Made by a program: the position numbers and the translations under genes. The notes under the pieces were generated by a model. That model made no database searches. It had not been told where the DNA came from and saw nothing but the letters and a program-made list of their open reading frames with translations. Shown here piece after piece: positions 1 to 64,000 of a stretch of 64,000 bases of DNA (position 1 is its first letter; every line of letters starts with the position of its first letter). The DNA is taken from assembly GCA_002898215.1 (NCBI GenBank), contig BEIF01000001.1, positions 1,029,602 to 1,093,601 of the forward strand, given 5' to 3'. This DNA is from a bacterium HR29 (GTDB lineage Bacteria > Chloroflexota > Dehalococcoidia > Tepidiformales > Tepidiformaceae).

Positions 1-196
1 CGAACCCGACGACGATGTTCAGCCCGAGCCCCAGAACCACGTAGAGCCCGACCAGGAAGAACACGCGCAGCCACGGGTCGGTGAAGAAGGGAACCGCCGG
101 GACGAGGGCGAAGAGCACGACCGCCGCGGCAGGGAGGAGGCGCCGGGCGACATCCCGCCGCGGCGGCACCTTCAGCCAGAGGCGAAGGTCAGGCAC
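1..196 (-). CDS. livM: Branched-chain amino acid ABC transporter permease LivM, N-terminal fragment
   Basis: Only the first 65 codons are in the window; the gene runs off the left edge. It begins with GTG at 196-194, overlapping the end of livH by 8 bases, which is typical of translational coupling. The visible N-terminus has a basic stretch followed by two hydrophobic segments containing LVPAVPFFTDPWLRVFF and a second run ending GLGLNIVVGF, the pattern of LivM-type inner-membrane permeases. It would pair with LivH to form the channel of the transporter for branched-chain or related amino acids. The assignment rests mainly on gene order (livK, livH, livM) and the short hydrophobic N-terminus. 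Confidence 0.82.
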   Translation of the reverse strand, partial: MPDLRLWLKVPPRRDVARRLLPAAAVVLFALVPAVPFFTDPWLRVFFLVGLYVVLGLGLNIVVGF

Positions 197-1136
197 GGCG
201 GCTCACCAGCTCGCCGAAGATGCCCGTAGGACGGAAGAGCAGGACGAGCACCAGGAGCGAGAAGGCGATGACGTCGCGCCACTCGTTGGGGAAGTTGAGG
301 CCGGGAATGGCGCTGAGCGCCTCCCGCCCCACTGTCTCCGCCAGGCCGAGGAAGTAGCCGCCCACCATCGCACCGGGGATGCTGCCGATCCCTCCGAGCA
401 CAGCGGCGGTGAACGCCTTGATTCCGGGAAGGAAGCCCATCGAGCCGCGGACCTGGAGGAAGAACAACCCCCACAGGACACCTGCCACACCGGCCATCGC
501 CGCGCCGAGCACGAAGGTCGTCACGATGGCGCGGTCGACGTCGATCCCCATGAGCGAGGCCGCGGTGCGGTTTTCCGCCACGGCACGGATGGAGCGTCCG
601 ACGGCGGTCCGCTGCACCACGATGTAGAGGAAGAGCATCATGGCCACGGAGCAGCCGACGAGGAAGAGCTGCAAGTAGGTGATGCGGAAGGCGCCGACCT
701 CGATGGAGCCGCTGGGGAAGATGCGCGGGTAGAAACTCGCCTTCGCGCCCGTGACGTCCAGGACGAGGAATTGGAGGAAGATCGAGGCCCCGATAGCCGT
801 AATGAGCGGGGCGAGTCGCGGCGCATTCCGTAGCGGCCGATAGGCGACCCGCTCCAGCACGACCGAGACGGACGCCGACGCCAGGGCGGCCCCGACGAAG
901 GCCGCCGCGATGGCGAGCACGACCATGGGGCCCGCGATGGACTCTCCGCCGAATGCGACCAGCACCCCGAATCCCGCGTACGACCCCAGCATGAACACTT
1001 CGCCGTGAGCGAAGTTAATCATCTTCAGGACGCCGTACACCATCGTGTAGCCGAGGGCGATGAGAGCGTACATGCTGCCGATGGTGAGGCCGTTCACCAC
1101 CTGGTCGAGCCAGAAAGACGTCGACGCCAGGAACAC
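189..1136 (-). CDS. livH: Branched-chain amino acid ABC transporter permease LivH
   Basis: A 315-residue polytopic membrane protein of the LivH family, one of the two channel subunits of the high-affinity branched-chain amino acid importer. The N-terminus carries the family signature GLTIGSMYALIALGYTMVYG followed by an INFAHGEVFMLG motif at about residues 39-50. Several further hydrophobic helices follow, and the C-terminal part contains GGIGSIPGAMVGG, the loop thought to contact the ATPase. The start is GTG at 1136 with a purine-rich GGAAGGGGAAG upstream. It lies downstream of livK, separated by a strong hairpin, and overlaps livM. Substrate specificity cannot be read from the sequence and could include urea or amides. 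Confidence 0.93.
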   Translation of the reverse strand: MFLASTSFWLDQVVNGLTIGSMYALIALGYTMVYGVLKMINFAHGEVFMLGSYAGFGVLVAFGGESIAGPMVVLAIAAAFVGAALASASVSVVLERVAYRPLRNAPRLAPLITAIGASIFLQFLVLDVTGAKASFYPRIFPSGSIEVGAFRITYLQLFLVGCSVAMMLFLYIVVQRTAVGRSIRAVAENRTAASLMGIDVDRAIVTTFVLGAAMAGVAGVLWGLFFLQVRGSMGFLPGIKAFTAAVLGGIGSIPGAMVGGYFLGLAETVGREALSAIPGLNFPNEWRDVIAFSLLVLVLLFRPTGIFGELVSRRA

Positions 1137-1160
1137 GGCTGCAGCTTCCCCTTCCGGACA

Positions 1161-1193
1161 CGAGGAGAGGCGCCGGTGGGGCGCCTCTCCTCG
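1161..1193 (-). promoter_or_regulatory. Intercistronic hairpin between livK and livH
   Basis: A perfect 14-bp inverted repeat (1161-1174 with 1180-1193) encloses a 5-nt loop in the 70-bp gap between the livK stop and the livH start. There is no T-run, so it is not a classical terminator. Hairpins at this position usually protect the upstream binding-protein mRNA from 3' exonucleases or partly attenuate the permease genes, giving excess binding protein. The structure is read directly; its function is inferred. Confidence 0.6.
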
Positions 1194-1206
1194 CGAACAC
1201 TTCCTC

Positions 1207-2430
1207 CTATTGCACCGGTTCGAACTTCCCGTTCCGGACCACGTAGAAGGAGATCTCGATGCCGGCCTTCCCGATGTTGTCGCCGTTCTCGCCGAACTCC
1301 ACCGGGCCGGAGGCGCCGGTGAACTTCTGCTTCCGCATCGCCTCGTTCAGCTTCCTGAGGTCGATGCGGAGGTTGTTGCCGTCCTTCTTGGCCACCTCCT
1401 GCAGCGCGCGGATGATGACCGTCGCCGCATCGTACGCCTCGGCGGTGAAGGGGCTATCCGACGGGTCGGAGCCGTACGCCTCCTGGAACTTCTGCTTGAA
1501 GGCGTCGAACTCCGGCCCGGGGGCGGGAGGCGAAGGCTGCGAGAGGTACGCACCCTCAGCGTCGCGGCCCGCGCCGCGGAGGAACTCGTCGTCGCGCACA
1601 CCGTCGCCCGAAAGGAACTTCACCTGCGGCAGCGCCCGCCGCAGCTGTTGGATGAACGGGGTCGCTTCGGCGTAGAAGCCGGAATGGTACACCAGGTCCG
1701 GGTTCTGCGCCTGGATCTTCGTCACGACGGCGCTGAAGTCGGTCGTCCGTTTCTCGTATCCATCGCGGCCGAGGATCCGCCCACCGAGGCGTTCGAACTC
1801 CTTGGCGAAGCTGTCGGCGAGCCCAGTGCCGTACACGTCCGTGTCGTGGACGATGTACGCCGTGCGAGCACCCAACTTTTCGTAGGCGAACTTCGCCTGG
1901 GCGATGCCCTGGAGTCCGTCGTTCGCCGGAATCCGCAGGGTCGTCACGTACGGCTTGCCGCGAGCCGGCTCGACCACCACGACCGCCGTTGCCGAGGGCG
2001 AGATGTGCGTGATGCCCGCCCTCTCGTACTCCGGCTGCGCGGCGACGACGCTCGAGCTGCAAATGGGCCCGACGACGGCCACCACGCCCTCCTGGATGAG
2101 CTGCGTGGCGGCGTTGACGCCGCCTTCGGACGAGCAAAGGTCGTCCCGGCGCACGAATTCGATGGAGAAGCCTTCGATCTGCACATCCTTGCCGGCAAGC
2201 TCGGCCGCCTGGGCGATCGGGACGCCCAGCGACTCGAGGTCGCCGCTGATCGCGGACGAGATGCCGATCTTGATCGGCTGCCCCGCTTGGATGGTGATGG
2301 TCTTGAAGCCGGCCGCCGATTCACCGCCCTCCTCGTCGTCGCCGCCGCAGGCCACCAGGGCGAGGCTCAAGACGGCAGCGAGCGCGAGAAGGAGCACCCA
2401 CGTCCGCCGGCGCGATCCTGGAGTGCGCAC
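1207..2430 (-). CDS. livK: Branched-chain amino acid ABC transporter substrate-binding lipoprotein
   Basis: A 407-residue periplasmic-binding-protein-like lipoprotein. The GTG start at 2430 is preceded by GGAGGGAAC; an in-frame frame extends further upstream but would put 33 extra residues before the signal peptide. The N-terminus has an RRR-containing basic region, a hydrophobic core and a lipobox LVAC, followed by an acidic GGDDEEGG linker. The mature part has the type-I binding fold typical of the LivJ/LivK family (IKIGISSAISGDLESLG at its start; AYIVHDTDVYGTGLADSF in the middle). It would capture the substrate outside the membrane and deliver it to LivH/LivM. A good promoter lies about 70 bases upstream of the start. 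Confidence 0.92.
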   Translation of the reverse strand: MRTPGSRRRTWVLLLALAAVLSLALVACGGDDEEGGESAAGFKTITIQAGQPIKIGISSAISGDLESLGVPIAQAAELAGKDVQIEGFSIEFVRRDDLCSSEGGVNAATQLIQEGVVAVVGPICSSSVVAAQPEYERAGITHISPSATAVVVVEPARGKPYVTTLRIPANDGLQGIAQAKFAYEKLGARTAYIVHDTDVYGTGLADSFAKEFERLGGRILGRDGYEKRTTDFSAVVTKIQAQNPDLVYHSGFYAEATPFIQQLRRALPQVKFLSGDGVRDDEFLRGAGRDAEGAYLSQPSPPAPGPEFDAFKQKFQEAYGSDPSDSPFTAEAYDAATVIIRALQEVAKKDGNNLRIDLRKLNEAMRKQKFTGASGPVEFGENGDNIGKAGIEISFYVVRNGKFEPVQ

Positions 2431-2500
2431 TGTTCCCTCCTCGGTGCTACGAGCTTCCCAGCGAGGGCGAAACTGTGATGCCCCGCCCCCGCCGCGGGAG

Positions 2501-2529
2501 ATACTAGGCCCGCCCGGCCTGCGGGTCAA
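2501..2529 (-). promoter_or_regulatory. Promoter of the liv operon
   Basis: Reading the minus strand, TTGACC (2529-2524) is separated by exactly 17 bp from TAGTAT (2506-2501), a good match to a sigma-A promoter. Transcription would begin near 2494, leaving a leader of about 64 nt before the livK GTG. Confidence 0.6.
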
Positions 2530-2571
2530 GAAATTTGACGGCAGGCGCGAAAGAGTACGGAGCGCCGAGCC

Positions 2572-2925
2572 TCAATCGCCGGTGGGGTACCCGGCGGCAA
2601 CCCAAGCATCGGTGCCGCCTTCGACATTGAACAGCTCGTAACCCTGGAGCCCCGCCGCCACGAGGAACTCGGCAGCCAGGGCGCTGCGCTGACCCGATTT
2701 GCAGATGATGAGGATCTCCTTCTTGTCACCCGCGAAGTCGCGGATCTCGTCCAGGTGCTGGATGACCGTGTTCACCGGGAAGAGCCGCACCCCCTTGGCG
2801 TGCACTTGGGCGTACTCGTGCGGCTCGCGGACGTCGATCATCACGGCAGTGCCAGCGTCCAGCTTCTGCTTCGCCTCCTCCACCGTAATGCGCGCGAAGG
2901 GCTCGCGCGGGTCCTTCGTTACCAT
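2572..2925 (-). CDS. Single-domain rhodanese (sulfurtransferase-like) protein
   Basis: A 117-residue cytoplasmic protein consisting of one rhodanese domain. The active-site loop CKSGQRS is present with the catalytic cysteine at about residue 76, and the fold signatures MIDVREPHEYAQVH and YELFNVEGGTDAWVAAGYP flank it. The ATG at 2925 is preceded by GAGGAGG. Single-domain rhodaneses carry a persulfide and serve varied sulfur-transfer jobs; nothing nearby identifies a partner. It is co-oriented with the liv genes, but livK has its own promoter, so it is probably a separate unit. Confidence 0.9.
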   Translation of the reverse strand: MVTKDPREPFARITVEEAKQKLDAGTAVMIDVREPHEYAQVHAKGVRLFPVNTVIQHLDEIRDFAGDKKEILIICKSGQRSALAAEFLVAAGLQGYELFNVEGGTDAWVAAGYPTGD

Positions 2926-3023
2926 GGGCTCGGCCTCCTCGCTCGTGGGGTCTTGCGGCCTCAGCGTAGCACGCCGCCAGCGAAGATTGTTGACTAAGTC
3001 GCTCGCTCCAGGAGAGAACAACC

Positions 3024-3866
3024 ATGCCAGTACCCTCGATCGTTCCCCCGCTCGCCGACGTCCTCGACCGCTGGCGGGCCGCAATCCGGGCCAACCGCGA
3101 GCAGGTGGAGCGCGTCCGTCCCGGTCCGGAGCGAAGCGACTTCTATGCGCCCGTCGCTGCCCAGTTCGCCGGCGACCCGGACCGCACGGGGGACCCCGTC
3201 CTCGACGTCCTCCGCGAGCTGGTCCACCCGGGCGAGGCGCTCCTCGATATCGGTGCGGGCGGTGGACGGTACGCGCTGCCCTTGGCACGGATCGCCCGCG
3301 AGGTGATCGCGGTCGAACCCTCCGAGTCGATGCGGAGCGTCCTCGCCGAGGCGACAGCCCGGCACGGAATGGCGAACATCCGCATCGTCGCCTCAGCCTG
3401 GCCGATGGCCGAGCCACCCCGAGCCGACGTGGCGCTCGCCTCGCACGTGGGCTACGACATCGAGCCCATCGGCGAGTTCCTCGACGCGATGGAGGCGGCA
3501 GCTCGCCGCCTCTGCGTCGCGGTGTTCGCCGCGACAGCCCCCAGCGACCAGGCATCGCCCCTCTGGGAGGCGGTCCACGGGGAGCCGCGGGCGCGGCTGC
3601 CGGCGCTTCCCGAATTCCTCATCCTGCAGCTGGCCCGGGGACGGCTGTTCGAAGTGCGTCTCGTGGAACTGCAACGGCCACGGTACCCGAACTTCGAGCG
3701 TGCGCTGGAAACGGCGCGCTTCCGGACATGGGTGGCACCGGGCACCGAGGCCGAACGGCGCCTGGCAGACGCCCTTCGTGCCCGGCTACGTCCCGCACCG
3801 GACGGCGGGCTGGAATCGGCCGACCCTCCCCTCACCGTGGGCATCGTGAGCTGGGCGCCTCGCTAG
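3024..3866 (+). CDS. Class I SAM-dependent methyltransferase
   Basis: A 280-residue protein with a Rossmann-type methyltransferase core. Motif I is LLDIGAGGGRYALPLA (about residues 74-89), followed by an acidic strand-2 end in VIAVEPSESM and a motif-IV-like region RADVALASHVGYD. The ATG at 3024 follows AGGAGAG at a good distance. Substrate is not evident: the C-terminal half lacks a recognisable specificity domain. It converges on fbiC with a 4-bp tail-to-tail overlap, so no shared transcription is implied. Confidence 0.82.
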   Translation: MPVPSIVPPLADVLDRWRAAIRANREQVERVRPGPERSDFYAPVAAQFAGDPDRTGDPVLDVLRELVHPGEALLDIGAGGGRYALPLARIAREVIAVEPSESMRSVLAEATARHGMANIRIVASAWPMAEPPRADVALASHVGYDIEPIGEFLDAMEAAARRLCVAVFAATAPSDQASPLWEAVHGEPRARLPALPEFLILQLARGRLFEVRLVELQRPRYPNFERALETARFRTWVAPGTEAERRLADALRARLRPAPDGGLESADPPLTVGIVSWAPR

Positions 3867-6331
3867 GGCGCAACGAGCGGGAGCGGCTCTCCTCCCCTTC
3901 GTCGGGCGTACGCCTTCGCCGGCGTCTGGACGATGGGCGCGAGCGGTGGCGCGCCGTAGCTTCGGCGCACCTGGGCCTCCGGAGGAACGCCGTACGTCGT
4001 CGTCCGCTGGCGCGGGATGCGGCCGACGGAGCGGATGAGCTCGTCCATCCGTTCGGGCGGCATCTCCTGTCCGTGCTGGGTGCCGGCCGCACGGGAGATG
4101 CTCTCGTTCATGAGGGTGCCGCCGAGATCGTTGGCCCCAGCCTGGAGGCAGGCCTTGACGCCCTCCGGTCCCATCTTCACCCACGACACCTGGATGTTCC
4201 GGATGAGCGGATGGAGGGCGAGACGGCCGACCGCGTGCATCAGGACCGCCTCGCGGAAGGTCGGACCACGCCGGCTGCGACCCTTGAGGTAGATGGGCGC
4301 CTCCATGTGGACGAAGGGCAGCGGCACGAACTCCGTGATGCCACCGGTACGGGCCTGCAGGTCGCGGAGGCGGAGCAGGTGCCGAGCCCAGTGCTCGGGG
4401 CGCTCGACGTGCCCGAACATGATCGTCGACGTCGTTGGGATGCCGAGCTCGTGCGCCGTCGCCACCACCTCGAGCCACTGGTCGGTGGTGAGCTTGTCGG
4501 GGCAGATGACCTGGCGCACCTCGTCGTCGAGGATTTCGGCGGCCGTGCCCGGGAGCGTACCGAGCCCCGCCGCCTTCAGCCGGAGGAGGAACTCGCGTAC
4601 GGAGAGGCCGAGCGTCGCCGCTCCCTGCCACACCTCGAGGGGAGAGAACGCGTGGATGTGGATGCCGGGGACGGCTTCCTTGACGGCAGCGGCGATTCGC
4701 AGGTACGTCTCCCCGGTGTAGTCGGGGTGGATCCCCCCCTGCATGCAGACTTCGGTGGCGCCGCGCTCCCACGCCTCCCGCGCCCGCCGGACGATCTCCC
4801 CCAACTCGAGGTCGTAGGGAGCGCCGCGGAGGTTCTCGCTGAGCTTCCCCTTGGAGAAGGCACAGAACTGACACCGGAAGTAGCAGACGTTGGTGTAGTT
4901 GATGTTCCGGTTGACGACGTACGTCACGACGTCGCCGTTCACCGCGCGCCGTAGCCGGTCGGCGGCGTCGCACACGGCGGCGAAATCGGCCCCTCTCGCT
5001 TCGAAGAGGCGGACGATCTCCGGCTCGGTCAGGCGCTGGCCCTCCAGGGCCCGCTCGATGATGCGCTGCACCTCGAGCGAGGGCTGCAGCTCGCCGCTCC
5101 CAGGGGCGGAGGCGGGAGCGAAGCGGTACCCGGACGGCACCTCGGTCCGCAGCCCCGGCGACCAGTCATCGGTTCGGGCGAAGCCCTCCGCGTCGATGGC
5201 ACGGAGGACGTGCGGCGCCATCGCCCGGTCCTGCCAGCGGTCGCTGGCGAGGGCGTAGGCGGGGTACACGGCCAACCGCTCCACCAGCACCTTGCCCGCC
5301 TCGGCCGTCTTCCGGCGAAGCTCCTCGAGGTGCGGCCAGGGCGCTTCCGGATTCACGTGGTCGATGGTCACCGGCGAAACGCCGCCCCAATCGTTCAGGC
5401 CTGCGGCCACCAACCGTTGGTACACGCCGGGGCTGAGGTTCGGCGGCGCTTGGATGTTCATCTCCGGCCCGAAGAGGATGCGGGCGACGGCAATGGTCCA
5501 GAGCAGGTCGTCGAGGTCCGGTTCGGGCCAGTGGGCCATCTTCGTGCCCGGCTTCGCCCGGAAGTTCTGGATTATGACCTCCTGGATGTGGCCGTAACGG
5601 TCGTGGAGGTCGCGCAGGGCGAGGAGTGACTCGATGCGCTCCCGGCGCGTCTCCCCGATGCCGATGAGGATGCCGCTGGTGAAGGGCACGCGAAGCTCCC
5701 CGGCGAGGCGGATGGTCTCGAGGCGCGCCTCGGGGCGTTTGTCCGGCGAGCCGTAGTGGGGCATCCCCCGCTCGAGGAGGCGGGGGGAGATCGATTCGAG
5801 CATGATCCCCTGGGAAACGGAGACCCGGCGAAGCTGGGCGATCTGCTCCCCGGTCATGACGCCCGGGTTTGCGTGGGGCAAGAGGCCCGTTTCCTCGAGG
5901 ACGAGCTTCGCCATCGCCTCGAGGTAGTCGATGGTGCTCCGGTACCCCATGGCCTCGAGCTCCCGCCGCGCCACCTTGTAGCGGAGCTCCGGCTTGTCGC
6001 CCAGGGTGAAGAGCGCCTCGTGGCAGCCGGCCGCGGCACCCGCACGGGCGATTGCGAGCACCTCGTCCGGCGTCATGTAGGCGCGCTCCCCCGGCCGCGG
6101 CGGGCGAGCGAAGGTGCAGTAGTGGCACACATCGCGGCAGAGCTGTGTCAGCGGAATGAAGACCTTGCGGGAGTAGGAGACGCGGTCCCCGTGTCCCCGG
6201 TCGCGAAGCTCGGCCGCCACGTCCAGAAGGGGCGGGAGGTCGGTCTCCTCGGCGAGGGCGAGGGCTTCGGCGGCGTCGGGGCGGCGACCGTCCCGGACAG
6301 CGGCGAGCAGGCGGCGAGTCGAATCCAGCAT
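3863..6331 (-). CDS. fbiC: 7,8-didemethyl-8-hydroxy-5-deazariboflavin synthase FbiC (fused CofG/CofH)
   Basis: An 822-residue double radical-SAM enzyme that builds F0, the deazaflavin core of coenzyme F420, from a pyrimidine precursor and tyrosine. The N-terminal CofG-like half has its 4Fe-4S motif CRDVCHYC at about residues 65-72; the C-terminal CofH-like half has CYFRCQFC near residue 484. Both halves are full length and in one frame, the arrangement known from actinobacteria and some Chloroflexota. The ATG at 6331 (after GGGGGA) is preferred over an in-frame start 63 bases upstream because a promoter sits at 6373-6401 and would start transcription near 6366. The LLM-type oxidoreductase at 36.1 kb is a plausible F420 user. 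Confidence 0.96.
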   Translation of the reverse strand: MLDSTRRLLAAVRDGRRPDAAEALALAEETDLPPLLDVAAELRDRGHGDRVSYSRKVFIPLTQLCRDVCHYCTFARPPRPGERAYMTPDEVLAIARAGAAAGCHEALFTLGDKPELRYKVARRELEAMGYRSTIDYLEAMAKLVLEETGLLPHANPGVMTGEQIAQLRRVSVSQGIMLESISPRLLERGMPHYGSPDKRPEARLETIRLAGELRVPFTSGILIGIGETRRERIESLLALRDLHDRYGHIQEVIIQNFRAKPGTKMAHWPEPDLDDLLWTIAVARILFGPEMNIQAPPNLSPGVYQRLVAAGLNDWGGVSPVTIDHVNPEAPWPHLEELRRKTAEAGKVLVERLAVYPAYALASDRWQDRAMAPHVLRAIDAEGFARTDDWSPGLRTEVPSGYRFAPASAPGSGELQPSLEVQRIIERALEGQRLTEPEIVRLFEARGADFAAVCDAADRLRRAVNGDVVTYVVNRNINYTNVCYFRCQFCAFSKGKLSENLRGAPYDLELGEIVRRAREAWERGATEVCMQGGIHPDYTGETYLRIAAAVKEAVPGIHIHAFSPLEVWQGAATLGLSVREFLLRLKAAGLGTLPGTAAEILDDEVRQVICPDKLTTDQWLEVVATAHELGIPTTSTIMFGHVERPEHWARHLLRLRDLQARTGGITEFVPLPFVHMEAPIYLKGRSRRGPTFREAVLMHAVGRLALHPLIRNIQVSWVKMGPEGVKACLQAGANDLGGTLMNESISRAAGTQHGQEMPPERMDELIRSVGRIPRQRTTTYGVPPEAQVRRSYGAPPLAPIVQTPAKAYARRRGGEPLPLVAP

Positions 6332-6372
6332 CGGTCGTCCCCCGAGAGCGAGTTCGCGATTCGGTCTTGCTC

Positions 6373-6401
6373 TTTGTAGCGAATTTGGTTTCAATTGGCA
6401 A
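6373..6401 (-). promoter_or_regulatory. fbiC promoter, overlapping the hxlR-type regulator promoter
   Basis: On the minus strand TTGCCA (6401-6396) and TACAAA (6378-6373) are spaced by 17 bp in an A+T-rich island that stands out from its surroundings. On the plus strand the same island offers a weaker TTGCTC (6367-6372), 17 bp, TTCAAT (6390-6395), which would start transcription just before the GTG of the divergent regulator. The two promoters interlock almost completely, so a protein bound here would affect both genes. Confidence 0.5.
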
Positions 6402-6405
6402 CGCA

Positions 6406-6858
6406 GTGGCCGTCATCCGCCGGAAGGTGCGCTGTCCGATTGCCGCGACGCTCGACCTCGTCGGCGACCCGTGGACCTTGCTCATCATCCGCGACCTACT
6501 CCGCGGGAAGCGGCGGTTCAGCGAGCTCCGGCGCTCGGTGGAGGGCATCAGCACGTCCATCCTCTCTGCGCGGCTGAAGGCGCTGGAAGAGGCGGGCGTC
6601 GTCACGCGTCGCTTCTACTGCGAGCACCCGCCGCGGGCCGAGTACCTCCTCACGCCGAAGGGTCATGCCCTCGGTGTGGTGGTGGGCGCCATGGCTTCGT
6701 GGGGCGAGCGGTACGCCGAGCACGACCTCGTCCTCGTCGACCGCGACTGCGGCCACGGGCTCGACGTCATCTACCACTGCCCCACCTGTGCCCGCCCCGC
6801 CCCACGCTCGCGGGCGCGATTCGTGCCCGTGCGCGACGGCGCCGCTCGAAGCGGGTAA
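6406..6858 (+). CDS. HxlR-family winged-helix transcriptional regulator
   Basis: A 150-residue HxlR/MarR-like DNA-binding protein. It has the family opening Cys-Pro-Ile-Ala (Cys10), then LDLVGDPWTLLIIRDLLRGK with the HTH in RRFSELRRSVEGISTSILS and the wing after LEEAGVVTRR. A conserved cysteine at this position acts as a redox or electrophile sensor in some relatives. GTG 6406 is chosen because family members start about ten residues before that cysteine; TTG at 6385 or 6367 is possible. The C-terminal extension holds a Cys-Pro-Thr-Cys pair near DVIYHCPTCARP that may bind zinc, unusual for the family. It is divergent from fbiC with overlapping promoters, so control of fbiC or itself is likely but unproven. 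Confidence 0.88.
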   Translation: MAVIRRKVRCPIAATLDLVGDPWTLLIIRDLLRGKRRFSELRRSVEGISTSILSARLKALEEAGVVTRRFYCEHPPRAEYLLTPKGHALGVVVGAMASWGERYAEHDLVLVDRDCGHGLDVIYHCPTCARPAPRSRARFVPVRDGAARSG

Positions 6859-6880
6859 GATTGCAAGGAGAAAGGGTGCC

Positions 6881-6906
6881 GCGCGCTGCAGTCCGCTGCA
6901 GCGCGC
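6881..6906 (+). terminator. Strong hairpin after the HxlR-type regulator
   Basis: A perfect 11-bp inverted repeat (6881-6891 with 6896-6906) with the 4-nt loop TCCG lies 22 bases after the regulator stop codon and 36 bases before coaE. No clear T-run follows directly, although GGGGTTTTCGTTTG comes 25 bases later. It is best read as a terminator or partial attenuator separating the regulator from the coaE operon. Confidence 0.5.
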
Positions 6907-6942
6907 TTCATCCATCCCATTCGCCTGAGGCGGGGTTTTCGT

Positions 6943-7569
6943 TTGTTCGTCATCGGCCTGACGGGAGGGATCGCCAGCGGGAAATCGACGGTGGCCGGGT
7001 ATTTCCGCGAGCGTGGCGTGCCGGTCATCGATGCCGACATCCTCGGTCACCGCACGTACGAACCCGGTGCCGAGGCGTACTCGAAGGTCATCGAGGCCTT
7101 CGGGAACGACATCCTCGCCGCCGACGGCACCATTGACCGGAAGGTGCTGGGCGCCAAGGTGTTCGGCAAGCCTCAGGAGCTGAAGCGGCTGACCGACATC
7201 GTGTGGCCGGCCATTCGCCGCCTGGCGAGCCAAGAGCTCGCGGAGCTCGAGGCGGGCGGCAACGAGCTGGCGGTCCTCGAGGCCGCGGTCCTTCTGGAAG
7301 CGGGCTGGGAAGACCTCACCGACGAAATCTGGGCCGTCATCGTCGAGCCGGAGCTGGCAGTTCAGCGGCTCCGCTCGCGGAACGGCCTCGACGAGGCAGC
7401 GGCCTGGGCGAGAATTCGCTCGCAGTTGAGCAACGAAGAACGAGTGCGGCGCGCGCACGTGGTCATCGAGAACAACGGGACGCTGGACGAGCTCCGCGAC
7501 CGCTTCGAGCGGGAGTGGAACGCGCTCTCCGCGCGCGTGCGGGCAGCCGCCGGGAGGGAACGAGCGTGA
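6943..7569 (+). CDS. coaE: Dephospho-CoA kinase
   Basis: A 208-residue P-loop kinase that phosphorylates the ribose 3'-OH of dephospho-CoA, the last step of coenzyme A synthesis. The Walker A motif [10 protein letters not shown] is at residues 7-16, followed by the family motif [11 protein letters not shown] and the [12 protein letters not shown] region. The start is TTG at 6943; no ATG or GTG in frame gives a complete N-terminus, and the upstream SD is poor. The stop overlaps the GTG of the next gene by 4 bases, so coaE appears to lead the operon containing the AAA+ ATPase and the von Willebrand protein. Confidence 0.95.
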
Positions 7570-8450
7570 CGGAGACCGCACCGAAGGGCGCGACCATCTA
7601 CGCCGTCGAGGAGTACACCCTCGCCGAGGAGCCGTACTACCTCCCCATCGGCGACGAGGTCGAACTCTTCGAATCGGCATACGAACAGCACATCCCGGTG
7701 CTGCTGAAGGGGCCTACCGGCTGCGGCAAGACGCGGTTCGTCGAATACATGGCGTACCGCCTGGGTCGGCCGATCACCAAGATCTCGCCGGGCAGCGGCC
7801 GCCACGAGGAGCACCGCGTGCCGCTCATCACGGTCGCCTGCCATGAGGACCTCACCGCCAGCGACCTGGTGGGGCGCTACCTCCTCGACGTCGATGGCAC
7901 GCGCTGGATCGACGGACCCCTCACCCGAGCGGTGAAGAGCGGCGCCATCTGCTACCTCGACGAGGTTGTCGAGGCGCGGAAGGACACCACCGTCCTCATC
8001 CACCCGCTCACCGACTACCGGCGCCTGCTGCCGGTGGAGAAGCTGGGGCAGGTGATCGAGGCGGCCGACGGCTTCCTCCTCGTCATCTCCTATAACCCCG
8101 GATACCAGAGCGCGCTCAAGGACCTGAAGCATTCGACGCGGCAGCGCTTCATCGCCATCGAGTTCACCTACCCTCCGCGCGAACAGGAGGCGGAGATCAT
8201 CGCCCACGAATCGGGGGTCGACCGGGCGACGGCCCGCGATTTGGCCCGCCTGGGCGAGAAGGTGAGGAACCTGAAGGAGCACGGCCTGGGAGAGGGGGTC
8301 AGCACGCGGCTTCTCATCTACGCCGGGAAGCTCATCGCCAAGGGGATCGCCCCCCGGCGGGCGTGCCAGGTGGCCATCACCTGGGCCCTCACCGACGACC
8401 GGGAAGTGCAGCGGAGCATCGAGGAGGTCGTCACCTCGATTTTCGAATGA
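7566..8450 (+). CDS. MoxR-type AAA+ ATPase of the CbbQ/NirQ/NorQ/GvpN family
   Basis: A 294-residue AAA+ ATPase. Walker A is GPTGCGKT (residues 49-56), Walker B is [10 protein letters not shown], and a sensor region [16 protein letters not shown] follows; the C-terminal CbbQ-type extension contains [15 protein letters not shown] 7566 overlaps the coaE stop. Family members work with a von Willebrand A partner (CbbO, NorD) as mechanical chaperones that remodel or load metal into a client enzyme. The partner here is the 1,077-residue protein two genes downstream. No nitric oxide reductase, RubisCO or gas-vesicle client lies in the window, so the target is unknown. Confidence 0.9.
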
Positions 8451-9064
8451 GAGTCGGTATCGTTTCGGACATCCACTGCAACCTGCCGGGCTTGCAGCGC
8501 GCCCTCGAGCTCATGGGCGAAATCGACGCCCTCTTCTGCGCTGGGGATGTGGTGTACCAGTACCGATGGTCCAACGAGGTCGTCGAGCTCTTGCGCGACC
8601 TCGGCGCCTACGTGGTGAAGGGGAACCACGAAGACGTCCTCTTCGGCCCGGCGGGCGAACGGCTGCGCAGCCAGCCAGGCGTCCGCCGCGACCTGCTGGA
8701 GTGGCTCGATTCCCGGCCGTACCGTCTCGAGGTGCAGGTCGACGGCAAGAAGGTGATGATGACCCACGGCTCCCCCTGGCCTCCGTACGACGAGTACCAC
8801 TACCCGCACGAGGCGATTTGGGCACGGGCAGCCGAGCTGGATTGCGATGTCCTCATCGTGGGCCACACGCACTTCCAAATGGCGCAGCGCTTCGGGCGGG
8901 TGCTGGTCATCAACCCCGGTTCGGCGGGCGAGCCCCGCGACCCGCGGAACGGATTCCAGCTTTCGTGCGCGGTGTGGGACACCACCTCCGACGAGGTGGT
9001 CTTCTACGATTACAAGGACCCGACGCGAACCTTCGCCGCGTCCTCGGCGGAATTGATGCGATGA
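8447..9064 (+). CDS. Calcineurin-like metallophosphoesterase (YfcE type)
   Basis: A 205-residue protein of the compact metallophosphoesterase family. The dimetal motifs occur in order: SDIHCN (residues 7-12), GDVV, GNHE, MTHGSPW and GHTHFQ. It overlaps the preceding ATPase by ATGA and lies between the ATPase and its von Willebrand partner, so it is translationally coupled to a chaperone-type pair. YfcE-like enzymes hydrolyse phosphodiesters, but their natural substrate is often unknown. Its fixed position inside this operon suggests a functional link that I cannot specify. Confidence 0.9.
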
Positions 9065-9095
9065 GGGCGCCGCTGCCCCGAGGGGAGGGAACCCC

Positions 9096-12000
9096 ATGAG
9101 CCAGGCCGACTCGATCCTGGAACGGTACGCCGGGCAGCTCCACGCCTTCCCGGCCGCTGTGGCGGCGTCGTTCGCCGAGGCGTGCCGAACCCTCGCCGAA
9201 CGGCTGCCCCCCGAGGCGCTCGACCACTGGGCGCGGCTCGGGATGCAGCTCGCGGAGCTGAACCTCCGCTCCTTCGAGGCCGCCGACGAGTTCTTCCGGG
9301 CCAGCGCCCGCTTGGCACCTGCCGCCTCGACCGAAGCGCTCGAGGCGGTAGCCCACGAGGCGCTCGCCATCGCGGCCGACTCGGTACCCCTGGCAACGGC
9401 GTTCCTGCGCGCAGCCCCCCAGGCGTTGGAGGGGTTCGGCTTCGAACACTTCGAACAGTGGACAAGCCTGGGGCGGCGCCTCTACAAGGGGAATTGGAAG
9501 AGCGCTGCCCTTGCGGGCCAGTTCTTCGAGACGAGCGCCTCGATGGCGGGCCAGGTCCGCCTGGGCCAGCTCTCCCGTCTGGTGCTCTTCCTCGACGAGC
9601 TCGCGCGTCACAGCTACGAGCTCGCCTCGGCATGCCTGGCGCAGGTGCCGACCGTCTTTCAGCGCCTCGGCGAAGAGGACCGCCTTCCCTACCTCACGTA
9701 CGCGCTGGAGTTGGCGCAGTCGAGCTGGGCCGATGCCCGCCTCTACCTCGACCGCGGGCCATCGCTCCTCGAGAAGGTGCACCAGCCGGTGCGCGAACGT
9801 TTCTTGCTGCTGGCGGCACAGGTGGCGAAGGGGTACGGACGCTCGGCCTTCCAGTACCTCGAAGCGGCCGCGGAGGGCCTCGCCGAGCTCGAGCCCGACC
9901 AGCATCACCGGGTAATCGAGCTCGCGGAACAGCTGGCACCCTACTCGCCCGAGGCAGCGATGGAGTTCCTCGCGAACGTCGGCACGGTCCTCCAGCGCAT
10001 CCGGTTCGAGGAACTCGAGGCCTGGCACGAGACCGGGCTGCGCATCCTCCAGACGTCGTACGAGGGCGGCGAAGCCTACTTCCGCCTCCAGTCGGCGAAG
10101 AGCGAGGAGATGCTCGAGCGGCTCTCCGCCCGGGTCGACCTGGCACGGGTGGGCGAAGTGCTCCGCCTCTACTGCAAGGCGCTCACGGGCCGGAACGTGG
10201 CCATCCAGAACGCCGCCGCCCTGGCGGAGAAGGGCATCGGCTGGGTCGACGAGACGAAGGCCAGCACCGAGGGCACCACCATCTTCCTGCCGGAAAGGAT
10301 GGAGCGGTACGCCACCAAGGAGGAGAACTTCGCCGCCTACAAGGTGTTCGCCACCCACCAAGCCGCCCACTTGGAGTTCGGCAGCTTCGAGTTCCGTTTC
10401 GACCGCGAACCTCGGGTCTTCGAGCGCACACTCCCCGCTCCCGCCTCCGCCAACGGAACGGGCGCCATCACCGATATGGAGCGGTACTTCGACCTGTTCG
10501 GCGACCGGCAGCTTGCCAGCGACCTGTACACCGTCGCCGAGGACACGCGCATCGACGCCGCCATCAAGCGGGAATACGGCGGTATCCGGAGGACGCTGGC
10601 ACGGTTGCAGCGCGACGAGCTTGCCCGCCGCCCGGACGTGCGGATGATGCCGCTCCGACAGGCGTTCGTCGAAAACCTCATCCGCTTCAGCCTCGACGGC
10701 TCCGAGGCGATCCGCTGGCCGGCAGCGCGCAGCGAGCCGATGGCCCAGGCCTTGGCAATCCTCTCGAAGCTCCAGGACCCCGAAGCCACGGTCGAGGACG
10801 CCGCCGAGGCCGCCGCGCGCCTCTACCGCATCGCGGTCACCATCCCGAACGTCTTCGAGGAAGCGGAGATCGAGTGGCAGGCGGTCGAGCCGGCCGAGTC
10901 GCTCTCCGCAGCGATGGAGGGCGGCAAGCTCGGCCCTGAGGGCGCCGAAGCCCGGCTCGGCGACGTCGGCCTCGGGGAGGGGGAGCTGGAGTACACGAGC
11001 CCGCCCGACCCCGATTTCCGCGGCGACTTCAAGCCCGAGCTCGTTCAGCTCCTCATGAAGCTGCGCGAGGACGCGCAGACGGGTCAGGCCGGCAGCGGGC
11101 AACCGATGCAGCTCACGCCGGAGCAGCTGCAAGAGCTCCTCGAGAAGAGCGTCGAAATCGACCTCGACGCGCTGATGGAGGGTGACCTCGAGCAGACGAC
11201 GGGGCTCTTCCTTTCGAACCTGCAAAAGGAAGCGGGGACCCCGATGCAGGACAAGAAGGACGCCCCCGGCCGCCCGACGAGCGACCAGAGCACAGGAGAG
11301 GGAGAGAGCGAACAACCCCTCGAGCCCGTCGTCTCCGTCTACTACTACGACGAGTGGGATTTCCGCGCCCAGGACTACAAGCCGCGCTGGTGCGCCGTGA
11401 AAGAGATGGTCATCCAGGAGGGGACGGAGGAGTTCTACGAGGCGACCCTCCGGGAGCACGCCGGCCTCGTGGCGCAAACCCGGAAGCAGTTCGAGCTGAT
11501 GAAGCCCGAGATGTTCCGGAAGATCAAGCGGCTGCGCGACGGCGAGGACATCGACCTGGACGCGGCCATCGAGTGGATGGTGGAGCACCGGGTGGGCGCC
11601 AACCCGAACGACAAGGTGTACTGGCGGCGGAACAAGGTCGAGCGCGATGTGGCCGTCGCCTTCCTCATCGATATGTCCGCGAGCACCGACGAGGAGATCC
11701 AGAAGCGGGACAAGCGGTACGACGACGATTTCGACGACGACCCGCGCCGCTACCTGAGCTGGTGGGTCAGCAAGCGGCGCCACGAGCTCTCCCATCCGCC
11801 GAAGCGCATCATCGACGTCGAGAAGGAATCGACCGTCCTCCTCATGACGGCGCTCGAGACGATCGGCGACCAGTACGGCATCTACGGCTTCAGCGGGTAC
11901 GGCCGAGACAACGTCGAGTTCTACGTCATCAAGGACTTCGACGAACAGTTCGACGACCGCATCAAGCGCCGGTTGGACAAGATCGCCCCCATCCGCTCCA

Positions 12001-12329
12001 CGCGCATGGGTCCGGCCATCCGCCACGCCACCTACAAGCTGCTCCAAACGAACGCGAAGGTGCGCATCCTCTTCCTCCTGAGCGACGGCCGCCCCCAGGA
12101 CCACGGATACGGCCGCGACCGCACCGAGAAGGAGTACGCCATCCACGACACCAAGCAGGCCCTCCTCGAGGCGAAACGGGAAGGGATCACGCCGTTCGCC
12201 CTCACCGTCGACCGCGCCGGTCACGATTACCTCAAGACGATGTGCCAGGACATGGGCTACGAGGTGGTGGCCGATATCGAATCGCTGCCGAGCCGCCTGC
12301 CCGCCCTCTACCGGCGGCTCACGGAGTAG
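9096..12329 (+). CDS. Giant von Willebrand factor A domain protein (NorD/CbbO-like) with helical-repeat N-terminus
   Basis: A 1,077-residue protein. The first 400 residues or so are alpha-helical repeats with recurring Trp/Leu-Gly patterns (HWARLGMQLAELN; QWTSLGRRLYKGNW; AWHETGLRILQTSY), as in NorD/CbbO. A central region with zinc-peptidase-like helices and acidic linkers follows. The C-terminal vWA domain has a complete MIDAS: DMSAS at residues 859-863 and LLSDGRPQD later. The ATG at 9096 follows GGGGAGGGAA. With the upstream AAA+ ATPase it forms a MoxR/vWA pair in which the MIDAS would recognise a client. It is longer than typical NorD (about 600-800 residues) because of the extended repeat array. 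The last 11 bases overlap rarA tail to tail. Confidence 0.88.
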   Translation: MSQADSILERYAGQLHAFPAAVAASFAEACRTLAERLPPEALDHWARLGMQLAELNLRSFEAADEFFRASARLAPAASTEALEAVAHEALAIAADSVPLATAFLRAAPQALEGFGFEHFEQWTSLGRRLYKGNWKSAALAGQFFETSASMAGQVRLGQLSRLVLFLDELARHSYELASACLAQVPTVFQRLGEEDRLPYLTYALELAQSSWADARLYLDRGPSLLEKVHQPVRERFLLLAAQVAKGYGRSAFQYLEAAAEGLAELEPDQHHRVIELAEQLAPYSPEAAMEFLANVGTVLQRIRFEELEAWHETGLRILQTSYEGGEAYFRLQSAKSEEMLERLSARVDLARVGEVLRLYCKALTGRNVAIQNAAALAEKGIGWVDETKASTEGTTIFLPERMERYATKEENFAAYKVFATHQAAHLEFGSFEFRFDREPRVFERTLPAPASANGTGAITDMERYFDLFGDRQLASDLYTVAEDTRIDAAIKREYGGIRRTLARLQRDELARRPDVRMMPLRQAFVENLIRFSLDGSEAIRWPAARSEPMAQALAILSKLQDPEATVEDAAEAAARLYRIAVTIPNVFEEAEIEWQAVEPAESLSAAMEGGKLGPEGAEARLGDVGLGEGELEYTSPPDPDFRGDFKPELVQLLMKLREDAQTGQAGSGQPMQLTPEQLQELLEKSVEIDLDALMEGDLEQTTGLFLSNLQKEAGTPMQDKKDAPGRPTSDQSTGEGESEQPLEPVVSVYYYDEWDFRAQDYKPRWCAVKEMVIQEGTEEFYEATLREHAGLVAQTRKQFELMKPEMFRKIKRLRDGEDIDLDAAIEWMVEHRVGANPNDKVYWRRNKVERDVAVAFLIDMSASTDEEIQKRDKRYDDDFDDDPRRYLSWWVSKRRHELSHPPKRIIDVEKESTVLLMTALETIGDQYGIYGFSGYGRDNVEFYVIKDFDEQFDDRIKRRLDKIAPIRSTRMGPAIRHATYKLLQTNAKVRILFLLSDGRPQDHGYGRDRTEKEYAIHDTKQALLEAKREGITPFALTVDRAGHDYLKTMCQDMGYEVVADIESLPSRLPALYRRLTE

Positions 12330-13683
12330 CTTCCTCTCCAAAGCCCTCGGCGGAAGACGCGGGCCTCCAAGAGCCGAGTTCCGGTTCGCGCCCGAGGGTC
12401 CCCGGCTCGTAAAACCGCTGCGCGCCGAGCTCCTCCGGCAGGTACCGCTCGCCGGCGGTCACGTGACCAGGCTCATCGTGGGGATACCGGTACCCCTGCC
12501 CGTAGCCCATCGCTCGCATCAACCCCGTCACGGCGTTGCGGAGATGGAGCGGCACGGGGAGGTGGGCCGTGGTCCGCGCCGCCTCCCTGGCCCGCGCATA
12601 GGAGCGCAGGGCGCTGTTGCTCTTCGGAGCCAGGGCAAGGTAGAGAGCGGTCTCGGCCAAGGGCAGGAACCCCTCCGGCATGCCGACGAAATGCACCGCC
12701 TGTTGGCAGGCCGTAGCGATGACGAGCGCCTGCGGGTCCGCAAGCCCCACATCCTCCGCCGCGAAGATGACCATGCGCCGCACGATGAAGAGGGGGTCTT
12801 CGCCCGCCTCGAGCATCCGGGCGAGCCAGTACAGCGCAGCGTCCGGGTCGGACCCACGGAGCGACTTGATGAAAGCCGAAATGGTGTCGTAGTGGGCGTC
12901 TCCCGCCTTGTCGTAGCCAGGGCGCCGGTCGAGCAGGGCCGCCTTGACGTCCTCGGCGGTGATGCCACTGCGCCCGCTCCCGCGAGCGGCGTACGCGGCC
13001 AGCTCCAGGGCCGTGAGCGCGACCCGGGCATCGCCGCCGGCACCGGCGATGAGTACCTGCCGAGCCTCGCGGTCGAGGGTGAGGCCGAAAGCACCCAGCC
13101 CCCGACCGGGGTCGGTGAGCGCCCGGTCGATGAGCGCGCCAAGCGCCTCCGGCGACAACGGTTCGAGCCGGAGCACGCGCATCCGGCTCAGCAGCGGGGC
13201 GACGACTTCGAACGAGGGGTTTTCGGTCGTCGCACCGATGAGCACGAGGCCGCCGTCCTCGACGGCGGGGAGGACGACATCCTGCTGGGCCTTGTTGAAG
13301 CGGTGGATTTCGTCGATGAAGAGCACCGTCCGAACGCCGACGGAGCGCGCCCGGCGGGCCTCCTCGATGATGGCGCGCAGCTCGCCCACGCCCGAAGCGA
13401 CCGCCGACACCTGGACGAAGCGCGCCGCCACTTCCCGGGCGAGGAGCCGGGCGATGGTCGTCTTGCCGCAGCCGGGCGGCCCCCAGAGGATGAGCGACGG
13501 CAGGTACCCCGCCGCAAGCGCCCGCCTCACGGCCGACCCCGGACCGATCGCCGCCTCCTGCCCGACCACCTCGTCGAGCGAGCGCGGCCGCATCCGAGCC
13601 GCGAGCGGGGCGTCGGGCGGCACCTCCTCTTCGGCCAGAGGGATCGGCGGCTGGTACGAGGCCGAGCGACGCGTGGGCTTCAC
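12319..13683 (-). CDS. rarA: Replication-associated recombination protein RarA (MgsA), AAA+ ATPase
   Basis: A 454-residue clamp-loader-like AAA+ ATPase that acts at stalled replication forks. It has the family opening PLAARMRPRSLDEVVGQE, Walker A GPPGCGKTT (residues 68-76), Walker B LFIDEIHRFNKAQQD, and the C-terminal tetramerisation region including YDTISAFIKSLRGSDPDAALYW and PHDEPGHVTAGERYLP. The GTG at 13683 gives a normal length, but its ribosome-binding site is poor. It is co-oriented with mutS2 41 bases upstream, so the two may be cotranscribed. Confidence 0.95.
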   Translation of the reverse strand: MKPTRRSASYQPPIPLAEEEVPPDAPLAARMRPRSLDEVVGQEAAIGPGSAVRRALAAGYLPSLILWGPPGCGKTTIARLLAREVAARFVQVSAVASGVGELRAIIEEARRARSVGVRTVLFIDEIHRFNKAQQDVVLPAVEDGGLVLIGATTENPSFEVVAPLLSRMRVLRLEPLSPEALGALIDRALTDPGRGLGAFGLTLDREARQVLIAGAGGDARVALTALELAAYAARGSGRSGITAEDVKAALLDRRPGYDKAGDAHYDTISAFIKSLRGSDPDAALYWLARMLEAGEDPLFIVRRMVIFAAEDVGLADPQALVIATACQQAVHFVGMPEGFLPLAETALYLALAPKSNSALRSYARAREAARTTAHLPVPLHLRNAVTGLMRAMGYGQGYRYPHDEPGHVTAGERYLPEELGAQRFYEPGTLGREPELGSWRPASSAEGFGEEATP

Positions 13684-13724
13684 CCTCTCATCGTGGGATG
13701 ACGGAGCGCGGTTGTCGACACCGC

Positions 13725-16076
13725 TCAGCCGGCGAGGACGGCGATGGTGACGCCCTCTCCCCCCTCGTGGGGCGCTGGCGTCTCCAATCGGCGGACGAGT
13801 GGGTGGCTGGCGAGCGCCTCCCGGATGGCCGCCCGGAGAGCGCCGCTCCCTTTCCCATGGATGATGCGCACGAAGGGGAGGCCCGCCCGGAAGGCGTCGT
13901 CGAGGTACATCTCCGTGCGCGCGAGCGCCTCGTCGGCACGCTGGCCGCGAACGTCCAGCTCCAACGGCACCTCACGCCGTGGCACCTCCGGCAGGCGGAC
14001 GGGGGGCGTCCCTGGCGCCGGTTCCACCCGTTCGATGCGGTCGACGGTCACGCGCATCCGCGCCGAGCCGAACTGGAGCTCCACCCGCCCTTCGGCATCG
14101 ATGGGTCCGAGGGCGCGCCCCGGCTGCGGGACGCCACGAACGTACACGAGGTCGCCCGCGGCGAGCTCCCGCGGAGCGGACGGGGGCGCCGTCTTCGGTC
14201 GGGCCTCGGCCTTCACCGCCTCGAGCTTCGCGTCGAGCGCGCGGAGGGCGGCGACCGCTTCGCCCGGGTCGAACCGCTCCCGCTCCATCCTTCGGCGCAG
14301 CCGGGCGACCTCGCGCTCCGCTTCGTCCACCAGCTCGGCGGCCCGGCGGTGCGCCTCGACGAGGATCTCGGCCCGCTCCCGTTCGAGGGCAGCCCGTTGT
14401 TCGGCCAGGGCGCGCCGCAACTCGGCGATCTCCCTCGCTTCCCGGTCGGCCAGCTCGCGGAGGGCAGCCGCTTGCTCGCGCTCCCGGCGCAGGTCCGCCA
14501 AGAGCTGCTCCAGCTGCTGGTGTTCGGCCGAAACGAACGTGCGGGCACGTTCGAGGACAGCCTCCTCGAGCCCAAGGCGACGGGCAATGGCGAACGCGTT
14601 CGATTGGCCCGGCACCCCGATCGTGAGCCGGTAGGTCGGCGCCAGGGTCTCGGGGTCGAACTCGACCGCCGCGTTCCGGACGCGAGGGTCGCCGTGCGCG
14701 AAGAGCTTCAGCTCGGCGTGATGCGTCGTGGCCACCACCGTCGCGCCACGGTCGAGAAGCGCCTCCAGCACGGCCCGGGCGATGGCCGAGCCCTCGGCCG
14801 GGTCGGTGCCCGCGCCGAGCTCGTCGAGCAGCACCAACGTGCGGGCGTCGGCCCGCCGGAGAATGCCGATGATCTGCCGCATGTGCGACGAGAAGGTGGA
14901 GAGCGACTGCTCGATGGACTGCTCGTCGCCGATGTCCGCGTACACCCGCTCGAACACCACGAGCCGGCTCCCCTCGCTGCAAGGAATGGGGATACCCGCC
15001 TGCGCCATGAGGGTGAGCAGCCCGATCGTCTTGAGGGCGACGGTCTTACCCCCGGTGTTCGGGCCGGTGATGAGCAACCCTGGCACCGCGCCGCCGACCG
15101 AAACGTCGATGGGGACGGGCTCCCCTCGGAGGAGCGGATGGCGAGCACGGCGGAGGTCGAGCATCCCGTCGGCCGCCAGCCAGAGGCACGGATCTCCTGG
15201 AGCAGGAAGCTCCGCGCCGAGCCGTCGCCCCAGCCGCACCTTCGCCCGGAGGAGGTCGAGTTCCGCCATCGCATCCACGGCAGCGGCGATCTCGGAGAGC
15301 CGCGCAGCGAGGAGGCCTCCCAGGCGCTGGAGCACGCGCCGCACTTCGCGCTCCTCGGAGAGCTGGAGCTCCCGAACGACGTTCCCGGCTTCGACGAGCG
15401 CCGCGGGCTCGATGAACACGGTGGCACCGCTCGAGGAGACGTCGTGGACGATGCCGGGGAGGTGCGCCCGGTGTTCGGCCTTGATGGGGAGAACCTTCCG
15501 GCCGTTCCGCTCGGTCACCAGGGGTTCCTGGGCGATACCCCGGCGGAGGGCGTCGGCCAGGGCCGACTGGGCGAGGGCATCGAGCCGCTCCTGAGCCTGG
15601 CGGAGCTGGCGTCGGACAGCGGCCAGAGCCTCGCTGGCGTTGTCGGTGACCTCGCCGCGGCGCGTGATGGCCGCCTCGATGGCCCGGACTTCGGCGCGGA
15701 AATCCCCGATGGCGGCGGCCAACTCCCACAGACGGGGCACACGGTCCGCCACGCGGCTAAGCGCATCCCGCGCCCGCATGGCCGCCCGGAGGAACTCGGC
15801 CGTGGCGAGCAACTCGCCCGGGAGGGCAACCTGACCGACCCCGACCTCCCGCAGCACCGGCCGGACATCGCTCAGCCCACCGGTCGGGAGGTCGATGCCC
15901 ATCCGTTCGAGGAGGAGCATCTCCGCGGTTGCCCGCAGGCGCTCCAGGGCGCCCTCGAAGGTGGGCACGGGCACCAGAGCCAGCGCCCGCTCGCGGGCGG
16001 GCGGGAACGACGTCTCGCCGGCGAGGAGCTCCAAGAGCTTCGGGAATTCGAGGACCTCGAGGGCGTGTTCGTCCAC
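13725..16076 (-). CDS. mutS2: Endonuclease MutS2 with Smr domain
   Basis: A 783-residue MutS2 protein, which limits homologous recombination and acts on collided ribosomes in some bacteria. It lacks the mismatch-recognition domain of MutS. The ATPase core has GPNTGGKTVALKTIGLL, and a long coiled coil rich in Arg/Glu/Leu follows (EREQAAALRELADREAREI and onward). The C-terminal Smr nuclease domain has LDVRGQRADEAL and IIHGKGSGALR. The start is taken as GTG 16076, giving the family opening VDEHALEVLEFPKLLELL; an in-frame GTG 51 bases upstream is also possible. It is divergent from accC. Confidence 0.94.
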   Translation of the reverse strand: MDEHALEVLEFPKLLELLAGETSFPPARERALALVPVPTFEGALERLRATAEMLLLERMGIDLPTGGLSDVRPVLREVGVGQVALPGELLATAEFLRAAMRARDALSRVADRVPRLWELAAAIGDFRAEVRAIEAAITRRGEVTDNASEALAAVRRQLRQAQERLDALAQSALADALRRGIAQEPLVTERNGRKVLPIKAEHRAHLPGIVHDVSSSGATVFIEPAALVEAGNVVRELQLSEEREVRRVLQRLGGLLAARLSEIAAAVDAMAELDLLRAKVRLGRRLGAELPAPGDPCLWLAADGMLDLRRARHPLLRGEPVPIDVSVGGAVPGLLITGPNTGGKTVALKTIGLLTLMAQAGIPIPCSEGSRLVVFERVYADIGDEQSIEQSLSTFSSHMRQIIGILRRADARTLVLLDELGAGTDPAEGSAIARAVLEALLDRGATVVATTHHAELKLFAHGDPRVRNAAVEFDPETLAPTYRLTIGVPGQSNAFAIARRLGLEEAVLERARTFVSAEHQQLEQLLADLRREREQAAALRELADREAREIAELRRALAEQRAALERERAEILVEAHRRAAELVDEAEREVARLRRRMERERFDPGEAVAALRALDAKLEAVKAEARPKTAPPSAPRELAAGDLVYVRGVPQPGRALGPIDAEGRVELQFGSARMRVTVDRIERVEPAPGTPPVRLPEVPRREVPLELDVRGQRADEALARTEMYLDDAFRAGLPFVRIIHGKGSGALRAAIREALASHPLVRRLETPAPHEGGEGVTIAVLAG

Positions 16077-16180
16077 ATCACCAGGGTAGAGAGCTGGGAC
16101 GGGGCGGCCAACGGGAGCGTTTCCCACCGAGCAGCGAGCCGGTATCCTAGCGCCTATCGAGGGGGTCTAGAGAAGCATCG

Positions 16181-17698
16181 ATGTTCCGGAAGGTTCTGGT
16201 AGCCAATCGGGGCGAAATTGCCCTCCGCATCGTGCGCGCGTTGCGCGACCTCTCCATCCGTTCGGTCGCCGTCTACTCGGACGTCGACCGGCTCTCGCCG
16301 CACGTCCGCTACGCCGACGAGGCGTACCACATCGGCCCGGCCCCAGCCCGGGAGAGCTACCTCAACATCGAGCGGATCATCGAGGTAGCGAAGAAGGCGG
16401 GTGCCGACGCCATCCATCCCGGCTACGGATTCCTAGCCGAGAACAGCGATTTCGCCGAGGCCTGCGGCGCAGCGGGGCTCACCTTCATCGGCCCCCCGCC
16501 CGAGTCGATGCGCCTGCTGGGCGACAAGGTGGCGGCGAGGAAGACCGCCGAAAGCGCCAACGTGCCCGTCATCCCCGGCTCCGACGAGCTCACGAGTCTG
16601 GACGACATCCGCCGGGCCGCCGACCGGATCGGCTACCCCGTGATGCTGAAGGCAGCGGCGGGCGGCGGCGGCAAAGGCGTCCGCGTCGTCCGCTCACCCG
16701 ACGAGCTCGAGCGGGCCGCTACGGTCGCGATGCAGGAGGCGAAGGCCGCCTTCGGCAACCCGGCCCTTTATGTCGAAAAGCAGCTCTGGCCCGTCCGTCA
16801 CATCGAGGTGCAGATCATCGCCGACCGGTACGGGAACATCGTTCCGATCGGCGAGCGGGAATGCTCGATCCAGCGGCGCCACCAGAAGCTGATCGAGGAG
16901 TGCCCCAGCCCGGTGGTCGACCAGCTCCTCCGGCGGGCCCTCTGCCGGGCAGCCGTGCGCATCGCCCGGGCGGCGAACTACCACAACGTGGGGACGGTGG
17001 AATTCCTCCTCACCGCCGACCGCTCCTTCTACTTCATCGAAATGAACACCCGGCTGCAGGTGGAACACCCGGTCACGGAGATGGTCACCGGGGTCGACCT
17101 CGTGAAGGACCAGATTCTCGTGGCCGCCGGCGAAGAGCTCCCCTACGACGAAGCCGAACTGCTGACGCGTGGGTGGGCCATCGAGTGCCGCATCGTAGCG
17201 GAAGACCCCTTCAACAACTTCCTCCCTTCGGTAGGGAAGGTGATGCTCGCGCGCGAGCCCGCAGGCCCGGGCATCCGCGTCGAGAGCGCCCTGTACGACG
17301 GCATCGAGATCACGCCCTACTACGATTCGCTCCTGGCGAAGGTGACCGCGTGGGGGAGGAACCGTGAGGGAGCGCGAACCCGCATGAAGCGGGCGCTGAC
17401 CGAGTTCCGGGTCGAGGGCGTCGCCACGAACATCCCCTACCTCCTGCAGATCCTCGACACGCCGGCATTCATCGCCGGCGATATCGACACCTCCTTCCTC
17501 GACCGGTACCAGGTGCAGCCCGCGGAGCCGGTCGAGGAGCAGCGCCTGGCGGCAGAGGTGGCCGCGCTGCTCTACACCGCCGGAGCGGTGACCGACGGCC
17601 ACCGCCGGGAGCCCCTCGACCGTCGGTCGGCGGCTTCCTCCCAATGGCGAAGGCAGATGGCACAGCTCGGAGGAGGGACCTGGTGGAGAAGTACGTAG
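16181..17698 (+). CDS. accC: Biotin carboxylase subunit of an acyl-CoA or acetyl-CoA carboxylase
   Basis: A 505-residue ATP-grasp enzyme that carboxylates biotin with bicarbonate and ATP. The N-terminus FRKVLVANRGEIALRIVRAL and the glycine-rich ATP lid AAAGGGGKGVRVV are canonical, and catalytic motifs ERECSIQRRHQKLIEE and FYFIEMNTRLQVEHPVTE are intact. About 50 residues extend beyond the usual AccC end. The ATG at 16181 follows GAGGGGG. The next gene, a biotinyl protein, overlaps by 16 bases, so the pair looks like an acyl-CoA carboxylase alpha chain split in two. No carboxyltransferase gene is present in the window. Confidence 0.94.
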   Translation: MFRKVLVANRGEIALRIVRALRDLSIRSVAVYSDVDRLSPHVRYADEAYHIGPAPARESYLNIERIIEVAKKAGADAIHPGYGFLAENSDFAEACGAAGLTFIGPPPESMRLLGDKVAARKTAESANVPVIPGSDELTSLDDIRRAADRIGYPVMLKAAAGGGGKGVRVVRSPDELERAATVAMQEAKAAFGNPALYVEKQLWPVRHIEVQIIADRYGNIVPIGERECSIQRRHQKLIEECPSPVVDQLLRRALCRAAVRIARAANYHNVGTVEFLLTADRSFYFIEMNTRLQVEHPVTEMVTGVDLVKDQILVAAGEELPYDEAELLTRGWAIECRIVAEDPFNNFLPSVGKVMLAREPAGPGIRVESALYDGIEITPYYDSLLAKVTAWGRNREGARTRMKRALTEFRVEGVATNIPYLLQILDTPAFIAGDIDTSFLDRYQVQPAEPVEEQRLAAEVAALLYTAGAVTDGHRREPLDRRSAASSQWRRQMAQLGGGTWWRST

Positions 17699-18237
17699 TC
17701 AGCGACGGCAACGGCGGCACCGCCACGTACGAGGTGGAGCGTCTCGCCGGTGGCGAAGTGCGCGTCCGCCGAGAGGGGAGCGAGACCTGGCACGTGGCCC
17801 AACTCGAGGCCGTCGGCGACTCGGGGCTCTTCCTCCTCCTCCTCGACCACCGGCCGGTGGAGCTGTACATCCAGGGCCGGGGGCGGAATGGGGCCGTGGT
17901 CACCATCGGCCGCCACAACCTGAATTACGAAGTGGAGCGCTGGCGGCCGTCCCTCCTGAGACGGCAGGAGGGGCGCCGGCGCCCGAAGGGTGCGGCCGAG
18001 GTGACCGCTCCCATGACGGGCACCATCGTGGAAGTGCTGTGCGCCGTCGGCGAGCACGTCGGACAGGGCCAGGTGTTGCTCGTCATGGAGTCCATGAAGA
18101 TGAACAACGAGATCCGTGCCCCCGCCGCCGGCGAAGTGACGGCGGTCGAGGTTGCCCCAGGGCAGCGAGTAACCGCTGGCCAGGTGATGCTCCGTATCCG
18201 CACCGTCTCCAGCGGAGAAGAGGAAAACCCCCGTTGA
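17683..18237 (+). CDS. Biotinyl (BCCP-like) protein with BT-type N-terminal domain
   Basis: A 184-residue biotin acceptor. The C-terminal lipoyl/biotinyl domain has APMTGTIVEVLCAVGEHV and the biotinylation site ESMKM with Lys139; MESMKM instead of AMKM is common in acyl-CoA carboxylases. The N-terminal 85 residues (YEVERLAGGEVRVRREG, VELYIQG) resemble the beta-barrel BT linker of propionyl-CoA and methylcrotonyl-CoA carboxylase alpha chains. The GTG at 17683 follows GGAGGG at good spacing and overlaps accC by 16 bases; an in-frame ATG at 17644 is less likely. It would carry carboxybiotin from the upstream enzyme to an unseen carboxyltransferase. Confidence 0.88.
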   Translation: MEKYVVSDGNGGTATYEVERLAGGEVRVRREGSETWHVAQLEAVGDSGLFLLLLDHRPVELYIQGRGRNGAVVTIGRHNLNYEVERWRPSLLRRQEGRRRPKGAAEVTAPMTGTIVEVLCAVGEHVGQGQVLLVMESMKMNNEIRAPAAGEVTAVEVAPGQRVTAGQVMLRIRTVSSGEEENPR

Positions 18238-18263
18238 CCGCGAGGGGAGCGATTGGATACGGT
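18234..18263 (+). promoter_or_regulatory. Probable promoter of the SRP RNA
   Basis: TTGACC (18234-18239), overlapping the stop of the biotinyl protein, is followed after 18 bp by TACGGT (18258-18263). This places the start at or close to 18271, where the SRP RNA terminal helix begins. The -10 is weak apart from the TANNNT pattern. Confidence 0.45.
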
Positions 18264-18270
18264 TGCAGAT

Positions 18271-18538
18271 GGCCGTGCTAGACGGGGAGCTAGCGGTGCC
18301 CTGAACCCGCAATCCGCTCGAGCGGGGTCGAATTCCTGCCCGAGGGCTGCGCGTTCGGGCCGCGCTCCCGCCACGCGGCGCTGACGACCTGGTCCTGCGC
18401 GGCGAGGCGCCACGAACCTGGTCAGGTCCGGAAGGAAGCAGCCATAAGTGGTCCGCCCCGGGTGCCGCAGGGAAGCCGGGTCCGAGCCAACGGGCGCGGG
18501 GCAAGCCCGGACGCGGGTTCGACGGCAGGTGCACGGCC
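18271..18538 (+). ncRNA. ffs: Signal recognition particle RNA, long form with Alu-type domain
   Basis: About 268 nt. The 5' end GGCCGTGC (18271-18278) pairs perfectly with GCACGGCC (18531-18538), closing the long helix, and a T-run (18541-18545) follows. Domain IV is unmistakable: GGTCAGGTCCGGAAGGAAGC followed by AGCC at 18419-18443, the tetraloop and asymmetric loop that bind Ffh. The 5' portion (18279-18350; GCGGTGCCCTGAACCCGCAA) matches the Alu-domain helices of long bacterial SRP RNAs. With Ffh it targets nascent membrane proteins to the translocon. It fills the gap between the biotinyl gene and the 3D-domain gene. Confidence 0.96.
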
Positions 18539-18598
18539 GCTTTTTCGTGCGGGCGCCCGCCGCCAGCGGGACCCAAAACTCGACGATGGGGAGTGTCG

Positions 18599-20089
18599 TT
18601 GGCTGAAGCAGCGCGGCCGCCCGGACTTGTCGGGCGGCAGCTGACGCGAGCTCGAGCACTTCCGCCCGGCCTCCGAATCCACCCCCGCCAGTTCCGAGGT
18701 CGGCACCACACGGCGACCATCCTCGCGGTGGTCGTGGTGGCGTTCGTCGCCTTCCGCGCCTTCCCCCAACGAACCATCACCATCCTCGACCAGGGCCGCT
18801 CCACCACCGTCGAGACAGCCCTCGGCTCCGAGGCACGCTCACTCCAGGCGGCCGGCGTCCGGCTCGGGCCAGGCGACCGCGTGGTCTCCGCCAGCGGCGG
18901 CGCGCACACCAGCGTCGCCATCGACCGCGCCGTGCCCGTGACGATCGAGGCCGACGGCGCAGCTTGGCTCGTCCATACGCAAGCCTCGACCGTGAGCGGC
19001 GTGCTCGCCGAGGCGGGCATCGACCTCCGGCCCGGTGACGTGGTGTACGTGAACGGCCGCCGCGCCACGGCGAAGGCGCCCCTGGCCGCAGCCCTCGCCT
19101 CCCTCTACCCGCCACCCCCGGGGGCGCGCCTCCCCGCACCGGCGGGAACGCGCATCGCCGTCGTTCGCGCCGTGCCGGTCTCCGTCTTCGTCGACACCCT
19201 CCGCATCGACGCCCGCACGGCCGCACCCACGGTGGCCGCCCTCCTCGAAGAGCTCGGCATGACCGTTCGCGAGGAGGACCTCGTCCGGCCGGGCTTGGAC
19301 GCCCCGGTCACGGCCGGAATGTCCGTCCACCTCGCGAAGGCGAAGAGCGTCCATCTCGTCCTCGACGGGAAGGAGCAGACTCTGTACACCCGGGCCGAGA
19401 CCGTGGCCGAAATCCTTCGCCTCCTGGGCATCGAGCTCGGCCCCGAGGACGTGGTGTCCCTCCCGCTCGATACCCCCGTGGAGAACGGCCTCTCCCTCAC
19501 GATCGCCCTCACTCGGGAGGTGGAGGAGACCGTCGAGCAGCCGATCCAGCCGCCGATCGTCTACGAGTCCGACCCGAGCCTCCCCCCGGGGTCGGTGCGC
19601 ATCATCCCCGGACGCGAGGGCATCCGCGTCATCCGCTACCGGGTCACCTACAAGAACGGCCAGGAGGTGGCGCGCGTTCAGCTCCCGGGCGTGACCGTGG
19701 TGCGGGAGCCCGTCCCGACGCGCCACATCTCGGGCCCGCCATCCACAGGCCCCTCCGCCCCCCTCGACGCGCCCGAGTACACCGGACCGTACAAGCGGAA
19801 GATCACGGTCGTCACGACCTGGTACAACGCCTCCCACGGCGGGAAATCGCGCGATGACCCGAGCTACGGCATCACCGCCACCGGCGTACGCCTCGACAAG
19901 GGCATCTGCGCCGTCGACCCGACCGTCATCCCGTTGGGAACCTGGATGTACATACCCGGGTACGGCCTCTGCCTCGCCGCCGACGTGGGAGGGGGCGTCA
20001 AAGGATACCACGTCGACCTCGGCTTCCCCGAAAGCGTCGGCGACCCCGGCTGGGGGAAACGGGTGCTCGACATCTACATCCTGGAGTGA
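18599..20089 (+). CDS. Cell-wall-active protein with DUF348 repeats, G5 domain and C-terminal 3D domain
   Basis: A 496-residue envelope protein of the YabE/Rpf-like type. A basic N-terminus leads into one membrane anchor (ATILAVVVVAFVAFRAF, about residues 40-56), followed by ubiquitin-like DUF348 modules (for example THTASTVSGVLAEAGIDL-like regions), a G5 domain around VRIIPGREGIRVIRYRVT, and a C-terminal 3D domain whose three aspartates lie in AVDPTVIPLGT, AADVGGG and YHVDLGF. The 3D fold resembles lytic transglycosylases, so peptidoglycan remodelling is likely. TTG 18599 is preferred to GTG 18593 because the SD GGGGAG (18586-18592) is correctly spaced only for the TTG. Confidence 0.86.
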   Translation: MAEAARPPGLVGRQLTRARALPPGLRIHPRQFRGRHHTATILAVVVVAFVAFRAFPQRTITILDQGRSTTVETALGSEARSLQAAGVRLGPGDRVVSASGGAHTSVAIDRAVPVTIEADGAAWLVHTQASTVSGVLAEAGIDLRPGDVVYVNGRRATAKAPLAAALASLYPPPPGARLPAPAGTRIAVVRAVPVSVFVDTLRIDARTAAPTVAALLEELGMTVREEDLVRPGLDAPVTAGMSVHLAKAKSVHLVLDGKEQTLYTRAETVAEILRLLGIELGPEDVVSLPLDTPVENGLSLTIALTREVEETVEQPIQPPIVYESDPSLPPGSVRIIPGREGIRVIRYRVTYKNGQEVARVQLPGVTVVREPVPTRHISGPPSTGPSAPLDAPEYTGPYKRKITVVTTWYNASHGGKSRDDPSYGITATGVRLDKGICAVDPTVIPLGTWMYIPGYGLCLAADVGGGVKGYHVDLGFPESVGDPGWGKRVLDIYILE

Positions 20090-20123
20090 AGCGGCACCGC
20101 TCTCCCTCCACTACGATCGAAGC

Positions 20124-20951
20124 GTGAACCGCGCAGCAGTCCGCTCCGAACCACGCCCCCGGAAGGAGCTCGGCCAGCACTTCCTCCGCGATACGGGCAT
20201 CCTGCGCGACATCGCCGAAGCCGTCCGCCCGCCCGCCGATGGCTTCGTGCTCGAAATCGGCGCGGGCACGGGCGAGCTCACGGCCGAGCTGCTCCGCCGG
20301 CACGGGGCGGTCGTGGCGGTGGAGCTGGAGCACCGCCTCGTCCGCTACCTCCGCCGGCGATTCGCCGACGAACGGCTCTTCCGGGTCATCGAAGGCGACG
20401 CGCGGACCGTCGACCTGGCAGCGGAGCTCGGCCCGACGGCCCGATTCGCCGCCGTGGGGAACCTCCCCTACTACGCCGCGAACCCGATCCTCCGCCACCT
20501 CCTCGAAGGGAAGCCGCAGCCGACCGAGATCGTGGCCATGCTGCAACGCGAGGTGGCACGCGAGATCGCCGCACCGCCAGGGAAGCGCTCGCTGCTCGCC
20601 CTCTCCATCGAGGTGTACGCCGAAGCCGAGTACCTCTTCTCCGTGCCGCCGGAAGCCTTCGACCCACCCCCCAAAGTCTGGTCGGGCGTCGTGCGACTGC
20701 GGGTCAGGCCCGAGCCGCTCGTGCCCGAAGAGCGCCGCGAGGCCTTCTTCGAACTCGTGGCGAAGACCTTCCGTAACCCCCGCAAGCAGATTCACAACGC
20801 GCTCGCGCAAGGGGTGTGGCTCCCAAAGGGCGGCGCGCGCGAAGCGCTGGAGGCTGCCGGCATCGACCCGATGCGTCGCCCCGAAACGCTGGCCCTCGGC
20901 GAGTGGCTGACCCTCCTCGACGCAGTGGAGGCGGTGCGCGCCCATGCCTGA
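20124..20951 (+). CDS. rsmA: 16S rRNA (adenine1518-N6/adenine1519-N6) dimethyltransferase
   Basis: A 275-residue KsgA/RsmA enzyme that dimethylates two adenines in helix 45 of 16S rRNA late in 30S assembly. The family opening KELGQHFLRD (residues 14-23), SAM motif LEIGAGTG (43-50) and catalytic NLPYY (113-117) are intact. The start is GTG 20124 with a weak SD. The stop overlaps ispE by 8 bases, so the two are cotranscribed, an arrangement seen in many bacteria. Confidence 0.95.
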   Translation: MNRAAVRSEPRPRKELGQHFLRDTGILRDIAEAVRPPADGFVLEIGAGTGELTAELLRRHGAVVAVELEHRLVRYLRRRFADERLFRVIEGDARTVDLAAELGPTARFAAVGNLPYYAANPILRHLLEGKPQPTEIVAMLQREVAREIAAPPGKRSLLALSIEVYAEAEYLFSVPPEAFDPPPKVWSGVVRLRVRPEPLVPEERREAFFELVAKTFRNPRKQIHNALAQGVWLPKGGAREALEAAGIDPMRRPETLALGEWLTLLDAVEAVRAHA

Positions 20952-21822
20952 GCGGCTGCGAACGGTCGCGCCCGCCAAGGTGAACCTCACCCTCGAGGTC
21001 CTCGGACCTCGCGGCGACGGCTACCACGAGCTCGCCTCGGTCATGCAGACGCTCGCCCTCGCCGACGAGGTGGAGGTCGTACTGGACGGCGACGGCCCCG
21101 GCATCGAGGTGGCCGGCCCGTGCAGCACCGGCGTCCCGGCCGATGGCAGCAACCTGGCCTGGAGAGCCGCCGAGGCCCTGGCGCACCGGATGGCGCGAGG
21201 CACCGAGGGCCTGCGCATCCGCATCACCAAGAGGATCCCTCCCGCGGGGGGACTCGGCGGGGGCGCGTCCGACGCTGCCGCCGTGCTTCGCCTCCTGGGT
21301 GAGGCGTGGGGCGCATCCCCAGACGACCTCATCGCCGCCGCCTGCGAGGTGGGGAGCGACGAGGCGTTCCTCCTCGTCGGGGGAACGGCACTGGTCACCG
21401 GACGGGGCGAGCGCGTCGAGCCGCTCCCGCCGTTACGGGAGCATGGCGTCGTGCTCCTCCTGCCCAGGGAGCATCTGGAAGCAAAGACCGGCCGCATGTT
21501 CGCGGCCCTCGCGCCGGGCCCGTACGACGACGGCGCGCGGACCGCCGCCCTCGCCGCCAGGCTCCCCTGCGCCCTCCGCAGCGCCGACCTCTACAACCGG
21601 TTCGAAGACGTCGCCCGCGCCCTCGTACCCGGACTCGCAGAGGAGTGGCGACAGGCCGAGGAGGCGACGGGCGAGCCGCTCAGGCTGGCAGGGGCCGGTC
21701 CGACGCTCTTCTGGATCGGACCGCCGGAGACGGCACCAGCCGTCGCCGCCCGGTTGAAGGCCGCCGGATTCGGGGACCGCGTCGCCGAAACCAGAACGGC
21801 AGGGGCACCGTGGAGACCGTAA
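20944..21822 (+). CDS. ispE: 4-diphosphocytidyl-2-C-methyl-D-erythritol kinase
   Basis: A 292-residue GHMP kinase of the MEP isoprenoid pathway. It has the opening APAKVNLTLEVLGPRGDGYHEL, the ATP-binding loop PAGGLGGGASDAA (100-112), and the C-terminal glycine-rich LAGAGPTLF. It phosphorylates CDP-methylerythritol in the cytoplasm. ATG 20944 lies within the end of rsmA. It shows that isoprenoids come from the MEP route in this organism. Confidence 0.95.
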   Translation: MPERLRTVAPAKVNLTLEVLGPRGDGYHELASVMQTLALADEVEVVLDGDGPGIEVAGPCSTGVPADGSNLAWRAAEALAHRMARGTEGLRIRITKRIPPAGGLGGGASDAAAVLRLLGEAWGASPDDLIAAACEVGSDEAFLLVGGTALVTGRGERVEPLPPLREHGVVLLLPREHLEAKTGRMFAALAPGPYDDGARTAALAARLPCALRSADLYNRFEDVARALVPGLAEEWRQAEEATGEPLRLAGAGPTLFWIGPPETAPAVAARLKAAGFGDRVAETRTAGAPWRP

Positions 21823-22211
21823 TCGCCGGCTGGGTGGCGGGGTACGCGATGGCCCTCGTCTCCACGACCGTGGGGGCACTGGCACTGACACGAGGGGCGG
21901 CCCCCAAGGGGTGGACGGAAGCAGGCGTGCCCCCTGGGGTCGTCGGCGTGCTCGTCTCCGTCGGCGCCGTCTTCTTCTGGACCATCGTTGGCCTGACGGC
22001 AGCCATCGTGTACGCCGTCGGCGATTTCGCCGGCCGCCCGGGCGCGGGGTCGGAGAGCTTGCCGTTCGCCCTCGGCTCCGTCGGGTTGGCGCTAGCGGGA
22101 GCGGCGCCGGTCGCCGCCCTCTTTCCGCGGTGGCGATGGGCAGTAGCGCTCCACGCCGCCGCCTTCGCCGGGCTCTTCGGCTGGGCGCTGCCGTGGATGG
22201 CCGCGCAGTGA
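21810..22211 (+). CDS. Small integral membrane protein of unknown function
   Basis: A 133-residue protein with four predicted membrane helices (VIAGWVAGYAMALVSTTVGALALT-like segment at the start, VVGVLVSVGAVFFWTIVGL, FALGSVGLALAGAAPVAALF, VALHAAAFAGLFGWAL). GTG 21810 follows AGGGG and overlaps ispE by 13 bases, so it is probably the last gene of the rsmA-ispE unit. I recognise no family and see no catalytic motif. A role in lipid or isoprenoid metabolism would be a guess from position only. Confidence 0.6.
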   Translation: METVIAGWVAGYAMALVSTTVGALALTRGAAPKGWTEAGVPPGVVGVLVSVGAVFFWTIVGLTAAIVYAVGDFAGRPGAGSESLPFALGSVGLALAGAAPVAALFPRWRWAVALHAAAFAGLFGWALPWMAAQ

Positions 22212-22217
22212 TATACT
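22212..22217 (+). promoter_or_regulatory. -10 element upstream of the PHP-domain gene
   Basis: TATACT starts right after the stop codon of the preceding membrane protein and matches the sigma-A -10 in five of six positions. No convincing -35 is visible at 16-18 bp. Transcription would begin near 22224. Confidence 0.35.
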
Positions 22218-22271
22218 TCGGCTCTCGTGAATCTTTGCACGAACGGGGGTTGCGGCGTGCCGGGGACCATC

Positions 22272-22970
22272 ATGGACATGCACCTGCACACCACCAAAGG
22301 TGCTTCCGATTCCATGTTGGACCCCGACGACCTGATGGCGGAGGCCCGGCGCGTCGGCCTCACCGGGGTGAACATCACCGAGCACGACCGGATGTGGGAG
22401 CCGTGGGACCTGGCCGCCTTCCGGAAGCGCCACCCCGACATCTTCGTCTCCAACGGGATGGAGGTGTCCACCGACATGGGCCACATCATCGCCGTCGGGC
22501 TTCGCGGGTACGAAAGCGGGATCCGGCGGCTCGAGCGGCTCCGCCAGGTGGCCGATGAGCAGGGAGCCTTCCTCATCGTTGCCCATCCCTTCCGTCACTT
22601 CTTCGACCCCGTCCACCACCGCAGGGAGGGCCGCGAGCCCTTTCGCCTCTCGCCTGAAGAAGCCGCGCGCCTGCCGGTCTTCCAGCTCGTCGACGCCATC
22701 GAGGTGCTCAACGGGTGCAACACTCCGAAGGAGAACTACTTCGCCCTCCAGGTGGCGAAGATCCTGGGGAAGCCGGGCACGGGCGGCTCGGACGCCCACT
22801 CGAAGCAAGGCATCGGCTACTTCGCCGTCGCCTTCGAGGAGACGATCGAAACGCAAGAGCAGCTGCTGGAGCAGCTCCACAAGGGGCGCTTCTACCCTGT
22901 GCGCGGCCTGCCCGAGGGGAAGCTCGAGAACTACTGGGAGTGCGCCGAACCGATTGCCTTCTATGAGTGA
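22272..22970 (+). CDS. PHP-domain metal-dependent phosphoesterase
   Basis: A 232-residue PHP-fold protein. Metal-binding motifs are MDMHLHT at the N-terminus, NITEHDRM, FLIVAHPFRH and the C-terminal GTGGSDAHSKQGIG. Members hydrolyse phosphate esters such as histidinol phosphate or 3',5'-nucleotide bisphosphates; the substrate here is not determined. ATG 22272, with GGGGA upstream, is preferred over GTG 22227: the intervening codons have A/T-rich third positions unlike the rest of the gene, and they sit directly behind a -10 element. Confidence 0.83.
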   Translation: MDMHLHTTKGASDSMLDPDDLMAEARRVGLTGVNITEHDRMWEPWDLAAFRKRHPDIFVSNGMEVSTDMGHIIAVGLRGYESGIRRLERLRQVADEQGAFLIVAHPFRHFFDPVHHRREGREPFRLSPEEAARLPVFQLVDAIEVLNGCNTPKENYFALQVAKILGKPGTGGSDAHSKQGIGYFAVAFEETIETQEQLLEQLHKGRFYPVRGLPEGKLENYWECAEPIAFYE

Positions 22971-23021
22971 CGTGCGGACTTCTCGCCGCAGGGCGGGACG
23001 CCCCAGGGGAGCGGCCTCGGC

Positions 23022-24302
23022 ATGTCGCTGACCGCCAGCGGGAACGACGACCTCCGCAGCCTGTGGGCGACGCTCGCCCTCACCGCCGCGGCCGCGGCGC
23101 CGGGCATCGCCCTACGCATCGCTGACGTACATCTCCCCGCGGAGCTCGGAGCGGCCGTCTTCGGAACGGCGATCCTCGCAGCAGCCTTCATCCTCAGCTG
23201 GACAGCCGAGACGGCCGAGATGGACATCTCTCAGGGGCTGGCGTTGGCGGTCATCGCCTTCATCGCCGTGCTGCCGGAGTACGCCGTCGACCTCGTGCTC
23301 GCATGGAAGGCGGGCGCCGACCCCGCGGAGGCGGAACGCGGCCTGGCGATCGCCAACATGACGGGCGGCAACCGGCTGCTCATCGGGGTCGGCTGGTCGG
23401 TGGTGATGCTCCTCTTCTGGGTCCGAACCGGCCGTCGCGAGCTGGCCGTGGACCGGCACCGGGCGATCGAACTGGCGTTCCTGCTCGTCGCCACGGGGTA
23501 CGTGATCTTCGTCCCCCTCCGGGACGTACTCACCCTGGCCGATTCCATCGTGCTCGTGTCGCTCTTCCTCATCTACCTCTTCTACACCTCGAAGGCCGAG
23601 GGCGAAGAGGTGGAGCTGGTGGGCCCAGCGCGGGCGATCGGCAGCCTCACGACGGTGCGGCGACGGATCGGCATCGCGGTGCTCTTCGCCTACAGCGCGG
23701 CGGCGATCCTCTCGTCCGCCGAGCCGTTCGCCGACTCCCTCGTGCACATGGGCGAGAAGCTGGGCGTCTCCGAGTTCCTCCTCATCCAGTGGCTGGCGCC
23801 GCTCGCCTCGGAGTCACCGGAGATCCTCGTCGCCGCAGTGCTGGCGTGGCGCGGCCGGGCCGCGGTGGCGATGGGGGCGCTCATCTCCTCGAAGGTGAAC
23901 CAGTGGACCCTGCTCGTCGGGACCCTGCCGATCGCCTTTTCGGTCGCGGCGGGCGAATTCCATCTCTTCGGCGGGCTGCCGTTGGATAGCCGGCAGCGGG
24001 AGGAGGTGCTGCTCACCGCCGCCCAGTCGCTCTTCGCCATCGCCGTCTTCGCCAACCTCAGGATGTCGCGGCGGGAGGCGGTCCTCCTCTTCGTGCTCTT
24101 CGGCACGCAGCTCTTCCTGAGCGACCAGCGCGTGCGGATGGGGTACTCGGCCGCCTACCTCGTCCTCACGGCGGCGATGCTGCTGGCACGCTGGCGGGAG
24201 GCCGTGCCCACCGTGCGCACCGCCTGGGACCTGCTCCGTCTGCGCGAAGGCACCGACGAGGAGCCCACCGCCTCCGGCGCCCACGCGGCCGGCCCACGCT
24301 GA
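23022..24302 (+). CDS. Cation/proton (sodium/calcium exchanger-family) antiporter
   Basis: A 426-residue membrane protein with about ten or eleven helices in two related halves. The alpha-repeat ion-binding motifs are AVLPEYAVDLVLAW in the first half and PLASESPEILVAAVLAW in the second, and each contains the P-E pair of the cation/Ca2+ exchanger superfamily. Spacing between the halves matches that superfamily. Whether it moves Na+, K+ or Ca2+ cannot be told. ATG 23022 follows GGGGAG. The gene stands alone and is followed by a G+C-rich inverted repeat without a T-run (about 24309-24330). Confidence 0.8.
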   Translation: MSLTASGNDDLRSLWATLALTAAAAAPGIALRIADVHLPAELGAAVFGTAILAAAFILSWTAETAEMDISQGLALAVIAFIAVLPEYAVDLVLAWKAGADPAEAERGLAIANMTGGNRLLIGVGWSVVMLLFWVRTGRRELAVDRHRAIELAFLLVATGYVIFVPLRDVLTLADSIVLVSLFLIYLFYTSKAEGEEVELVGPARAIGSLTTVRRRIGIAVLFAYSAAAILSSAEPFADSLVHMGEKLGVSEFLLIQWLAPLASESPEILVAAVLAWRGRAAVAMGALISSKVNQWTLLVGTLPIAFSVAAGEFHLFGGLPLDSRQREEVLLTAAQSLFAIAVFANLRMSRREAVLLFVLFGTQLFLSDQRVRMGYSAAYLVLTAAMLLARWREAVPTVRTAWDLLRLREGTDEEPTASGAHAAGPR

Positions 24303-24724
24303 CGCCCGGCCCCTCCGGTCAGCCCGGAGGCGGGCCACCGGGGAGGTAGACCCGTGGGGAGCGGGCCGGGCGCAGGCTCTCGGAACCGACGCCTCCTGCG
24401 TGCCCACCGGTGGCACCAGATGCACCCCGCTCGCCCGCTGGCGCTTACCGCGCAGACCACGGTGCCGCTCCCGAGCTACGCGCACCAGTCCTGCATGCGC
24501 CGCCGGTTCGGCACCCCAAGCTCCTCAGCCAATTGCGCCGGCAGCGGTAGCGGCCGTCGAGCGTGCGCCGCCCATGGGAGCGCGGCGAGTCTGGAGCCGA
24601 ACGGTGGCGAAGCCGTCCGAAGCGGGCGCGCCCGGGGCCGAGGGTCACAACAGCCGCGAATGGGGCGCGAAGAGTGGCGGGCTGCTCCGGAATCTGGGCG
24701 AATAACCAGACGTGAGGAAGAAGG
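24303..24724. other. 422-bp stretch without a supported gene
   Basis: Between the exchanger and the tRNA genes both strands have open frames, but none has a start, ribosome-binding site and third-position G+C pattern that agree. The tmRNA and RNase P RNA core signatures are absent. Just after the exchanger stop an imperfect repeat CCTCCGG/CCGGAGG could end transcription. A short minus-strand reading ending at about 24482 contains AQLAEELGVPNRRRMQDWC and could be the remnant of a lost gene, but this is weak. Confidence 0.4.
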
Positions 24725-24800
24725 TGGTACGCCGAGCAGGATTCGAACCTGCGACCTCTGCCTCCGCAGGGCAGCGCTCTATCCCCTGAGCTACCGGCGC
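24725..24800 (-). tRNA. tRNA-Arg, anticodon GCG
   Basis: A 76-nt cloverleaf including an encoded CCA end. Acceptor GCGCCGG pairs with TCGGCGT (G-U at both ends). The D arm begins TAGCTCAGGGG. Anticodon stem CTGCC/GGCAG encloses loop CTGCGGA, giving anticodon GCG for CGC/CGU. The T loop is TTCGAAT in a GCAGG/CCTGC stem. Most bacteria read these codons with tRNA-Arg(ACG) modified to inosine, so G34 here is unusual. Confidence 0.93.
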
Positions 24801-24814
24801 ACCCGGTACGAAAT

Positions 24815-24900
24815 TGGTGCCGAAGGTGAGATTTGAACTCACACGCCCTTGCGGGCACCGCGCCCTGAACGCGGCGCGTCTGCCATTCCGCCACTTCGGC
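24815..24900 (-). tRNA. tRNA-Leu, anticodon CAG
   Basis: An 86-nt class II tRNA with an encoded CCA. Acceptor GCCGAAG pairs with CTTCGGC. Anticodon stem CCGCG/CGCGG holds loop TTCAGGG (anticodon CAG, decodes CUG), and the long variable arm GCCCGCAAGGGC is typical of tRNA-Leu. It lies 14 bases upstream of tRNA-Arg on the same strand and is probably cotranscribed with it. Confidence 0.95.
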
Positions 24901-24990
24901 ACCGTCTCCATTATCCGAAGGCGCCCCCAGCGGTTCAACCGCCGGAACGCGGTTGTCGCGCCGCCCGCCCCGCCCTAGACTCGATCGCGC

Positions 24991-25067
24991 GGGCGGTTAG
25001 CTCAGATGGTTAGAGCGCGTCGTTCACACCGACGAGGTCGGAGGTTCGAGTCCTCCACCGCCCACCA
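24991..25067 (+). tRNA. tRNA-Val, anticodon CAC
   Basis: A 77-nt cloverleaf with an encoded CCA. Acceptor GGGCGGT pairs with ACCGCCC. Anticodon stem CGTCG/CGACG with loop TTCACAC gives CAC (decodes GUG). The T arm is GGAGG/CCTCC. It is on the opposite strand to the tRNA-Leu/tRNA-Arg pair, with a 90-bp divergent gap. Confidence 0.96.
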
Positions 25068-25134
25068 GGAACGCCTCGGCCGCCGGCACCCCTTCGGGAA
25101 CGAACAGGAGCTGCGAAGCGTGCCGGCGCTCCCT

Positions 25135-25164
25135 TGAGAGCCGCCCCTCGCCGCTGCTATTGTG
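25135..25164 (+). promoter_or_regulatory. Probable sigA promoter
   Basis: TTGAGA (25135-25140), an 18-bp spacer and TATTGT (25159-25164) precede the sigma factor gene; the start would fall near 25171, leaving a leader of about 58 nt. A 9-bp inverted repeat with a 30-nt loop (25082-25129) lies just upstream, between the tRNA and this promoter. Confidence 0.45.
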
Positions 25165-25228
25165 AAGCCGCCGCGGGCACCCCCGGGGCGCCCGCCCTTT
25201 CTCCATTCCTCGCGCAAGGGGCGCCGGC

Positions 25229-26803
25229 ATGTCGGACGACCCGTTCAGCGACGGTGGCCATAGCGGCGACGCGGTCATCGAGAGCGTCCTCAGCCGGCTG
25301 GCGGGGAGCGAGTTCGCGGCCGTCGACGAGGAGGCCATCGTCGTCGAGGACGACGAGGAGCTCGCCGAGGAGGAGGACGAGGAGCCGCTCGAAGGCGTGA
25401 CCCTCCTCACCGACGAGGACGAGACGGAGGGTCTCGACGACCCCGTGCGGATGTACCTCCGCGAAATCGGTAGGGTGTACCTCCTCACGGCCGACGACGA
25501 GAAGCACCTAGCCCGCCAACGGGAGGAATGGCTCCACCTGGAGAACATCTGCAAGCGGTACCAACAAGCGTACGGGCATCCCCCCTCGGCGGCCCGCATG
25601 GCGGTGGCCCTGCTCGAGGAGTGGGCGGCCGTGCTGCCCGTCTACGAAGCGGCGAAGCGGTACATCGACGAGTTCGAACGCATCCGCGACGCGGAGCGGG
25701 GCGGGACGGACACCCCCGGCGAGACGCCCCGCTGGCGCGACCCCGCCGCGCCGAAGCTCGCCGCGATGACCCACTCCCAGGTGGTGGACGACCCGCAGTT
25801 CCGGGGAATGCTCGACAACGAGCTCGACGCCGACTTCCGGGCCCACTTGATGCGGAGCTTCGGCTGGGAGGAGGAACGGGCCCACGAGAGCATCGTGCTC
25901 CTCTCGACGGTGACCCACATCCTCGGTGGACAGCTCGTCGCCGAGATGGGCGAGCTTGCCGGGGGTGAGGAGTACCTCCTCCCGCCGGCTGAAGGGCTGG
26001 TGGAGCGGCTCGCCCCGCTGGAAGAGACGCTCCGGTACCACTTCGACACCATCCGCGACAACGGCGTGAAGGCGGAGCGGCGGCTCACGGAGGCGAACCT
26101 GCGGCTCGTGGTCTCGGTGGCGAAGCGGTACGTCGGCCGCGGGATGTCCCTCCTCGACCTCATCCAGGAGGGGAACATCGGGCTCATCCGCGCGGTGGAG
26201 AAGTTCGACTACCGGAAGGGGTACAAGTTCTCGACCTACGCCACCTGGTGGATCCGTCAGGCGATCACGCGGGCCATCGCCGACCAGGCGCGGACGATCC
26301 GGATCCCCGTCCACATGGTGGAGACGATCAACAAGCTGGTGCGGGTGCGCCGGCGGCTGTTGCAGGAGTACGGTCGCGAGCCGACGGCCGAGGAGCTGGC
26401 GGCGGCGATGTCGGACGCGACCACGGTGTACACGCCGGAGCGGATCCGGGAGATCGAGAAGGTGTCCCAGGAGCCGGTCTCGCTGGAGACACCCATCGGC
26501 GAGGAGGAGGACAGCCACCTGGGCGATTTCCTCCCCGACGACACCGTCCCCGCACCGGCCGAGGCCGCGAGCCAGCAGCTGCTGCGGGAGCAGGTGGAGG
26601 ATGTCCTCGCCAGCCTCACCGCCCGGGAGCGGCGGGTCCTGCAGCTCCGCTTCGGACTGGAGGACGGCCGCAGCCGGACGCTGGAAGAGGTCGGGCGGGA
26701 GTTCGGGGTGACGCGGGAGCGGATCCGGCAGATCGAGGCGAAGGCGCTGCGGAAGCTGCGCCACCCGAGCCGGAGTCGAAAGCTGCGGGATTTCCTCGAA
26801 TGA
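25229..26803 (+). CDS. sigA: Principal RNA polymerase sigma factor (sigma-70/SigA)
   Basis: A 524-residue housekeeping sigma factor. A short acidic N-terminus leads to region 1.2 ([18 protein letters not shown], from residue 70), a sizeable non-conserved insertion, region 2 ([20 protein letters not shown], then the [13 protein letters not shown] -10-binding helix at about residue 335), region 3, and region 4 with the -35-binding helix [20 protein letters not shown]. Regions 2.4 and 4.2 predict TATAAT/TTGACA-type promoters, matching those seen in this window. ATG 25229 is the natural start. The stop overlaps the Nudix gene by ATGA. Confidence 0.97.
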
Positions 26804-27360
26804 GCGGCCGGGAGTGGCCCCTCCCCGAGGTGGCCGAACGCCACACCGCCTACCGAGGCCGGCTGTTCGAGCTCCGGGTCGACCGGCTCCGCTGGCCCGA
26901 CGGCACCGAGGCCGTGCGCGAGATCGTGATCCACCCGGGGGCGGTGTGCATCGTGCCGGTGACCGCCCGGGGAACGCTGCTCCTCGTCGAGCAGTACCGG
27001 CATCCGGCAGGTGCACGGCTGCTCGAGCTCCCGGCCGGCACGCTGGAGCCGGGCGAGGACCCGGAAACGGCCGCCCGCCGGGAGCTGGAGGAGGAGATCG
27101 GGATGCGGGCCGCGGTGCTGGAGCCGCTGGGCGGGTTCTATGTCGCCCCGGGGTACACCACAGAGTACATCCACCTCTTCGCCGCCAGCGGGCTGGAGCC
27201 CTGCAGCCGGGAGCGCGACGCCGACGAGGACATCGAGGTGCTGGAGCTGACGCCGGAGGAGGCCCTCGCCGCCGTCCGCTCGGGACGCATCACGGACGGG
27301 AAGTCGATCATCGGGCTGCTCTTCTGGCGAGAGCGGAGCGGCGAACGACGGCTTCGATGA
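26800..27360 (+). CDS. ADP-ribose pyrophosphatase-type Nudix hydrolase
   Basis: A 186-residue Nudix enzyme with a complete Nudix box: Gly80, Glu86, Arg94, Glu95, Glu98, Glu99 and Gly101 ([20 protein letters not shown]). The N-terminal strand region [20 protein letters not shown] and the loop [15 protein letters not shown] resemble ADP-ribose pyrophosphatases, which cleave ADP-ribose to AMP and ribose-5-phosphate. It is translationally coupled to sigA (ATGA), which is curious but probably only cotranscription. Confidence 0.92.
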
Positions 27361-27400
27361 CGGGCGAGCGCAGAATCGATGGATTCACGTTCGGTTTACA

Positions 27401-27430
27401 TTGAATGCCCTCGCCGGGCGGGCGTAGGAT
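27401..27430 (+). promoter_or_regulatory. Promoter of the sdhCAB operon
   Basis: TTGAAT (27401-27406), an 18-bp spacer and TAGGAT (27425-27430) give a likely start near 27437 and a 46-nt leader. A small inverted repeat GAATCGATGGATTC (27373-27386) lies just upstream of the -35 and could be an operator. Confidence 0.5.
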
Positions 27431-27482
27431 CGTGGGGGCCCGCGATGCCCGACAGCCCGCGATTCCCCCGTTGGGAGGCAGC

Positions 27483-28211
27483 ATGCTCAGCAGCTCAGCG
27501 CCGCGCGTGGTGAACCGTCGCCGCAACTACGCCGCTTGGCCGCTCGACTTCTACGCCTCGGCGGTCGGAAAGAAGGCGGTGATGGCCGTCACCGGCATCG
27601 TCCTGTTGGGATTCGTCCTCCTCCATATGCTGGGCAACCTGAAGCTGTACCAGGGTGCGGAGCACATGAACGCCTACGGGGAGTGGCTCCGCACCGTGGG
27701 CGAGCCCGCCGTCCCGAACCGCGGCCTCCTGTGGGCGGTACGCGTGGTGCTCATCGCAGCCTTCGCCCTCCACATCCACGCAGCGGCGAGCCTGACGTTG
27801 ATGAACCGGCGCGCCCGCCCCGTGGGATACCAGGGGCCGAGGAAGTACACCGCCGCGGACTACGCGGCTCGGACGATGCGCTGGAGCGGGGTGATCGTCG
27901 GTCTCTTCGTCCTCTTCCACCTGGCCGACCTCACCTGGGGGTGGGCGAACCCGAACTTCGTCGCCGGCCACCCGTACGAGAACGTCGTCGAAAGCCTCTC
28001 CCGCTGGTGGGTGGCGGGGATTTACATCGTCGCCAACGTGCTCCTGGGGATGCACATCTACCACGGGGCGTGGAGCCTGTTCCAGTCCCTCGGTTGGACG
28101 CTCGGCCGGTTCAAGCCCTGGCGGCGGGGCTTCGCCATCGCCTTCGCGGCGCTCATCGTCGCGGGGAACGTTTCATTCCCCATTGCCGTCCTGAGCGGGG
28201 CGATTTCCTAA
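27483..28211 (+). CDS. sdhC: Succinate dehydrogenase cytochrome b subunit (type B)
   Basis: A 242-residue membrane anchor with five predicted helices, matching the single-subunit dihaem cytochrome b of type-B succinate:menaquinone oxidoreductases. Conserved histidines in [32 protein letters not shown] and [10 protein letters not shown] can serve as haem ligands. ATG 27483 follows GGGAGG. It heads sdhCAB and would pass electrons from SdhA/B to menaquinone. Confidence 0.93.
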
Positions 28212-28230
28212 CGGAGGAAGGAGGCGCGCC

Positions 28231-30183
28231 ATGACGACCCTCGCGGCGGAGACGTTCGAAGCCGTCGGAATCCTGGACGGGAAGGTCCCGCCCGGGCCCA
28301 TCGAGGAGAAGTGGGAGCGGCATCAGTTCGAATCGAAGCTGGTCGCGCCGCAGAACCGCCGTCGGTTCGAGATCATCGTCGTGGGCACCGGGCTGGCGGG
28401 GGCCTCGGCCGCGGCCACGTTGGGCGAACTGGGCTACAACGTGAAGGCGTTCTGCTTCCACGACACGCCGCGACGAGCGCACAGCATCGCCGCCCAGGGG
28501 GGCATCAACGCGGCGAAGAACTACAAGAACGACGGCGACAGCACCCTTCGGCTGTTCTACGACACCATCAAGGGCGGCGACTTCCGCGCTCGGGAGGCGA
28601 ACGTCTACCGCCTGGCCGAGATCTCGGTGCGCATCATCGACCACTGCGCGGCCCAGGGCGTCCCCTTCGCGCGGGAGTACGGCGGGCTGCTCGATAACCG
28701 CTCCTTCGGCGGCACCCAGGTGGCGCGCACCTTCTACGCCCGGGGGCAGACGGGCCAGCAGCTCGAGCTGGCCGCCTACCAGGCGCTAATGCGCCAGGTG
28801 GCGATGGGCCAGGTGAAGGTGTTCCCCTACACGGAGATGCTCGACCTCGTGGTGCATGAAGGCCGGGCGGTGGGGATCATCACCCGGAACCTGCTCACGG
28901 GGGAGATCGAGCGCCACAGCGCCCACGCCGTGGTCCTGGCCACCGGCGGCTACTCCAACGTGTTCTTCCTCTCCACGAACGCGAAGGGCTCGAACGCCAC
29001 AGCCATCTGGCGCGCCCACCGGCGCGGCGCGCTCTTCGCCAACCCCTGCTTCACCCAGATCCACCCGACGTGCATCCCGCAGAGCGGGGAGTACCAGTCG
29101 AAGCTCACCCTGATGAGCGAATCGCTGCGGAACGACGGCCGCATCTGGGTACCGAAGCAGAAGGGAGATCCCCGGCCGCCGAACGAGATCCCGGAGGAGG
29201 AGCGCGACTACTACCTGGAGCGGATGTACCCCTCCTTCGCCAACCTGGTGCCCCGCGACGTCGCTTCGCGGGCGGCGAAGCGGATGGTCGACGAGGGGTA
29301 CGGGGTCGGTCCCCTGCGGAACGGCGTGTACCTCGACTTCTCCGACGCGATCCGCCGGCTGGGCCGGGCAACCATCGAAGCGCGCTACGGCAACCTCTTC
29401 GAGATGTACGAGCGCATCACCGGTGAGAACCCGTACGAGGTGCCGATGCGCATCTACCCGGCACCGCACTACACGATGGGCGGCCTCTGGGTGGACTACA
29501 ACCTGATGAGCAACATCCCCGGCTTGTTCGTCATCGGGGAGGCGAACTTCTCCGACCACGGCGCGAACCGGCTGGGAGCGAGCGCCCTCATGCAGGGGCT
29601 GGCGGATGGGTACTTCATCCTGCCCGCGACCATCGCCAACGACCTCGCGCCACAGCTCGGCACGAAGCCGCTTCCCACCGACCACCCGGCGTTCGAGCGC
29701 ACCGAGTGCGAAGTGCGCGAGCGCATCGCGAAGCTCCTCTCCATCAACGGCTCGCGGACGGTGGACTGGTTCCACCGGGAGCTCGGGAAGATCCTCTGGG
29801 ATTACTGCGGGATGTCCCGGAACGCGGAGGGACTGAAGAAGGCCTGGCGGATGGTGGCGGACCTGCGGGAGGAGTTCTGGCACGACGTGAAGGTGCCGGG
29901 GAGCGCCGAAGACCTGAACCAATCGCTGGAGAAGGCGCTGCGGGTGGCCGACTTCTTCGAGCTGGGCGAGCTGATGTGTCAGGACGCCCTCCACCGGGAG
30001 GAGTCGTGCGGGTGCCACTTCCGCGAGGAGTACCAGACCCCGGACCACGAGGCGCTCCGCCGGGATGACCTCTTCGCCTACGTGGCCGCCTGGGAGTTCA
30101 CGGGCGTAGGGAAGCCGGCCCGCCTCTGGAAGGAGCCGCTCGTCTTCGAATACGTGAAGCCGACCCAGAGGAGCTACAAATGA
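28231..30183 (+). CDS. sdhA: Succinate dehydrogenase flavoprotein subunit
   Basis: A 650-residue flavoprotein that oxidises succinate to fumarate. The dinucleotide fold [10 protein letters not shown] (residues 53-62) and the covalent FAD site [11 protein letters not shown] with His84 are present. Substrate-binding and catalytic signatures HPTCIP and the C-terminal [11 protein letters not shown] are intact, and [14 protein letters not shown] follows. Length and insertions fit the type-B/fumarate-reductase-like family. ATG 28231 follows GGAGGAAGGAGG. The stop overlaps sdhB by ATGA. Confidence 0.96.
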
Positions 30184-30980
30184 GCAGGACGATGACGTTC
30201 ACGCTGAAGGTGTGGCGGCAGGCGGGGCCCGACAGGCCGGGGCGGTTCGAGACGTACCGGGTCGACGGCATCAGCGAGCACATGTCCTTCCTCGAGATGC
30301 TCGACGTGCTGAACGAGCGCTTGGCGGCGGAGGGGAAAGAGCCCATCGCCTTTTCGCACGACTGCCGAGAAGGCATCTGCGGGAGCTGCGGCTTCATGAT
30401 CAACGGCGTGCCCCATGGCCCGCTCCCCCGCACGACCGTCTGCCAGCTCCACATGCGGCACTTCAAGGACGGCGACACCATCGTCATCGAGCCCTGGCGG
30501 GCGGCGGCGTTCCCCGTCCTGAAGGACCTCGTGGTCGACCGGAGCGCCTTCGACCGCATCATCGCCGCCGGCGGCTACATCTCCGTCAACGCCGGGTCGG
30601 CGCCGGAGGCGAACAGCGTGCGCGTGCCGAAGCCGGTGGCCGACCGCGCCTTCGACGCGGCCACCTGCATCGGCTGCGGGGCGTGTGTGGCCGCCTGTCC
30701 GAACGGCGCTGCCCAGCTCTTCACGGCGGCGAAGGTAAGCCACCTGAACCTGCTCCCGCAGGGGCAGCCCGAGCGGTGGAGCCGGGTGGTCTCGATGGTC
30801 GAGACGATGGAGCAGTACTTCGGGAGCTGCACGAACACCGGCGAATGCGAGGCGGCCTGCCCGAAGGGGATCTCCCTCGACTTCATCGCCAAGATGCACC
30901 GCGACTACATCCGGGCGAAGTTCCTCGACAAGCGCCAGCTCGCCCGGCCCATTCCGGGCGCCGAGGAAGCGGCCGTCTGA
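30180..30980 (+). CDS. sdhB: Succinate dehydrogenase iron-sulfur subunit
   Basis: A 266-residue protein carrying three iron-sulfur clusters between SdhA and SdhC. The 2Fe-2S loop is [11 protein letters not shown], and the C-terminal ferredoxin domain has [12 protein letters not shown] and [15 protein letters not shown] for the 4Fe-4S and 3Fe-4S clusters. It overlaps sdhA by 4 bases. A clear rho-independent terminator follows 21 bases after the stop. Confidence 0.96.
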
Positions 30981-31000
30981 GCCCCCGACGCATGAATCCG

Positions 31001-31031
31001 GGGCGGCAGCGACGCGCTGCCGCCCTTTCTT
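31001..31031 (+). terminator. Rho-independent terminator of sdhCAB
   Basis: A perfect 11-bp stem (31001-31011 with 31015-31025) with a 3-nt loop ACG is followed by TTTCTTC. It ends transcription of the succinate dehydrogenase operon. Confidence 0.85.
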
Positions 31032-31081
31032 CATGGAAGGGGCCCGGCTCGTACTGTCATGTCTACTATGCCACTCCCGCA

Positions 31082-31137
31082 AATACCAGATTTTGTAGCG
31101 CGAACCGCTTGACGCCCCAAGATGTTGGGAGCAGAAT
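31082..31137 (+). promoter_or_regulatory. nrdR promoter with a possible NrdR box
   Basis: TTGACG (31109-31114), 17 bp and CAGAAT (31132-31137) form a good promoter. Ten bases upstream of the -35 the sequence TACCAGATTTTGTA (31084-31097) agrees with about nine of fourteen positions of the NrdR-box consensus, inside an A+T-rich patch. A second box at the usual 31-32-bp spacing is not convincing. Confidence 0.45.
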
Positions 31138-31192
31138 GCCGCTGTCTCGCTCAACGGCGCGAGCACGTGAGCAATTACGCCGGAGGCCGCCG

Positions 31193-31768
31193 ATGCGCTG
31201 CCCCTTCTGCCGCCACCGGGATACGCGGGTGACCGATAGCCGCATGACGGACGATGGCATCCGCCGGCGGCGGCAATGCGTCGCGTGCGGCGAGCGGTTC
31301 ACGACCCTGGAGACGGTCCAGCGGGCGGCCGTGCAGATCATCAAGCGGGATGGCCGCCGGGAGGATTTCAACCGGGAGAAGCTCCTCGCCGGGCTGCGGC
31401 GGGCCTGCACGAAACGGAACATCCCTGCCGCCGAGCTCGAGGCGATCGTCGCAGAGATCGAGGCGAAGATCATGGCGGAGGGGAAGCCGGAGGTGCCATC
31501 GTCGGTGGTGGGAGAGCTGGCGATGGACGCCCTGCGCAGGCTGGACCACATCGCCTACATCCGCTTCGCCTCGGTGTACCGCGCCTTCGCCGACCTCGAG
31601 GAGCTGAAAGAGGCGCTGCGGGCGCTCGAAGAAGGGCGCGTGCCGACAGCCGAAGAGCGGATGCTCCAGCTTCCCCTCATCGACGATTCGGGCGGAGTGG
31701 TGCCTCCCCGCCCACGGGTCGTGGCCGGCCGGGCGGCTCGACGGGCGACGGGCACCGACGGGGAGTAG
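31193..31768 (+). CDS. nrdR: Transcriptional repressor NrdR
   Basis: A 191-residue regulator of ribonucleotide reductase genes. The N-terminal zinc ribbon has MRCPFC and RRRQCVACGERFTT, and the following ATP-cone has VQIIKRDGRREDFNREKLL. The ATP-cone senses dATP/ATP, and the protein then represses reductase genes. ATG 31193 follows CGGAGG. The C-terminal tail after about residue 150 (rich in Arg, Ala, Pro) is longer than usual and probably disordered. It lies directly upstream of nrdJ, its expected target. Confidence 0.96.
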   Translation: MRCPFCRHRDTRVTDSRMTDDGIRRRRQCVACGERFTTLETVQRAAVQIIKRDGRREDFNREKLLAGLRRACTKRNIPAAELEAIVAEIEAKIMAEGKPEVPSSVVGELAMDALRRLDHIAYIRFASVYRAFADLEELKEALRALEEGRVPTAEERMLQLPLIDDSGGVVPPRPRVVAGRAARRATGTDGE

Positions 31769-31855
31769 GGAAGCGACGAGGGTGCGGGCCTCGGCCCGCG
31801 CTGGAACATCTGTTCGCATAACCCCGAACGACGCGATATGATGGAGGGACCCGAG

Positions 31856-34153
31856 ATGACGCAGCTTTCCGAGAGGCGAACCGTGGGCGACCGAGAATTC
31901 CAGTACAGCGAGATTCAGCTGAAGATCTTCCGCGACCGGTACGCCCACGACGGGGAGCAGTACCCGCACGAGGCCTGGCAGCGGGTCGCCCGCGCCGTGG
32001 CCGAGAACGAGAAGAGCGAAGAGGAGCGGCGGGTCTGGGCTGAACGCTTCCTCGACCTTCTCTGGGGCTTCCGCTACGTACCGGGCGGCCGCATCAACCA
32101 CGCCATGGGTACCGGGGCGGGGGTTACGGCTCAGAACTGCTATGTCATTCCCAGCCCCGAGGATAGCCGCCAGGGAATCATGAAGGCCCTCAACGAATGG
32201 GTCGAAATCCAATCCCGCGGGGGCGGAGTCGGTATCAACATGTCCACCCTCCGCCCGCGCGGCGAGTTCGTGCGAGGGGTGAACGGAACCTCCTCCGGAC
32301 CGGTGAACTGGGCGCAGCCCTTCGCCTTCATCTCGAAGAACGTCATCATCCAGGGCGGCAGCCGCCGCGGCGCGGCCATGATCATGCTGAACGACGACCA
32401 CCCGGACATCTTCGAGTTCATCCACGCCAAGGAGACGCCGGGCGTCCTGGAAGGATGCAACATCAGCGTCTGCATCTCCGACGCCTTCATGGAGGCGGTG
32501 AAGAACGACGGCGATTGGGACCTGAAGTTCAACGGGAAGGTGTACCGCACCATCAAGGCGCGCCAGCTCTGGGATGAGATTTGCGAAGCGGCCTGGCGGA
32601 GCGCCGAACCGGGCGTCTACTTCCTGGAGCGGGCGAACAAGGAGGCGAACTCCGGCTACTTCGAAACGCTCATCGCCACGAATCCGTGCGGTGAGCAGCC
32701 CCTCGGCCCCTACGGTGCCTGTCTGCTCGGCGCCTTCAACCTCGACGCCTTCATGGTGGAGGAGGCCGATGGCCGCTGGCGGTTCGACTTCGACACCTTC
32801 CGGAAGTACATCCCCTACGCCGTCCGCTTCAACGACAACGTCATCGACCTCTCCAACTACCCGCTCCCCGAATGCCGAGAGAGCCAGCAGCGCATCCGCC
32901 GCATGGGCATCGGGGTGATGGGCCTAGCCGACTGCCTCTTGCGGATGCAGGTCCGGTACGGCTCCGACGAATCGGTGGCCTTCACCGAGGCCGTGTTCCG
33001 CACCCTTCGGGACGAAGCGTACCGGGCGAGCGTGGAGCTGGCGAAGGAGCGCGGCCCCTTCCCTGCCTTCGCGCCTGCCTACCTCGACCGCCCCTTCATC
33101 AAGCGGCTGCCGGAGGAGATCCGGGAGGGAATCCGGAAGTACGGTATCCGCAACTGCTACCTGCTGACCCAAGCGCCCACCGGTACGACCTCCCTCCTGG
33201 CTGGCGTGAACAGTGGGATCGAACCGTACTTCGACTTCGACTACCTGCGGAGCGACCGGACGGGCCAGTACAGCGTGACTTCCCGTTGGGCGGATCTGTA
33301 CTACTCGCCGAACCGTCCCGAGTGGTTGGTGGCCGCCAACGACATCACGCCCGAGGACCATGTGCGGGTGCAGGCGGCGGCGCAGCGGTACAACGACTCC
33401 TCCATTTCGAAGACCGTGAACGCGCCGCACTGGCATACGGTCGATGATGTGAAGCGGCTGTACATGCTCGCCTATGACAGCGGGCTGAAGAGCATCAGCT
33501 ACTACCGGGACGGCTCGCGGCAGGAGCAGGTGCTGTACCACAAGAGCTCGGCGGCTGCCAAGCCGCCGGAGCCGGTCGACCCTGACGAGGCCATCCGGGC
33601 GGCCCAGGAGCTGCTGGCGCGGCACCGCCGGCCGGTGCGCCGCAGGCTTCCGGACGAGCGCCAGTCCATCACCCACAAGTTCCGCGTGGGCGAACAGGAA
33701 GGGTATATGACTGTGGGGCTGTTCGAGGACGGGACGCCCGGCGAGCTCTTCATCAACGTGAGCAAGCAGGGCTCCACGGTGAGCGGTCTGATGGACACGG
33801 TGGCCATGTTGACGAGCTACGCCCTCCAGTACGGCGTGCCGCTCACCGAGCTGGCCAGCAAGCTGAAGAACACCCGCTTCGAGCCGAGCGGGCCCACGAA
33901 CAACCCGAAGATCCCCATCGCCACGAGCATCGTCGACTACGTCTTCCGCTGGCTGGAGCTGAAGTTCGGCGGGGCGGAGGCGGCGGCCCAGCCGACCCTC
34001 ATCCCGCCCGAGCAGCTCGCCAATCCGACGGGCGTCGACCCGCACGCGAACGCCGTGCCCAGCGGCATCGGCTGCCCGGACTGTGGCGGCGTCCTCTTCT
34101 ACGCCGAGGGGTGCCTGCTCTGTCGGAACTGCGGCTACAACAAGTGCGGCTGA
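31856..34153 (+). CDS. nrdJ: Vitamin B12-dependent (class II) ribonucleotide reductase
   Basis: A 765-residue adenosylcobalamin-dependent enzyme that reduces ribonucleotides with or without oxygen. Signatures include NHAMGTGAGVTAQNCYVIPS with the first active-site cysteine, ATNPCGEQPLGPYGAC for the radical cysteine loop, APTGTTSLLAGVNSGIEP, and a C-terminal zinc-ribbon CPDCGGVLFYAEGCLLCRNC carrying the redox cysteines. The ATG at 31856 sits 7 bases after GGAGGG; the upstream in-frame ATG pair at 31838 lacks an SD. A GCGGGCC/GGCCCGC hairpin (31784-31799) separates it from nrdR. No cobalamin riboswitch fits in the short gap. Confidence 0.96.
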   Translation: MTQLSERRTVGDREFQYSEIQLKIFRDRYAHDGEQYPHEAWQRVARAVAENEKSEEERRVWAERFLDLLWGFRYVPGGRINHAMGTGAGVTAQNCYVIPSPEDSRQGIMKALNEWVEIQSRGGGVGINMSTLRPRGEFVRGVNGTSSGPVNWAQPFAFISKNVIIQGGSRRGAAMIMLNDDHPDIFEFIHAKETPGVLEGCNISVCISDAFMEAVKNDGDWDLKFNGKVYRTIKARQLWDEICEAAWRSAEPGVYFLERANKEANSGYFETLIATNPCGEQPLGPYGACLLGAFNLDAFMVEEADGRWRFDFDTFRKYIPYAVRFNDNVIDLSNYPLPECRESQQRIRRMGIGVMGLADCLLRMQVRYGSDESVAFTEAVFRTLRDEAYRASVELAKERGPFPAFAPAYLDRPFIKRLPEEIREGIRKYGIRNCYLLTQAPTGTTSLLAGVNSGIEPYFDFDYLRSDRTGQYSVTSRWADLYYSPNRPEWLVAANDITPEDHVRVQAAAQRYNDSSISKTVNAPHWHTVDDVKRLYMLAYDSGLKSISYYRDGSRQEQVLYHKSSAAAKPPEPVDPDEAIRAAQELLARHRRPVRRRLPDERQSITHKFRVGEQEGYMTVGLFEDGTPGELFINVSKQGSTVSGLMDTVAMLTSYALQYGVPLTELASKLKNTRFEPSGPTNNPKIPIATSIVDYVFRWLELKFGGAEAAAQPTLIPPEQLANPTGVDPHANAVPSGIGCPDCGGVLFYAEGCLLCRNCGYNKCG

Positions 34154-34218
34154 TCGTCGAACGATAACCAGGGTGTGCGAAGCTCGCGAGCGTTTGGGCT
34201 TCCCTCCCCTCGGACAGT

Positions 34219-34256
34219 GGTGGCCCCGCCCGGAAAGTGGCGGGGCCACCGGCTTT
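34219..34256 (+). terminator. Rho-independent terminator after nrdJ
   Basis: A perfect 12-bp stem (34219-34230 with 34239-34250) with an 8-nt loop CGGAAAGT is followed by GGCTTTTCGG. It is positioned 66 bases after the nrdJ stop. Confidence 0.75.
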
Positions 34257-34300
34257 TCGGCCCTTGTCGTACGTTCACACCTCGGTCGTACGGTCGAGGC

Positions 34301-34654
34301 GTGCTCATAGCCGGCATCGGCCCGATGCGCTTCGTCTTCGCCGGCGCCTGGCACGGGGTGCTGCGGGCTGAGCCCACAACCCCGCTCGGCCGCTTCGAGG
34401 GCGTCGACGTGTCGGCCGTGCGTGACGGCGAGCTCTGCGTGCTGGTGGTGGACCACCGGCGCGCCCCGGGACGCCCTGCGCGCGTGGAGGTATGGTTGCC
34501 CGCGGGTCCTCACGAAGGGGTGCGAGCCCTCGTCGTCGCCGCCGACGCCGCCCGCGTTTGCGCCCCTGGGCCACCGTTGAGCATCGGAGAATTCGTCGCC
34601 CGAGCCGAACGGGCGCGGGCCGGGCCGCCGGTCCCAGCCGTCGGCCCCTTCTAG
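34301..34654 (+). CDS. Small hypothetical protein
   Basis: A 117-residue protein with codon use (G/C in third positions) typical of real genes here. It has alternating strands (MRFVFAGAWHGVLRAEP, CVLVVDHRRAPGRPARVEV, LVVAADAARVC) and no motif I can name; it may be a small beta-rich domain. GTG 34301 has no SD, but a TACGGT -10 (34289-34294) lies six bases before it, so translation may be leaderless; ATG 34325 is an alternative start. It is tail to tail with miaB, overlapping 4 bases. No function is proposed. Confidence 0.55.
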   Translation: MLIAGIGPMRFVFAGAWHGVLRAEPTTPLGRFEGVDVSAVRDGELCVLVVDHRRAPGRPARVEVWLPAGPHEGVRALVVAADAARVCAPGPPLSIGEFVARAERARAGPPVPAVGPF

Positions 34655-35937
34655 ACCAACGCCAAGGCGTCGACGGGAACGCCGCGCAGCGCGAACGGCC
34701 CGGCGTGCTCGATGCGCACATCCACCAGGTCGCCGACGCGGGCCGGAGCGTCGAGGTGAACGAGCTTGCCGGTTCGCGTGCGTCCGAACGGCTGGCCACC
34801 GCGGACGCCCTCGACCAGGATCTCCTGGACAGTCCCCACGTACCGCTCGTTCAGCTCCAGGGAGATGCGGGCTTCCAGCTCTTCGACCCGGTGCAGCCGT
34901 TCCGCCTTCACGTCGGCCGGCACGTCGTCCGGGAGCTTCCGCCAGGCGATGGTCCCCGGGCGCGGCGAGTAGGCGGCCACGTGCACCTTGTCGAAGCGCA
35001 CCTCCTCGAGCAATTCGAGCGTCTGCTGGAAGTCCTCCTCCGTTTCGCCGGGGTACCCGACGATGACGTCGGTCGTGATGCCTGCCTCGGGCATGAGCTC
35101 GCGGAGCTCGCGGATCTTGGCCAGGTACTCGGCGCGGGTGTAGCCGCGCCGCATCGATTCGAGGATGCGGTCGGAACCCGACTGCACAGGAAGGGAGAAG
35201 CACTCCATCACCTTCGGCAGCTCGGCCACCGCCTCGAGGATGCGCCGCGTCATGTCCTTCGGGTACGAGGTGAGGAAGCGGATACGGGCGATGCCCTCGA
35301 CCTCCGAAACGGCGCGCATCAAGTCGCCCAGGTCCGGCTGGTCGGGCAGGTCGTGGCCGTAGGCTTCGACGGTTTGTCCGAGGAGGGTTACCTCCCGGAC
35401 TCCGTGGCTGGCGAGGAACTCCACCTCGCGGACGACGTCGGCGATCGGCCGGCTGCGCTCCCGGCCGCGGCGATAGGGAACGATGCAGTAAGTGCAGAAC
35501 TTGTTGCAGCCGTGGATGACGGGAACGTAGGCGGTCGGGCCCTCGGGGATGGCGAAGGTGGTAGGCCAGAACTCGCCCCCGAGGTCCTCGGCGGGGCCCT
35601 GCACGAGCTCGATGATCGGTTCGAACTGCTGAGGGCGGGCGAACACATCGACGAAGGGGAAGCGGCGGCGCAGGTCGTCGGTCTTCAAGCCGACCATGCA
35701 CCCCATGACGGCCACCTTCAGGTCCGGGCGCTGACGCTTGAGGAGACGAACCCGGCCGAGCTTGGAGTAGGCACGGTCTTCGGCGTGCTGGCGGACGCTA
35801 CAGGTGTTGAGGACGACGATGTCAGCTCGCTCCATGCGGTCCGCGGGGCGCAGCCCCAGTCGCTGGAAGCCGGCGGCCAGCTTCTCGCTGTCCGCCTTAT
35901 TCATTTGGCAGCCGACGGTCCAGATGTAGTACCGCAT
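34651..35937 (-). CDS. miaB: tRNA-2-methylthio-N6-dimethylallyladenosine synthase
   Basis: A 428-residue radical-SAM methylthiotransferase that modifies A37 in tRNAs reading UNN codons. The N-terminal UPF0004 domain has TVGCQMNKADSE (Cys10) and VVLNTCSVRQHAEDRAY. The radical-SAM cluster motif GCNKFCTYCIVPYRRGRERS lies near residues 143-160, and a C-terminal TRAM domain follows (VEGVRGGQPFGRTRTGKLV). The usual GQNVNSYG is GQTVEAYG here. The ATG at 35937 is preferred to an upstream ATG that would add 11 residues reaching the tRNA-Ser gene. MiaB and the MtaB/RimO relatives are separable; this one has the MiaB-type opening. Confidence 0.92.
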   Translation of the reverse strand: MRYYIWTVGCQMNKADSEKLAAGFQRLGLRPADRMERADIVVLNTCSVRQHAEDRAYSKLGRVRLLKRQRPDLKVAVMGCMVGLKTDDLRRRFPFVDVFARPQQFEPIIELVQGPAEDLGGEFWPTTFAIPEGPTAYVPVIHGCNKFCTYCIVPYRRGRERSRPIADVVREVEFLASHGVREVTLLGQTVEAYGHDLPDQPDLGDLMRAVSEVEGIARIRFLTSYPKDMTRRILEAVAELPKVMECFSLPVQSGSDRILESMRRGYTRAEYLAKIRELRELMPEAGITTDVIVGYPGETEEDFQQTLELLEEVRFDKVHVAAYSPRPGTIAWRKLPDDVPADVKAERLHRVEELEARISLELNERYVGTVQEILVEGVRGGQPFGRTRTGKLVHLDAPARVGDLVDVRIEHAGPFALRGVPVDALALV

Positions 35938-35970
35938 ACGGCCTCGCTGCCCGCCCGCCCCGGGCATCAC

Positions 35971-36063
35971 TGGCGGAGGGGGAGGGATTCGAACCCTCGG
36001 CCGGTTAAAATCACCGGCAAGCGCTTAGCAGGCGCCCGCACTCGACCACTATGCGACCCCTCC
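35971..36063 (-). tRNA. tRNA-Ser, anticodon GCT
   Basis: A 93-nt class II tRNA with an encoded CCA and discriminator G. Acceptor GGAGGGG pairs with CCCCTCC. Anticodon stem GGCGC/GCGCT surrounds loop CTGCTAA (GCT, reads AGC/AGU), and the long variable arm TTGCCGGTGATTTTAACCGG is characteristic of tRNA-Ser. It lies immediately upstream of miaB on the same strand. Confidence 0.95.
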
Positions 36064-36129
36064 ACGCCAGCCATTGTACGGGCGGCGGGAGGGTACGGTC
36101 ATTGCGATGCAACCCCCGAGGAGCCAGCC

Positions 36130-37008
36130 ATGCGATACGGAGTAGCGATACCCCAGGCGAACATCTTCGCCGAGCCCGGTGCCGTCAGGGCGATCGGCCG
36201 CGCGGCGGAGGAGCTGGGCTTCGATTCCGTATGGGTGAGCGACCACATCATCGTGCCCGAGGGCTCGAGCTACATCCCCGAGACGATGTACGAACCGCTG
36301 GCGCTGCTCGCCTGGCTCGCGGCGGAAACCCGCCACGTCGTCATCGGGACGAGCGTCCTCATCGCCCCCTATCGGAATCCCGTCTTCACGGCGAAGTTCC
36401 TCAGCACCGTCGACCATCTGAGCGAAGGACGGCTCGTGGTGGGCGTCGGAGCCGGCTGGCTGAAGGAGGAGTTCGATGCCCTCGGAGTCCCCTTCGACGA
36501 GCGGGGACCACGGACCGACGAGGCGCTGCGGGTCTTCAGGAACTTGTGGGGGACTGAGACGTCGAGCTTCGAAGGTCGGTGGACGCGGTACAGCCGCATG
36601 CGCATGTTCCCCAAGGGCTCTCCGAACCGCCGGGGGACGATCCCGATCCTCGTCGGGGGAAACGGAGCGCCGAGCATCCGTCGGGCAGCGGAGCTGGGCG
36701 ACGGCTGGCACCCCATCAACCTCGGGCTGGAGGAGTTCCGCGAGGGCGTGGCCCGCTACCGGTCGGCATGCGAACGGCTCGGGCGGCAGCCGGGCCCCGT
36801 CGTCCTTCGCCACATGCCCGGCGGTCGAACCCGGCCTTCCGGCGAGCGGTGGCCGTTCACCGGGGCGCCCGACCAGGTCGCGGCCGACATCCGCGCCTAC
36901 GCAGCGGCGGGACTCGACGAGCTGATGCTTTCCACCTTCTCACGGAGCGTCGGCGAATACATCGCCGAGCTGCGCCGCTTCGCCCGCGAAGTGATGCCCC
37001 GGGTGTAG
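36130..37008 (+). CDS. LLM-class (luciferase-like) oxidoreductase, probably F420-dependent
   Basis: A 292-residue TIM-barrel flavin/F420 oxidoreductase of the luciferase-like family. Landmarks are RAAEELGFDSVWVSDHIIVP near the N-terminus, VVIGTSVLIAPYRNP, DHLSEGRLVVGVGAGWLKEE and ILVGGNGAPSIRRAAELGDGW. The G-x-G-W-x-x-E-F segment matches F420-using members better than FMN monooxygenases, and fbiC at 3.9-6.3 kb shows the cell makes F420. ATG 36130 follows GAGGAG. The substrate is unknown. Confidence 0.88.
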   Translation: MRYGVAIPQANIFAEPGAVRAIGRAAEELGFDSVWVSDHIIVPEGSSYIPETMYEPLALLAWLAAETRHVVIGTSVLIAPYRNPVFTAKFLSTVDHLSEGRLVVGVGAGWLKEEFDALGVPFDERGPRTDEALRVFRNLWGTETSSFEGRWTRYSRMRMFPKGSPNRRGTIPILVGGNGAPSIRRAAELGDGWHPINLGLEEFREGVARYRSACERLGRQPGPVVLRHMPGGRTRPSGERWPFTGAPDQVAADIRAYAAAGLDELMLSTFSRSVGEYIAELRRFAREVMPRV

Positions 37009-37058
37009 CGCCGGCGTGCGTGTGGACAGTCGAAGCGCCGGGCCGGGAGAATCGAACC

Positions 37059-37685
37059 GTGGCCGTAGCCGTGGTTGTCGTCATCTTCACGGTGCGCGAT
37101 GGGGAGCTATCGGTGCTCCTCATCGAGCGGTCGGCCCCGCCCTGCGAAGGGGAGTGGGCCCTGCCGGGCGGCTTCCTGCGCCCGGGCGAGACGCTGCAGG
37201 CGGCAGCCGTCCGGAAGCTGCACGAGGAGACGGGCGTCGCCGACGTGTTCCTCGAGCAGCTTTACACGTTCGATCGCCTGGGCGCTGGGGCTGCCGAGGC
37301 CGTCGTCTCGTACTTCGCCCTCGTCGACGTGCACCGCACGCGGCTGCGCGAGGAGCTGGAGTGGCGGCCCGCCTGGCACGCCGTCCGAGCCTTGCCGAAG
37401 CTCGCCTTCGAGAACGAAAGGGTCGTGGAGTTAGCCCGCGAGCGGCTGCGGAACAAGCTCGAGTACACCAACATCGCCTATTCGCTCCTGCCGGAGCGCT
37501 TCACCCTCTCGGAGCTCCAGCAGGTGTACGAGGCGATCCTGGGAGAGGCGATCGACAAGAGGAACTTTCGCAAGCGGGTCGTCGGCCTCGGCATCGTCCG
37601 CGAGACGGGGGAGGTACGGAAGCACGGCGCCCACCGTCCCGCCATGCTGTACGAATTCACCCGGCGCGAGCCGATGGTGCTATGA
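37059..37685 (+). CDS. NrtR-like regulator: degenerate Nudix domain plus winged helix
   Basis: A 208-residue protein. Residues 1-135 form a Nudix fold whose box keeps Gly38, Glu44, Arg52, Glu56, Glu57 and Gly59 but has Lys53 in place of a metal-binding glutamate, which should weaken or abolish hydrolysis. The C-terminal 70 residues (YSLLPERFTLSELQQVYEAI, then RNFRKRVVGLGIVRETG) form the winged helix of NrtR-type repressors, which sense ADP-ribose and control NAD metabolism. GTG 37059 follows GGGAGA; GTG 37020 is an alternative. No NAD gene is adjacent, so the regulon is unknown. Confidence 0.85.
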   Translation: MAVAVVVVIFTVRDGELSVLLIERSAPPCEGEWALPGGFLRPGETLQAAAVRKLHEETGVADVFLEQLYTFDRLGAGAAEAVVSYFALVDVHRTRLREELEWRPAWHAVRALPKLAFENERVVELARERLRNKLEYTNIAYSLLPERFTLSELQQVYEAILGEAIDKRNFRKRVVGLGIVRETGEVRKHGAHRPAMLYEFTRREPMVL

Positions 37686-38570
37686 CGCCGCTCCACCTCC
37701 GGAGGGCGCGAACTCGGCCCCTGTGTACTCGAGGCCCAGCTTGAGCAATCGGTTCGCGTTGTCGAAGAGGATGGCCCGTCGGACTTCGGGGCGGAAGCCG
37801 ACCTCCTCCCAATCGCGGAGCCAGCGGTCGGGCTGGATCACGGGGTAATCGCTGCCGAAGAGGACGCGGTCGCTGATGAGATAGTTGGCGTACTGCACGA
37901 GCAGAGGGTCGAAGTAACGGGGCGACCAGCCCGAGAGGTCCATCCAGACGTTCGTCTTGTGGTTGAGGATGGCGAGCTGCTCGGGAACCCACGGAAAGGC
38001 CGGGTGGGCCATGATGATCTGGAGGGAGGGGAAGGCGGCGGCCACGTCGTCGATGTAGGGGATGGGGCGGCAGTATTCGAAGGTGATGCCGCCACCGCCC
38101 GGCGTCCTGGCGCCGACGCCGGTCATGCCAGTGTGGAAGAGGACCGGAACACCCAGCTCCGCTGCCTTTTCCCAAAGGGGGAAGAGCTTCGGATCGTTGG
38201 GGTAGAAGCGCTGGGTGGACGGGTGGAGCTTCAGGCCGATGAGCCCGAGCTCCTTCACGGCCCGCTCCAGCTCGCGGACCGCCAGCTTCCCCTGGTGCGG
38301 GTCGACGCTGCAGAAACCGGCGAACTGCTTCGGCCACCGCTGAACAAGGCCGGCGATGTAGTCGTTCCCCTTGTACGGCCGGCCACTGACCGAGGAATCG
38401 TCGATGTCGACGAGGATGCCGAAGATATCCCGCTCCGCGTAGTACTCGTACATCTCCTCCGGGTGGACAGGCCGCGGTCCCGAGCGGAAGTAGCGGGACA
38501 TCTGCTGTTCGGTTTCGCTGGGAGGCTCCCCTCGGGGCGGATGGATGTGGACGTCGATGGCTTTCGGCAT
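37680..38570 (-). CDS. Amidohydrolase-family (amidohydrolase 2) metal-dependent hydrolase or decarboxylase
   Basis: A 296-residue TIM-barrel protein. The metal motif is IDVHIHPP at the N-terminus, with GLKLHPSTQRFYP, VLFHTGMTG, MAHPAFPWVP and FGSDYPVIQPDRW supplying the other ligands. This is the amidohydrolase-2 group, which includes decarboxylases such as ACMS or gamma-resorcylate decarboxylase and lactonase-like hydrolases. ATG 38570 gives a complete domain. It ends in a 6-base overlap with the NrtR-like gene and is divergent from the CoA-transferase. The substrate cannot be named. Confidence 0.87.
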   Translation of the reverse strand: MPKAIDVHIHPPRGEPPSETEQQMSRYFRSGPRPVHPEEMYEYYAERDIFGILVDIDDSSVSGRPYKGNDYIAGLVQRWPKQFAGFCSVDPHQGKLAVRELERAVKELGLIGLKLHPSTQRFYPNDPKLFPLWEKAAELGVPVLFHTGMTGVGARTPGGGGITFEYCRPIPYIDDVAAAFPSLQIIMAHPAFPWVPEQLAILNHKTNVWMDLSGWSPRYFDPLLVQYANYLISDRVLFGSDYPVIQPDRWLRDWEEVGFRPEVRRAILFDNANRLLKLGLEYTGAEFAPSGGGAAS

Positions 38571-38646
38571 GGCAGCTCGTATGTAGCATCCGCCGAAGGA
38601 GCTCCGCAACGGCCGCCGGGTGGCTGCCGATCCCTCACGTTCACGT

Positions 38647-38652
38647 TAGAAT
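38647..38652 (+). promoter_or_regulatory. -10 element of the CoA-transferase gene
   Basis: TAGAAT (five of six consensus positions) lies 42 bases before the ATG; no clear -35 is seen at the normal distance. Confidence 0.35.
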
Positions 38653-38694
38653 GCGGCCACCGTGAGCGCTGAGCAGCGAGGGAGGTGACGTCGC

Positions 38695-39969
38695 ATGCAC
38701 CAGGGTCCGCTGGCCGGAGTGCGGGTGCTGGAGTTCACGCAGATCATCGCCGGTCCGTTCTGCTGCATGCTCCTTTCCGACATGGGGGCGGAGGTCATCA
38801 AGTTCGAGCCGATCGAGGGGGAGCCGTGGCGGCTCTTCGCCGAGCTCGTGCCGAAGGAATCCCGCGCCTTCGTGAGCCTCAACCGCGGGAAGCGGGACGT
38901 CGCCCTGGACATGCGCCGGCCGGAGGCGCGGGAGATCATCCACCGGCTGGTGCCGAGCGCCGACGTCATCGTCATCAACTATCGGCCCGGGGTGGCCGAG
39001 CAGCTCGGCATCGACTACGAGACGGTTCGCTCCATCAACCCGCGCATCATCTACTGCGAGAACACCGCCTTCGGCCGGGCGGGCCCGATGGCCATGCGCG
39101 GCGGGTACGACATCGTCGTCCAGGCGATGACGGGCCTGATGGCCGGCGAGGCGAAGATGCAAGGCGAGGTGCCCACCTTCGTCCATCCCGCCATCGCCGA
39201 CTTCGCCACCGGCATCCAGATGGCGAGCAGCGTGTGCGCAGCGCTCTACTTCCGCGAGCGCACGGGGAAGGGACAGCGCATCGATACCTCCCTGCTCGGG
39301 ACGTCGCTGGCCATCCAGACGTCCCAGTTCACCTGGATCGACGCCTGGGATGCGGAGGTCATCCCCCGGATGCTGGAGGAGCTGGCCCAGGCTCGCGCCG
39401 AGAAGCGCTCCTTCCTCGAGCAGGTGGAGATCCGCCGCCGGTACCGCCCGCTGACCACGGCGAACATCTACTACCGCGTGTACCAGACCGCCGATGGCTT
39501 CATCGCCGTCGGTGCGCTCTCGAACCCCCTGCGGAAGAAGGTCCTCGAAGCGACCGGGCTGAAGGACCCCCGCTTCCGCCCCGACGGCTCGTTCGAGCTG
39601 AACCCGCCGGGCTGGGAGGAGGAGGGCCCGAAACTCGTGGCGGAAGCTGAAGCGCTCTTCCGCTCGAAGACCACCGAGGAGTGGGGCGAGATCTTGGAGC
39701 GGCACGGCGTCCCGAATGGGCCGCTCTACTTCGTCGAGGAGCTCTTCGACCACCCCCAGACGCACGCCAACGGGCTCGTCTGCGAGCTGGAACACCCGAT
39801 CCTAGGCAGGATTCGGATGGTGGGGCCGGCCTTCCAGATGTCGGAGAGCCCGCTCGCGCCCCAAGGAGCGAGCCCTCCCTTGGGTGCCGACACCGACGCG
39901 GTGTTAGCCGAGGCGGGCTATTCCCCCGAGGCGATCGGAGCGCTACGGGAGGCCGGCGTCATCCTCTAA
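38695..39969 (+). CDS. Family III CoA-transferase (CaiB/BaiF type)
   Basis: A 424-residue enzyme that moves CoA between carboxylic acids. The N-terminus PLAGVRVLEFTQIIAGPFC and SDMGAEVIKFEPIEGEPWR are typical, and the catalytic aspartate is in HPAIADFATG (about residue 169). The small domain contains TKTTEEWGEILERHGVPNGP-like sequence near the C-terminus. ATG 38695 follows GGGAGGTGA. Acceptor and donor are not predictable; relatives act on carnitine, formyl/oxalyl, or aromatic acids. Confidence 0.92.
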   Translation: MHQGPLAGVRVLEFTQIIAGPFCCMLLSDMGAEVIKFEPIEGEPWRLFAELVPKESRAFVSLNRGKRDVALDMRRPEAREIIHRLVPSADVIVINYRPGVAEQLGIDYETVRSINPRIIYCENTAFGRAGPMAMRGGYDIVVQAMTGLMAGEAKMQGEVPTFVHPAIADFATGIQMASSVCAALYFRERTGKGQRIDTSLLGTSLAIQTSQFTWIDAWDAEVIPRMLEELAQARAEKRSFLEQVEIRRRYRPLTTANIYYRVYQTADGFIAVGALSNPLRKKVLEATGLKDPRFRPDGSFELNPPGWEEEGPKLVAEAEALFRSKTTEEWGEILERHGVPNGPLYFVEELFDHPQTHANGLVCELEHPILGRIRMVGPAFQMSESPLAPQGASPPLGADTDAVLAEAGYSPEAIGALREAGVIL

Positions 39970-39972
39970 GGG

Positions 39973-41196
39973 CTAGCCGGCGAGGGCTACCTCCGGCACG
40001 CTCCTCAGCGCTGCCCGATGCGCCCGAAGCCAGAGCACGGCCATCGGGAAGGCGAGCAACGCGAGGGCGCCGAGGCCCAACCGGTAGGCGGCGAGCAACC
40101 CGAACTCGTCGGCCACGGCGCCCATCGCCGGCTCGAGTGGAGCGATGAGGAGGCTCATCACGAGCTGACCGAAGGAGAGGATCGTGGCCCGCTGGGCCGA
40201 CGGGATGCGCTCGTTGACGTACGTCGAGACGACCGGCTGCGATAGGCCCCAGAGGAAGGAGAGGAGGGGGTAGAAGGTGAACGCGGCCAAGTGGTCGATC
40301 GAACCGAGGGCCGAGAGGGCGAACGCCGGCAGCAAGGGAAGGAGCAGCACCACCCGGGCCACCCCTAGCGCGGCGGCGAGCCGGTAGGCATTCAGCGCGG
40401 CGACGATGCCGACGACGTGCCCCGGCACGCCGAACCAGCCGAGGTGCTCCACCGATACCCCATGGTGGACGAGGAAGGGCTGAACGAGGATGAAGGTGCT
40501 CACCGCGACCGCCACCGAGCTCCCGGAGAGGAGCAGCAGGTAGCGAACCTCGTGGGCCCGCCAGGCGATGCGGGCGGCTTCCTTGGCGTTCGACAGATAC
40601 CCCAACGGCTCGCCTTCGTGGCGCGGGGGTTCGCGCATGGTGAGGGTGACGAGCCAGGCGAGGAAGATGAACGCCCCGCTGAGGACGATCGGGAACCAGA
40701 GGGTGGTGGCGGCAGCGAGGGGCGCGCCGATGAGCAAGCCGACAACCGAGGCCACGGAATCGACCGCCCAGGCACGCCCGTACAGCTTCTGGTACTCCGC
40801 CTCGCGCCCCATGGCCTTCAGGGAGTCGTAGAGGAAGGCGGCGTCGGCGCCGGAGAAGAGCGTCCAAGCAACCGCCCAGAGGAGGTACGAGGCGAGCACC
40901 AGCCAGTACGTAGCCGCCAGTCCGAACCCGACGATGGTGACGGTGTAGAGCAGTGCCCCAAGACTGAGAGAGACCTTCCGTCCCCAACGGTCGGCGACCG
41001 CCCCCGTGGGAACCTCCAGGAGGACCATCAGCGCCCAGAAAGGGGCATCGAGGGCGGTTACCTGGGTGAGGCTGAACCCCCGCTCGTCGGTAAGGTAGAC
41101 GACCCAAATAGGGAGCCACAGCTGGAAGTGGGTTAGGGCGCGGAACGCGTAGAACTTCCAGACATTGCCGGCATAGGGCGAACCCACTCCCTGCAT
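39973..41196 (-). CDS. MFS transporter
   Basis: A 407-residue major facilitator superfamily protein with twelve predicted helices. The loop 2-3 motif is GAVADRWGRKVSLSLG, and the second-half counterpart is AVADEFG near the C-terminus; the N-terminal helix starts WKFYAFRALTHFQLWLPIWV. The group resembles drug/metabolite exporters of the Bcr/MdtH-like type without a defined substrate. It starts 3 bases after DUF368 ends and is the last gene of the sigma/anti-sigma unit. Confidence 0.88.
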   Translation of the reverse strand: MQGVGSPYAGNVWKFYAFRALTHFQLWLPIWVVYLTDERGFSLTQVTALDAPFWALMVLLEVPTGAVADRWGRKVSLSLGALLYTVTIVGFGLAATYWLVLASYLLWAVAWTLFSGADAAFLYDSLKAMGREAEYQKLYGRAWAVDSVASVVGLLIGAPLAAATTLWFPIVLSGAFIFLAWLVTLTMREPPRHEGEPLGYLSNAKEAARIAWRAHEVRYLLLLSGSSVAVAVSTFILVQPFLVHHGVSVEHLGWFGVPGHVVGIVAALNAYRLAAALGVARVVLLLPLLPAFALSALGSIDHLAAFTFYPLLSFLWGLSQPVVSTYVNERIPSAQRATILSFGQLVMSLLIAPLEPAMGAVADEFGLLAAYRLGLGALALLAFPMAVLWLRAHRAALRSVPEVALAG

Positions 41197-41199
41197 GGC

Positions 41200-42165
41200 C
41201 TACCGTCCTGCGACCGGACGCACCCGCCGGGCCGGGGCGGGAAGCTGCGCCCGAGCGCTCCAGCGGGCGAGGCCAAGGACGAGCAGGGCGCCTCCCAGCG
41301 CCAGCACACCCGCGGCCGGCACGTCGCCCCAGACAGGCGCCCCGAGCGCGGCGCTGTCGGTCCCCTGGGGCCAAGGCCACACCACCCGGAGCGACCCGAG
41401 CATGAGGCCGATCATGGCCGCCAGGACACGGTCGTGCCACCGCTTCAACATCCATTCCAACGCGGGGACGAATGTCGCCAGCCCTGCGGCCACCCCCACG
41501 GCGAAGAGCGCCACGACAGGGAGGTCGCGGTTGTTGAGGGCGCCGAGCATGTACTCGTACATGCCGAGCATGAGGAGCACGAAGGAGCCGGAAATTCCCG
41601 GAAGGATCATCGCACAGATGGCGAGGGCGCCGGAGAGCGGAACGAACCACCAGGCAGGGTCGGAAACCTCTCCCGAGCGCACCCCGAGAGCCAGGAACGA
41701 GGCACCGGCGGAGGCGAGGAGGAGGGCGAGGTCGAGCCCGCCGCGGTCGCGGAGGCGGCTCCAGGCGACACCGATGGACCCAGCGACCAGCCCGAAGAAG
41801 AGGGCCGCCAGCTCGACCGGGTACCGGTCGAGCGCGGCTTCGATCACGTGGGCGAGGGTGAGGAAGGCGGTGGCGATGCCCGCGACGAGCGGGAGCGTGA
41901 ACCGCCACGGCGCGCGCCGGAACTCGCGGGCCGCCCGTCGACCGTCGAGACGGGCGACGGCGACCCCGATCGCAACGAAGCGGCGAATCGCGGCGACCAG
42001 GGGCTCGTAGATGCCGAGGGCGAGGGCGACCGTCGCCCCGGAAACGCCCGGCACGACGTCGGCGCAGCCCATGGCGAAGCCGCGGAGAAACTGCGCCGCG
42101 ATGCCCAGCACGGGCTCAGGGTACCGGCTTGTCCCCTTCCGCGCAGGCCCAGCGTCGGCGGTCAT
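41200..42165 (-). CDS. DUF368 membrane protein, undecaprenyl-phosphate translocase (PopT) family
   Basis: A 321-residue polytopic protein with the DUF368 signature RGFAMGCADVVPGVSGATVALALGIYE, read here in two parts, near residues 28-54. A second related half appears later with AICAMILPGISGSFVLLMLGMYE-like sequence, giving the internal duplication expected of the family. DUF368 proteins have been shown to recycle undecaprenyl phosphate across the membrane for cell-wall synthesis. It overlaps the anti-sigma gene by 4 bases, suggesting that the ECF sigma factor controls lipid-carrier recycling. Confidence 0.88.
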   Translation of the reverse strand: MTADAGPARKGTSRYPEPVLGIAAQFLRGFAMGCADVVPGVSGATVALALGIYEPLVAAIRRFVAIGVAVARLDGRRAAREFRRAPWRFTLPLVAGIATAFLTLAHVIEAALDRYPVELAALFFGLVAGSIGVAWSRLRDRGGLDLALLLASAGASFLALGVRSGEVSDPAWWFVPLSGALAICAMILPGISGSFVLLMLGMYEYMLGALNNRDLPVVALFAVGVAAGLATFVPALEWMLKRWHDRVLAAMIGLMLGSLRVVWPWPQGTDSAALGAPVWGDVPAAGVLALGGALLVLGLARWSARAQLPAPARRVRPVAGR

Positions 42166-42818
42166 TCGCCGATGGTGACGAAGATGAGCGGTGCCGACGT
42201 AGGCCAGGCCGACCCCGCTGCGCCCTCGACGGTGATGCAGAGGCGGTCACCAGGATGGAACGAGCGCGGCAGCACGAATTTCCACCGCCCCTGAGGGTCC
42301 GGGAGGAACGTGGTCAGCGGGACCCAGGCATCGCCCTGCACGAGCCAGAGCTGGTAGGCCATGCCGGGAGGGGGAGGCTCCAGCCCCGCCACACTCACCG
42401 AGACGGAATCCCGGCCACCACGGATCGTGACGGAGACGCCCCTCGTCTGGTCGGTGGCGGTGCCGAGGAGCGGTTCGGGCCGCTCCTCGGCGAGGCTGCG
42501 CCACGCTACCGCGAGGCCGGTCGTCACGAGGAGGAGGATGGCCGCCGCCGCCGCCCACAGCGCCCGCCGCCGGGGGAGCGCCCTCCGCGCCGGTAGCTGC
42601 GCAGCGGTAGCGGCGAGCACGCGCTCTCGAAGCTCCGGGCGAGGCGGGACCGGCTCGGGCTCGAAGGCGAGGGCAGCGGCAGCCAGCGCGAGTTCGCGAA
42701 GCTGCGGGTGCCGAGGGCATTCGGCGAGGTGCCGCCGCAGCACGCTAGCAAGGTCTCCGGAGAGGGTGCCGAGCGCGAGCTCTTCGAGCGCGAGTTCGAC
42801 CTCGCTGCAGTCGGTCAT
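42162..42818 (-). CDS. Anti-sigma factor with zinc-finger-like N-terminus and RskA-type C-terminus
   Basis: A 218-residue single-pass membrane protein. The cytoplasmic N-terminus has an HX3C motif in RRHLAECPRHPQL in which the usual final cysteine is histidine. A membrane helix (ALWAAAAAILLLVTTGLAVAW) follows at about residues 86-106. The extracytoplasmic domain ends with RskA-like MAYQLWLVQGDAWVPL. It would hold the adjacent sigma factor until a signal releases it. It overlaps the sigma gene by 4 bases. Confidence 0.86.
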   Translation of the reverse strand: MTDCSEVELALEELALGTLSGDLASVLRRHLAECPRHPQLRELALAAAALAFEPEPVPPRPELRERVLAATAAQLPARRALPRRRALWAAAAAILLLVTTGLAVAWRSLAEERPEPLLGTATDQTRGVSVTIRGGRDSVSVSVAGLEPPPPGMAYQLWLVQGDAWVPLTTFLPDPQGRWKFVLPRSFHPGDRLCITVEGAAGSAWPTSAPLIFVTIGE

Positions 42819-43384
42819 CGTTCCACCTCGACCCCGAGCGCCGCGCGGACCTTCGCCAGAGCGAGCCGCAGGCGGCTGCGGACGGTGCCTTCGGGGATGT
42901 GGAGTGCCTCCGCGATCTCGCGAGCAGCGAAGCCCCGGAAGTAGGCGAGCTCGAGCGCGACCCGCTGGTCGGCAGGGAGGTCGCGCACCGCGCGGCGGAC
43001 CGCTTCGTGGAGGTCGGAGGCGTCGATGCGGGCGAGCTCGACGAGGGCCGATTCGTCGACCGGCTCGGCAGCGAGGGAGGCGCGGCCGTTCCGCCGACTG
43101 CGGGCAGCATCGACGGCGCGGCGGTGAACGATGGTGAGGAGGAGCGCTTCGGGGGCACCCCGGGCAGCATCGAAGCGGTCGATGTGCTCCCAGAGCCAGA
43201 GAAAGGCATCGTGCACGGCGTCAGCTGCAGCGTGCTCGTCGCGGAGGATGCGCAGGGCCAAGCCGTACGCCCTCGCGGCGCAGGCGTCGTACAGGGCTGC
43301 GAGCGCGCGCGGGTCGCGGGCAACGAGAGCGGCGACGAAGGCGTCGCGGCCGGGGAAGGAGCCGTCGAGGCCCGAAGCGGTCAC
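42815..43384 (-). CDS. ECF-type RNA polymerase sigma factor
   Basis: A 189-residue two-domain sigma factor. Region 2 has ALAALYDACAARAYGLALRI and DAVHDAFLWLWEH, and region 4 has LPADQRVALELAYFRGF then AAREIAEALHIPEGTVRSRL. The length and RskA-like partner suggest the SigK/ECF19 group. GTG 43384 follows a -10 element so closely that the mRNA would be almost leaderless. It heads the minus-strand unit sigma, anti-sigma, DUF368, MFS. Confidence 0.92.
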   Translation of the reverse strand: MTASGLDGSFPGRDAFVAALVARDPRALAALYDACAARAYGLALRILRDEHAAADAVHDAFLWLWEHIDRFDAARGAPEALLLTIVHRRAVDAARSRRNGRASLAAEPVDESALVELARIDASDLHEAVRRAVRDLPADQRVALELAYFRGFAAREIAEALHIPEGTVRSRLRLALAKVRAALGVEVER

Positions 43385-43393
43385 GGCGGCGCC

Positions 43394-43399
43394 ATTGTA
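43394..43399 (-). promoter_or_regulatory. -10 element before the ECF sigma gene
   Basis: On the minus strand TACAAT lies nine bases before the GTG start. Transcription would begin two or three bases before the start codon. A -35 for the housekeeping sigma is not evident, so an ECF-type -35 upstream is possible. Confidence 0.4.
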
Positions 43400-43443
43400 C
43401 CCCCGCGTGCGGAGGCTGCCATCACTTCGCGTTGCACGAAGCT

Positions 43444-43836
43444 TTACGGGGACGGCGGCTGGGCCGAGGGTTCAGCTTCCGAGGCACGCGCTTGACAGAT
43501 GGCACGCAAGGCCTCGTACAGCTCGCGGCCATCCACCGACATCGGGACGTAGGCGGCGGCGCCTGCCCCCAGGTACGCATCCCGGTCGCTCGGCCGGGGA
43601 ATGGGGCAGAGAATGACCACGTGAATTCCCCTGGCGGCGAGCGCCCGGCACTCCTCCGCCCCCACCACCGATGGCGTGGCGACCACGATCGCCCCCGCGG
43701 GTGCCTCGTCGAGGGGCTGGTCGAGGGGCCGGAAATCCCAGTCGGCCATGCGGGCGAGCTGTGCGCGGAGCGCTCGGTAGAGCGCGCGGTCGCCGAGGGC
43801 GAGCCATAGCGGCCCCGGAGGCTGCAGCCTCGGCAT
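43444..43836 (-). CDS. Degenerate receiver-domain-like protein
   Basis: A 130-residue protein resembling a response-regulator receiver: LWLALGDRALYRALRAQLA as beta1/alpha1, AGAIVVATPSV where the phospho-acceptor aspartate should be, and YLGAGAAAYVPMSVDGRELYEAL as the beta5/alpha5 end with Met in place of the conserved Lys. With both the Asp and Lys missing it should not be phosphorylated normally. ATG 43836 follows AGGGGA. It is divergent from the GAF histidine kinase and may modulate it, an inference from position. Confidence 0.62.
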   Translation of the reverse strand: MPRLQPPGPLWLALGDRALYRALRAQLARMADWDFRPLDQPLDEAPAGAIVVATPSVVGAEECRALAARGIHVVILCPIPRPSDRDAYLGAGAAAYVPMSVDGRELYEALRAICQARASEAEPSAQPPSP

Positions 43837-44004
43837 GGTTCGATCCCCTGAAACTGCTCTGGCTGGCGTGGGAACGATCATTTCCGATCAGGGTGGCAGA
43901 CGGTAAGCGTTCGTCGAAAGGACCGAACGGGGAAACGCGCGCGGGCCGTTCGGTACTGTGCAACCGCCGCGGAAAAGGCACGTTTCCGATCTCGTGAACA
44001 GCGT

Positions 44005-44010
44005 TACAAT
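44005..44010 (+). promoter_or_regulatory. -10 element giving a leaderless histidine kinase mRNA
   Basis: TACAAT (five of six consensus) is followed by seven bases and then the ATG at 44018, so the transcript should begin at or next to the start codon. The -35 is weak (TTTCCG). Confidence 0.5.
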
Positions 44011-44017
44011 GTCGGCG

Positions 44018-45187
44018 ATGAGCGATATGGCAGCGGGCGTTGCTCCCGAGTTCGCCCTTCGCCTCGCCGAGATGGCGGTGACGAGCGAGGCGCTGGTCTC
44101 GGCCGAGAGCCTGAACGACATCCTCCATCGCCTCGCCGCTCGAGCCCACGAGGTTACGCGGGCCGATTACGCGGCGATCTCGATCTTCGACGAGGAGGGC
44201 CATGTAACCCGGTTCGTGTACACCGGCATCGACGAAGCGCTGGCTCGGCGGCTCGGCAACCCGCCCGTGGGGCGCGGGCTGCTTGGAGAGCTGCGCCGGC
44301 ACGATCGCCCCCTGCGGCTCGACAACCTGAAGCGGCATCCGCGCTTCACCGGGTGGCCTGAGGGGCACCCCGATATGGAAGCGTTCCTGGGTGTGCCCAT
44401 CCGCGCCGGAGGCGAGACCATCGGGTCGCTGTACATGACCCGCGTGGCCGGCCGGGAGCCGTTCACGGAGCGGGACGAGCTGGCAGCGGCGGTGCTCGCC
44501 CTCCAGGCGGCGGCAACGGTCGCGTCGGCGTTGGCACGAGAGCGGACTGGGCGGGTGGCGATCCTGGAAGAGCGGGAGCGCATCGCCCACGACCTCCACG
44601 ACGGGATCATCCAATCCCTCTACGCCATCGGGCTGGAGTTCGACACCCTCACCCGCCGCGATGACCTCCCCGACGACGCCCGGGAGCTGCTCCGCGAGGA
44701 GGTCGAACGCATCAACTCCATCATCCAGGACATCCGCGAATACATCAGCATGCTCGAAGCGGGGTCGCCGCCGAGCGCTCCCGATCTCTCCCGCGACCTC
44801 GCCTTCGTGCTGCGGCAGCTCGTGCCCCCGGGCATCGACACCGTGCTGAACGTGACCGCCGCTGCCCTACAGGAGCTGAACAACCGCGAAGCGGAGGACG
44901 TCCTGTACATCGCCCGCGAAGCGGTGAGCAACGCCGTGCGCCACGGGAGCCCCACGAAGATCGGGGTCGACCTTCGTCAGACGGACTCGGAGCTGACGCT
45001 CACGGTGCAGGACAACGGGGTAGGGTTCGACCCGGCGAAGGCGCCCACAGGGCTTGGTACGATTACGATGCGCACGCGGGCCGCACGGCTGGGAGCGAAG
45101 TTGACGATCCTGGGAATACCGGGCATGGGCACCACCGTCCATCTGTCCATCCCGCGGAGGAGCTATGAGCGAGGCGAAGGCGAATGA
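44018..45187 (+). CDS. GAF-domain sensor histidine kinase (NarL/DevS type)
   Basis: A 389-residue cytoplasmic sensor kinase with no membrane segment. A GAF domain spans about residues 25-175 (YAAISIFDEEGHVTRFVY; MEAFLGVPIRAGGETIGSLY). The HisKA_3 dimerisation box ERERIAHDLHDGIIQSLYAIG holds the phospho-acceptor His191. The HATPase has AREAVSNAVRHG, DNGVGFD and GLGTITMRTRA. The layout matches DevS/DosS-like kinases with one GAF instead of two; the ligand is unknown. ATG 44018 is chosen over upstream in-frame starts because of the adjacent -10. It overlaps its regulator gene by 23 bases. Confidence 0.9.
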   Translation: MSDMAAGVAPEFALRLAEMAVTSEALVSAESLNDILHRLAARAHEVTRADYAAISIFDEEGHVTRFVYTGIDEALARRLGNPPVGRGLLGELRRHDRPLRLDNLKRHPRFTGWPEGHPDMEAFLGVPIRAGGETIGSLYMTRVAGREPFTERDELAAAVLALQAAATVASALARERTGRVAILEERERIAHDLHDGIIQSLYAIGLEFDTLTRRDDLPDDARELLREEVERINSIIQDIREYISMLEAGSPPSAPDLSRDLAFVLRQLVPPGIDTVLNVTAAALQELNNREAEDVLYIAREAVSNAVRHGSPTKIGVDLRQTDSELTLTVQDNGVGFDPAKAPTGLGTITMRTRAARLGAKLTILGIPGMGTTVHLSIPRRSYERGEGE

Positions 45188-45845
45188 CGTCATCCACGTG
45201 CTGCTTGTCGACGACCACGAGGTGGTCCGAGCCGGGCTGAAGGCGCTGCTCCGCGGGAACCCGGAGTTCTCGGTGGTGGGCGAGGCAGGCACCGGCGAGG
45301 CCGCCGTCCGCGAGGCGCTGCGCACGAAGCCTGACCTGGTGGTGATGGACGTGCGCATGGCCGACATGAGCGGTATCGAGGCCTGTCGCGAAATCCGCTC
45401 CCACCTGCCCCAAACGAACGTCCTGATGATCACCTCGTACAGCGACGACCGGGCAGTGATGGCCGCCCTCCTGGCGGGCGCCGGTGGGTTCATGCTGAAG
45501 GACGTCCGTTCCGCCGACCTCGTCGAGGCGATGCGCGTCGTGGGGCGAGGCGGGAAGATCCTCGACGCCGCCAGCTCGGCAGCCGTCATCGAGCAGCTCC
45601 GCCGGGGGACCTTCCTCTCCGAGGAGGAGAAGCTGGCTCGCCAGCTCTCCGAGCGGGAGCTGCAGATCATCGACTTGATCGCCGAGGGGCTGACGAACCG
45701 GGAGATCGGCGAGCGGCTCTACCTTTCGGAGAAGACGGTGAAGCACCACATCAGCGAAATCCTCGCCAAACTCGGCTTCACCCGACGCTCCGAGATCGCG
45801 GCCTTCGCCGCCCGGCTCGCCGCCCAAAAGCAGCGGCAGGATTAG
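45165..45845 (+). CDS. NarL/LuxR-family response regulator
   Basis: A 226-residue regulator. The receiver has VLLVDDHEVVRAG, phospho-acceptor Asp62 in VVMDVRMADMSG, and FMLKDVRSADL. The C-terminal LuxR helix-turn-helix is LSERELQIIDLIAEGLTNRE and following residues to SEKTVKHHISEIL. It is the partner of the overlapping GAF kinase and resembles DevR-type regulators. ATG 45165 follows GGAGGAGC. Confidence 0.94.
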   Translation: MSEAKANDVIHVLLVDDHEVVRAGLKALLRGNPEFSVVGEAGTGEAAVREALRTKPDLVVMDVRMADMSGIEACREIRSHLPQTNVLMITSYSDDRAVMAALLAGAGGFMLKDVRSADLVEAMRVVGRGGKILDAASSAAVIEQLRRGTFLSEEEKLARQLSERELQIIDLIAEGLTNREIGERLYLSEKTVKHHISEILAKLGFTRRSEIAAFAARLAAQKQRQD

Positions 45846-45848
45846 GGC

Positions 45849-46202
45849 TCAGCCGGCGGGGGTCACCCCCACGCTCCGCAGGCGGACGATCTCGCGGCTC
45901 CCGTCGTCACGGGTCACCTCGATCCACTCGGGGAAGCCGTCCTCACGCTCGCCGACCGAGATCTCCTGCGGGCGGTAGACGAGATGGTCGAGGCCCTCGA
46001 GGGCCACCTCGAGCAGGTTGTCGCGTGGGTCGTAGGTGATGCCGATGACGCGAGCCCGGTCGGTGAGGACCTGATCGCCGAGCTCGCGGGAGATAAGCTC
46101 AACCGCTGCCGCTTCCGGGTTCAGGTCGCGGAAGAACTGCTTCGTCCGTTGGTCGAAGTACGACTGCCACTCGCTGGGTGGAAGCTGCCGAATCGTCGCC
46201 AT
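45849..46202 (-). CDS. DUF5335 family protein
   Basis: A 117-residue soluble protein beginning MATIRQLPPSEWQSYFDQ, matching DUF5335-type small proteins seen in Chloroflexota and some other phyla. It has a FRDLNPEAAAVELIS helix and a beta region ending VRLRSVGVTP. No catalytic residues or function are known. ATG 46202 follows GGAGGTGAAGG. It is tail to tail with the response regulator, separated by 3 bases. Confidence 0.75.
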   Translation of the reverse strand: MATIRQLPPSEWQSYFDQRTKQFFRDLNPEAAAVELISRELGDQVLTDRARVIGITYDPRDNLLEVALEGLDHLVYRPQEISVGEREDGFPEWIEVTRDDGSREIVRLRSVGVTPAG

Positions 46203-46313
46203 CGTTCCTTCACCTCCCGTTCGGTGTTCTCGCCCCCCATCGTAGCCGCGCACCAGCGGGTGAAGCCGACCGAACGGTGCCACGCTTCGGGGCCGACCGG
46301 CCGGAGGCGAACC

Positions 46314-48050
46314 TCAGCGGCGACCGAACTGTCGCTCCAGGTCGGTAGTGCTGAGATGGACGATGGTGGGACGCCCGTGGGGGCAGGTGCGCGGGTTGGG
46401 CGTCCGCTCCAAGTCCTCCAGGAGCTGGCGCATCTCCTCGAGGCTGAGCTGCATGCCCGCGCGGACGGCAGCGTGGCAGGCCACCGCGGCAGCAGCACGT
46501 TCGGCGATCGTGGGCAGGCGGCGACCCGCGTCGAGGTCGGCGAGGATGGCGTGGAGCGCGGCCTTCAGGTCGCGCCCGCCGAGGAGGATCGGCACCTGGC
46601 GAAGGATCCAGGCCCGCTCGCCGAACGGCTCCAGGTCGAAGCCCAAGGCCGCGAGGGCCTCCGCGTGCTCGGCGAGCGCGGCGGCTTCGGGCGCGGCCAG
46701 CTCGACGAGCAGCGGTTCGAGGAGGGGCTGGACGGCCGATCCGTCGCGGGGCAGCCCAGCGAGCAGACGGTCGTAGAGCACGCGTTCGTGGGCAGCGTGC
46801 TGGTCGACGAGATAGAGGCCATCGGGCCCCTCGGCGACAACGTACGCCTGCGCCATCTGGCCCACCACGCGGAGGAGGGGGAGCATCTCCCGCTGGGAGC
46901 GGGGGGCGGCGCCGGACGGCACGAGCGCAAGCGGGGCTTGGGTCGGCTCGGCGACGAGCTCCAGCCTGGGGCGGAGCCGCGCGCTCAGGGGCGGAGCCGT
47001 TATCGCCGTGGTCCGGGCCGCCGCTGCCTCCGGCCCGGACCACGCCTTCGCCGGCGACCGGTCCATCGCGCCGGCGAGAGCGTGCCGGATCGCCCGCTGC
47101 ACCGCCCGCTCGTCGCGGAAGCGCACCTCCGCCTTCGCCGGGTGAACGTTCACGTCGACCTCGTCGGGCGGCAGGCGGACATGGAGGGTTGCGACCGGGA
47201 AGCGATCGGATGGAAGTAGCCCGGCGTAGGCATCGGCAACGGCGAACGTCAGGCTGCGGCTCGAGACCCAGCGACCGTTGACGAAGATGGAGATGGCGGA
47301 ACGGGTTCCGCGGTGGACGTGAGGTGGGCTGGTCAACCCGGAGACGCTCACGCCCCCCTCGGCATGGTCGACGTCGAGCATCGCCAGGGCCGTCTCGGCA
47401 TCGAAGACGGCCGCGAAGGCGTGGCGGAGCACTCCGTCGCCAGCCGTGGCGAGCACCCGGCGACCGTTCGCCTCCAGCTCGAAGGCGATGGCTGGGTAGG
47501 CGAGGGCGTAGTGGGAGACGAGGACGGCGATCGCCCGGCCTTCGGCGGCGGGGCTGGAGAGGAAAGACCGCCGTGCGGGCAGACGCGCGAAGAGGCTGCG
47601 CACGGCAATCGAGGTCCCCTGCGGCGCGGCTCGGGCTGCGCGGCGCACCACCCGCCCCTCCACGAGGACGGCGTGAACCCCCAAAGGCTCCCCCTGCGCC
47701 CGAGTGACGATCTCGACGTCGGCGGCAGCCGCGATCGAGGGAAGGGCTTCGCCGCGGAACCCGAGGGTGGCGACGCAACGAAGGTCGTCGGCCGAGGCGA
47801 TCTTGCTGGTCGCGTGGCGTTCGAAGGCGAGCTCCACGTCATTGGGAGGGATGCCGCAGCCGTCGTCGACGACGCGGATGAGTTCCAGACCGCCGCCCTC
47901 GACCGTCACGGTGATACGCGATGCGCCCGCGTCGATGGCGTTGTCGAGGAGTTCGCGGACGACCGAGACCGGCCGCTCGATGACCTCGCCGGCGGCGATG
48001 CGGGCCGCAACCTCCGGGGGCAGCACGCGGATGCGAGGCGAGGCGGTCAT
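46314..48050 (-). CDS. mutL: DNA mismatch repair protein MutL
   Basis: A 578-residue GHL ATPase. The N-terminal ATPase has AARIAAGEVIERPVSVVREL, ELLDNAIDAGA and TLGFRGEALPSIAA. The C-terminal endonuclease motif is DQHAAHERVLYD, where the final Glu of the usual DQHA(X)2E(X)4E is Asp, together with ACHAAVRAG and TCPHGRPT. These suggest an intrinsic nicking MutL, as in bacteria without MutH. It overlaps mutS by 4 bases. Confidence 0.95.
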   Translation of the reverse strand: MTASPRIRVLPPEVAARIAAGEVIERPVSVVRELLDNAIDAGASRITVTVEGGGLELIRVVDDGCGIPPNDVELAFERHATSKIASADDLRCVATLGFRGEALPSIAAAADVEIVTRAQGEPLGVHAVLVEGRVVRRAARAAPQGTSIAVRSLFARLPARRSFLSSPAAEGRAIAVLVSHYALAYPAIAFELEANGRRVLATAGDGVLRHAFAAVFDAETALAMLDVDHAEGGVSVSGLTSPPHVHRGTRSAISIFVNGRWVSSRSLTFAVADAYAGLLPSDRFPVATLHVRLPPDEVDVNVHPAKAEVRFRDERAVQRAIRHALAGAMDRSPAKAWSGPEAAAARTTAITAPPLSARLRPRLELVAEPTQAPLALVPSGAAPRSQREMLPLLRVVGQMAQAYVVAEGPDGLYLVDQHAAHERVLYDRLLAGLPRDGSAVQPLLEPLLVELAAPEAAALAEHAEALAALGFDLEPFGERAWILRQVPILLGGRDLKAALHAILADLDAGRRLPTIAERAAAAVACHAAVRAGMQLSLEEMRQLLEDLERTPNPRTCPHGRPTIVHLSTTDLERQFGRR

Positions 48051-50572
48051 GCGCGCCGCTCCCGCGCACGGGCGCGGAGCTCGTACAGCTTCTGCAGTGC
48101 TTCGAGGGGGGTCATGGCGTCGAGGTCCAGGGCGGCGAGCTCCGCCTCGATGGGCGACGGTTCCGGGGCGAGGAGCGGTAACTGAAGGGGAGGGGCCGCC
48201 GCGACATGGCCTCGGCCGTTCTGGAGTTCGTCGAGGAGGCGCTCGGCGCGGGCGACGACCGCCGCAGGCAGCCCGGCCAGGCGTGCCACGTGCACGCCGT
48301 AGGAGCGGTCGCTGGGCCCGGGGACGATGCGGTGTTCGAATACCACCTCGCCACCCTCCTCCCGAACGGCCACGTGGGCGTTGGCCACCCGAGGCAGGAC
48401 CTCGGCCAGGGCTGTGAGCTCGTGGTAATGGGTAGCGAAGAGGGTGAGGGCCGCCGCGTCCGCGCGGTTGTGGAGGTACTCCACCACCGCGCGGGCGATG
48501 GCCATGCCGTCGAAGGTGCTCGTGCCGCGTCCGACTTCGTCGAGGATGACGAGCGAGCGCGGGGTCGCCTGGTGGAGGATCTGGGCCGTCTCGACCATCT
48601 CGACCATGAAGGTCGACTGGCCAGCAGCGAGGTCGTCCTGGGCGCCGATGCGGGTGAAGATGCGGTCGAAGAGAGGAAGCTCCGCCTCGGCGGCGGGAAC
48701 GAAGGAACCCGCCTGGGCCATTAAGGCGATGAGCGCCACCTGCCGGAGATAGGTGGATTTCCCGCTCATGTTCGGGCCGGTGATGACGAGGATCTGCCGC
48801 GAGGGGCCGAGCGCGCAGTCGTTGGGCACGAACGCCCCCGGCCCCATCGCCGCTTCCACCACCGGGTGGCGCCCGGCGACGATTCGTAGGCGGGGCTCCT
48901 CCGTGAACGAGGGGCGGACGTATCCGCGGTCGGCGGCGACCTGCCCGAGGGCGAGCGCGACGTCGATCTCCGCCACAGCGGAGGCGATCTCGAGGAGCTG
49001 GCGGAGCGAGGCCGCCACCGATTCGACGAGCTGGGCGAAGAGCTGGCGCTCCAGCTCGGCGAGACGATCGCGTGCCCCGGCGAGGCGGGATTCGTACTCC
49101 TTCAGTTCGGGGGTGACGTACCGCTCGGCGCCGACCAGCGTCTGGCGGCGCTGGTAGTCGGGGGGAACGAGGTGGGCGTTCGCAGCCGAAACCTCGAGGT
49201 AGTACCCGAAGACCTTGTTGTAGCCGACCTTCAAGGAGCGGATGCCCGTCCGCTCCCGCTCCCGCTGCTCGAGGGCGAGGATGAAGCCGCGGGCGTCGCT
49301 GGCAAGCTGCCGGAGGGAGTCGACCTCGGGCGAGACGCCGGGAGCGATCACGCCGCCCTCCTCGAAGGTGGCCGGCGGGTCGGGGGCCAGGACGGCGTCG
49401 ATGGCCAGCAGGGGCTCGGCAGCGGAGGCGAGGATGGTGCGGCCGCGGTCGAGGAGGGTCGGAAGCTCCTGCTCGCCGAGGGCGGCGCCCAGGTCGAGGG
49501 CGGCCCGAAGGCCCTCCCGAAGGGCGTGGAGGTCCCGCGGGCCGGCGCTCCGGGCTCCCACCTTGCCGGCGAGCCGGGCGAGGTCGGGCATTCGCCCGAG
49601 CGCTGCCCGGGCGCGCTCCCGCTCCAGAGGATGGGCGACGGCCCAGGCGACGGCGTCGAGGCGCTCCTCCAGGAGGACTCGGTCCCGCGTCGGTCGGGCC
49701 AGGCGTTCGCGTAGGGCTCGCGCACCCATGGCGGTCTTGGTGGCGTTGAGCACGGCGAAGAGGGAGGCCCGGCGCTCGCCGGCCGGGAACACATCGAGGT
49801 TGCGGAGGGTGCGGTCGTCGAGGAGGAGCGTGGAGCCTCCCTCGATCGGGCGGAAGCGCTGCAGCGCGGCGAGGGCAGGAGGGTAGGTTTCGCGCAGATA
49901 GGCGGTGAGGACGGCGAGCGCTTTGGCCGCCCCCGGCCCGGGGATGAGGGCCTTACGGCCGGGGAGGGCGAGGAGGTGTTCGAGCTCGGCCTCGGCGGCG
50001 AGCTCACTCAACGGTGGGCGCACGCGGACAGGAGCGGCCACTCCCGGAGGCACATCGGCGGCGTCTTCGACGAGGAGCTCCGCGGGCGCGAGCCGGGCGA
50101 GCTCGAGCGGCGCATGGACCCCTTCGATGAGCTGCACATCGCCGGTGGTGACGTCGGCGACGGCGGCCCCCAGGGCCGGCTGCCGAACGAAGGCGGCGAG
50201 GTAGTTCGGGGCGTCGGGCGCGAGGCTCGCCTCCGAGGTCAGCGTGCCGGCGGTGACGACGCGGACCACGTCGCGCGGCACCAAACCCTTCACCGAGGCG
50301 GGGTCGGCGAGCTGTTCGCATATGGCGACGCGGTAGCCACGGCCCACCAGCGTCGCCACGTGCTGGTCCAGGGTCTGGTAGGGAATGCCCGCCAAGGGCA
50401 CGCGGAGGTTCTTCCCCATCGGCTTCGAGGTGAGGGCGATCTGGAGCTCGCGAGCGACGATGCGTGCGTCGTCGTCGAAGGTCTCGTAGAAGTCGCCGAG
50501 GCGGAAGAAGAGGATGGCGTCCGGGTAGCGGCGCTTCAGCTCCAGGTACTGGTTCCGGATGGGGGTGCTCAC
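48047..50572 (-). CDS. mutS: DNA mismatch repair protein MutS
   Basis: An 841-residue mismatch-recognition ATPase. The N-terminal mismatch-binding motif is GDFYETF (Phe-x-Glu), and the Walker A is GPNMSGKSTYLRQVALIALM. Later ATPase motifs include DEVGRGTSTFDGMAIA and FATHYHEL. It recognises mispairs and recruits MutL. The start is GTG 50572. mutS and mutL form a coupled pair. Confidence 0.96.
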   Translation of the reverse strand: MSTPIRNQYLELKRRYPDAILFFRLGDFYETFDDDARIVARELQIALTSKPMGKNLRVPLAGIPYQTLDQHVATLVGRGYRVAICEQLADPASVKGLVPRDVVRVVTAGTLTSEASLAPDAPNYLAAFVRQPALGAAVADVTTGDVQLIEGVHAPLELARLAPAELLVEDAADVPPGVAAPVRVRPPLSELAAEAELEHLLALPGRKALIPGPGAAKALAVLTAYLRETYPPALAALQRFRPIEGGSTLLLDDRTLRNLDVFPAGERRASLFAVLNATKTAMGARALRERLARPTRDRVLLEERLDAVAWAVAHPLERERARAALGRMPDLARLAGKVGARSAGPRDLHALREGLRAALDLGAALGEQELPTLLDRGRTILASAAEPLLAIDAVLAPDPPATFEEGGVIAPGVSPEVDSLRQLASDARGFILALEQRERERTGIRSLKVGYNKVFGYYLEVSAANAHLVPPDYQRRQTLVGAERYVTPELKEYESRLAGARDRLAELERQLFAQLVESVAASLRQLLEIASAVAEIDVALALGQVAADRGYVRPSFTEEPRLRIVAGRHPVVEAAMGPGAFVPNDCALGPSRQILVITGPNMSGKSTYLRQVALIALMAQAGSFVPAAEAELPLFDRIFTRIGAQDDLAAGQSTFMVEMVETAQILHQATPRSLVILDEVGRGTSTFDGMAIARAVVEYLHNRADAAALTLFATHYHELTALAEVLPRVANAHVAVREEGGEVVFEHRIVPGPSDRSYGVHVARLAGLPAAVVARAERLLDELQNGRGHVAAAPPLQLPLLAPEPSPIEAELAALDLDAMTPLEALQKLYELRARARERRA

Positions 50573-50634
50573 GGCGGCGCTCCCGCGCTTTCCGCGATTC
50601 TACGCCGTTTCCGCACGTCTGTTCGAACGGAGTC

Positions 50635-51213
50635 CTAGTCCGCGTAGGCCGCCTCGTCGATGGCGCGCATCGCCGGCAGCATCCCTGCGAACTCCTCGGC
50701 GCTCAGCGTCTCGACTGCCGCGGGGAAGAGCTCCCCCTCCTCGTCGTCGAAGTGACCTTCGAGGATCGCGCCGAGCCTGAACACCGATTCCCAGAGCCCG
50801 CGCAGTCCCGAGCCGTCTCCCCCAGGCCCGGCAGCGAGGGAGGCGCGAGCGGCGGCGGCAGCGTCGCGGATATCCGTGTGGTCGTGGTGCAGGTGCGCGA
50901 GGACGGATTGGAAGATGTCCCGCCGGACCTTGATTTCGTCGTGCTGGACGACCATGTCCTCGCACAGGCGGAGGAGCGCTTCGCTCGCCCGTTCGAGCGG
51001 GGGGAAGAGCACGCGCTCCTCCTTGGCGATGTGAGCTTCGAGGTCCACCGCGAGGAAGGCGTCGAGGTCGGAGAAGAAGTCCTGGTCCTCAGGGGCGAGC
51101 TCCTCCGCGCCGGCAGCGAGCGCGCGGGAGAGACGCCCTCGGGCGTCGTCGAGCAGGCCGCGCAGCCGGTCGTGCTCCTCGAGAAGCTGGCGGATCGCTG
51201 CGGGGTACTCCAT
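50635..51213 (-). CDS. Hemerythrin-like domain protein
   Basis: A 192-residue four-helix protein. Histidines and acidic residues occur in EEHDRL (His14), DLEAHIAKEERVLFPPLE, VVQHDEIKVRRDIF, HLHHDHTDI and LEGHFDDEEGELFP, the spacing of an HHE/hemerythrin diiron site. Such proteins bind oxygen, nitric oxide or iron, or act as regulators. It is divergent from the trp operon, and the 53 bases between it and the trp promoter may hold its promoter. Confidence 0.82.
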   Translation of the reverse strand: MEYPAAIRQLLEEHDRLRGLLDDARGRLSRALAAGAEELAPEDQDFFSDLDAFLAVDLEAHIAKEERVLFPPLERASEALLRLCEDMVVQHDEIKVRRDIFQSVLAHLHHDHTDIRDAAAAARASLAAGPGGDGSGLRGLWESVFRLGAILEGHFDDEEGELFPAAVETLSAEEFAGMLPAMRAIDEAAYAD

Positions 51214-51266
51214 GGTGGCATTCTGCGTCCGACCTGCTGCCGGAGGCCAGGGCCGTCCCGGGCGAG

Positions 51267-51295
51267 TTGACGCTGCGAAGGGGGCAGGCTAGCCT
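51267..51295 (+). promoter_or_regulatory. Promoter of the tryptophan operon
   Basis: TTGACG (51267-51272), a 17-bp spacer and TAGCCT (51290-51295) lie just upstream of the T-box leader. Transcription would begin near 51302. Confidence 0.6.
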
Positions 51296-51301
51296 CTCGA
51301 T

Positions 51302-51590
51302 GACAACCGAACATGGAACGGCGAGGAACGGGAAGAGTAGCCTGCGAGGCGGGCCTCCAGCGAGCCGGGGTGGGTGAAAGCCGGCGGTTGCGCAGCAGGT
51401 GAATGGGCCCGGGAGCTCCGGCGGCGAACGGCGGACTCGCTCAGTAGCTGCCGGCGGAGACGGCACCGTTATCGAAGCCGAAGCCGTCGCCTCGGCGGGC
51501 GACGGCGGGAGAGTGCCCCGGGGGTGAATCCCGGGGAACAAAGGTGGCACCGCGAGCGACCCCCTCGTCCTTTGGCGATGGGGGTCGTTG
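51302..51590 (+). promoter_or_regulatory. T-box riboswitch with tryptophan (UGG) specifier
   Basis: The leader has the conserved T-box elements in order. The specifier-loop 5' side GAAGAGTAG is at 51332-51340; the stem I distal AGCGAGCCGGGG/GTGAAAGCCGGC region is near 51360-51385; GAA followed by the specifier triplet TGG is at 51401-51406. CACCGTTATC is at 51464-51473, and the antiterminator T-box AAAGGTGGCACCGCGAG at 51540-51556 binds the tRNA acceptor end. A competing hairpin (51557-51564 with 51580-51587) follows and is trailed by TTGTC, a weak terminator tail. Uncharged tRNA-Trp should stabilise the antiterminator and switch the operon on. Confidence 0.92.
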
Positions 51591-51610
51591 TCATCCAGGA
51601 GGCAAGGACG

Positions 51611-52972
51611 ATGGCCGAGACACGGAAGTTCCTGCTCCCCGAGTCGGAGCTCCCGACCCAGTGGTACAACATCGCCGCCGACATGAAGCGGCTGCCCCCG
51701 CCGCCCCTGCATCCGGCCACCCACCAGCCCATCGGGCCGGAGGCGCTGGCGCCACTCTTCCCCATGGCGCTCATCCAGCAGGAGGTGAGCACCGAGCGCT
51801 ACATCCCCATCCCGGAGGAAGTGCGCGAGGTGTACAAGCTGTGGCGGCCGACGCCCCTCTACCGGGCGCGGGCGCTGGAAAAGGCGCTCGATACGCCCGC
51901 GCACATCTACTACAAGTACGAGGGCGTTTCCCCTTCGGGCTCGCACAAGCCGAACACGGCCGTGGCCCAGGCGTACTACAACGCCCAGGAGGGCGTGAAG
52001 CGCATCACCACGGAGACCGGCGCGGGGCAGTGGGGCTCCTCCCTGGCGTTCGCCTGCCAGCTCTTCGGCATCGAGTGCAAGGTGTACATGGTGCGCATCT
52101 CCTACGAGCAGAAGCCGTACCGGCGGGTGCTCATGGAGACGTGGGGCGCGAAGGTGGTCCCCAGCCCGAGCCCGGACACGAACGCCGGCCGCGCCATCTT
52201 GGCCGAAGACCCGAACAGCACCGGCTCCTTGGGCATCGCCATCAGCGAAGCGGTCGAGGACGCCGCCTCGCGCGAGGATACGAAGTACTCGCTGGGGAGC
52301 GTGCTCAACCATGTCCTCCTCCACCAGACGGTGGTGGGCCAGGAGGCGATGAAGCAGATGGAGATGGCAGGGGAGTATCCGGACGTCGTCATCGGCTGCG
52401 TCGGCGGGGGTTCGAACGCCGCCGGACTGATGTTCCCCTTCCTGCGCGAGCGCCTCGAGGGGCGGCGGAAGACGCGCTTCGTGGCGGTGGAGCCGGCATC
52501 CTGTCCGTCGCTCACGAAAGGGGAGTACCGGTACGACTTCGGCGACACGGCGGGGCTCACGCCGCTCCTGAAGATGTACACGCTGGGGCACACCTTCGTG
52601 CCGCCGGGCATCCATGCCGGCGGCCTGCGGTACCACGCCATGGCGCCGCTCATCTGTCAGCTCTACCACGACGGCGAAATCGAAGCCGTCGCCTACCCGC
52701 AGACGGCGTGCTTCGAGGCGGCCGTCCTCTTCGCCCGTTGCGAAGGCATCGTGCCCGCCCCGGAGAGCAGCCACGCGGTGCGGGCGGCGATCGACGAGGC
52801 GCTCGCCGCTCGCGAGGCGGGCGAGCGCCGGGTCATCCTCTTCAACCTGAGCGGGCACGGCCTCCTCGACCTCCAAGCGTATGATGACTACATGGCGGGC
52901 AAACTCCGCGACGAGGAGTACCCGGCCGAAAAGGTGAAGGAGGCCATGAGGCACCTCCCGGAGGTGGAATGA
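51611..52972 (+). CDS. trpB2: TrpB2-type tryptophan synthase beta chain
   Basis: A 453-residue PLP enzyme of the TrpB2 class, which can make tryptophan from indole and serine without needing TrpA. The PLP lysine is Lys113 in [11 protein letters not shown] (TrpB2 form, unlike TGAHKINNA of TrpB1). The glycine-rich phosphate loop is [14 protein letters not shown] and the C-terminus has [11 protein letters not shown]. TrpB2 proteins are about 430-450 residues, longer than TrpB1. ATG 51611 follows AGGAGG 13 bases upstream. It is the first gene after the T-box, and a second, TrpB1-type copy lies later in the same operon at 61.3 kb. Confidence 0.94.
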
Positions 52973-53646
52973 CGATGGTGACGACCCCGAAGACGACCCT
53001 GCGCGACCGGTTGAAGGCCGTGCTCGAGGAGCGGTCCCTGCTGAAGCACCCCTTCTACCGGGAATGGACGGCCGGGACGCTGAGCCGCGAGCGGCTGCGC
53101 GAGTATGCTCGCCAGTACTACCACTTCGAGGCGATGTTCCCCCGTTTCCTGAGCGCCATCCACACGCGGACGGAATCGCCCCGCATCCGGCAGCTGCTGC
53201 TCGACAACCTGTGGGATGAGGAGCACGGCGAACGGAACCACCCCGAGCTCTGGCTCGAGTTCGCCGAGGCGCTGGGCGTGCCCCGGAGCGAAGTGTTGAA
53301 CGCGCCGCTCCGGCCCGAGACGCGGGAGCTCATCGACCACTACCAGCGGATGTGCCACGAGGCTCCCATCGCCGAGGCCCTGGCAACCCTCTACGCCTAC
53401 GAGGGCCAAGTGCCCAGCATCGCCTGGCAGAAAATCAAGGGCTTGAGCGAGTGCTACGGCATGACGCCCGAACAGTTCGAGTTCTTCACGGTGCACCTGG
53501 TGGCCGACATCGGTCACTCCGGGTCGGAGATGGAAGGCATCCAGGAAGCGTGCACCGACGAAGATGCCGTCGTACGGGCGGCCGAGGCGGCGTGTGACCG
53601 CCTCTGGTCGTTCCTCGACGGCTGCTACCGGGCCGAGGCGGCGTGA
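52969..53646 (+). CDS. CADD-family diiron protein (p-aminobenzoate synthase-type, PqqC/TenA fold)
   Basis: A 225-residue haem-oxygenase-like diiron protein. From memory it lines up with Chlamydia CADD, which makes p-aminobenzoate for folate using its own tyrosine. The metal ligands are kept: Glu84, His91, Glu145, His176, Asp180 and His183. Tyr30, Tyr144 and Lys155 match the CADD residues Tyr27, Tyr141 and Lys152; the third tyrosine (Tyr170 in CADD) is Phe172 here. The [15 protein letters not shown] and [18 protein letters not shown] segments are the strongest evidence. It overlaps trpB2 by ATGA. PqqC/TenA homologues with other roles are the alternative. Confidence 0.85.
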
Positions 53647-53648
53647 CG

Positions 53649-54074
53649 ATGGAGTTCGACTACGAACGCTCCGACGCGTGGGCGACGCTCCTCCGCCTGG
53701 CGTCGTCGGTGGCGAGGCTGAAGGTGGTGTCGAACCTGAAGGCAGCGGGCGAGGCTCACCAGCAAGCGTTCCTGGCCGCCGGGCGCGCCTGCAGTGTTTT
53801 CGCCGAGGCGAGCCTGAAGGAAGGGAGCGCCCAGGCCGGCGCCCTGCGCGAGGCGCGGAGCGCGGTTGCCCACTGCCGCGCCTGGCTGCAGGTGATGCTG
53901 GCCGTGGCGAACGAGCCCGAGTCCACCGTCAGCGCCGAGCTCGCCCTCACCGACCAGGCGAGCCGCCAACTCGAGGCGATGATCCGCCTGGCCGAGCGTG
54001 GGCAGCGCACGCCGGGCCGACAGCCCGCGCCGGCACGCGGCACCGCCGCTCCAGCGCGGGGAGGACGCCCATGA
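53649..54074 (+). CDS. Small helical protein, possibly four-helix-bundle family
   Basis: A 141-residue, mainly alpha-helical protein with a Pro/Ala/Arg-rich C-terminal tail. Segments such as AHQQAFLAAGRACSVFAEAS and REARSAVAHCRAWLQVML then ASRQLEAMIRLAERG hint at a four-helix bundle of the rRNA-intervening-sequence (S23) type, but similarity is slight. ATG 53649 with GAGGCGG is preferred to GTG 53643, which is too close to that SD. It sits between CADD and trpS and overlaps trpS by 4 bases. Function unknown. Confidence 0.6.
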   Translation: MEFDYERSDAWATLLRLASSVARLKVVSNLKAAGEAHQQAFLAAGRACSVFAEASLKEGSAQAGALREARSAVAHCRAWLQVMLAVANEPESTVSAELALTDQASRQLEAMIRLAERGQRTPGRQPAPARGTAAPARGGRP

Positions 54075-55075
54075 GCGACCGGAAACGCATCCTCACGGGC
54101 GTGCGACCCACCGGGCCGCTCCATCTGGGGCACTACGCCGGAGCCCTGGAGAACTGGGTGCGCCTGCAGGATGCGTACGAGTGCTACTTCCTCATCGCCG
54201 ACTACCAGGTCTCCGACTACGCGGACGACATCGCGCGCGTGCGCGAAGCGGTGTGGGAGGTGGCGCTCGACTGGCTGGCGGTCGGCCTCGACCCGGAGCG
54301 TTCGAGCTTCGTCATCGAGAGCCTCGTCCCGGAGCACGCCGAGCTCACCGTGTGGCTGAGCTGGTTCCTGCCGTTGGGGATGCTCCAGCGCAACCCGACG
54401 CTGAAATCCGAGATGAGGGATTTCGGGAACCGGTCGGTCCCCGTCGCCTTCTTCAACTACCCGGTGATGCAGGTGGCGAACATCCTCATGCCTCGGGCCC
54501 ACCTCGTGCCCGTGGGCGAGGACCAGCTTCCGCACATCGAGCTCACCCGGGAGGTGGCGCGGCGCTTCAACCGGGATTTCGCCCCCGTCTTCCCCGAGCC
54601 CGAAGCGCTGGTCGGGCGCGTTCCGCGGCTGGTGGGGATCGACGGGCAGGCGAAGATGAGCAAGTCGCGGAACAACGCCATCTTCCTGAAGGACGACGAG
54701 GCGACCGTCCGCCAGAAGATCCGCGCGATGTACGGCGGGCCGCCGCGCGCTGCGAACGAGCCGGGCGACCCGGACCAGAACCCAATCATCCTCTACCACC
54801 GGGCGTTCAACCCGAACAGAGAGGAAGTGGCCGACCTCGAGGAGCGGTACCGCACCGTGGGCGTGAGCAACCTCGCCCTCAAGGAGCGCCTCACCGAGGT
54901 CCTCATCGAGTTCCTCCAGCCCATCTGGGAGCGGCGGGCCTACTATGCCGCCCGGATGCACCTGGTCCGCGACGCGCTGGCTGCCGGCTCGGCGCGGGAG
55001 CGGGCCTTGGCGCAGGAGACGATGGCCATGGTGCGGGACGCCCTCGACCTGAACTACCTGCAGAAGTACTGCTGA
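54071..55075 (+). CDS. trpS: Tryptophan-tRNA ligase
   Basis: A 334-residue class I aminoacyl-tRNA synthetase. The HIGH motif appears as PTGPLHLGHYAG (residues 13-24), and KMSKS as GQAKMSKSRNN (about 194-204). It charges tRNA-Trp. Having trpS inside a Trp T-box operon means low charging raises both Trp synthesis and the charging enzyme. It starts with ATGA overlap and its stop shares one base with the trpE start (TGATG). Confidence 0.96.
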   Translation: MSDRKRILTGVRPTGPLHLGHYAGALENWVRLQDAYECYFLIADYQVSDYADDIARVREAVWEVALDWLAVGLDPERSSFVIESLVPEHAELTVWLSWFLPLGMLQRNPTLKSEMRDFGNRSVPVAFFNYPVMQVANILMPRAHLVPVGEDQLPHIELTREVARRFNRDFAPVFPEPEALVGRVPRLVGIDGQAKMSKSRNNAIFLKDDEATVRQKIRAMYGGPPRAANEPGDPDQNPIILYHRAFNPNREEVADLEERYRTVGVSNLALKERLTEVLIEFLQPIWERRAYYAARMHLVRDALAAGSARERALAQETMAMVRDALDLNYLQKYC

Positions 55076-56559
55076 TGCTGCGGCCGACCCTCGACGAGGT
55101 GCGCGCGCTTGCTCGGAGCGGCGCGGGGAATCTGGTCCCCGTGTATCGGGAGATCACGGCCGACCTCGATACCCCCGTTTCCGCCTACCTGAAGCTGAGC
55201 GAAGGCCCCTACTCGTTCCTGTTGGAATCGGTCGAGGGGGGCGAGCGCCTCGCGCGCTACTCCTTCATCGGCGCCAACCCGTACCGGGTGCTGCGGACGG
55301 GCCCTGGCTACGAGTACGACGGCGACCCGCTGCTGCCACTCGAGCGGGAGCTGGAGCAGTTCCGCTTGGTGAGGCTGCCGGGGCTGCCGCTGTTCACCGG
55401 GGGTGCGGTCGGATTCGTAGGCTACGACGCCGTGCGCCACTTCGAACCCCGCGTCGCGCGGCCACTGGCTGACCCCCTCGGCCTCCCCGAAGCCATGTTC
55501 CTCTTCTGCGACTCCCTGGTGGTGTTCGACCACATCCACCACACGATGAAGGTCGTCACCCACTGCCGGCTGGACGGCGATGTGGACAGCGCCTACCGGC
55601 AGGCCGGTTACCGGATCGACGAGATCGTGCGGCGGCTCACCACGCGCACCGTCCCGCTGCCCGTCGAGGACATCGCCGACGTCGTGCGCGCGAACGGCGG
55701 CGCGGTCTCCAACGTCGGCAAGGAGGGGTACCAGGCGATGGTGGAGCGGATTCGGGAGTACATCATCGCCGGGGACGTCATCCAGGTGGTGCCCTCGCAG
55801 CGGCTGGCGCGGCGGACGGCTGTCCATCCGTTCAACATCTACCGGCAGCTCCGCGCGCTGAACCCCTCGCCGTACATGTTCTATCTCGATATGGGCGACT
55901 TCCAGATCGTCGGAGCCTCGCCGGAGCTGCTGGTGCGGGTCGAGGAAGGGGTTGTCACGACCCACCCCATCGCCGGCACGCGGCCCCGCGGCGCCACACC
56001 CGAAGAGGATGCCCGGTTGGAGGCGGAGCTGCTGGCCAGCGAAAAGGAGCGGGCGGAGCACATCATGCTCGTCGACTTGGGGCGGAACGATGTCGGCCGC
56101 GTGGCCATCCCCGGCACGGTCCGCGTCGAATCGCTGATGCACATCGAGCGCTACTCGCACGTGATGCACATCGTATCCCACGTGACGGGGCGACTGCGGC
56201 CCGACCGCACCATCTACGACGCCTTCCGCTCCATCTTCCCTGCCGGTACCGTGAGCGGCGCGCCCAAGGTGCGGGCGATGGAGATCATCGCCGAGTTGGA
56301 GGGGGAGCGGCGCTACCTGTACGCCGGTGCGGTGGGATACGCGAGCTTCGCCGGCAGCCTCGACACCTGCATCGCCATCCGCACCATGGTCGTGAAGGAC
56401 GGCGTCGCCTACCTGCAAGCAGGTGGGGGTATCGTCTACGATTCGGACCCGGAGGCGGAGTACCAGGAGAGCATGGCGAAGCTGCGGGCGCTCCTTCGGG
56501 CCATCGACCGGGCGGAGCTGGCCGCCGCCGAACAGCCAACAGGGAGCCTGGGGTACTGA
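55075..56559 (+). CDS. trpE: Anthranilate synthase component I
   Basis: A 494-residue chorismate-binding enzyme converting chorismate and ammonia (or glutamine via TrpG) to anthranilate. The N-terminal feedback site LLES occurs in SFLLESVEGGERLARYSFIG, suggesting tryptophan inhibition. The catalytic C-terminal domain has VVPSQRLARRT, PIAGTRPRGATPEED, LLASEKERAEHIMLVDLGRN and FPAGTVSGAPKVRAME. Because a CADD protein is nearby, a role in p-aminobenzoate synthesis was considered, but the LLES motif favours anthranilate synthase. Confidence 0.95.
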   Translation: MLRPTLDEVRALARSGAGNLVPVYREITADLDTPVSAYLKLSEGPYSFLLESVEGGERLARYSFIGANPYRVLRTGPGYEYDGDPLLPLERELEQFRLVRLPGLPLFTGGAVGFVGYDAVRHFEPRVARPLADPLGLPEAMFLFCDSLVVFDHIHHTMKVVTHCRLDGDVDSAYRQAGYRIDEIVRRLTTRTVPLPVEDIADVVRANGGAVSNVGKEGYQAMVERIREYIIAGDVIQVVPSQRLARRTAVHPFNIYRQLRALNPSPYMFYLDMGDFQIVGASPELLVRVEEGVVTTHPIAGTRPRGATPEEDARLEAELLASEKERAEHIMLVDLGRNDVGRVAIPGTVRVESLMHIERYSHVMHIVSHVTGRLRPDRTIYDAFRSIFPAGTVSGAPKVRAMEIIAELEGERRYLYAGAVGYASFAGSLDTCIAIRTMVVKDGVAYLQAGGGIVYDSDPEAEYQESMAKLRALLRAIDRAELAAAEQPTGSLGY

Positions 56560-56561
56560 CG

Positions 56562-56954
56562 ATGCGCGACGACCGGCCGGAACGGGTGTACGGCATCCTC
56601 GTTCGGGAGGGCCGCGCCTTCCTGCTCCGCCGCGGCGAGGCGTTCGGACTTCCTGGGGGTGAGTTCCGTCCGCTGGCCGAAGACCGGAAGGTCGAGCTCC
56701 GCGGGCACCTGCTCGACCAGCTCGGCATCGTCGCCCGGACGATCTGGGCGCAGGGCGCGTTCGACTACCAGGCGCCGGGTGACGACCGGCCTTACTTCTC
56801 GGGGTTCTACACCGTCTGGGAATGGGACGGCGAGGTGCCGGAGAGCGCTGGGCGATGGGTGAGCAGCAACGAACTCTCCGAGGTGACGCTTCCGACCTCG
56901 CTCCGCATCCTGTTGCTGAGCGTACTGACGATGCAGGCGTTGAGGACGACATGA
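56562..56954 (+). CDS. Degenerate Nudix-fold protein
   Basis: A 130-residue single-domain protein. The opening VYGILVREGRAFLLRRGEAFGLPGGEF-type strands are Nudix-like (shown here as GILVREGRAFLLRR and GLPGGEF), but the Nudix box is lost: positions expected to hold the three metal-binding glutamates are His49, Asp52 and Gln53 or similar. It is therefore unlikely to hydrolyse nucleoside diphosphates and may be a binding or sensor domain. It starts 2 bases after trpE stops and overlaps the next gene by ATGA. Confidence 0.75.
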   Translation: MRDDRPERVYGILVREGRAFLLRRGEAFGLPGGEFRPLAEDRKVELRGHLLDQLGIVARTIWAQGAFDYQAPGDDRPYFSGFYTVWEWDGEVPESAGRWVSSNELSEVTLPTSLRILLLSVLTMQALRTT

Positions 56955-57832
56955 ATCAGGAGATCCGCATCGGCGTCATCCTTGCCCGAGGCAGCGAGCT
57001 GTGGCTCGTGCGGGACGGCAGCGGCGCATGGGACCTGCCCGGCGGCCCGTTCGGCGAGGAGCACGACGACGTCGATGCGGCCATGGCCAGCTTGCTCGCC
57101 GCCCAGGGGGTCGAGGTGCCCGACCCGGCCGGGAGCTTTCTCGAAACGCTGTTCTTCGCCGGAGCTGCCGGCCAGCGCATCGTCTACAACCTGTACCTGC
57201 CCGTCCAGTGGAACGGCGAACCGCGGCCGCCAGCCGGCGGCGAAGGCGCATGGTTCCCAGCCGAGGAACTCCCCCGCCTGGCGATGGCAGCGCCCGTGCG
57301 CGAGGCCGTGATGGCCGCGTTCGGGCTTTGCGAGCGCACCGACGACACCGAACGCATTGCGGCCGACTTCGCCAACTTCCTGGCCGGAGGGAGCGACGCC
57401 GCACCCCCGGCGAGCTCCAGCCCAACAGCGGACCGGCGCCAGGCGGGATTGGATGTCGCGCGGACGCTGATGGGCGGCGACCCGGCAGCAGCCTACCGGC
57501 TCTTGAAGCGCGATTACCGGGAGCTGGCCGACGACATCGTCGATTTCGCCTTCGGCGACATCTGGGCGCGGCCGGGGCTCGACCGGAAGACGCGGAGCCT
57601 CCTGGTGGTGGCGATGCTCGCCACCCAGGGCCGCCCGACGGCGCTGCGGGCGCACCTCAAAGGTGCGCTGAACCACGGCGCAACTCGCGAGGAGCTGGCC
57701 GAGACGCTCCGAACCGTGGCCGCCTACAGCGGCTTCCCCGCGGCGCTGGAGGCCTGGCCGATCATGGAGGAGGTCGTCGCCGAATTCGAGCGGAAACGCG
57801 AACGGCGCCGCCGGAAGGAGCACGGGCGGTGA
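56951..57832 (+). CDS. Fusion of a degenerate Nudix domain with a carboxymuconolactone-decarboxylase (CMD) domain
   Basis: A 293-residue protein. Residues 1-125 are Nudix-like (IGVILARGSELWLVRDG, WDLPGGPFG), but the Nudix box keeps only Gly32 and Gly53; His38, Ala46, Ser47, Ala50 and Ala51 replace its essential residues. Residues 155-280 form a CMD/AhpD-like helical domain (DRKTRSLLVVAMLATQGRP; HLKGALNHGATREELAETL; RTVAAYSGFPAALEA) without the CxxC of AhpD. I know of no characterised protein with this architecture. It may act with the preceding Nudix-like protein. Confidence 0.78.
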   Translation: MNQEIRIGVILARGSELWLVRDGSGAWDLPGGPFGEEHDDVDAAMASLLAAQGVEVPDPAGSFLETLFFAGAAGQRIVYNLYLPVQWNGEPRPPAGGEGAWFPAEELPRLAMAAPVREAVMAAFGLCERTDDTERIAADFANFLAGGSDAAPPASSSPTADRRQAGLDVARTLMGGDPAAAYRLLKRDYRELADDIVDFAFGDIWARPGLDRKTRSLLVVAMLATQGRPTALRAHLKGALNHGATREELAETLRTVAAYSGFPAALEAWPIMEEVVAEFERKRERRRRKEHGR

Positions 57833-58161
57833 TGACGGAACTGCGCGACAAACGCGTCACACACGTCGGCGTGCGGTTCTACCGCGCTGGGAGCGTGGAC
57901 GTCATGCTCGTGCCCCTGCTCGATGAGACGGCGGCCTTCACACGTGGCGCGGGCGACGGGTACTTCCTCGTCGCCCTCCTCGGCGAGCCGGGCACGGCCT
58001 ACCCGCTCGACCTGAGCTCGCCGGCGTCGTTCGACCCGGAGTACCTGGCGGCCAAATTCCGCCTCGACCGGCGAGGATACGGGTTCACGCCGGAAGAGCT
58101 GGCCTCCACCTTGCGGCACATCGCCGACGACCTCCGCAGTGAGGAGCGGCTCGACGGATGA
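57829..58161 (+). CDS. 110-residue protein of unknown function
   Basis: A small soluble alpha/beta protein with MVTELRDK-type start (GTG 57829 or ATG 57832), a strand segment [21 protein letters not shown], and a C-terminal helix [20 protein letters not shown]. Codon use matches its neighbours. The gene overlaps both the CMD fusion and trpG by 4 bases. I do not recognise a family. Confidence 0.6.
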
Positions 58162-58739
58162 CGACCCTGCTCATCGACAACTACGACAGCTTCACCTACA
58201 ACCTGTACCAGTACCTCTGCGAGCTTGGCGCCGAGGTCGTCGTCTTCCGCAACGACCAGGTGACGATCGAGGAGCTGCGCGCGCTGGCACCGGAGCGCGT
58301 CGTCATCTCGCCCGGCCCGGGAGGCCCTGAGGACGCGGGGATCTCCATGGACGTCATCCGCGAATTCGCCGGCAAGGTGCCCATCCTCGGGGTATGCCTC
58401 GGGCACCAGTGCATCTACGAGGCCTTCGGCGGGCGCGTCGCCGGTGCGGGCGAAATCAAGCACGGCAAGACCTCGCGGATCTTCCATGACGGAAAGGGGG
58501 TCTTCCGCGGGATCCCGAACGGCTTCCGAGCCGTCCGGTACCACTCCCTCGCCGGGGTGCCCGAGACGCAGCCGCCCGTGCTGGAGGTGAGCGCGCGTTC
58601 GGAGTCCGGCGTCATCATGGGGGTGCGGCACCGGGAGTACACGGTCGAGGGCGTGCAGTTCCACCCGGAATCCATCGCGACCGAGTACGGGAAGGAGTGC
58701 CTGCAGAACTTCCTCGAGATGCGGGGCGGGCGATGGTGA
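58158..58739 (+). CDS. trpG: Anthranilate synthase component II, glutamine amidotransferase
   Basis: A 193-residue class I glutamine amidotransferase. The catalytic Cys80 is in [15 protein letters not shown], and His169/Glu171 are in [13 protein letters not shown]. It supplies ammonia to TrpE, and in many bacteria also to PabB. The gap between trpE and trpG is filled by three accessory genes, unusual for this pair. Confidence 0.95.
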
Positions 58740-59755
58740 TGCAGGAGGTACTCCGGGCCCTCGTCGAAGGCGAGCCCTTCACCGCGTCGCTCGCGGAGCG
58801 CGCGATGGAGGAGATGATGCGTGGCGAAGCGACGCCGGCACAGGTGGGCGCCTTCCTGACCGCGCTCCGGCTCCGGGGGGAAACGCCCGAAGTGGTGGCG
58901 GCCTGTGCCCGGGTGATGCGGGCCCACGCCGAAGCGATTCCCGTGAACGGTACCGTCGACGTCGTAGGGACGGGTGGTGACGGCGCGGCCGTGTTCAACG
59001 TTTCGACGGCGGCGGCGATCGTCCTGGCCGCCGCGGGCGCCCGGGTGGCGAAGCACGGGAACCGGGCGATGTCCTCCCGCTGCGGGAGCGCCGACATCCT
59101 CGAGGCGCTGGGGGCGCGCATCGACCTGGGACCGGACGCGGTCGCCCGCCTCCTGGAGGAGTGCGGCTTCTGCTTCGTGTTCGCCCAGCGCTTCCACCCG
59201 GCGATGCGGCACGTCGCGGGGCCACGTCGGGAACTCGGGTTCCGCACCGTCTTCAACGTCCTCGGTCCGCTGACGAACCCGGCACGGCCGAGAGCGCAGC
59301 TCACCGGAGTGGGGGCGCGGCCGCTCGCCCCCCTCGTGGCGGAGGCGCTGGCGGTCAACGGAATCGAGCGGGCCATCGTGGTCCACTCGGAGGACGGCCT
59401 CGACGAAGTGAGCCCTTCGGCACCAACCCGGTGCTGGCTGGTCGAGAACGGCCGAGTGACCGAATTCGAGGTGGCTCCGGAATCGTTCGGACTGCCCGCG
59501 CATCCGCTGGCCGCGGTCAAGGGCGGTGACGCAGCGGAGAACGCGGCCACCCTGCGCGCTCTGGTGGCCGGCGAGGCGAACGAGGCGGTGCGGGATTTCG
59601 TGGTGATGAACGCGGCGATGGCCGCCTACGCCGCCGGCATGGTGGGCGACCTCCGGGCGGGAGCCGACCTCGCCCGGGAGGCGCTCGCCTCGGGAGCCGC
59701 CCGCCGCGTACTGGAGACGTACGTTCGGCGCTCCCGGGAGCTGGCCGATGGCTGA
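58739..59755 (+). CDS. trpD: Anthranilate phosphoribosyltransferase
   Basis: A 338-residue enzyme that transfers phosphoribose from PRPP to anthranilate. It has the PRPP loop VVGTGGDGAAVFNVSTAAA, KHGNRAMSSRCGSADILEALG and NVLGPLTNPARP. ATG 58739 gives a one-base overlap with trpG (TGATG); ATG 58733 and GTG 58736 are possible alternatives. The stop overlaps trpC by 8 bases. Confidence 0.95.
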   Translation: MQEVLRALVEGEPFTASLAERAMEEMMRGEATPAQVGAFLTALRLRGETPEVVAACARVMRAHAEAIPVNGTVDVVGTGGDGAAVFNVSTAAAIVLAAAGARVAKHGNRAMSSRCGSADILEALGARIDLGPDAVARLLEECGFCFVFAQRFHPAMRHVAGPRRELGFRTVFNVLGPLTNPARPRAQLTGVGARPLAPLVAEALAVNGIERAIVVHSEDGLDEVSPSAPTRCWLVENGRVTEFEVAPESFGLPAHPLAAVKGGDAAENAATLRALVAGEANEAVRDFVVMNAAMAAYAAGMVGDLRAGADLAREALASGAARRVLETYVRRSRELADG

Positions 59756-60566
59756 GGGGTCGATCCTCGAACGTATCGTCGCCCGGCGGCGCCTCGACCT
59801 TGAGGAAGCGAAGGCACGGCGGCCGCCAGCAGCGGTGGAGCGCGCCGCCGCCGAAGCGCCGCCGCCGCTCGACATCGTCGCGCGGCTGCGACGGGGCGGC
59901 GGCATGGCCGTGATGGCGGAGATCAAACGCGCCTCCCCAAGCCGGGGGGACATCGCCCCGGACATCGACGCCGCCGAGCAGGCGCGGCGGTACGCCGCCG
60001 CAGGGGCGGCCGTCATCTCGGTCCTGACGGAGCCGCACTGGTTCAAGGGGAGCCTGGCTGACCTGGAGCGAGCTCGTGCCGCGCTGGAGCCGCTCGGAGC
60101 CGAGCGGCCCGCCCTTCTGCGAAAGGATTTCATCCTCGACCCATACCAGGTGGCCGAGGCACGGGCTGCCGGGGCCGATGCGGTGCTCCTCATCGTCGCC
60201 TGCTTGGACGATGCAGCCCTGCGCGAGCTGCTCGCCGAGACGCGGGCCTACGGCATGGAAGCGCTGGTGGAGGTGAACTCCGGGGCGGAGATGGAGCGCG
60301 CCGCTGCCGCTGGTGCCCGCTTCGTCGGCATCAACAACCGCAACCTCCACGACTTCCGCGTGGACCTCGCGACGACGGAGCGCCTGGCGGCACAGCGGCC
60401 GCCGGGGGCGCTCCTCGCCGCGCTCAGCGGCATCGAGCGACGCGAAGATGTCGAGCGCTTCGCGCGCGCCGGCGCCGAGGCGGTGCTGGTGGGCGAGGCG
60501 CTGATGCGCGCCGAGGACCCCGGTGCGCTCATCCGTGAATTCGCTGCCGTGCCGGTGATGGGATGA
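59748..60566 (+). CDS. trpC: Indole-3-glycerol phosphate synthase
   Basis: A 272-residue TIM-barrel enzyme. Catalytic and substrate residues occur in [54 protein letters not shown] and [13 protein letters not shown]. It closes the indole ring from CdRP. It is a separate protein, not fused to TrpF. Confidence 0.96.
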
Positions 60567-61306
60567 GCGTGCGGGTGAAGATCTGCGGGGTGCGCACTCC
60601 GGAGGAGGCGCTGGCAGCGGCGGAGGCGGGGGCCGACTTCGTGGGCATCGTGTTCGCCGAATCCCGCCGCCGGGTCGACATCGCCCAGGCACGGGCCATC
60701 GTCGAAGCCATCCGCTCCCGAACGTCGGGCACGGGGCCGCGGCGCATCGTCGGGCCGGCGCGGGGCGAGCTCTCGCCGCGACACGCGCTCCGCGCTTGGG
60801 CCGACGCGATCGACGAGGCGTTGTTCCGGCACCGCCCGCTGTTCGTCGGGGTGTTCGCCGACCAACCCCCGGAAGTGGTGGCAGCAGCCGCAACGGCCGT
60901 ACCCCTCGACCTGGTGCAGCTTTCCGGAGGCGAGGCCGACGACCGCACCGCCGACCAGGTGGAGCTCCCGGTCATCCGCGCCGTCCACGTCGGGGATGCG
61001 GACGATCCGGAGGCGGTGGCCCAACGGGCTCTCTCCGTGCCGGCGGCGCTGGTGCTCCTCGACACGGCCGACCGCGAGCGGCGGGGCGGCACGGGGAGGC
61101 CGTTCCCCTGGACGGCGGCCTCGCTCGTGGCCGCCGAGGTGCCGGTGATGGTGGCGGGCGGCCTCACACCGGAGAGCGTCGGCGAGGCCATCGCCCACCT
61201 CGCTCCCTGGGGCGTCGATGTCAGCTCCGGGGTCGAATCCGGGGGCCGAAAGGACCCCGCGCTGATGCGCGCTTTCGTCCGAGCGGCGAAGGGAGGGCCG
61301 GCATGA
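60563..61306 (+). CDS. trpF: Phosphoribosylanthranilate isomerase with an insertion
   Basis: A 247-residue TIM-barrel isomerase that converts PRA to CdRP. The N-terminus [20 protein letters not shown] carries the catalytic Cys8, and [17 protein letters not shown] and [14 protein letters not shown] are canonical. Between residues 52 and 90 it has about 38 extra residues ([20 protein letters not shown] and more) not seen in usual 200-210-residue TrpF. The insertion is in frame and compositionally normal. Confidence 0.93.
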
Positions 61307-62490
61307 ACCAGGAACGCGTTCCGTCCCGATTCGGAGACTTCGGCGGCCGCTACATCCCCGAGACCCTCGTCGCGGCCCACGAGGAGCTGGAAGCCGCCTA
61401 CCTCGAGGCGAAGGAAGACCCGTCGTTCCAGCAGGAGTACGAAGAGCTGCTGCGGACGTACGTCGGTCGGCCCACGCCCCTCTACTTCGCCCGCCGGCTG
61501 ACGGAGGAGTGCGGCGGCGCCCGCATCTGGCTGAAGCGGGAGGACCTCGCCCACACGGGAGCGCACAAGATCAACAACGCCCTCGGGCAAGCGCTGCTGG
61601 CGAAGCGGTTGGGCAAGCGGCGCATCATCGCGGAGACCGGGGCGGGGCAACACGGGGTGGCGACCGCCACGGCCTGCGCCATGCTCGGCCTCGAATGCGT
61701 CGTCTACATGGGGAGCGAGGACGTGCGGCGCCAGTCCCTCAACGTCTTCCGTATGAAGATGCTCGGCGCCACCGTCGTCCCGGTGGAGAGCGGCTCCCGC
61801 ACGCTGAAGGACGCCATCAACGAGGCGATGCGGGATTGGGTGACGAACGTTCGCACCACCCATTACGTCATCGGGTCGGCCATCGGACCCCACCCATTCC
61901 CCACCATCGTGCGGGACTTCCAATCCGTGATCGGGCGGGAGGCGCGGGCGCAGATGCTGGAGCAGGCAGGGAAGCTGCCCGACGCCGCCGTGGCCTGCGT
62001 AGGGGGCGGCAGCAACGCCATCGGTCTCTTCCACCCCTTCCTCGACGACCCGGTGCGGCTGGTGGGCGTCGAGGCGGCCGGCGAAGGACTGCGTTCGGGG
62101 AAGCATGCCGCCAGCCTCGTCGCCGGCCGGCCGGGCGTGCTGCACGGGACGAAGACGTACCTGCTCCAGGACGAGTGGGGGCAGATCCTTCCCACGCACA
62201 GTATCTCCGCCGGCCTCGATTACCCCGGTGTCGGTCCGGAGCACGCCTGGCTGAAGACGAGCGAACGAGCGGAGTACGTCGCCGTCGACGACCGTCAGGC
62301 GCTGGAGGGTTTCCTCGCCTTGACTCGGACCGAGGGCATCATTCCAGCGCTGGAGCCGGCGCACGCCGTCTACTGGGCCATCCAGTTGGCGCGGGAGTTG
62401 GGTCCGGGTCGCGACATCCTCATCGGGTTGAGCGGGCGTGGTGACAAGGACATGCACACGGTCGCCGAGGCGCTGGGGGTGACCCTCTGA
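61303..62490 (+). CDS. trpB: Tryptophan synthase beta chain (TrpB1 type)
   Basis: A 395-residue PLP enzyme that condenses indole with serine. PLP Lys89 lies in [12 protein letters not shown], and [13 protein letters not shown] binds the cofactor phosphate. [15 protein letters not shown] is the TrpB1 signature for TrpA interaction. It should pair with the trpA further on, whereas TrpB2 at the front of the operon does not need it. Confidence 0.96.
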
Positions 62491-63347
62491 GCACGGAAAC
62501 ACCACCGGCAACGGCGGGGGAGGCGCGCCGCCTGCCCGTCACGTGGGGGCTCGCCGGCGCCTTCATCGCCCTGGGCATCGGGTTGGCCTGGTACGCCGCG
62601 ACCTCGGCCGCGACGGCCATCGCCGCGGAGGCGCTGGGATATGCGCTGCAGGCCCGAGACGTCGGAGACGTATTCGTGAAGTCCGCGTCGGTCGCCGAGT
62701 ACGCCGACCGTCTCCTCGCCGCGCTCTCAGCCGGTGAGCCTCGCCCGGCCGTGCCCCACCTCCTGGCCGACCAGAACACGCTGCGCATCGGCTTCGCCTT
62801 CACCCTCGTCTACCACGTCGGAATCGTGTGGATCGGCGCGCTGGCCGTGGCCCGAAGCCCGCGGGCGTTGTGGCGCGGCCTCGGGCTGCACCGGTTCCCC
62901 CGGTCGACCTGGTGGATGGCACCGGTAGCGACCGTCGGCGCGTACACCGGCGTCGTGGCCTACAGCCTGCTCGCCGAAGCTTACGGGCTCGACGCGCTCG
63001 TCCCGGAGAGCACCGTGCCGTGGGAGATCACCCGGGAGGCGTCCACCCTGGCGTTGGCCGGAGCCGCGGCCGTGGTCGGTGCACCGGTGGCGGAGGAGCT
63101 GCTGTTCAGGGGGTACGTGTTCGGGGGGCTGGCGCGGCGGTGGGGGTTCTGGCCCGCCGCCCTCCTCTCGGGCGCCATCTTCTCGGCGAACCACCTCGAC
63201 CCCGGGAGCTTCCTCCCCTTCTGGGGCGTGGGCGTGCTTCTCGCCTGGCTCTTCTGGCGCACAGGCTCGCTCTGGGCGAGCATCGTGATGCATCTGTGCT
63301 TCAACGCCGTCAGCTTCGCCCTGCTGGCGTTGGGGGTCGCGACGTGA
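62487..63347 (+). CDS. CPBP-family intramembrane metalloprotease (CAAX protease/bacteriocin-processing type)
   Basis: A polytopic membrane protein, about 286 residues if it starts at CTG 62487. The Rce1-like zinc motifs are EELLFRG, FSANHLD and HLCFNAVSF in the C-terminal half. Starting at the in-frame TTG 62583 would cut through the first membrane helix ([17 protein letters not shown]), and no in-frame ATG or GTG precedes it. CTG 62487 overlaps the trpB stop (CTGA) and follows GGGGGTG, so it may be a non-canonical start. The stop overlaps trpA by GTGA. Why a membrane protease sits between trpB and trpA is unknown. Confidence 0.8.
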
Positions 63348-64000
63348 GCGAGGAGAACCGTCTCCGGTCGGCCATCGAAGCGGCGAAGGGCGAGGGGCGC
63401 CCGGCCTTCATCGCCTACCTCACCGCCGGATATCCGACCCGGGCCGACACCGTTCCGCTCTTGCTCGCCCTCCAGGCCGGGGGAGCGGACATCGTCGAGC
63501 TCGGAGTCCCGTTCAGCGACCCGCTGGCCGACGGTACGACCATCCAGCGTGCGAACGAGGTCGCGCTGGCCCAAGGAGTCACCATCGAGGAGTGCTTCCG
63601 CTTCGCCGAGGAGGCCCGGACCGCCGGATTTCGGCTCCCGCTCATCTTCATGGGCTACTACAACCCCGTGCTGGCCTACGGCGAGCGGCGGACGGCGGCA
63701 CGCGCTCGCGACTCCGGCGTCGACGGCTTCATCGTCGTCGACCTCCCGCCGGAAGAAGCAGGGGATTTCCTCGGCGCCTGCCGCGCCTACGGGCGGCGGT
63801 TCATTCCCCTGGCAGCGCCCACGACCCCAGACGCGCGGATCCCCCTCCTCGCCTCGGTGACCGATGCCTTCCTGTACTGCGTGAGCGTGACGGGGGTCAC
63901 CGGGGCACGGGAGTCGCTACCTCCGGAACTGCCGGAGTTCGTGGCCCGGGTACGGCGGCAGACGACGCTCCCGCTCGCGGTCGGCTTCGGGATCTCCCGC
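63344..64000 (+). CDS. trpA: Tryptophan synthase alpha chain, 5' part
   Basis: The first 219 codons are present; the gene runs off the right edge. It starts with GTG 63344 overlapping the protease stop. The TIM barrel opens with PAFIAYLTAGYPTRADTV, and the catalytic Glu52 and Asp63 are in DIVELGVPFSDPLADGTT. IFMGYYNPVLAYG and YCVSVTGVTGARESL follow. It cleaves indole-3-glycerol phosphate and channels indole to TrpB. Confidence 0.96.
   Translation, partial: MSEENRLRSAIEAAKGEGRPAFIAYLTAGYPTRADTVPLLLALQAGGADIVELGVPFSDPLADGTTIQRANEVALAQGVTIEECFRFAEEARTAGFRLPLIFMGYYNPVLAYGERRTAARARDSGVDGFIVVDLPPEEAGDFLGACRAYGRRFIPLAAPTTPDARIPLLASVTDAFLYCVSVTGVTGARESLPPELPEFVARVRRQTTLPLAVGFGISR

Follow-up and report, generated by a model that had tools for sequence, protein, structure and literature searches.

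An ECF sigma/RskA-like anti-sigma operon with DUF368 and MFS transporter genes in a Chloroflexota genome: ordinary parts in an unusual combination

The window analyzed in this work is a 64,000-nucleotide stretch (G000:C1:1029602-1093601) of a 2.34 Mb genome in 4 contigs. Its minus strand carries a head-to-tail series of four open frames, which encode, in this order, an ECF sigma factor, an RskA-like anti-sigma factor, a DUF368 protein and an MFS transporter (Table 1). The sigma/anti-sigma and anti-sigma/DUF368 junctions are both ATGA overlaps of 4 bases and the DUF368 and MFS genes are 3 bases apart, as expected from the initial annotation, which had described genes overlapping or abutting on one strand; the sigma gene start (43384) also falls within the interval it had delimited, which ended at 43399. 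Downstream, the stop codon of a convergent CoA-transferase gene lies 3 bases from that of the MFS gene, and the four-gene run therefore ends there. Upstream, 59 bases separate the sigma gene from a gene of 145 aa in the same orientation. The operon is thus real and its parts are ordinary, whereas their combination is unusual and its conservation is absent where we tested for it.

Table 1. Location of the genes and sites discussed in the text, numbered from the first position of the window
Feature	Position	Strand	Details
CoA-transferase family III	38695..39969	+	CoA_transf_3 345 bits; convergent, downstream boundary
MFS transporter	39973..41196	-	407 aa; MFS_1
DUF368 / VCA0040-like predicted undecaprenyl-phosphate translocase	41200..42165	-	321 aa; PF04018
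RskA-like membrane anti-sigma factor	42162..42818	-	218 aa; RskA_C + zf-HC2
ECF sigma factor, SigK-like	42815..43384	-	189 aa, GTG start; Sigma70_r2 + Sigma70_r4_2
Sigma-70-like promoter ATGGCA-17-TACAAT	43394..43422	-	in the 59-base gap; ends 9 bases before the sigma GTG start
Degenerate receiver-like gene	43444..43881	-	145 aa; no Pfam match; upstream of the operon
Inverted repeat, possible operator	43919..43957		12-nt arms, 92% complementary, 15 nt apart
GAF-HisKA_3 kinase	43958..45187	+	divergent from the receiver-like gene
LuxR-type regulator	45165..45845	+	

The four family assignments of the initial annotation were confirmed, each by a score above the curated Pfam cut-off. The sigma factor matches Sigma70_r2 (55.3 bits) and Sigma70_r4_2 (52.9 bits) and, according to Pfam, has neither region 1.2 nor region 3, the composition that defines the ECF class. 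The anti-sigma factor matches RskA_C (58.5 bits) and zf-HC2 (23.7 bits), and hydropathy analysis places a single transmembrane stretch at residues 85-110; an RskA_C domain plus a transmembrane helix makes it a membrane-bound class I RskA-like protein. The pair resembles SigK-RskA of Mycobacterium tuberculosis in that the closest solved relative of the sigma factor is SigK (4nqw_A, 85.8 bits in a PDB sequence search) and in the RskA_C domain of its partner, for which the same type of search gave no match at the limits set. However, the sigma factor reaches 129.6 bits with the NCBIfam SigK subfamily model (NF007228), below the cut-off of 226. Furthermore, RskA is reported to be independent of a zinc motif (PMC7406223), whereas C4, H30, C34 and H37 of the window anti-sigma factor form a putative zinc site whose ligands are invariant in our alignment (A2).

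This putative site, in a protein that scores above the zf-HC2 cut-off, reads Hx3Cx2H, the zinc-binding class I motif Hx3Cx2C being absent. The variant, together with an invariant N-terminal Cys, is common to the anti-sigma factors of the window and of two related genomes, G006 and G018. These are the only three carriers among 24 distinct family-level loci, 16 of which have Hx3Cx2C and five no motif that could be read, some of the latter with an overextended frame. Across 29 further loci of the phylum, Hx3Cx2H was found in six, Hx3Cx2C in 21 and neither in two, so that the variant recurs in Chloroflexota RskA-like anti-sigma factors (L211, L214, L220, L224, L225, L229, G006, G018 and the window).

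The sigma tree, built with 32 rows (the best match per genome plus three further copies), groups the window sigma factor with those of G018 and G006 (support 100/98), separate from an 18-row clade of the commoner ECF factor of the family, to which a second copy in the window genome belongs. A profile made from the three anti-sigma factors matched 175 of 400 phylum genomes at E 1e-6. At the 29 non-window phylum loci that we read, an ECF gene was adjacent to or overlapping the anti-sigma gene in 28, while DUF368 and the window-type MFS gene were found at none (0/29 each). The sigma/anti-sigma pair is therefore a common module, and its DUF368/MFS cargo is met in the window genome only. The genes that follow ten related pairs are miscellaneous, namely PHP (3), glycosyl transferase 2, PIG-L, CAP, DUF427 and acetyltransferase genes, with two giving no match, and in G006 the pair is followed by a convergent gene. 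On the other side, a P450-like gene precedes the pair in G006 and G018 (identified by Pfam in the G006 copy and by translation in G018). In both species of genus g7 a conserved cytochrome P450-like gene (L096 7311-8549, L097 4524-5762; confirmed by Pfam for the L096 copy) stands before the orthologous pair and may be a partner of the pair in that genus.

The DUF368 protein belongs clearly to PF04018 (VCA0040-like; 231.1 bits against a gathering score of 26) and its nearest named relatives are from Chloroflexota. A 32-row alignment contains 31 invariant columns, including two PG-SG motifs; in a 47-row alignment the window protein retains the conserved motifs with one substitution, PGVSGAT in place of PGVSGGT. 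AlphaFold, given 32 sequences, predicted a confident, all-helical model (mean pLDDT 86.8). Neither a PDB sequence search at the limits set nor Foldseek with this model at E 0.001 returned a match, and the best VIA-align result (Z 7.4) may reflect just a shared helical arrangement. In PMC9876793, DUF368 proteins are presented as C55-P translocase candidates, loss of which leads to alkaline-dependent wall defects. The tie between DUF368 and undecaprenyl phosphate drawn in the initial annotation holds. The window protein resembles these translocases (VCA0040, PopT) in its PF04018 score and its PG-SG motifs, but differs from them in falling below the NCBIfam equivalog cut-offs (218.6 and 104.1 bits against 400) and in being encoded within an ECF operon.

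This last arrangement was not found again. Among 41 related genomes (21 of them with a completeness of 90% or more and a contamination of 5% or less, and none a second member of the window genus), PF04018 was present in two, the window genome and G005. The G005 copy is about 53% identical to that of the window and is encoded beside an orthologous CoA-transferase gene, 9 bases behind a DUF3179 gene; no ECF, anti-sigma or window-type MFS neighbour was detected in the 20-kb stretch read. PF04018 scored above the cut-off in 39 of 400 phylum genomes, two matches below it (G369, G161) being left out of the neighbourhood reading. We read 59 other DUF368 loci, among which a species may be represented more than once: 38 from other phylum genomes, that of G005, 16 from named genomes (L003-L018) and four from plasmids, seven of the total lying outside Chloroflexota (L016-L018, L191-L194). 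An ECF or RskA-like gene was detected beside DUF368 at none of the 59, 56 of which have testable upstream DNA (L208, L209 and L196 have less than 200 bases), using profiles built from family members; these profiles matched where expected, a weak control because many such loci or near relatives had been used in building them. Conversely, the genomes with the nearest sigma/anti-sigma pairs (G006, G018) lack DUF368, and G005 has DUF368 but lacks a window-type pair. Since DUF368 and an ECF/anti-sigma pair are neighbours in no other genome examined, the four-gene set is a lineage-specific assembly, seen in the window genome alone among those examined, and we rejected a conserved DUF368-ECF neighbourhood, which the initial annotation had named as a check. 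Uniqueness to this genome, which is what we found, is one of the two observations, along with a lack of co-expression, that it had named as contrary to its proposal.

Two looser associations were also set aside. On a Halomonas plasmid (L193) a sigma gene is found some 1.2 kb away from DUF368, but its product, with regions 1.2, 2, 3 and 4, falls outside the ECF class. In G005, some 2.2 kb separate a homologue (44%) of the window MFS protein from a different ECF gene, one with a DUF5667-bearing partner; this was judged unrelated. Our literature search, with subscription journals mostly outside its coverage, found no paper combining DUF368 with 'ECF sigma'; wider results were SigM and general papers, none of whose titles or opening abstract lines pointed to such an operon.

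The sequences around the operon bear on how it may be transcribed. A scan for the sigma-70 consensus found a single promoter-like site in 38600-44200, against 0.2 expected from shuffled sequences; with 9 bases between the end of its second hexamer and the GTG, a transcript from it would have almost no leader. The scan was confined to sigma-70 consensus sites, so that an ECF promoter may be present as well. Comparison by eye of the DNA upstream of the window pair with that upstream of the G006 and G018 pairs revealed no shared motif. Because the sole promoter-like site found is of the sigma-70 type, control of DUF368 by the sigma factor is something that we infer from gene order. The 145-aa gene beyond this site seems, from its sequence, to encode a receiver domain lacking the usual phosphoacceptor, and has homologues in 13 of 25 genomes, the window genome included. 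At 11 loci read in relatives, a kinase homologue was adjacent in eight and a sigma homologue in none; we thus rejected this gene as a member of the sigma operon and assigned it to the kinase/regulator block, and its recurrence beside the kinase suggests that its product is an accessory to the GAF-HisKA_3/LuxR two-component system. The inverted repeat in the gap where the receiver-like and kinase genes diverge is a possible operator. On the downstream side, CoA-transferase orthologues (66% identity or more) occur in 17 other family genomes and adjoin DUF368 only in G005, as read in flanking sequence that extended to 1.5 kb at most and less at contig ends. Both the receiver-like/kinase/regulator block and the CoA transferase are therefore found without the operon that lies between them here.

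These observations could also describe a neutral, lineage-specific neighbourhood, in which DUF368 and MFS genes came to lie behind the pair under a housekeeping promoter while the real targets of the sigma factor are elsewhere. The sigma-70-like site and the position between two blocks that exist without the operon speak for it, as do the discordant distributions of the sigma clade, DUF368 and MFS in the 41 relatives. On the other hand, the start and stop codons that overlap at two of the junctions imply that translation is coupled, and autoregulation of the operon is frequent among ECF factors. We regard this explanation as a serious possibility, appreciably short of an even chance.

The MFS protein gives little indication of its substrate. 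It matches MFS_1 (64.9 bits), reaches no NCBIfam cut-off and gave no match in a PDB sequence search at the limits set. The initial annotation had suggested that it could be an exporter of an antibiotic whose target is the lipid carrier, and there is indeed weak similarity to the TetA(P) and MdtH models. However, the best resistance model (tet_MFS_P_a) scores 52.2 bits against a cut-off of 750, and the protein is far below every resistance-family cut-off; homologues are widespread in the family (32 of the 41 genomes searched), and none of the seven whose neighbourhoods were read adjoins window-type operon genes. Besides, no biosynthetic gene was recognized by Pfam among the assigned genes directly flanking the operon. 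The antibiotic-export proposal is thus very improbable.

The window genome encodes, in addition to DUF368, MraY (233 bits), BacA (279.5 bits) and one DedA protein (94.7 bits), so that recycling of undecaprenyl phosphate makes sense there. Tepidiforma, of the Dehalococcoidia, is reported to keep peptidoglycan (PMC10284905); on grounds that include a patchy distribution of MraY, the window lineage is presumably a member of the class that does so too. As for DedA, the two DUF368 genomes, G000 and G005 (the latter 81% complete), have one copy each, whereas of 14 other family genomes searched 12 carry at least two, one carries a single copy and one carries none; possibly, one of these two translocase families stands in for the other.

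A precedent for linking an ECF factor to the carrier lipid exists in Bacillus subtilis. According to PMC11081497, the system formed by SigM and its anti-sigma complex in the membrane is responsive to the level of undecaprenyl phosphate and has bcrC and uptA under its control; the authors consider the pathway confined to close relatives and analogous pathways elsewhere to await discovery. The two systems are alike in joining an ECF sigma factor and a membrane anti-sigma factor in one operon and in a tie to undecaprenyl-phosphate supply. They differ in that bcrC and uptA are described as regulon members and are not named within sigM-yhdL-yhdK, whereas the window DUF368 gene is part of the operon, and in their flippases, UptA of the DedA family in Bacillus and, as predicted, a DUF368 protein here.

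Reasoning from SigM, we tentatively favor, at just under an even chance, a self-contained ECF-controlled envelope-stress operon that would raise lipid-carrier recycling. The RskA-like protein would hold the sigma factor at the membrane, and a signal from the envelope, perceived by its outer domain, would lead to sigma release; the freed sigma factor would then have its own operon transcribed at a higher level, with other promoters probably activated too. More DUF368 protein would return undecaprenyl phosphate to the inner leaflet, and the co-expressed MFS protein would move or export a solute. The overlapping and abutting frames, the family matches, the recurrent sigma/anti-sigma pairing, the carrier genes and the SigM precedent argue for this; against it stand the confinement of the DUF368-pair association to one genome among those examined, the sigma-70 type of the only promoter-like site found, the lack, by eye, of an upstream motif shared with the G006 and G018 pairs, and the assorted genes beside related pairs. 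The envelope-stress circuit of the initial annotation is accordingly plausible given the ECF/RskA-like pair, the full carrier cycle and SigM, while neighbourhood conservation, on both the DUF368 side (0/59) and the anti-sigma side (0/29), was negative.

The DUF368 protein might, in addition to being an output, serve as a co-sensor, a polytopic protein contacting the anti-sigma factor to report carrier-lipid status as YhdK does with YhdL for SigM. According to PMC11081497, the sigM-yhdL-yhdK operon also combines one sigma gene with genes for two membrane proteins, is controlled without regulated proteolysis and has undecaprenyl phosphate as its proposed signal; related anti-sigma factors, however, work in genomes and loci without a DUF368 neighbour, and we consider such a role unlikely. 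Slightly less likely still is the most far-reaching version, an independent carrier-lipid homeostasis switch outside Bacillus, with the flippase inside the sigma/anti-sigma operon and DUF368 both restoring inner-leaflet undecaprenyl phosphate and reporting its level to the anti-sigma factor.

The value of these observations is limited by their origin in one genome, of a probably uncultured or little-studied Chloroflexota lineage, and their interest is modest. Nevertheless, the unusual combination makes a specific hypothesis of carrier-lipid control testable, and with its DUF368 gene in translational coupling to an ECF/anti-sigma pair, the operon is a concrete candidate for an analogous carrier-lipid pathway.
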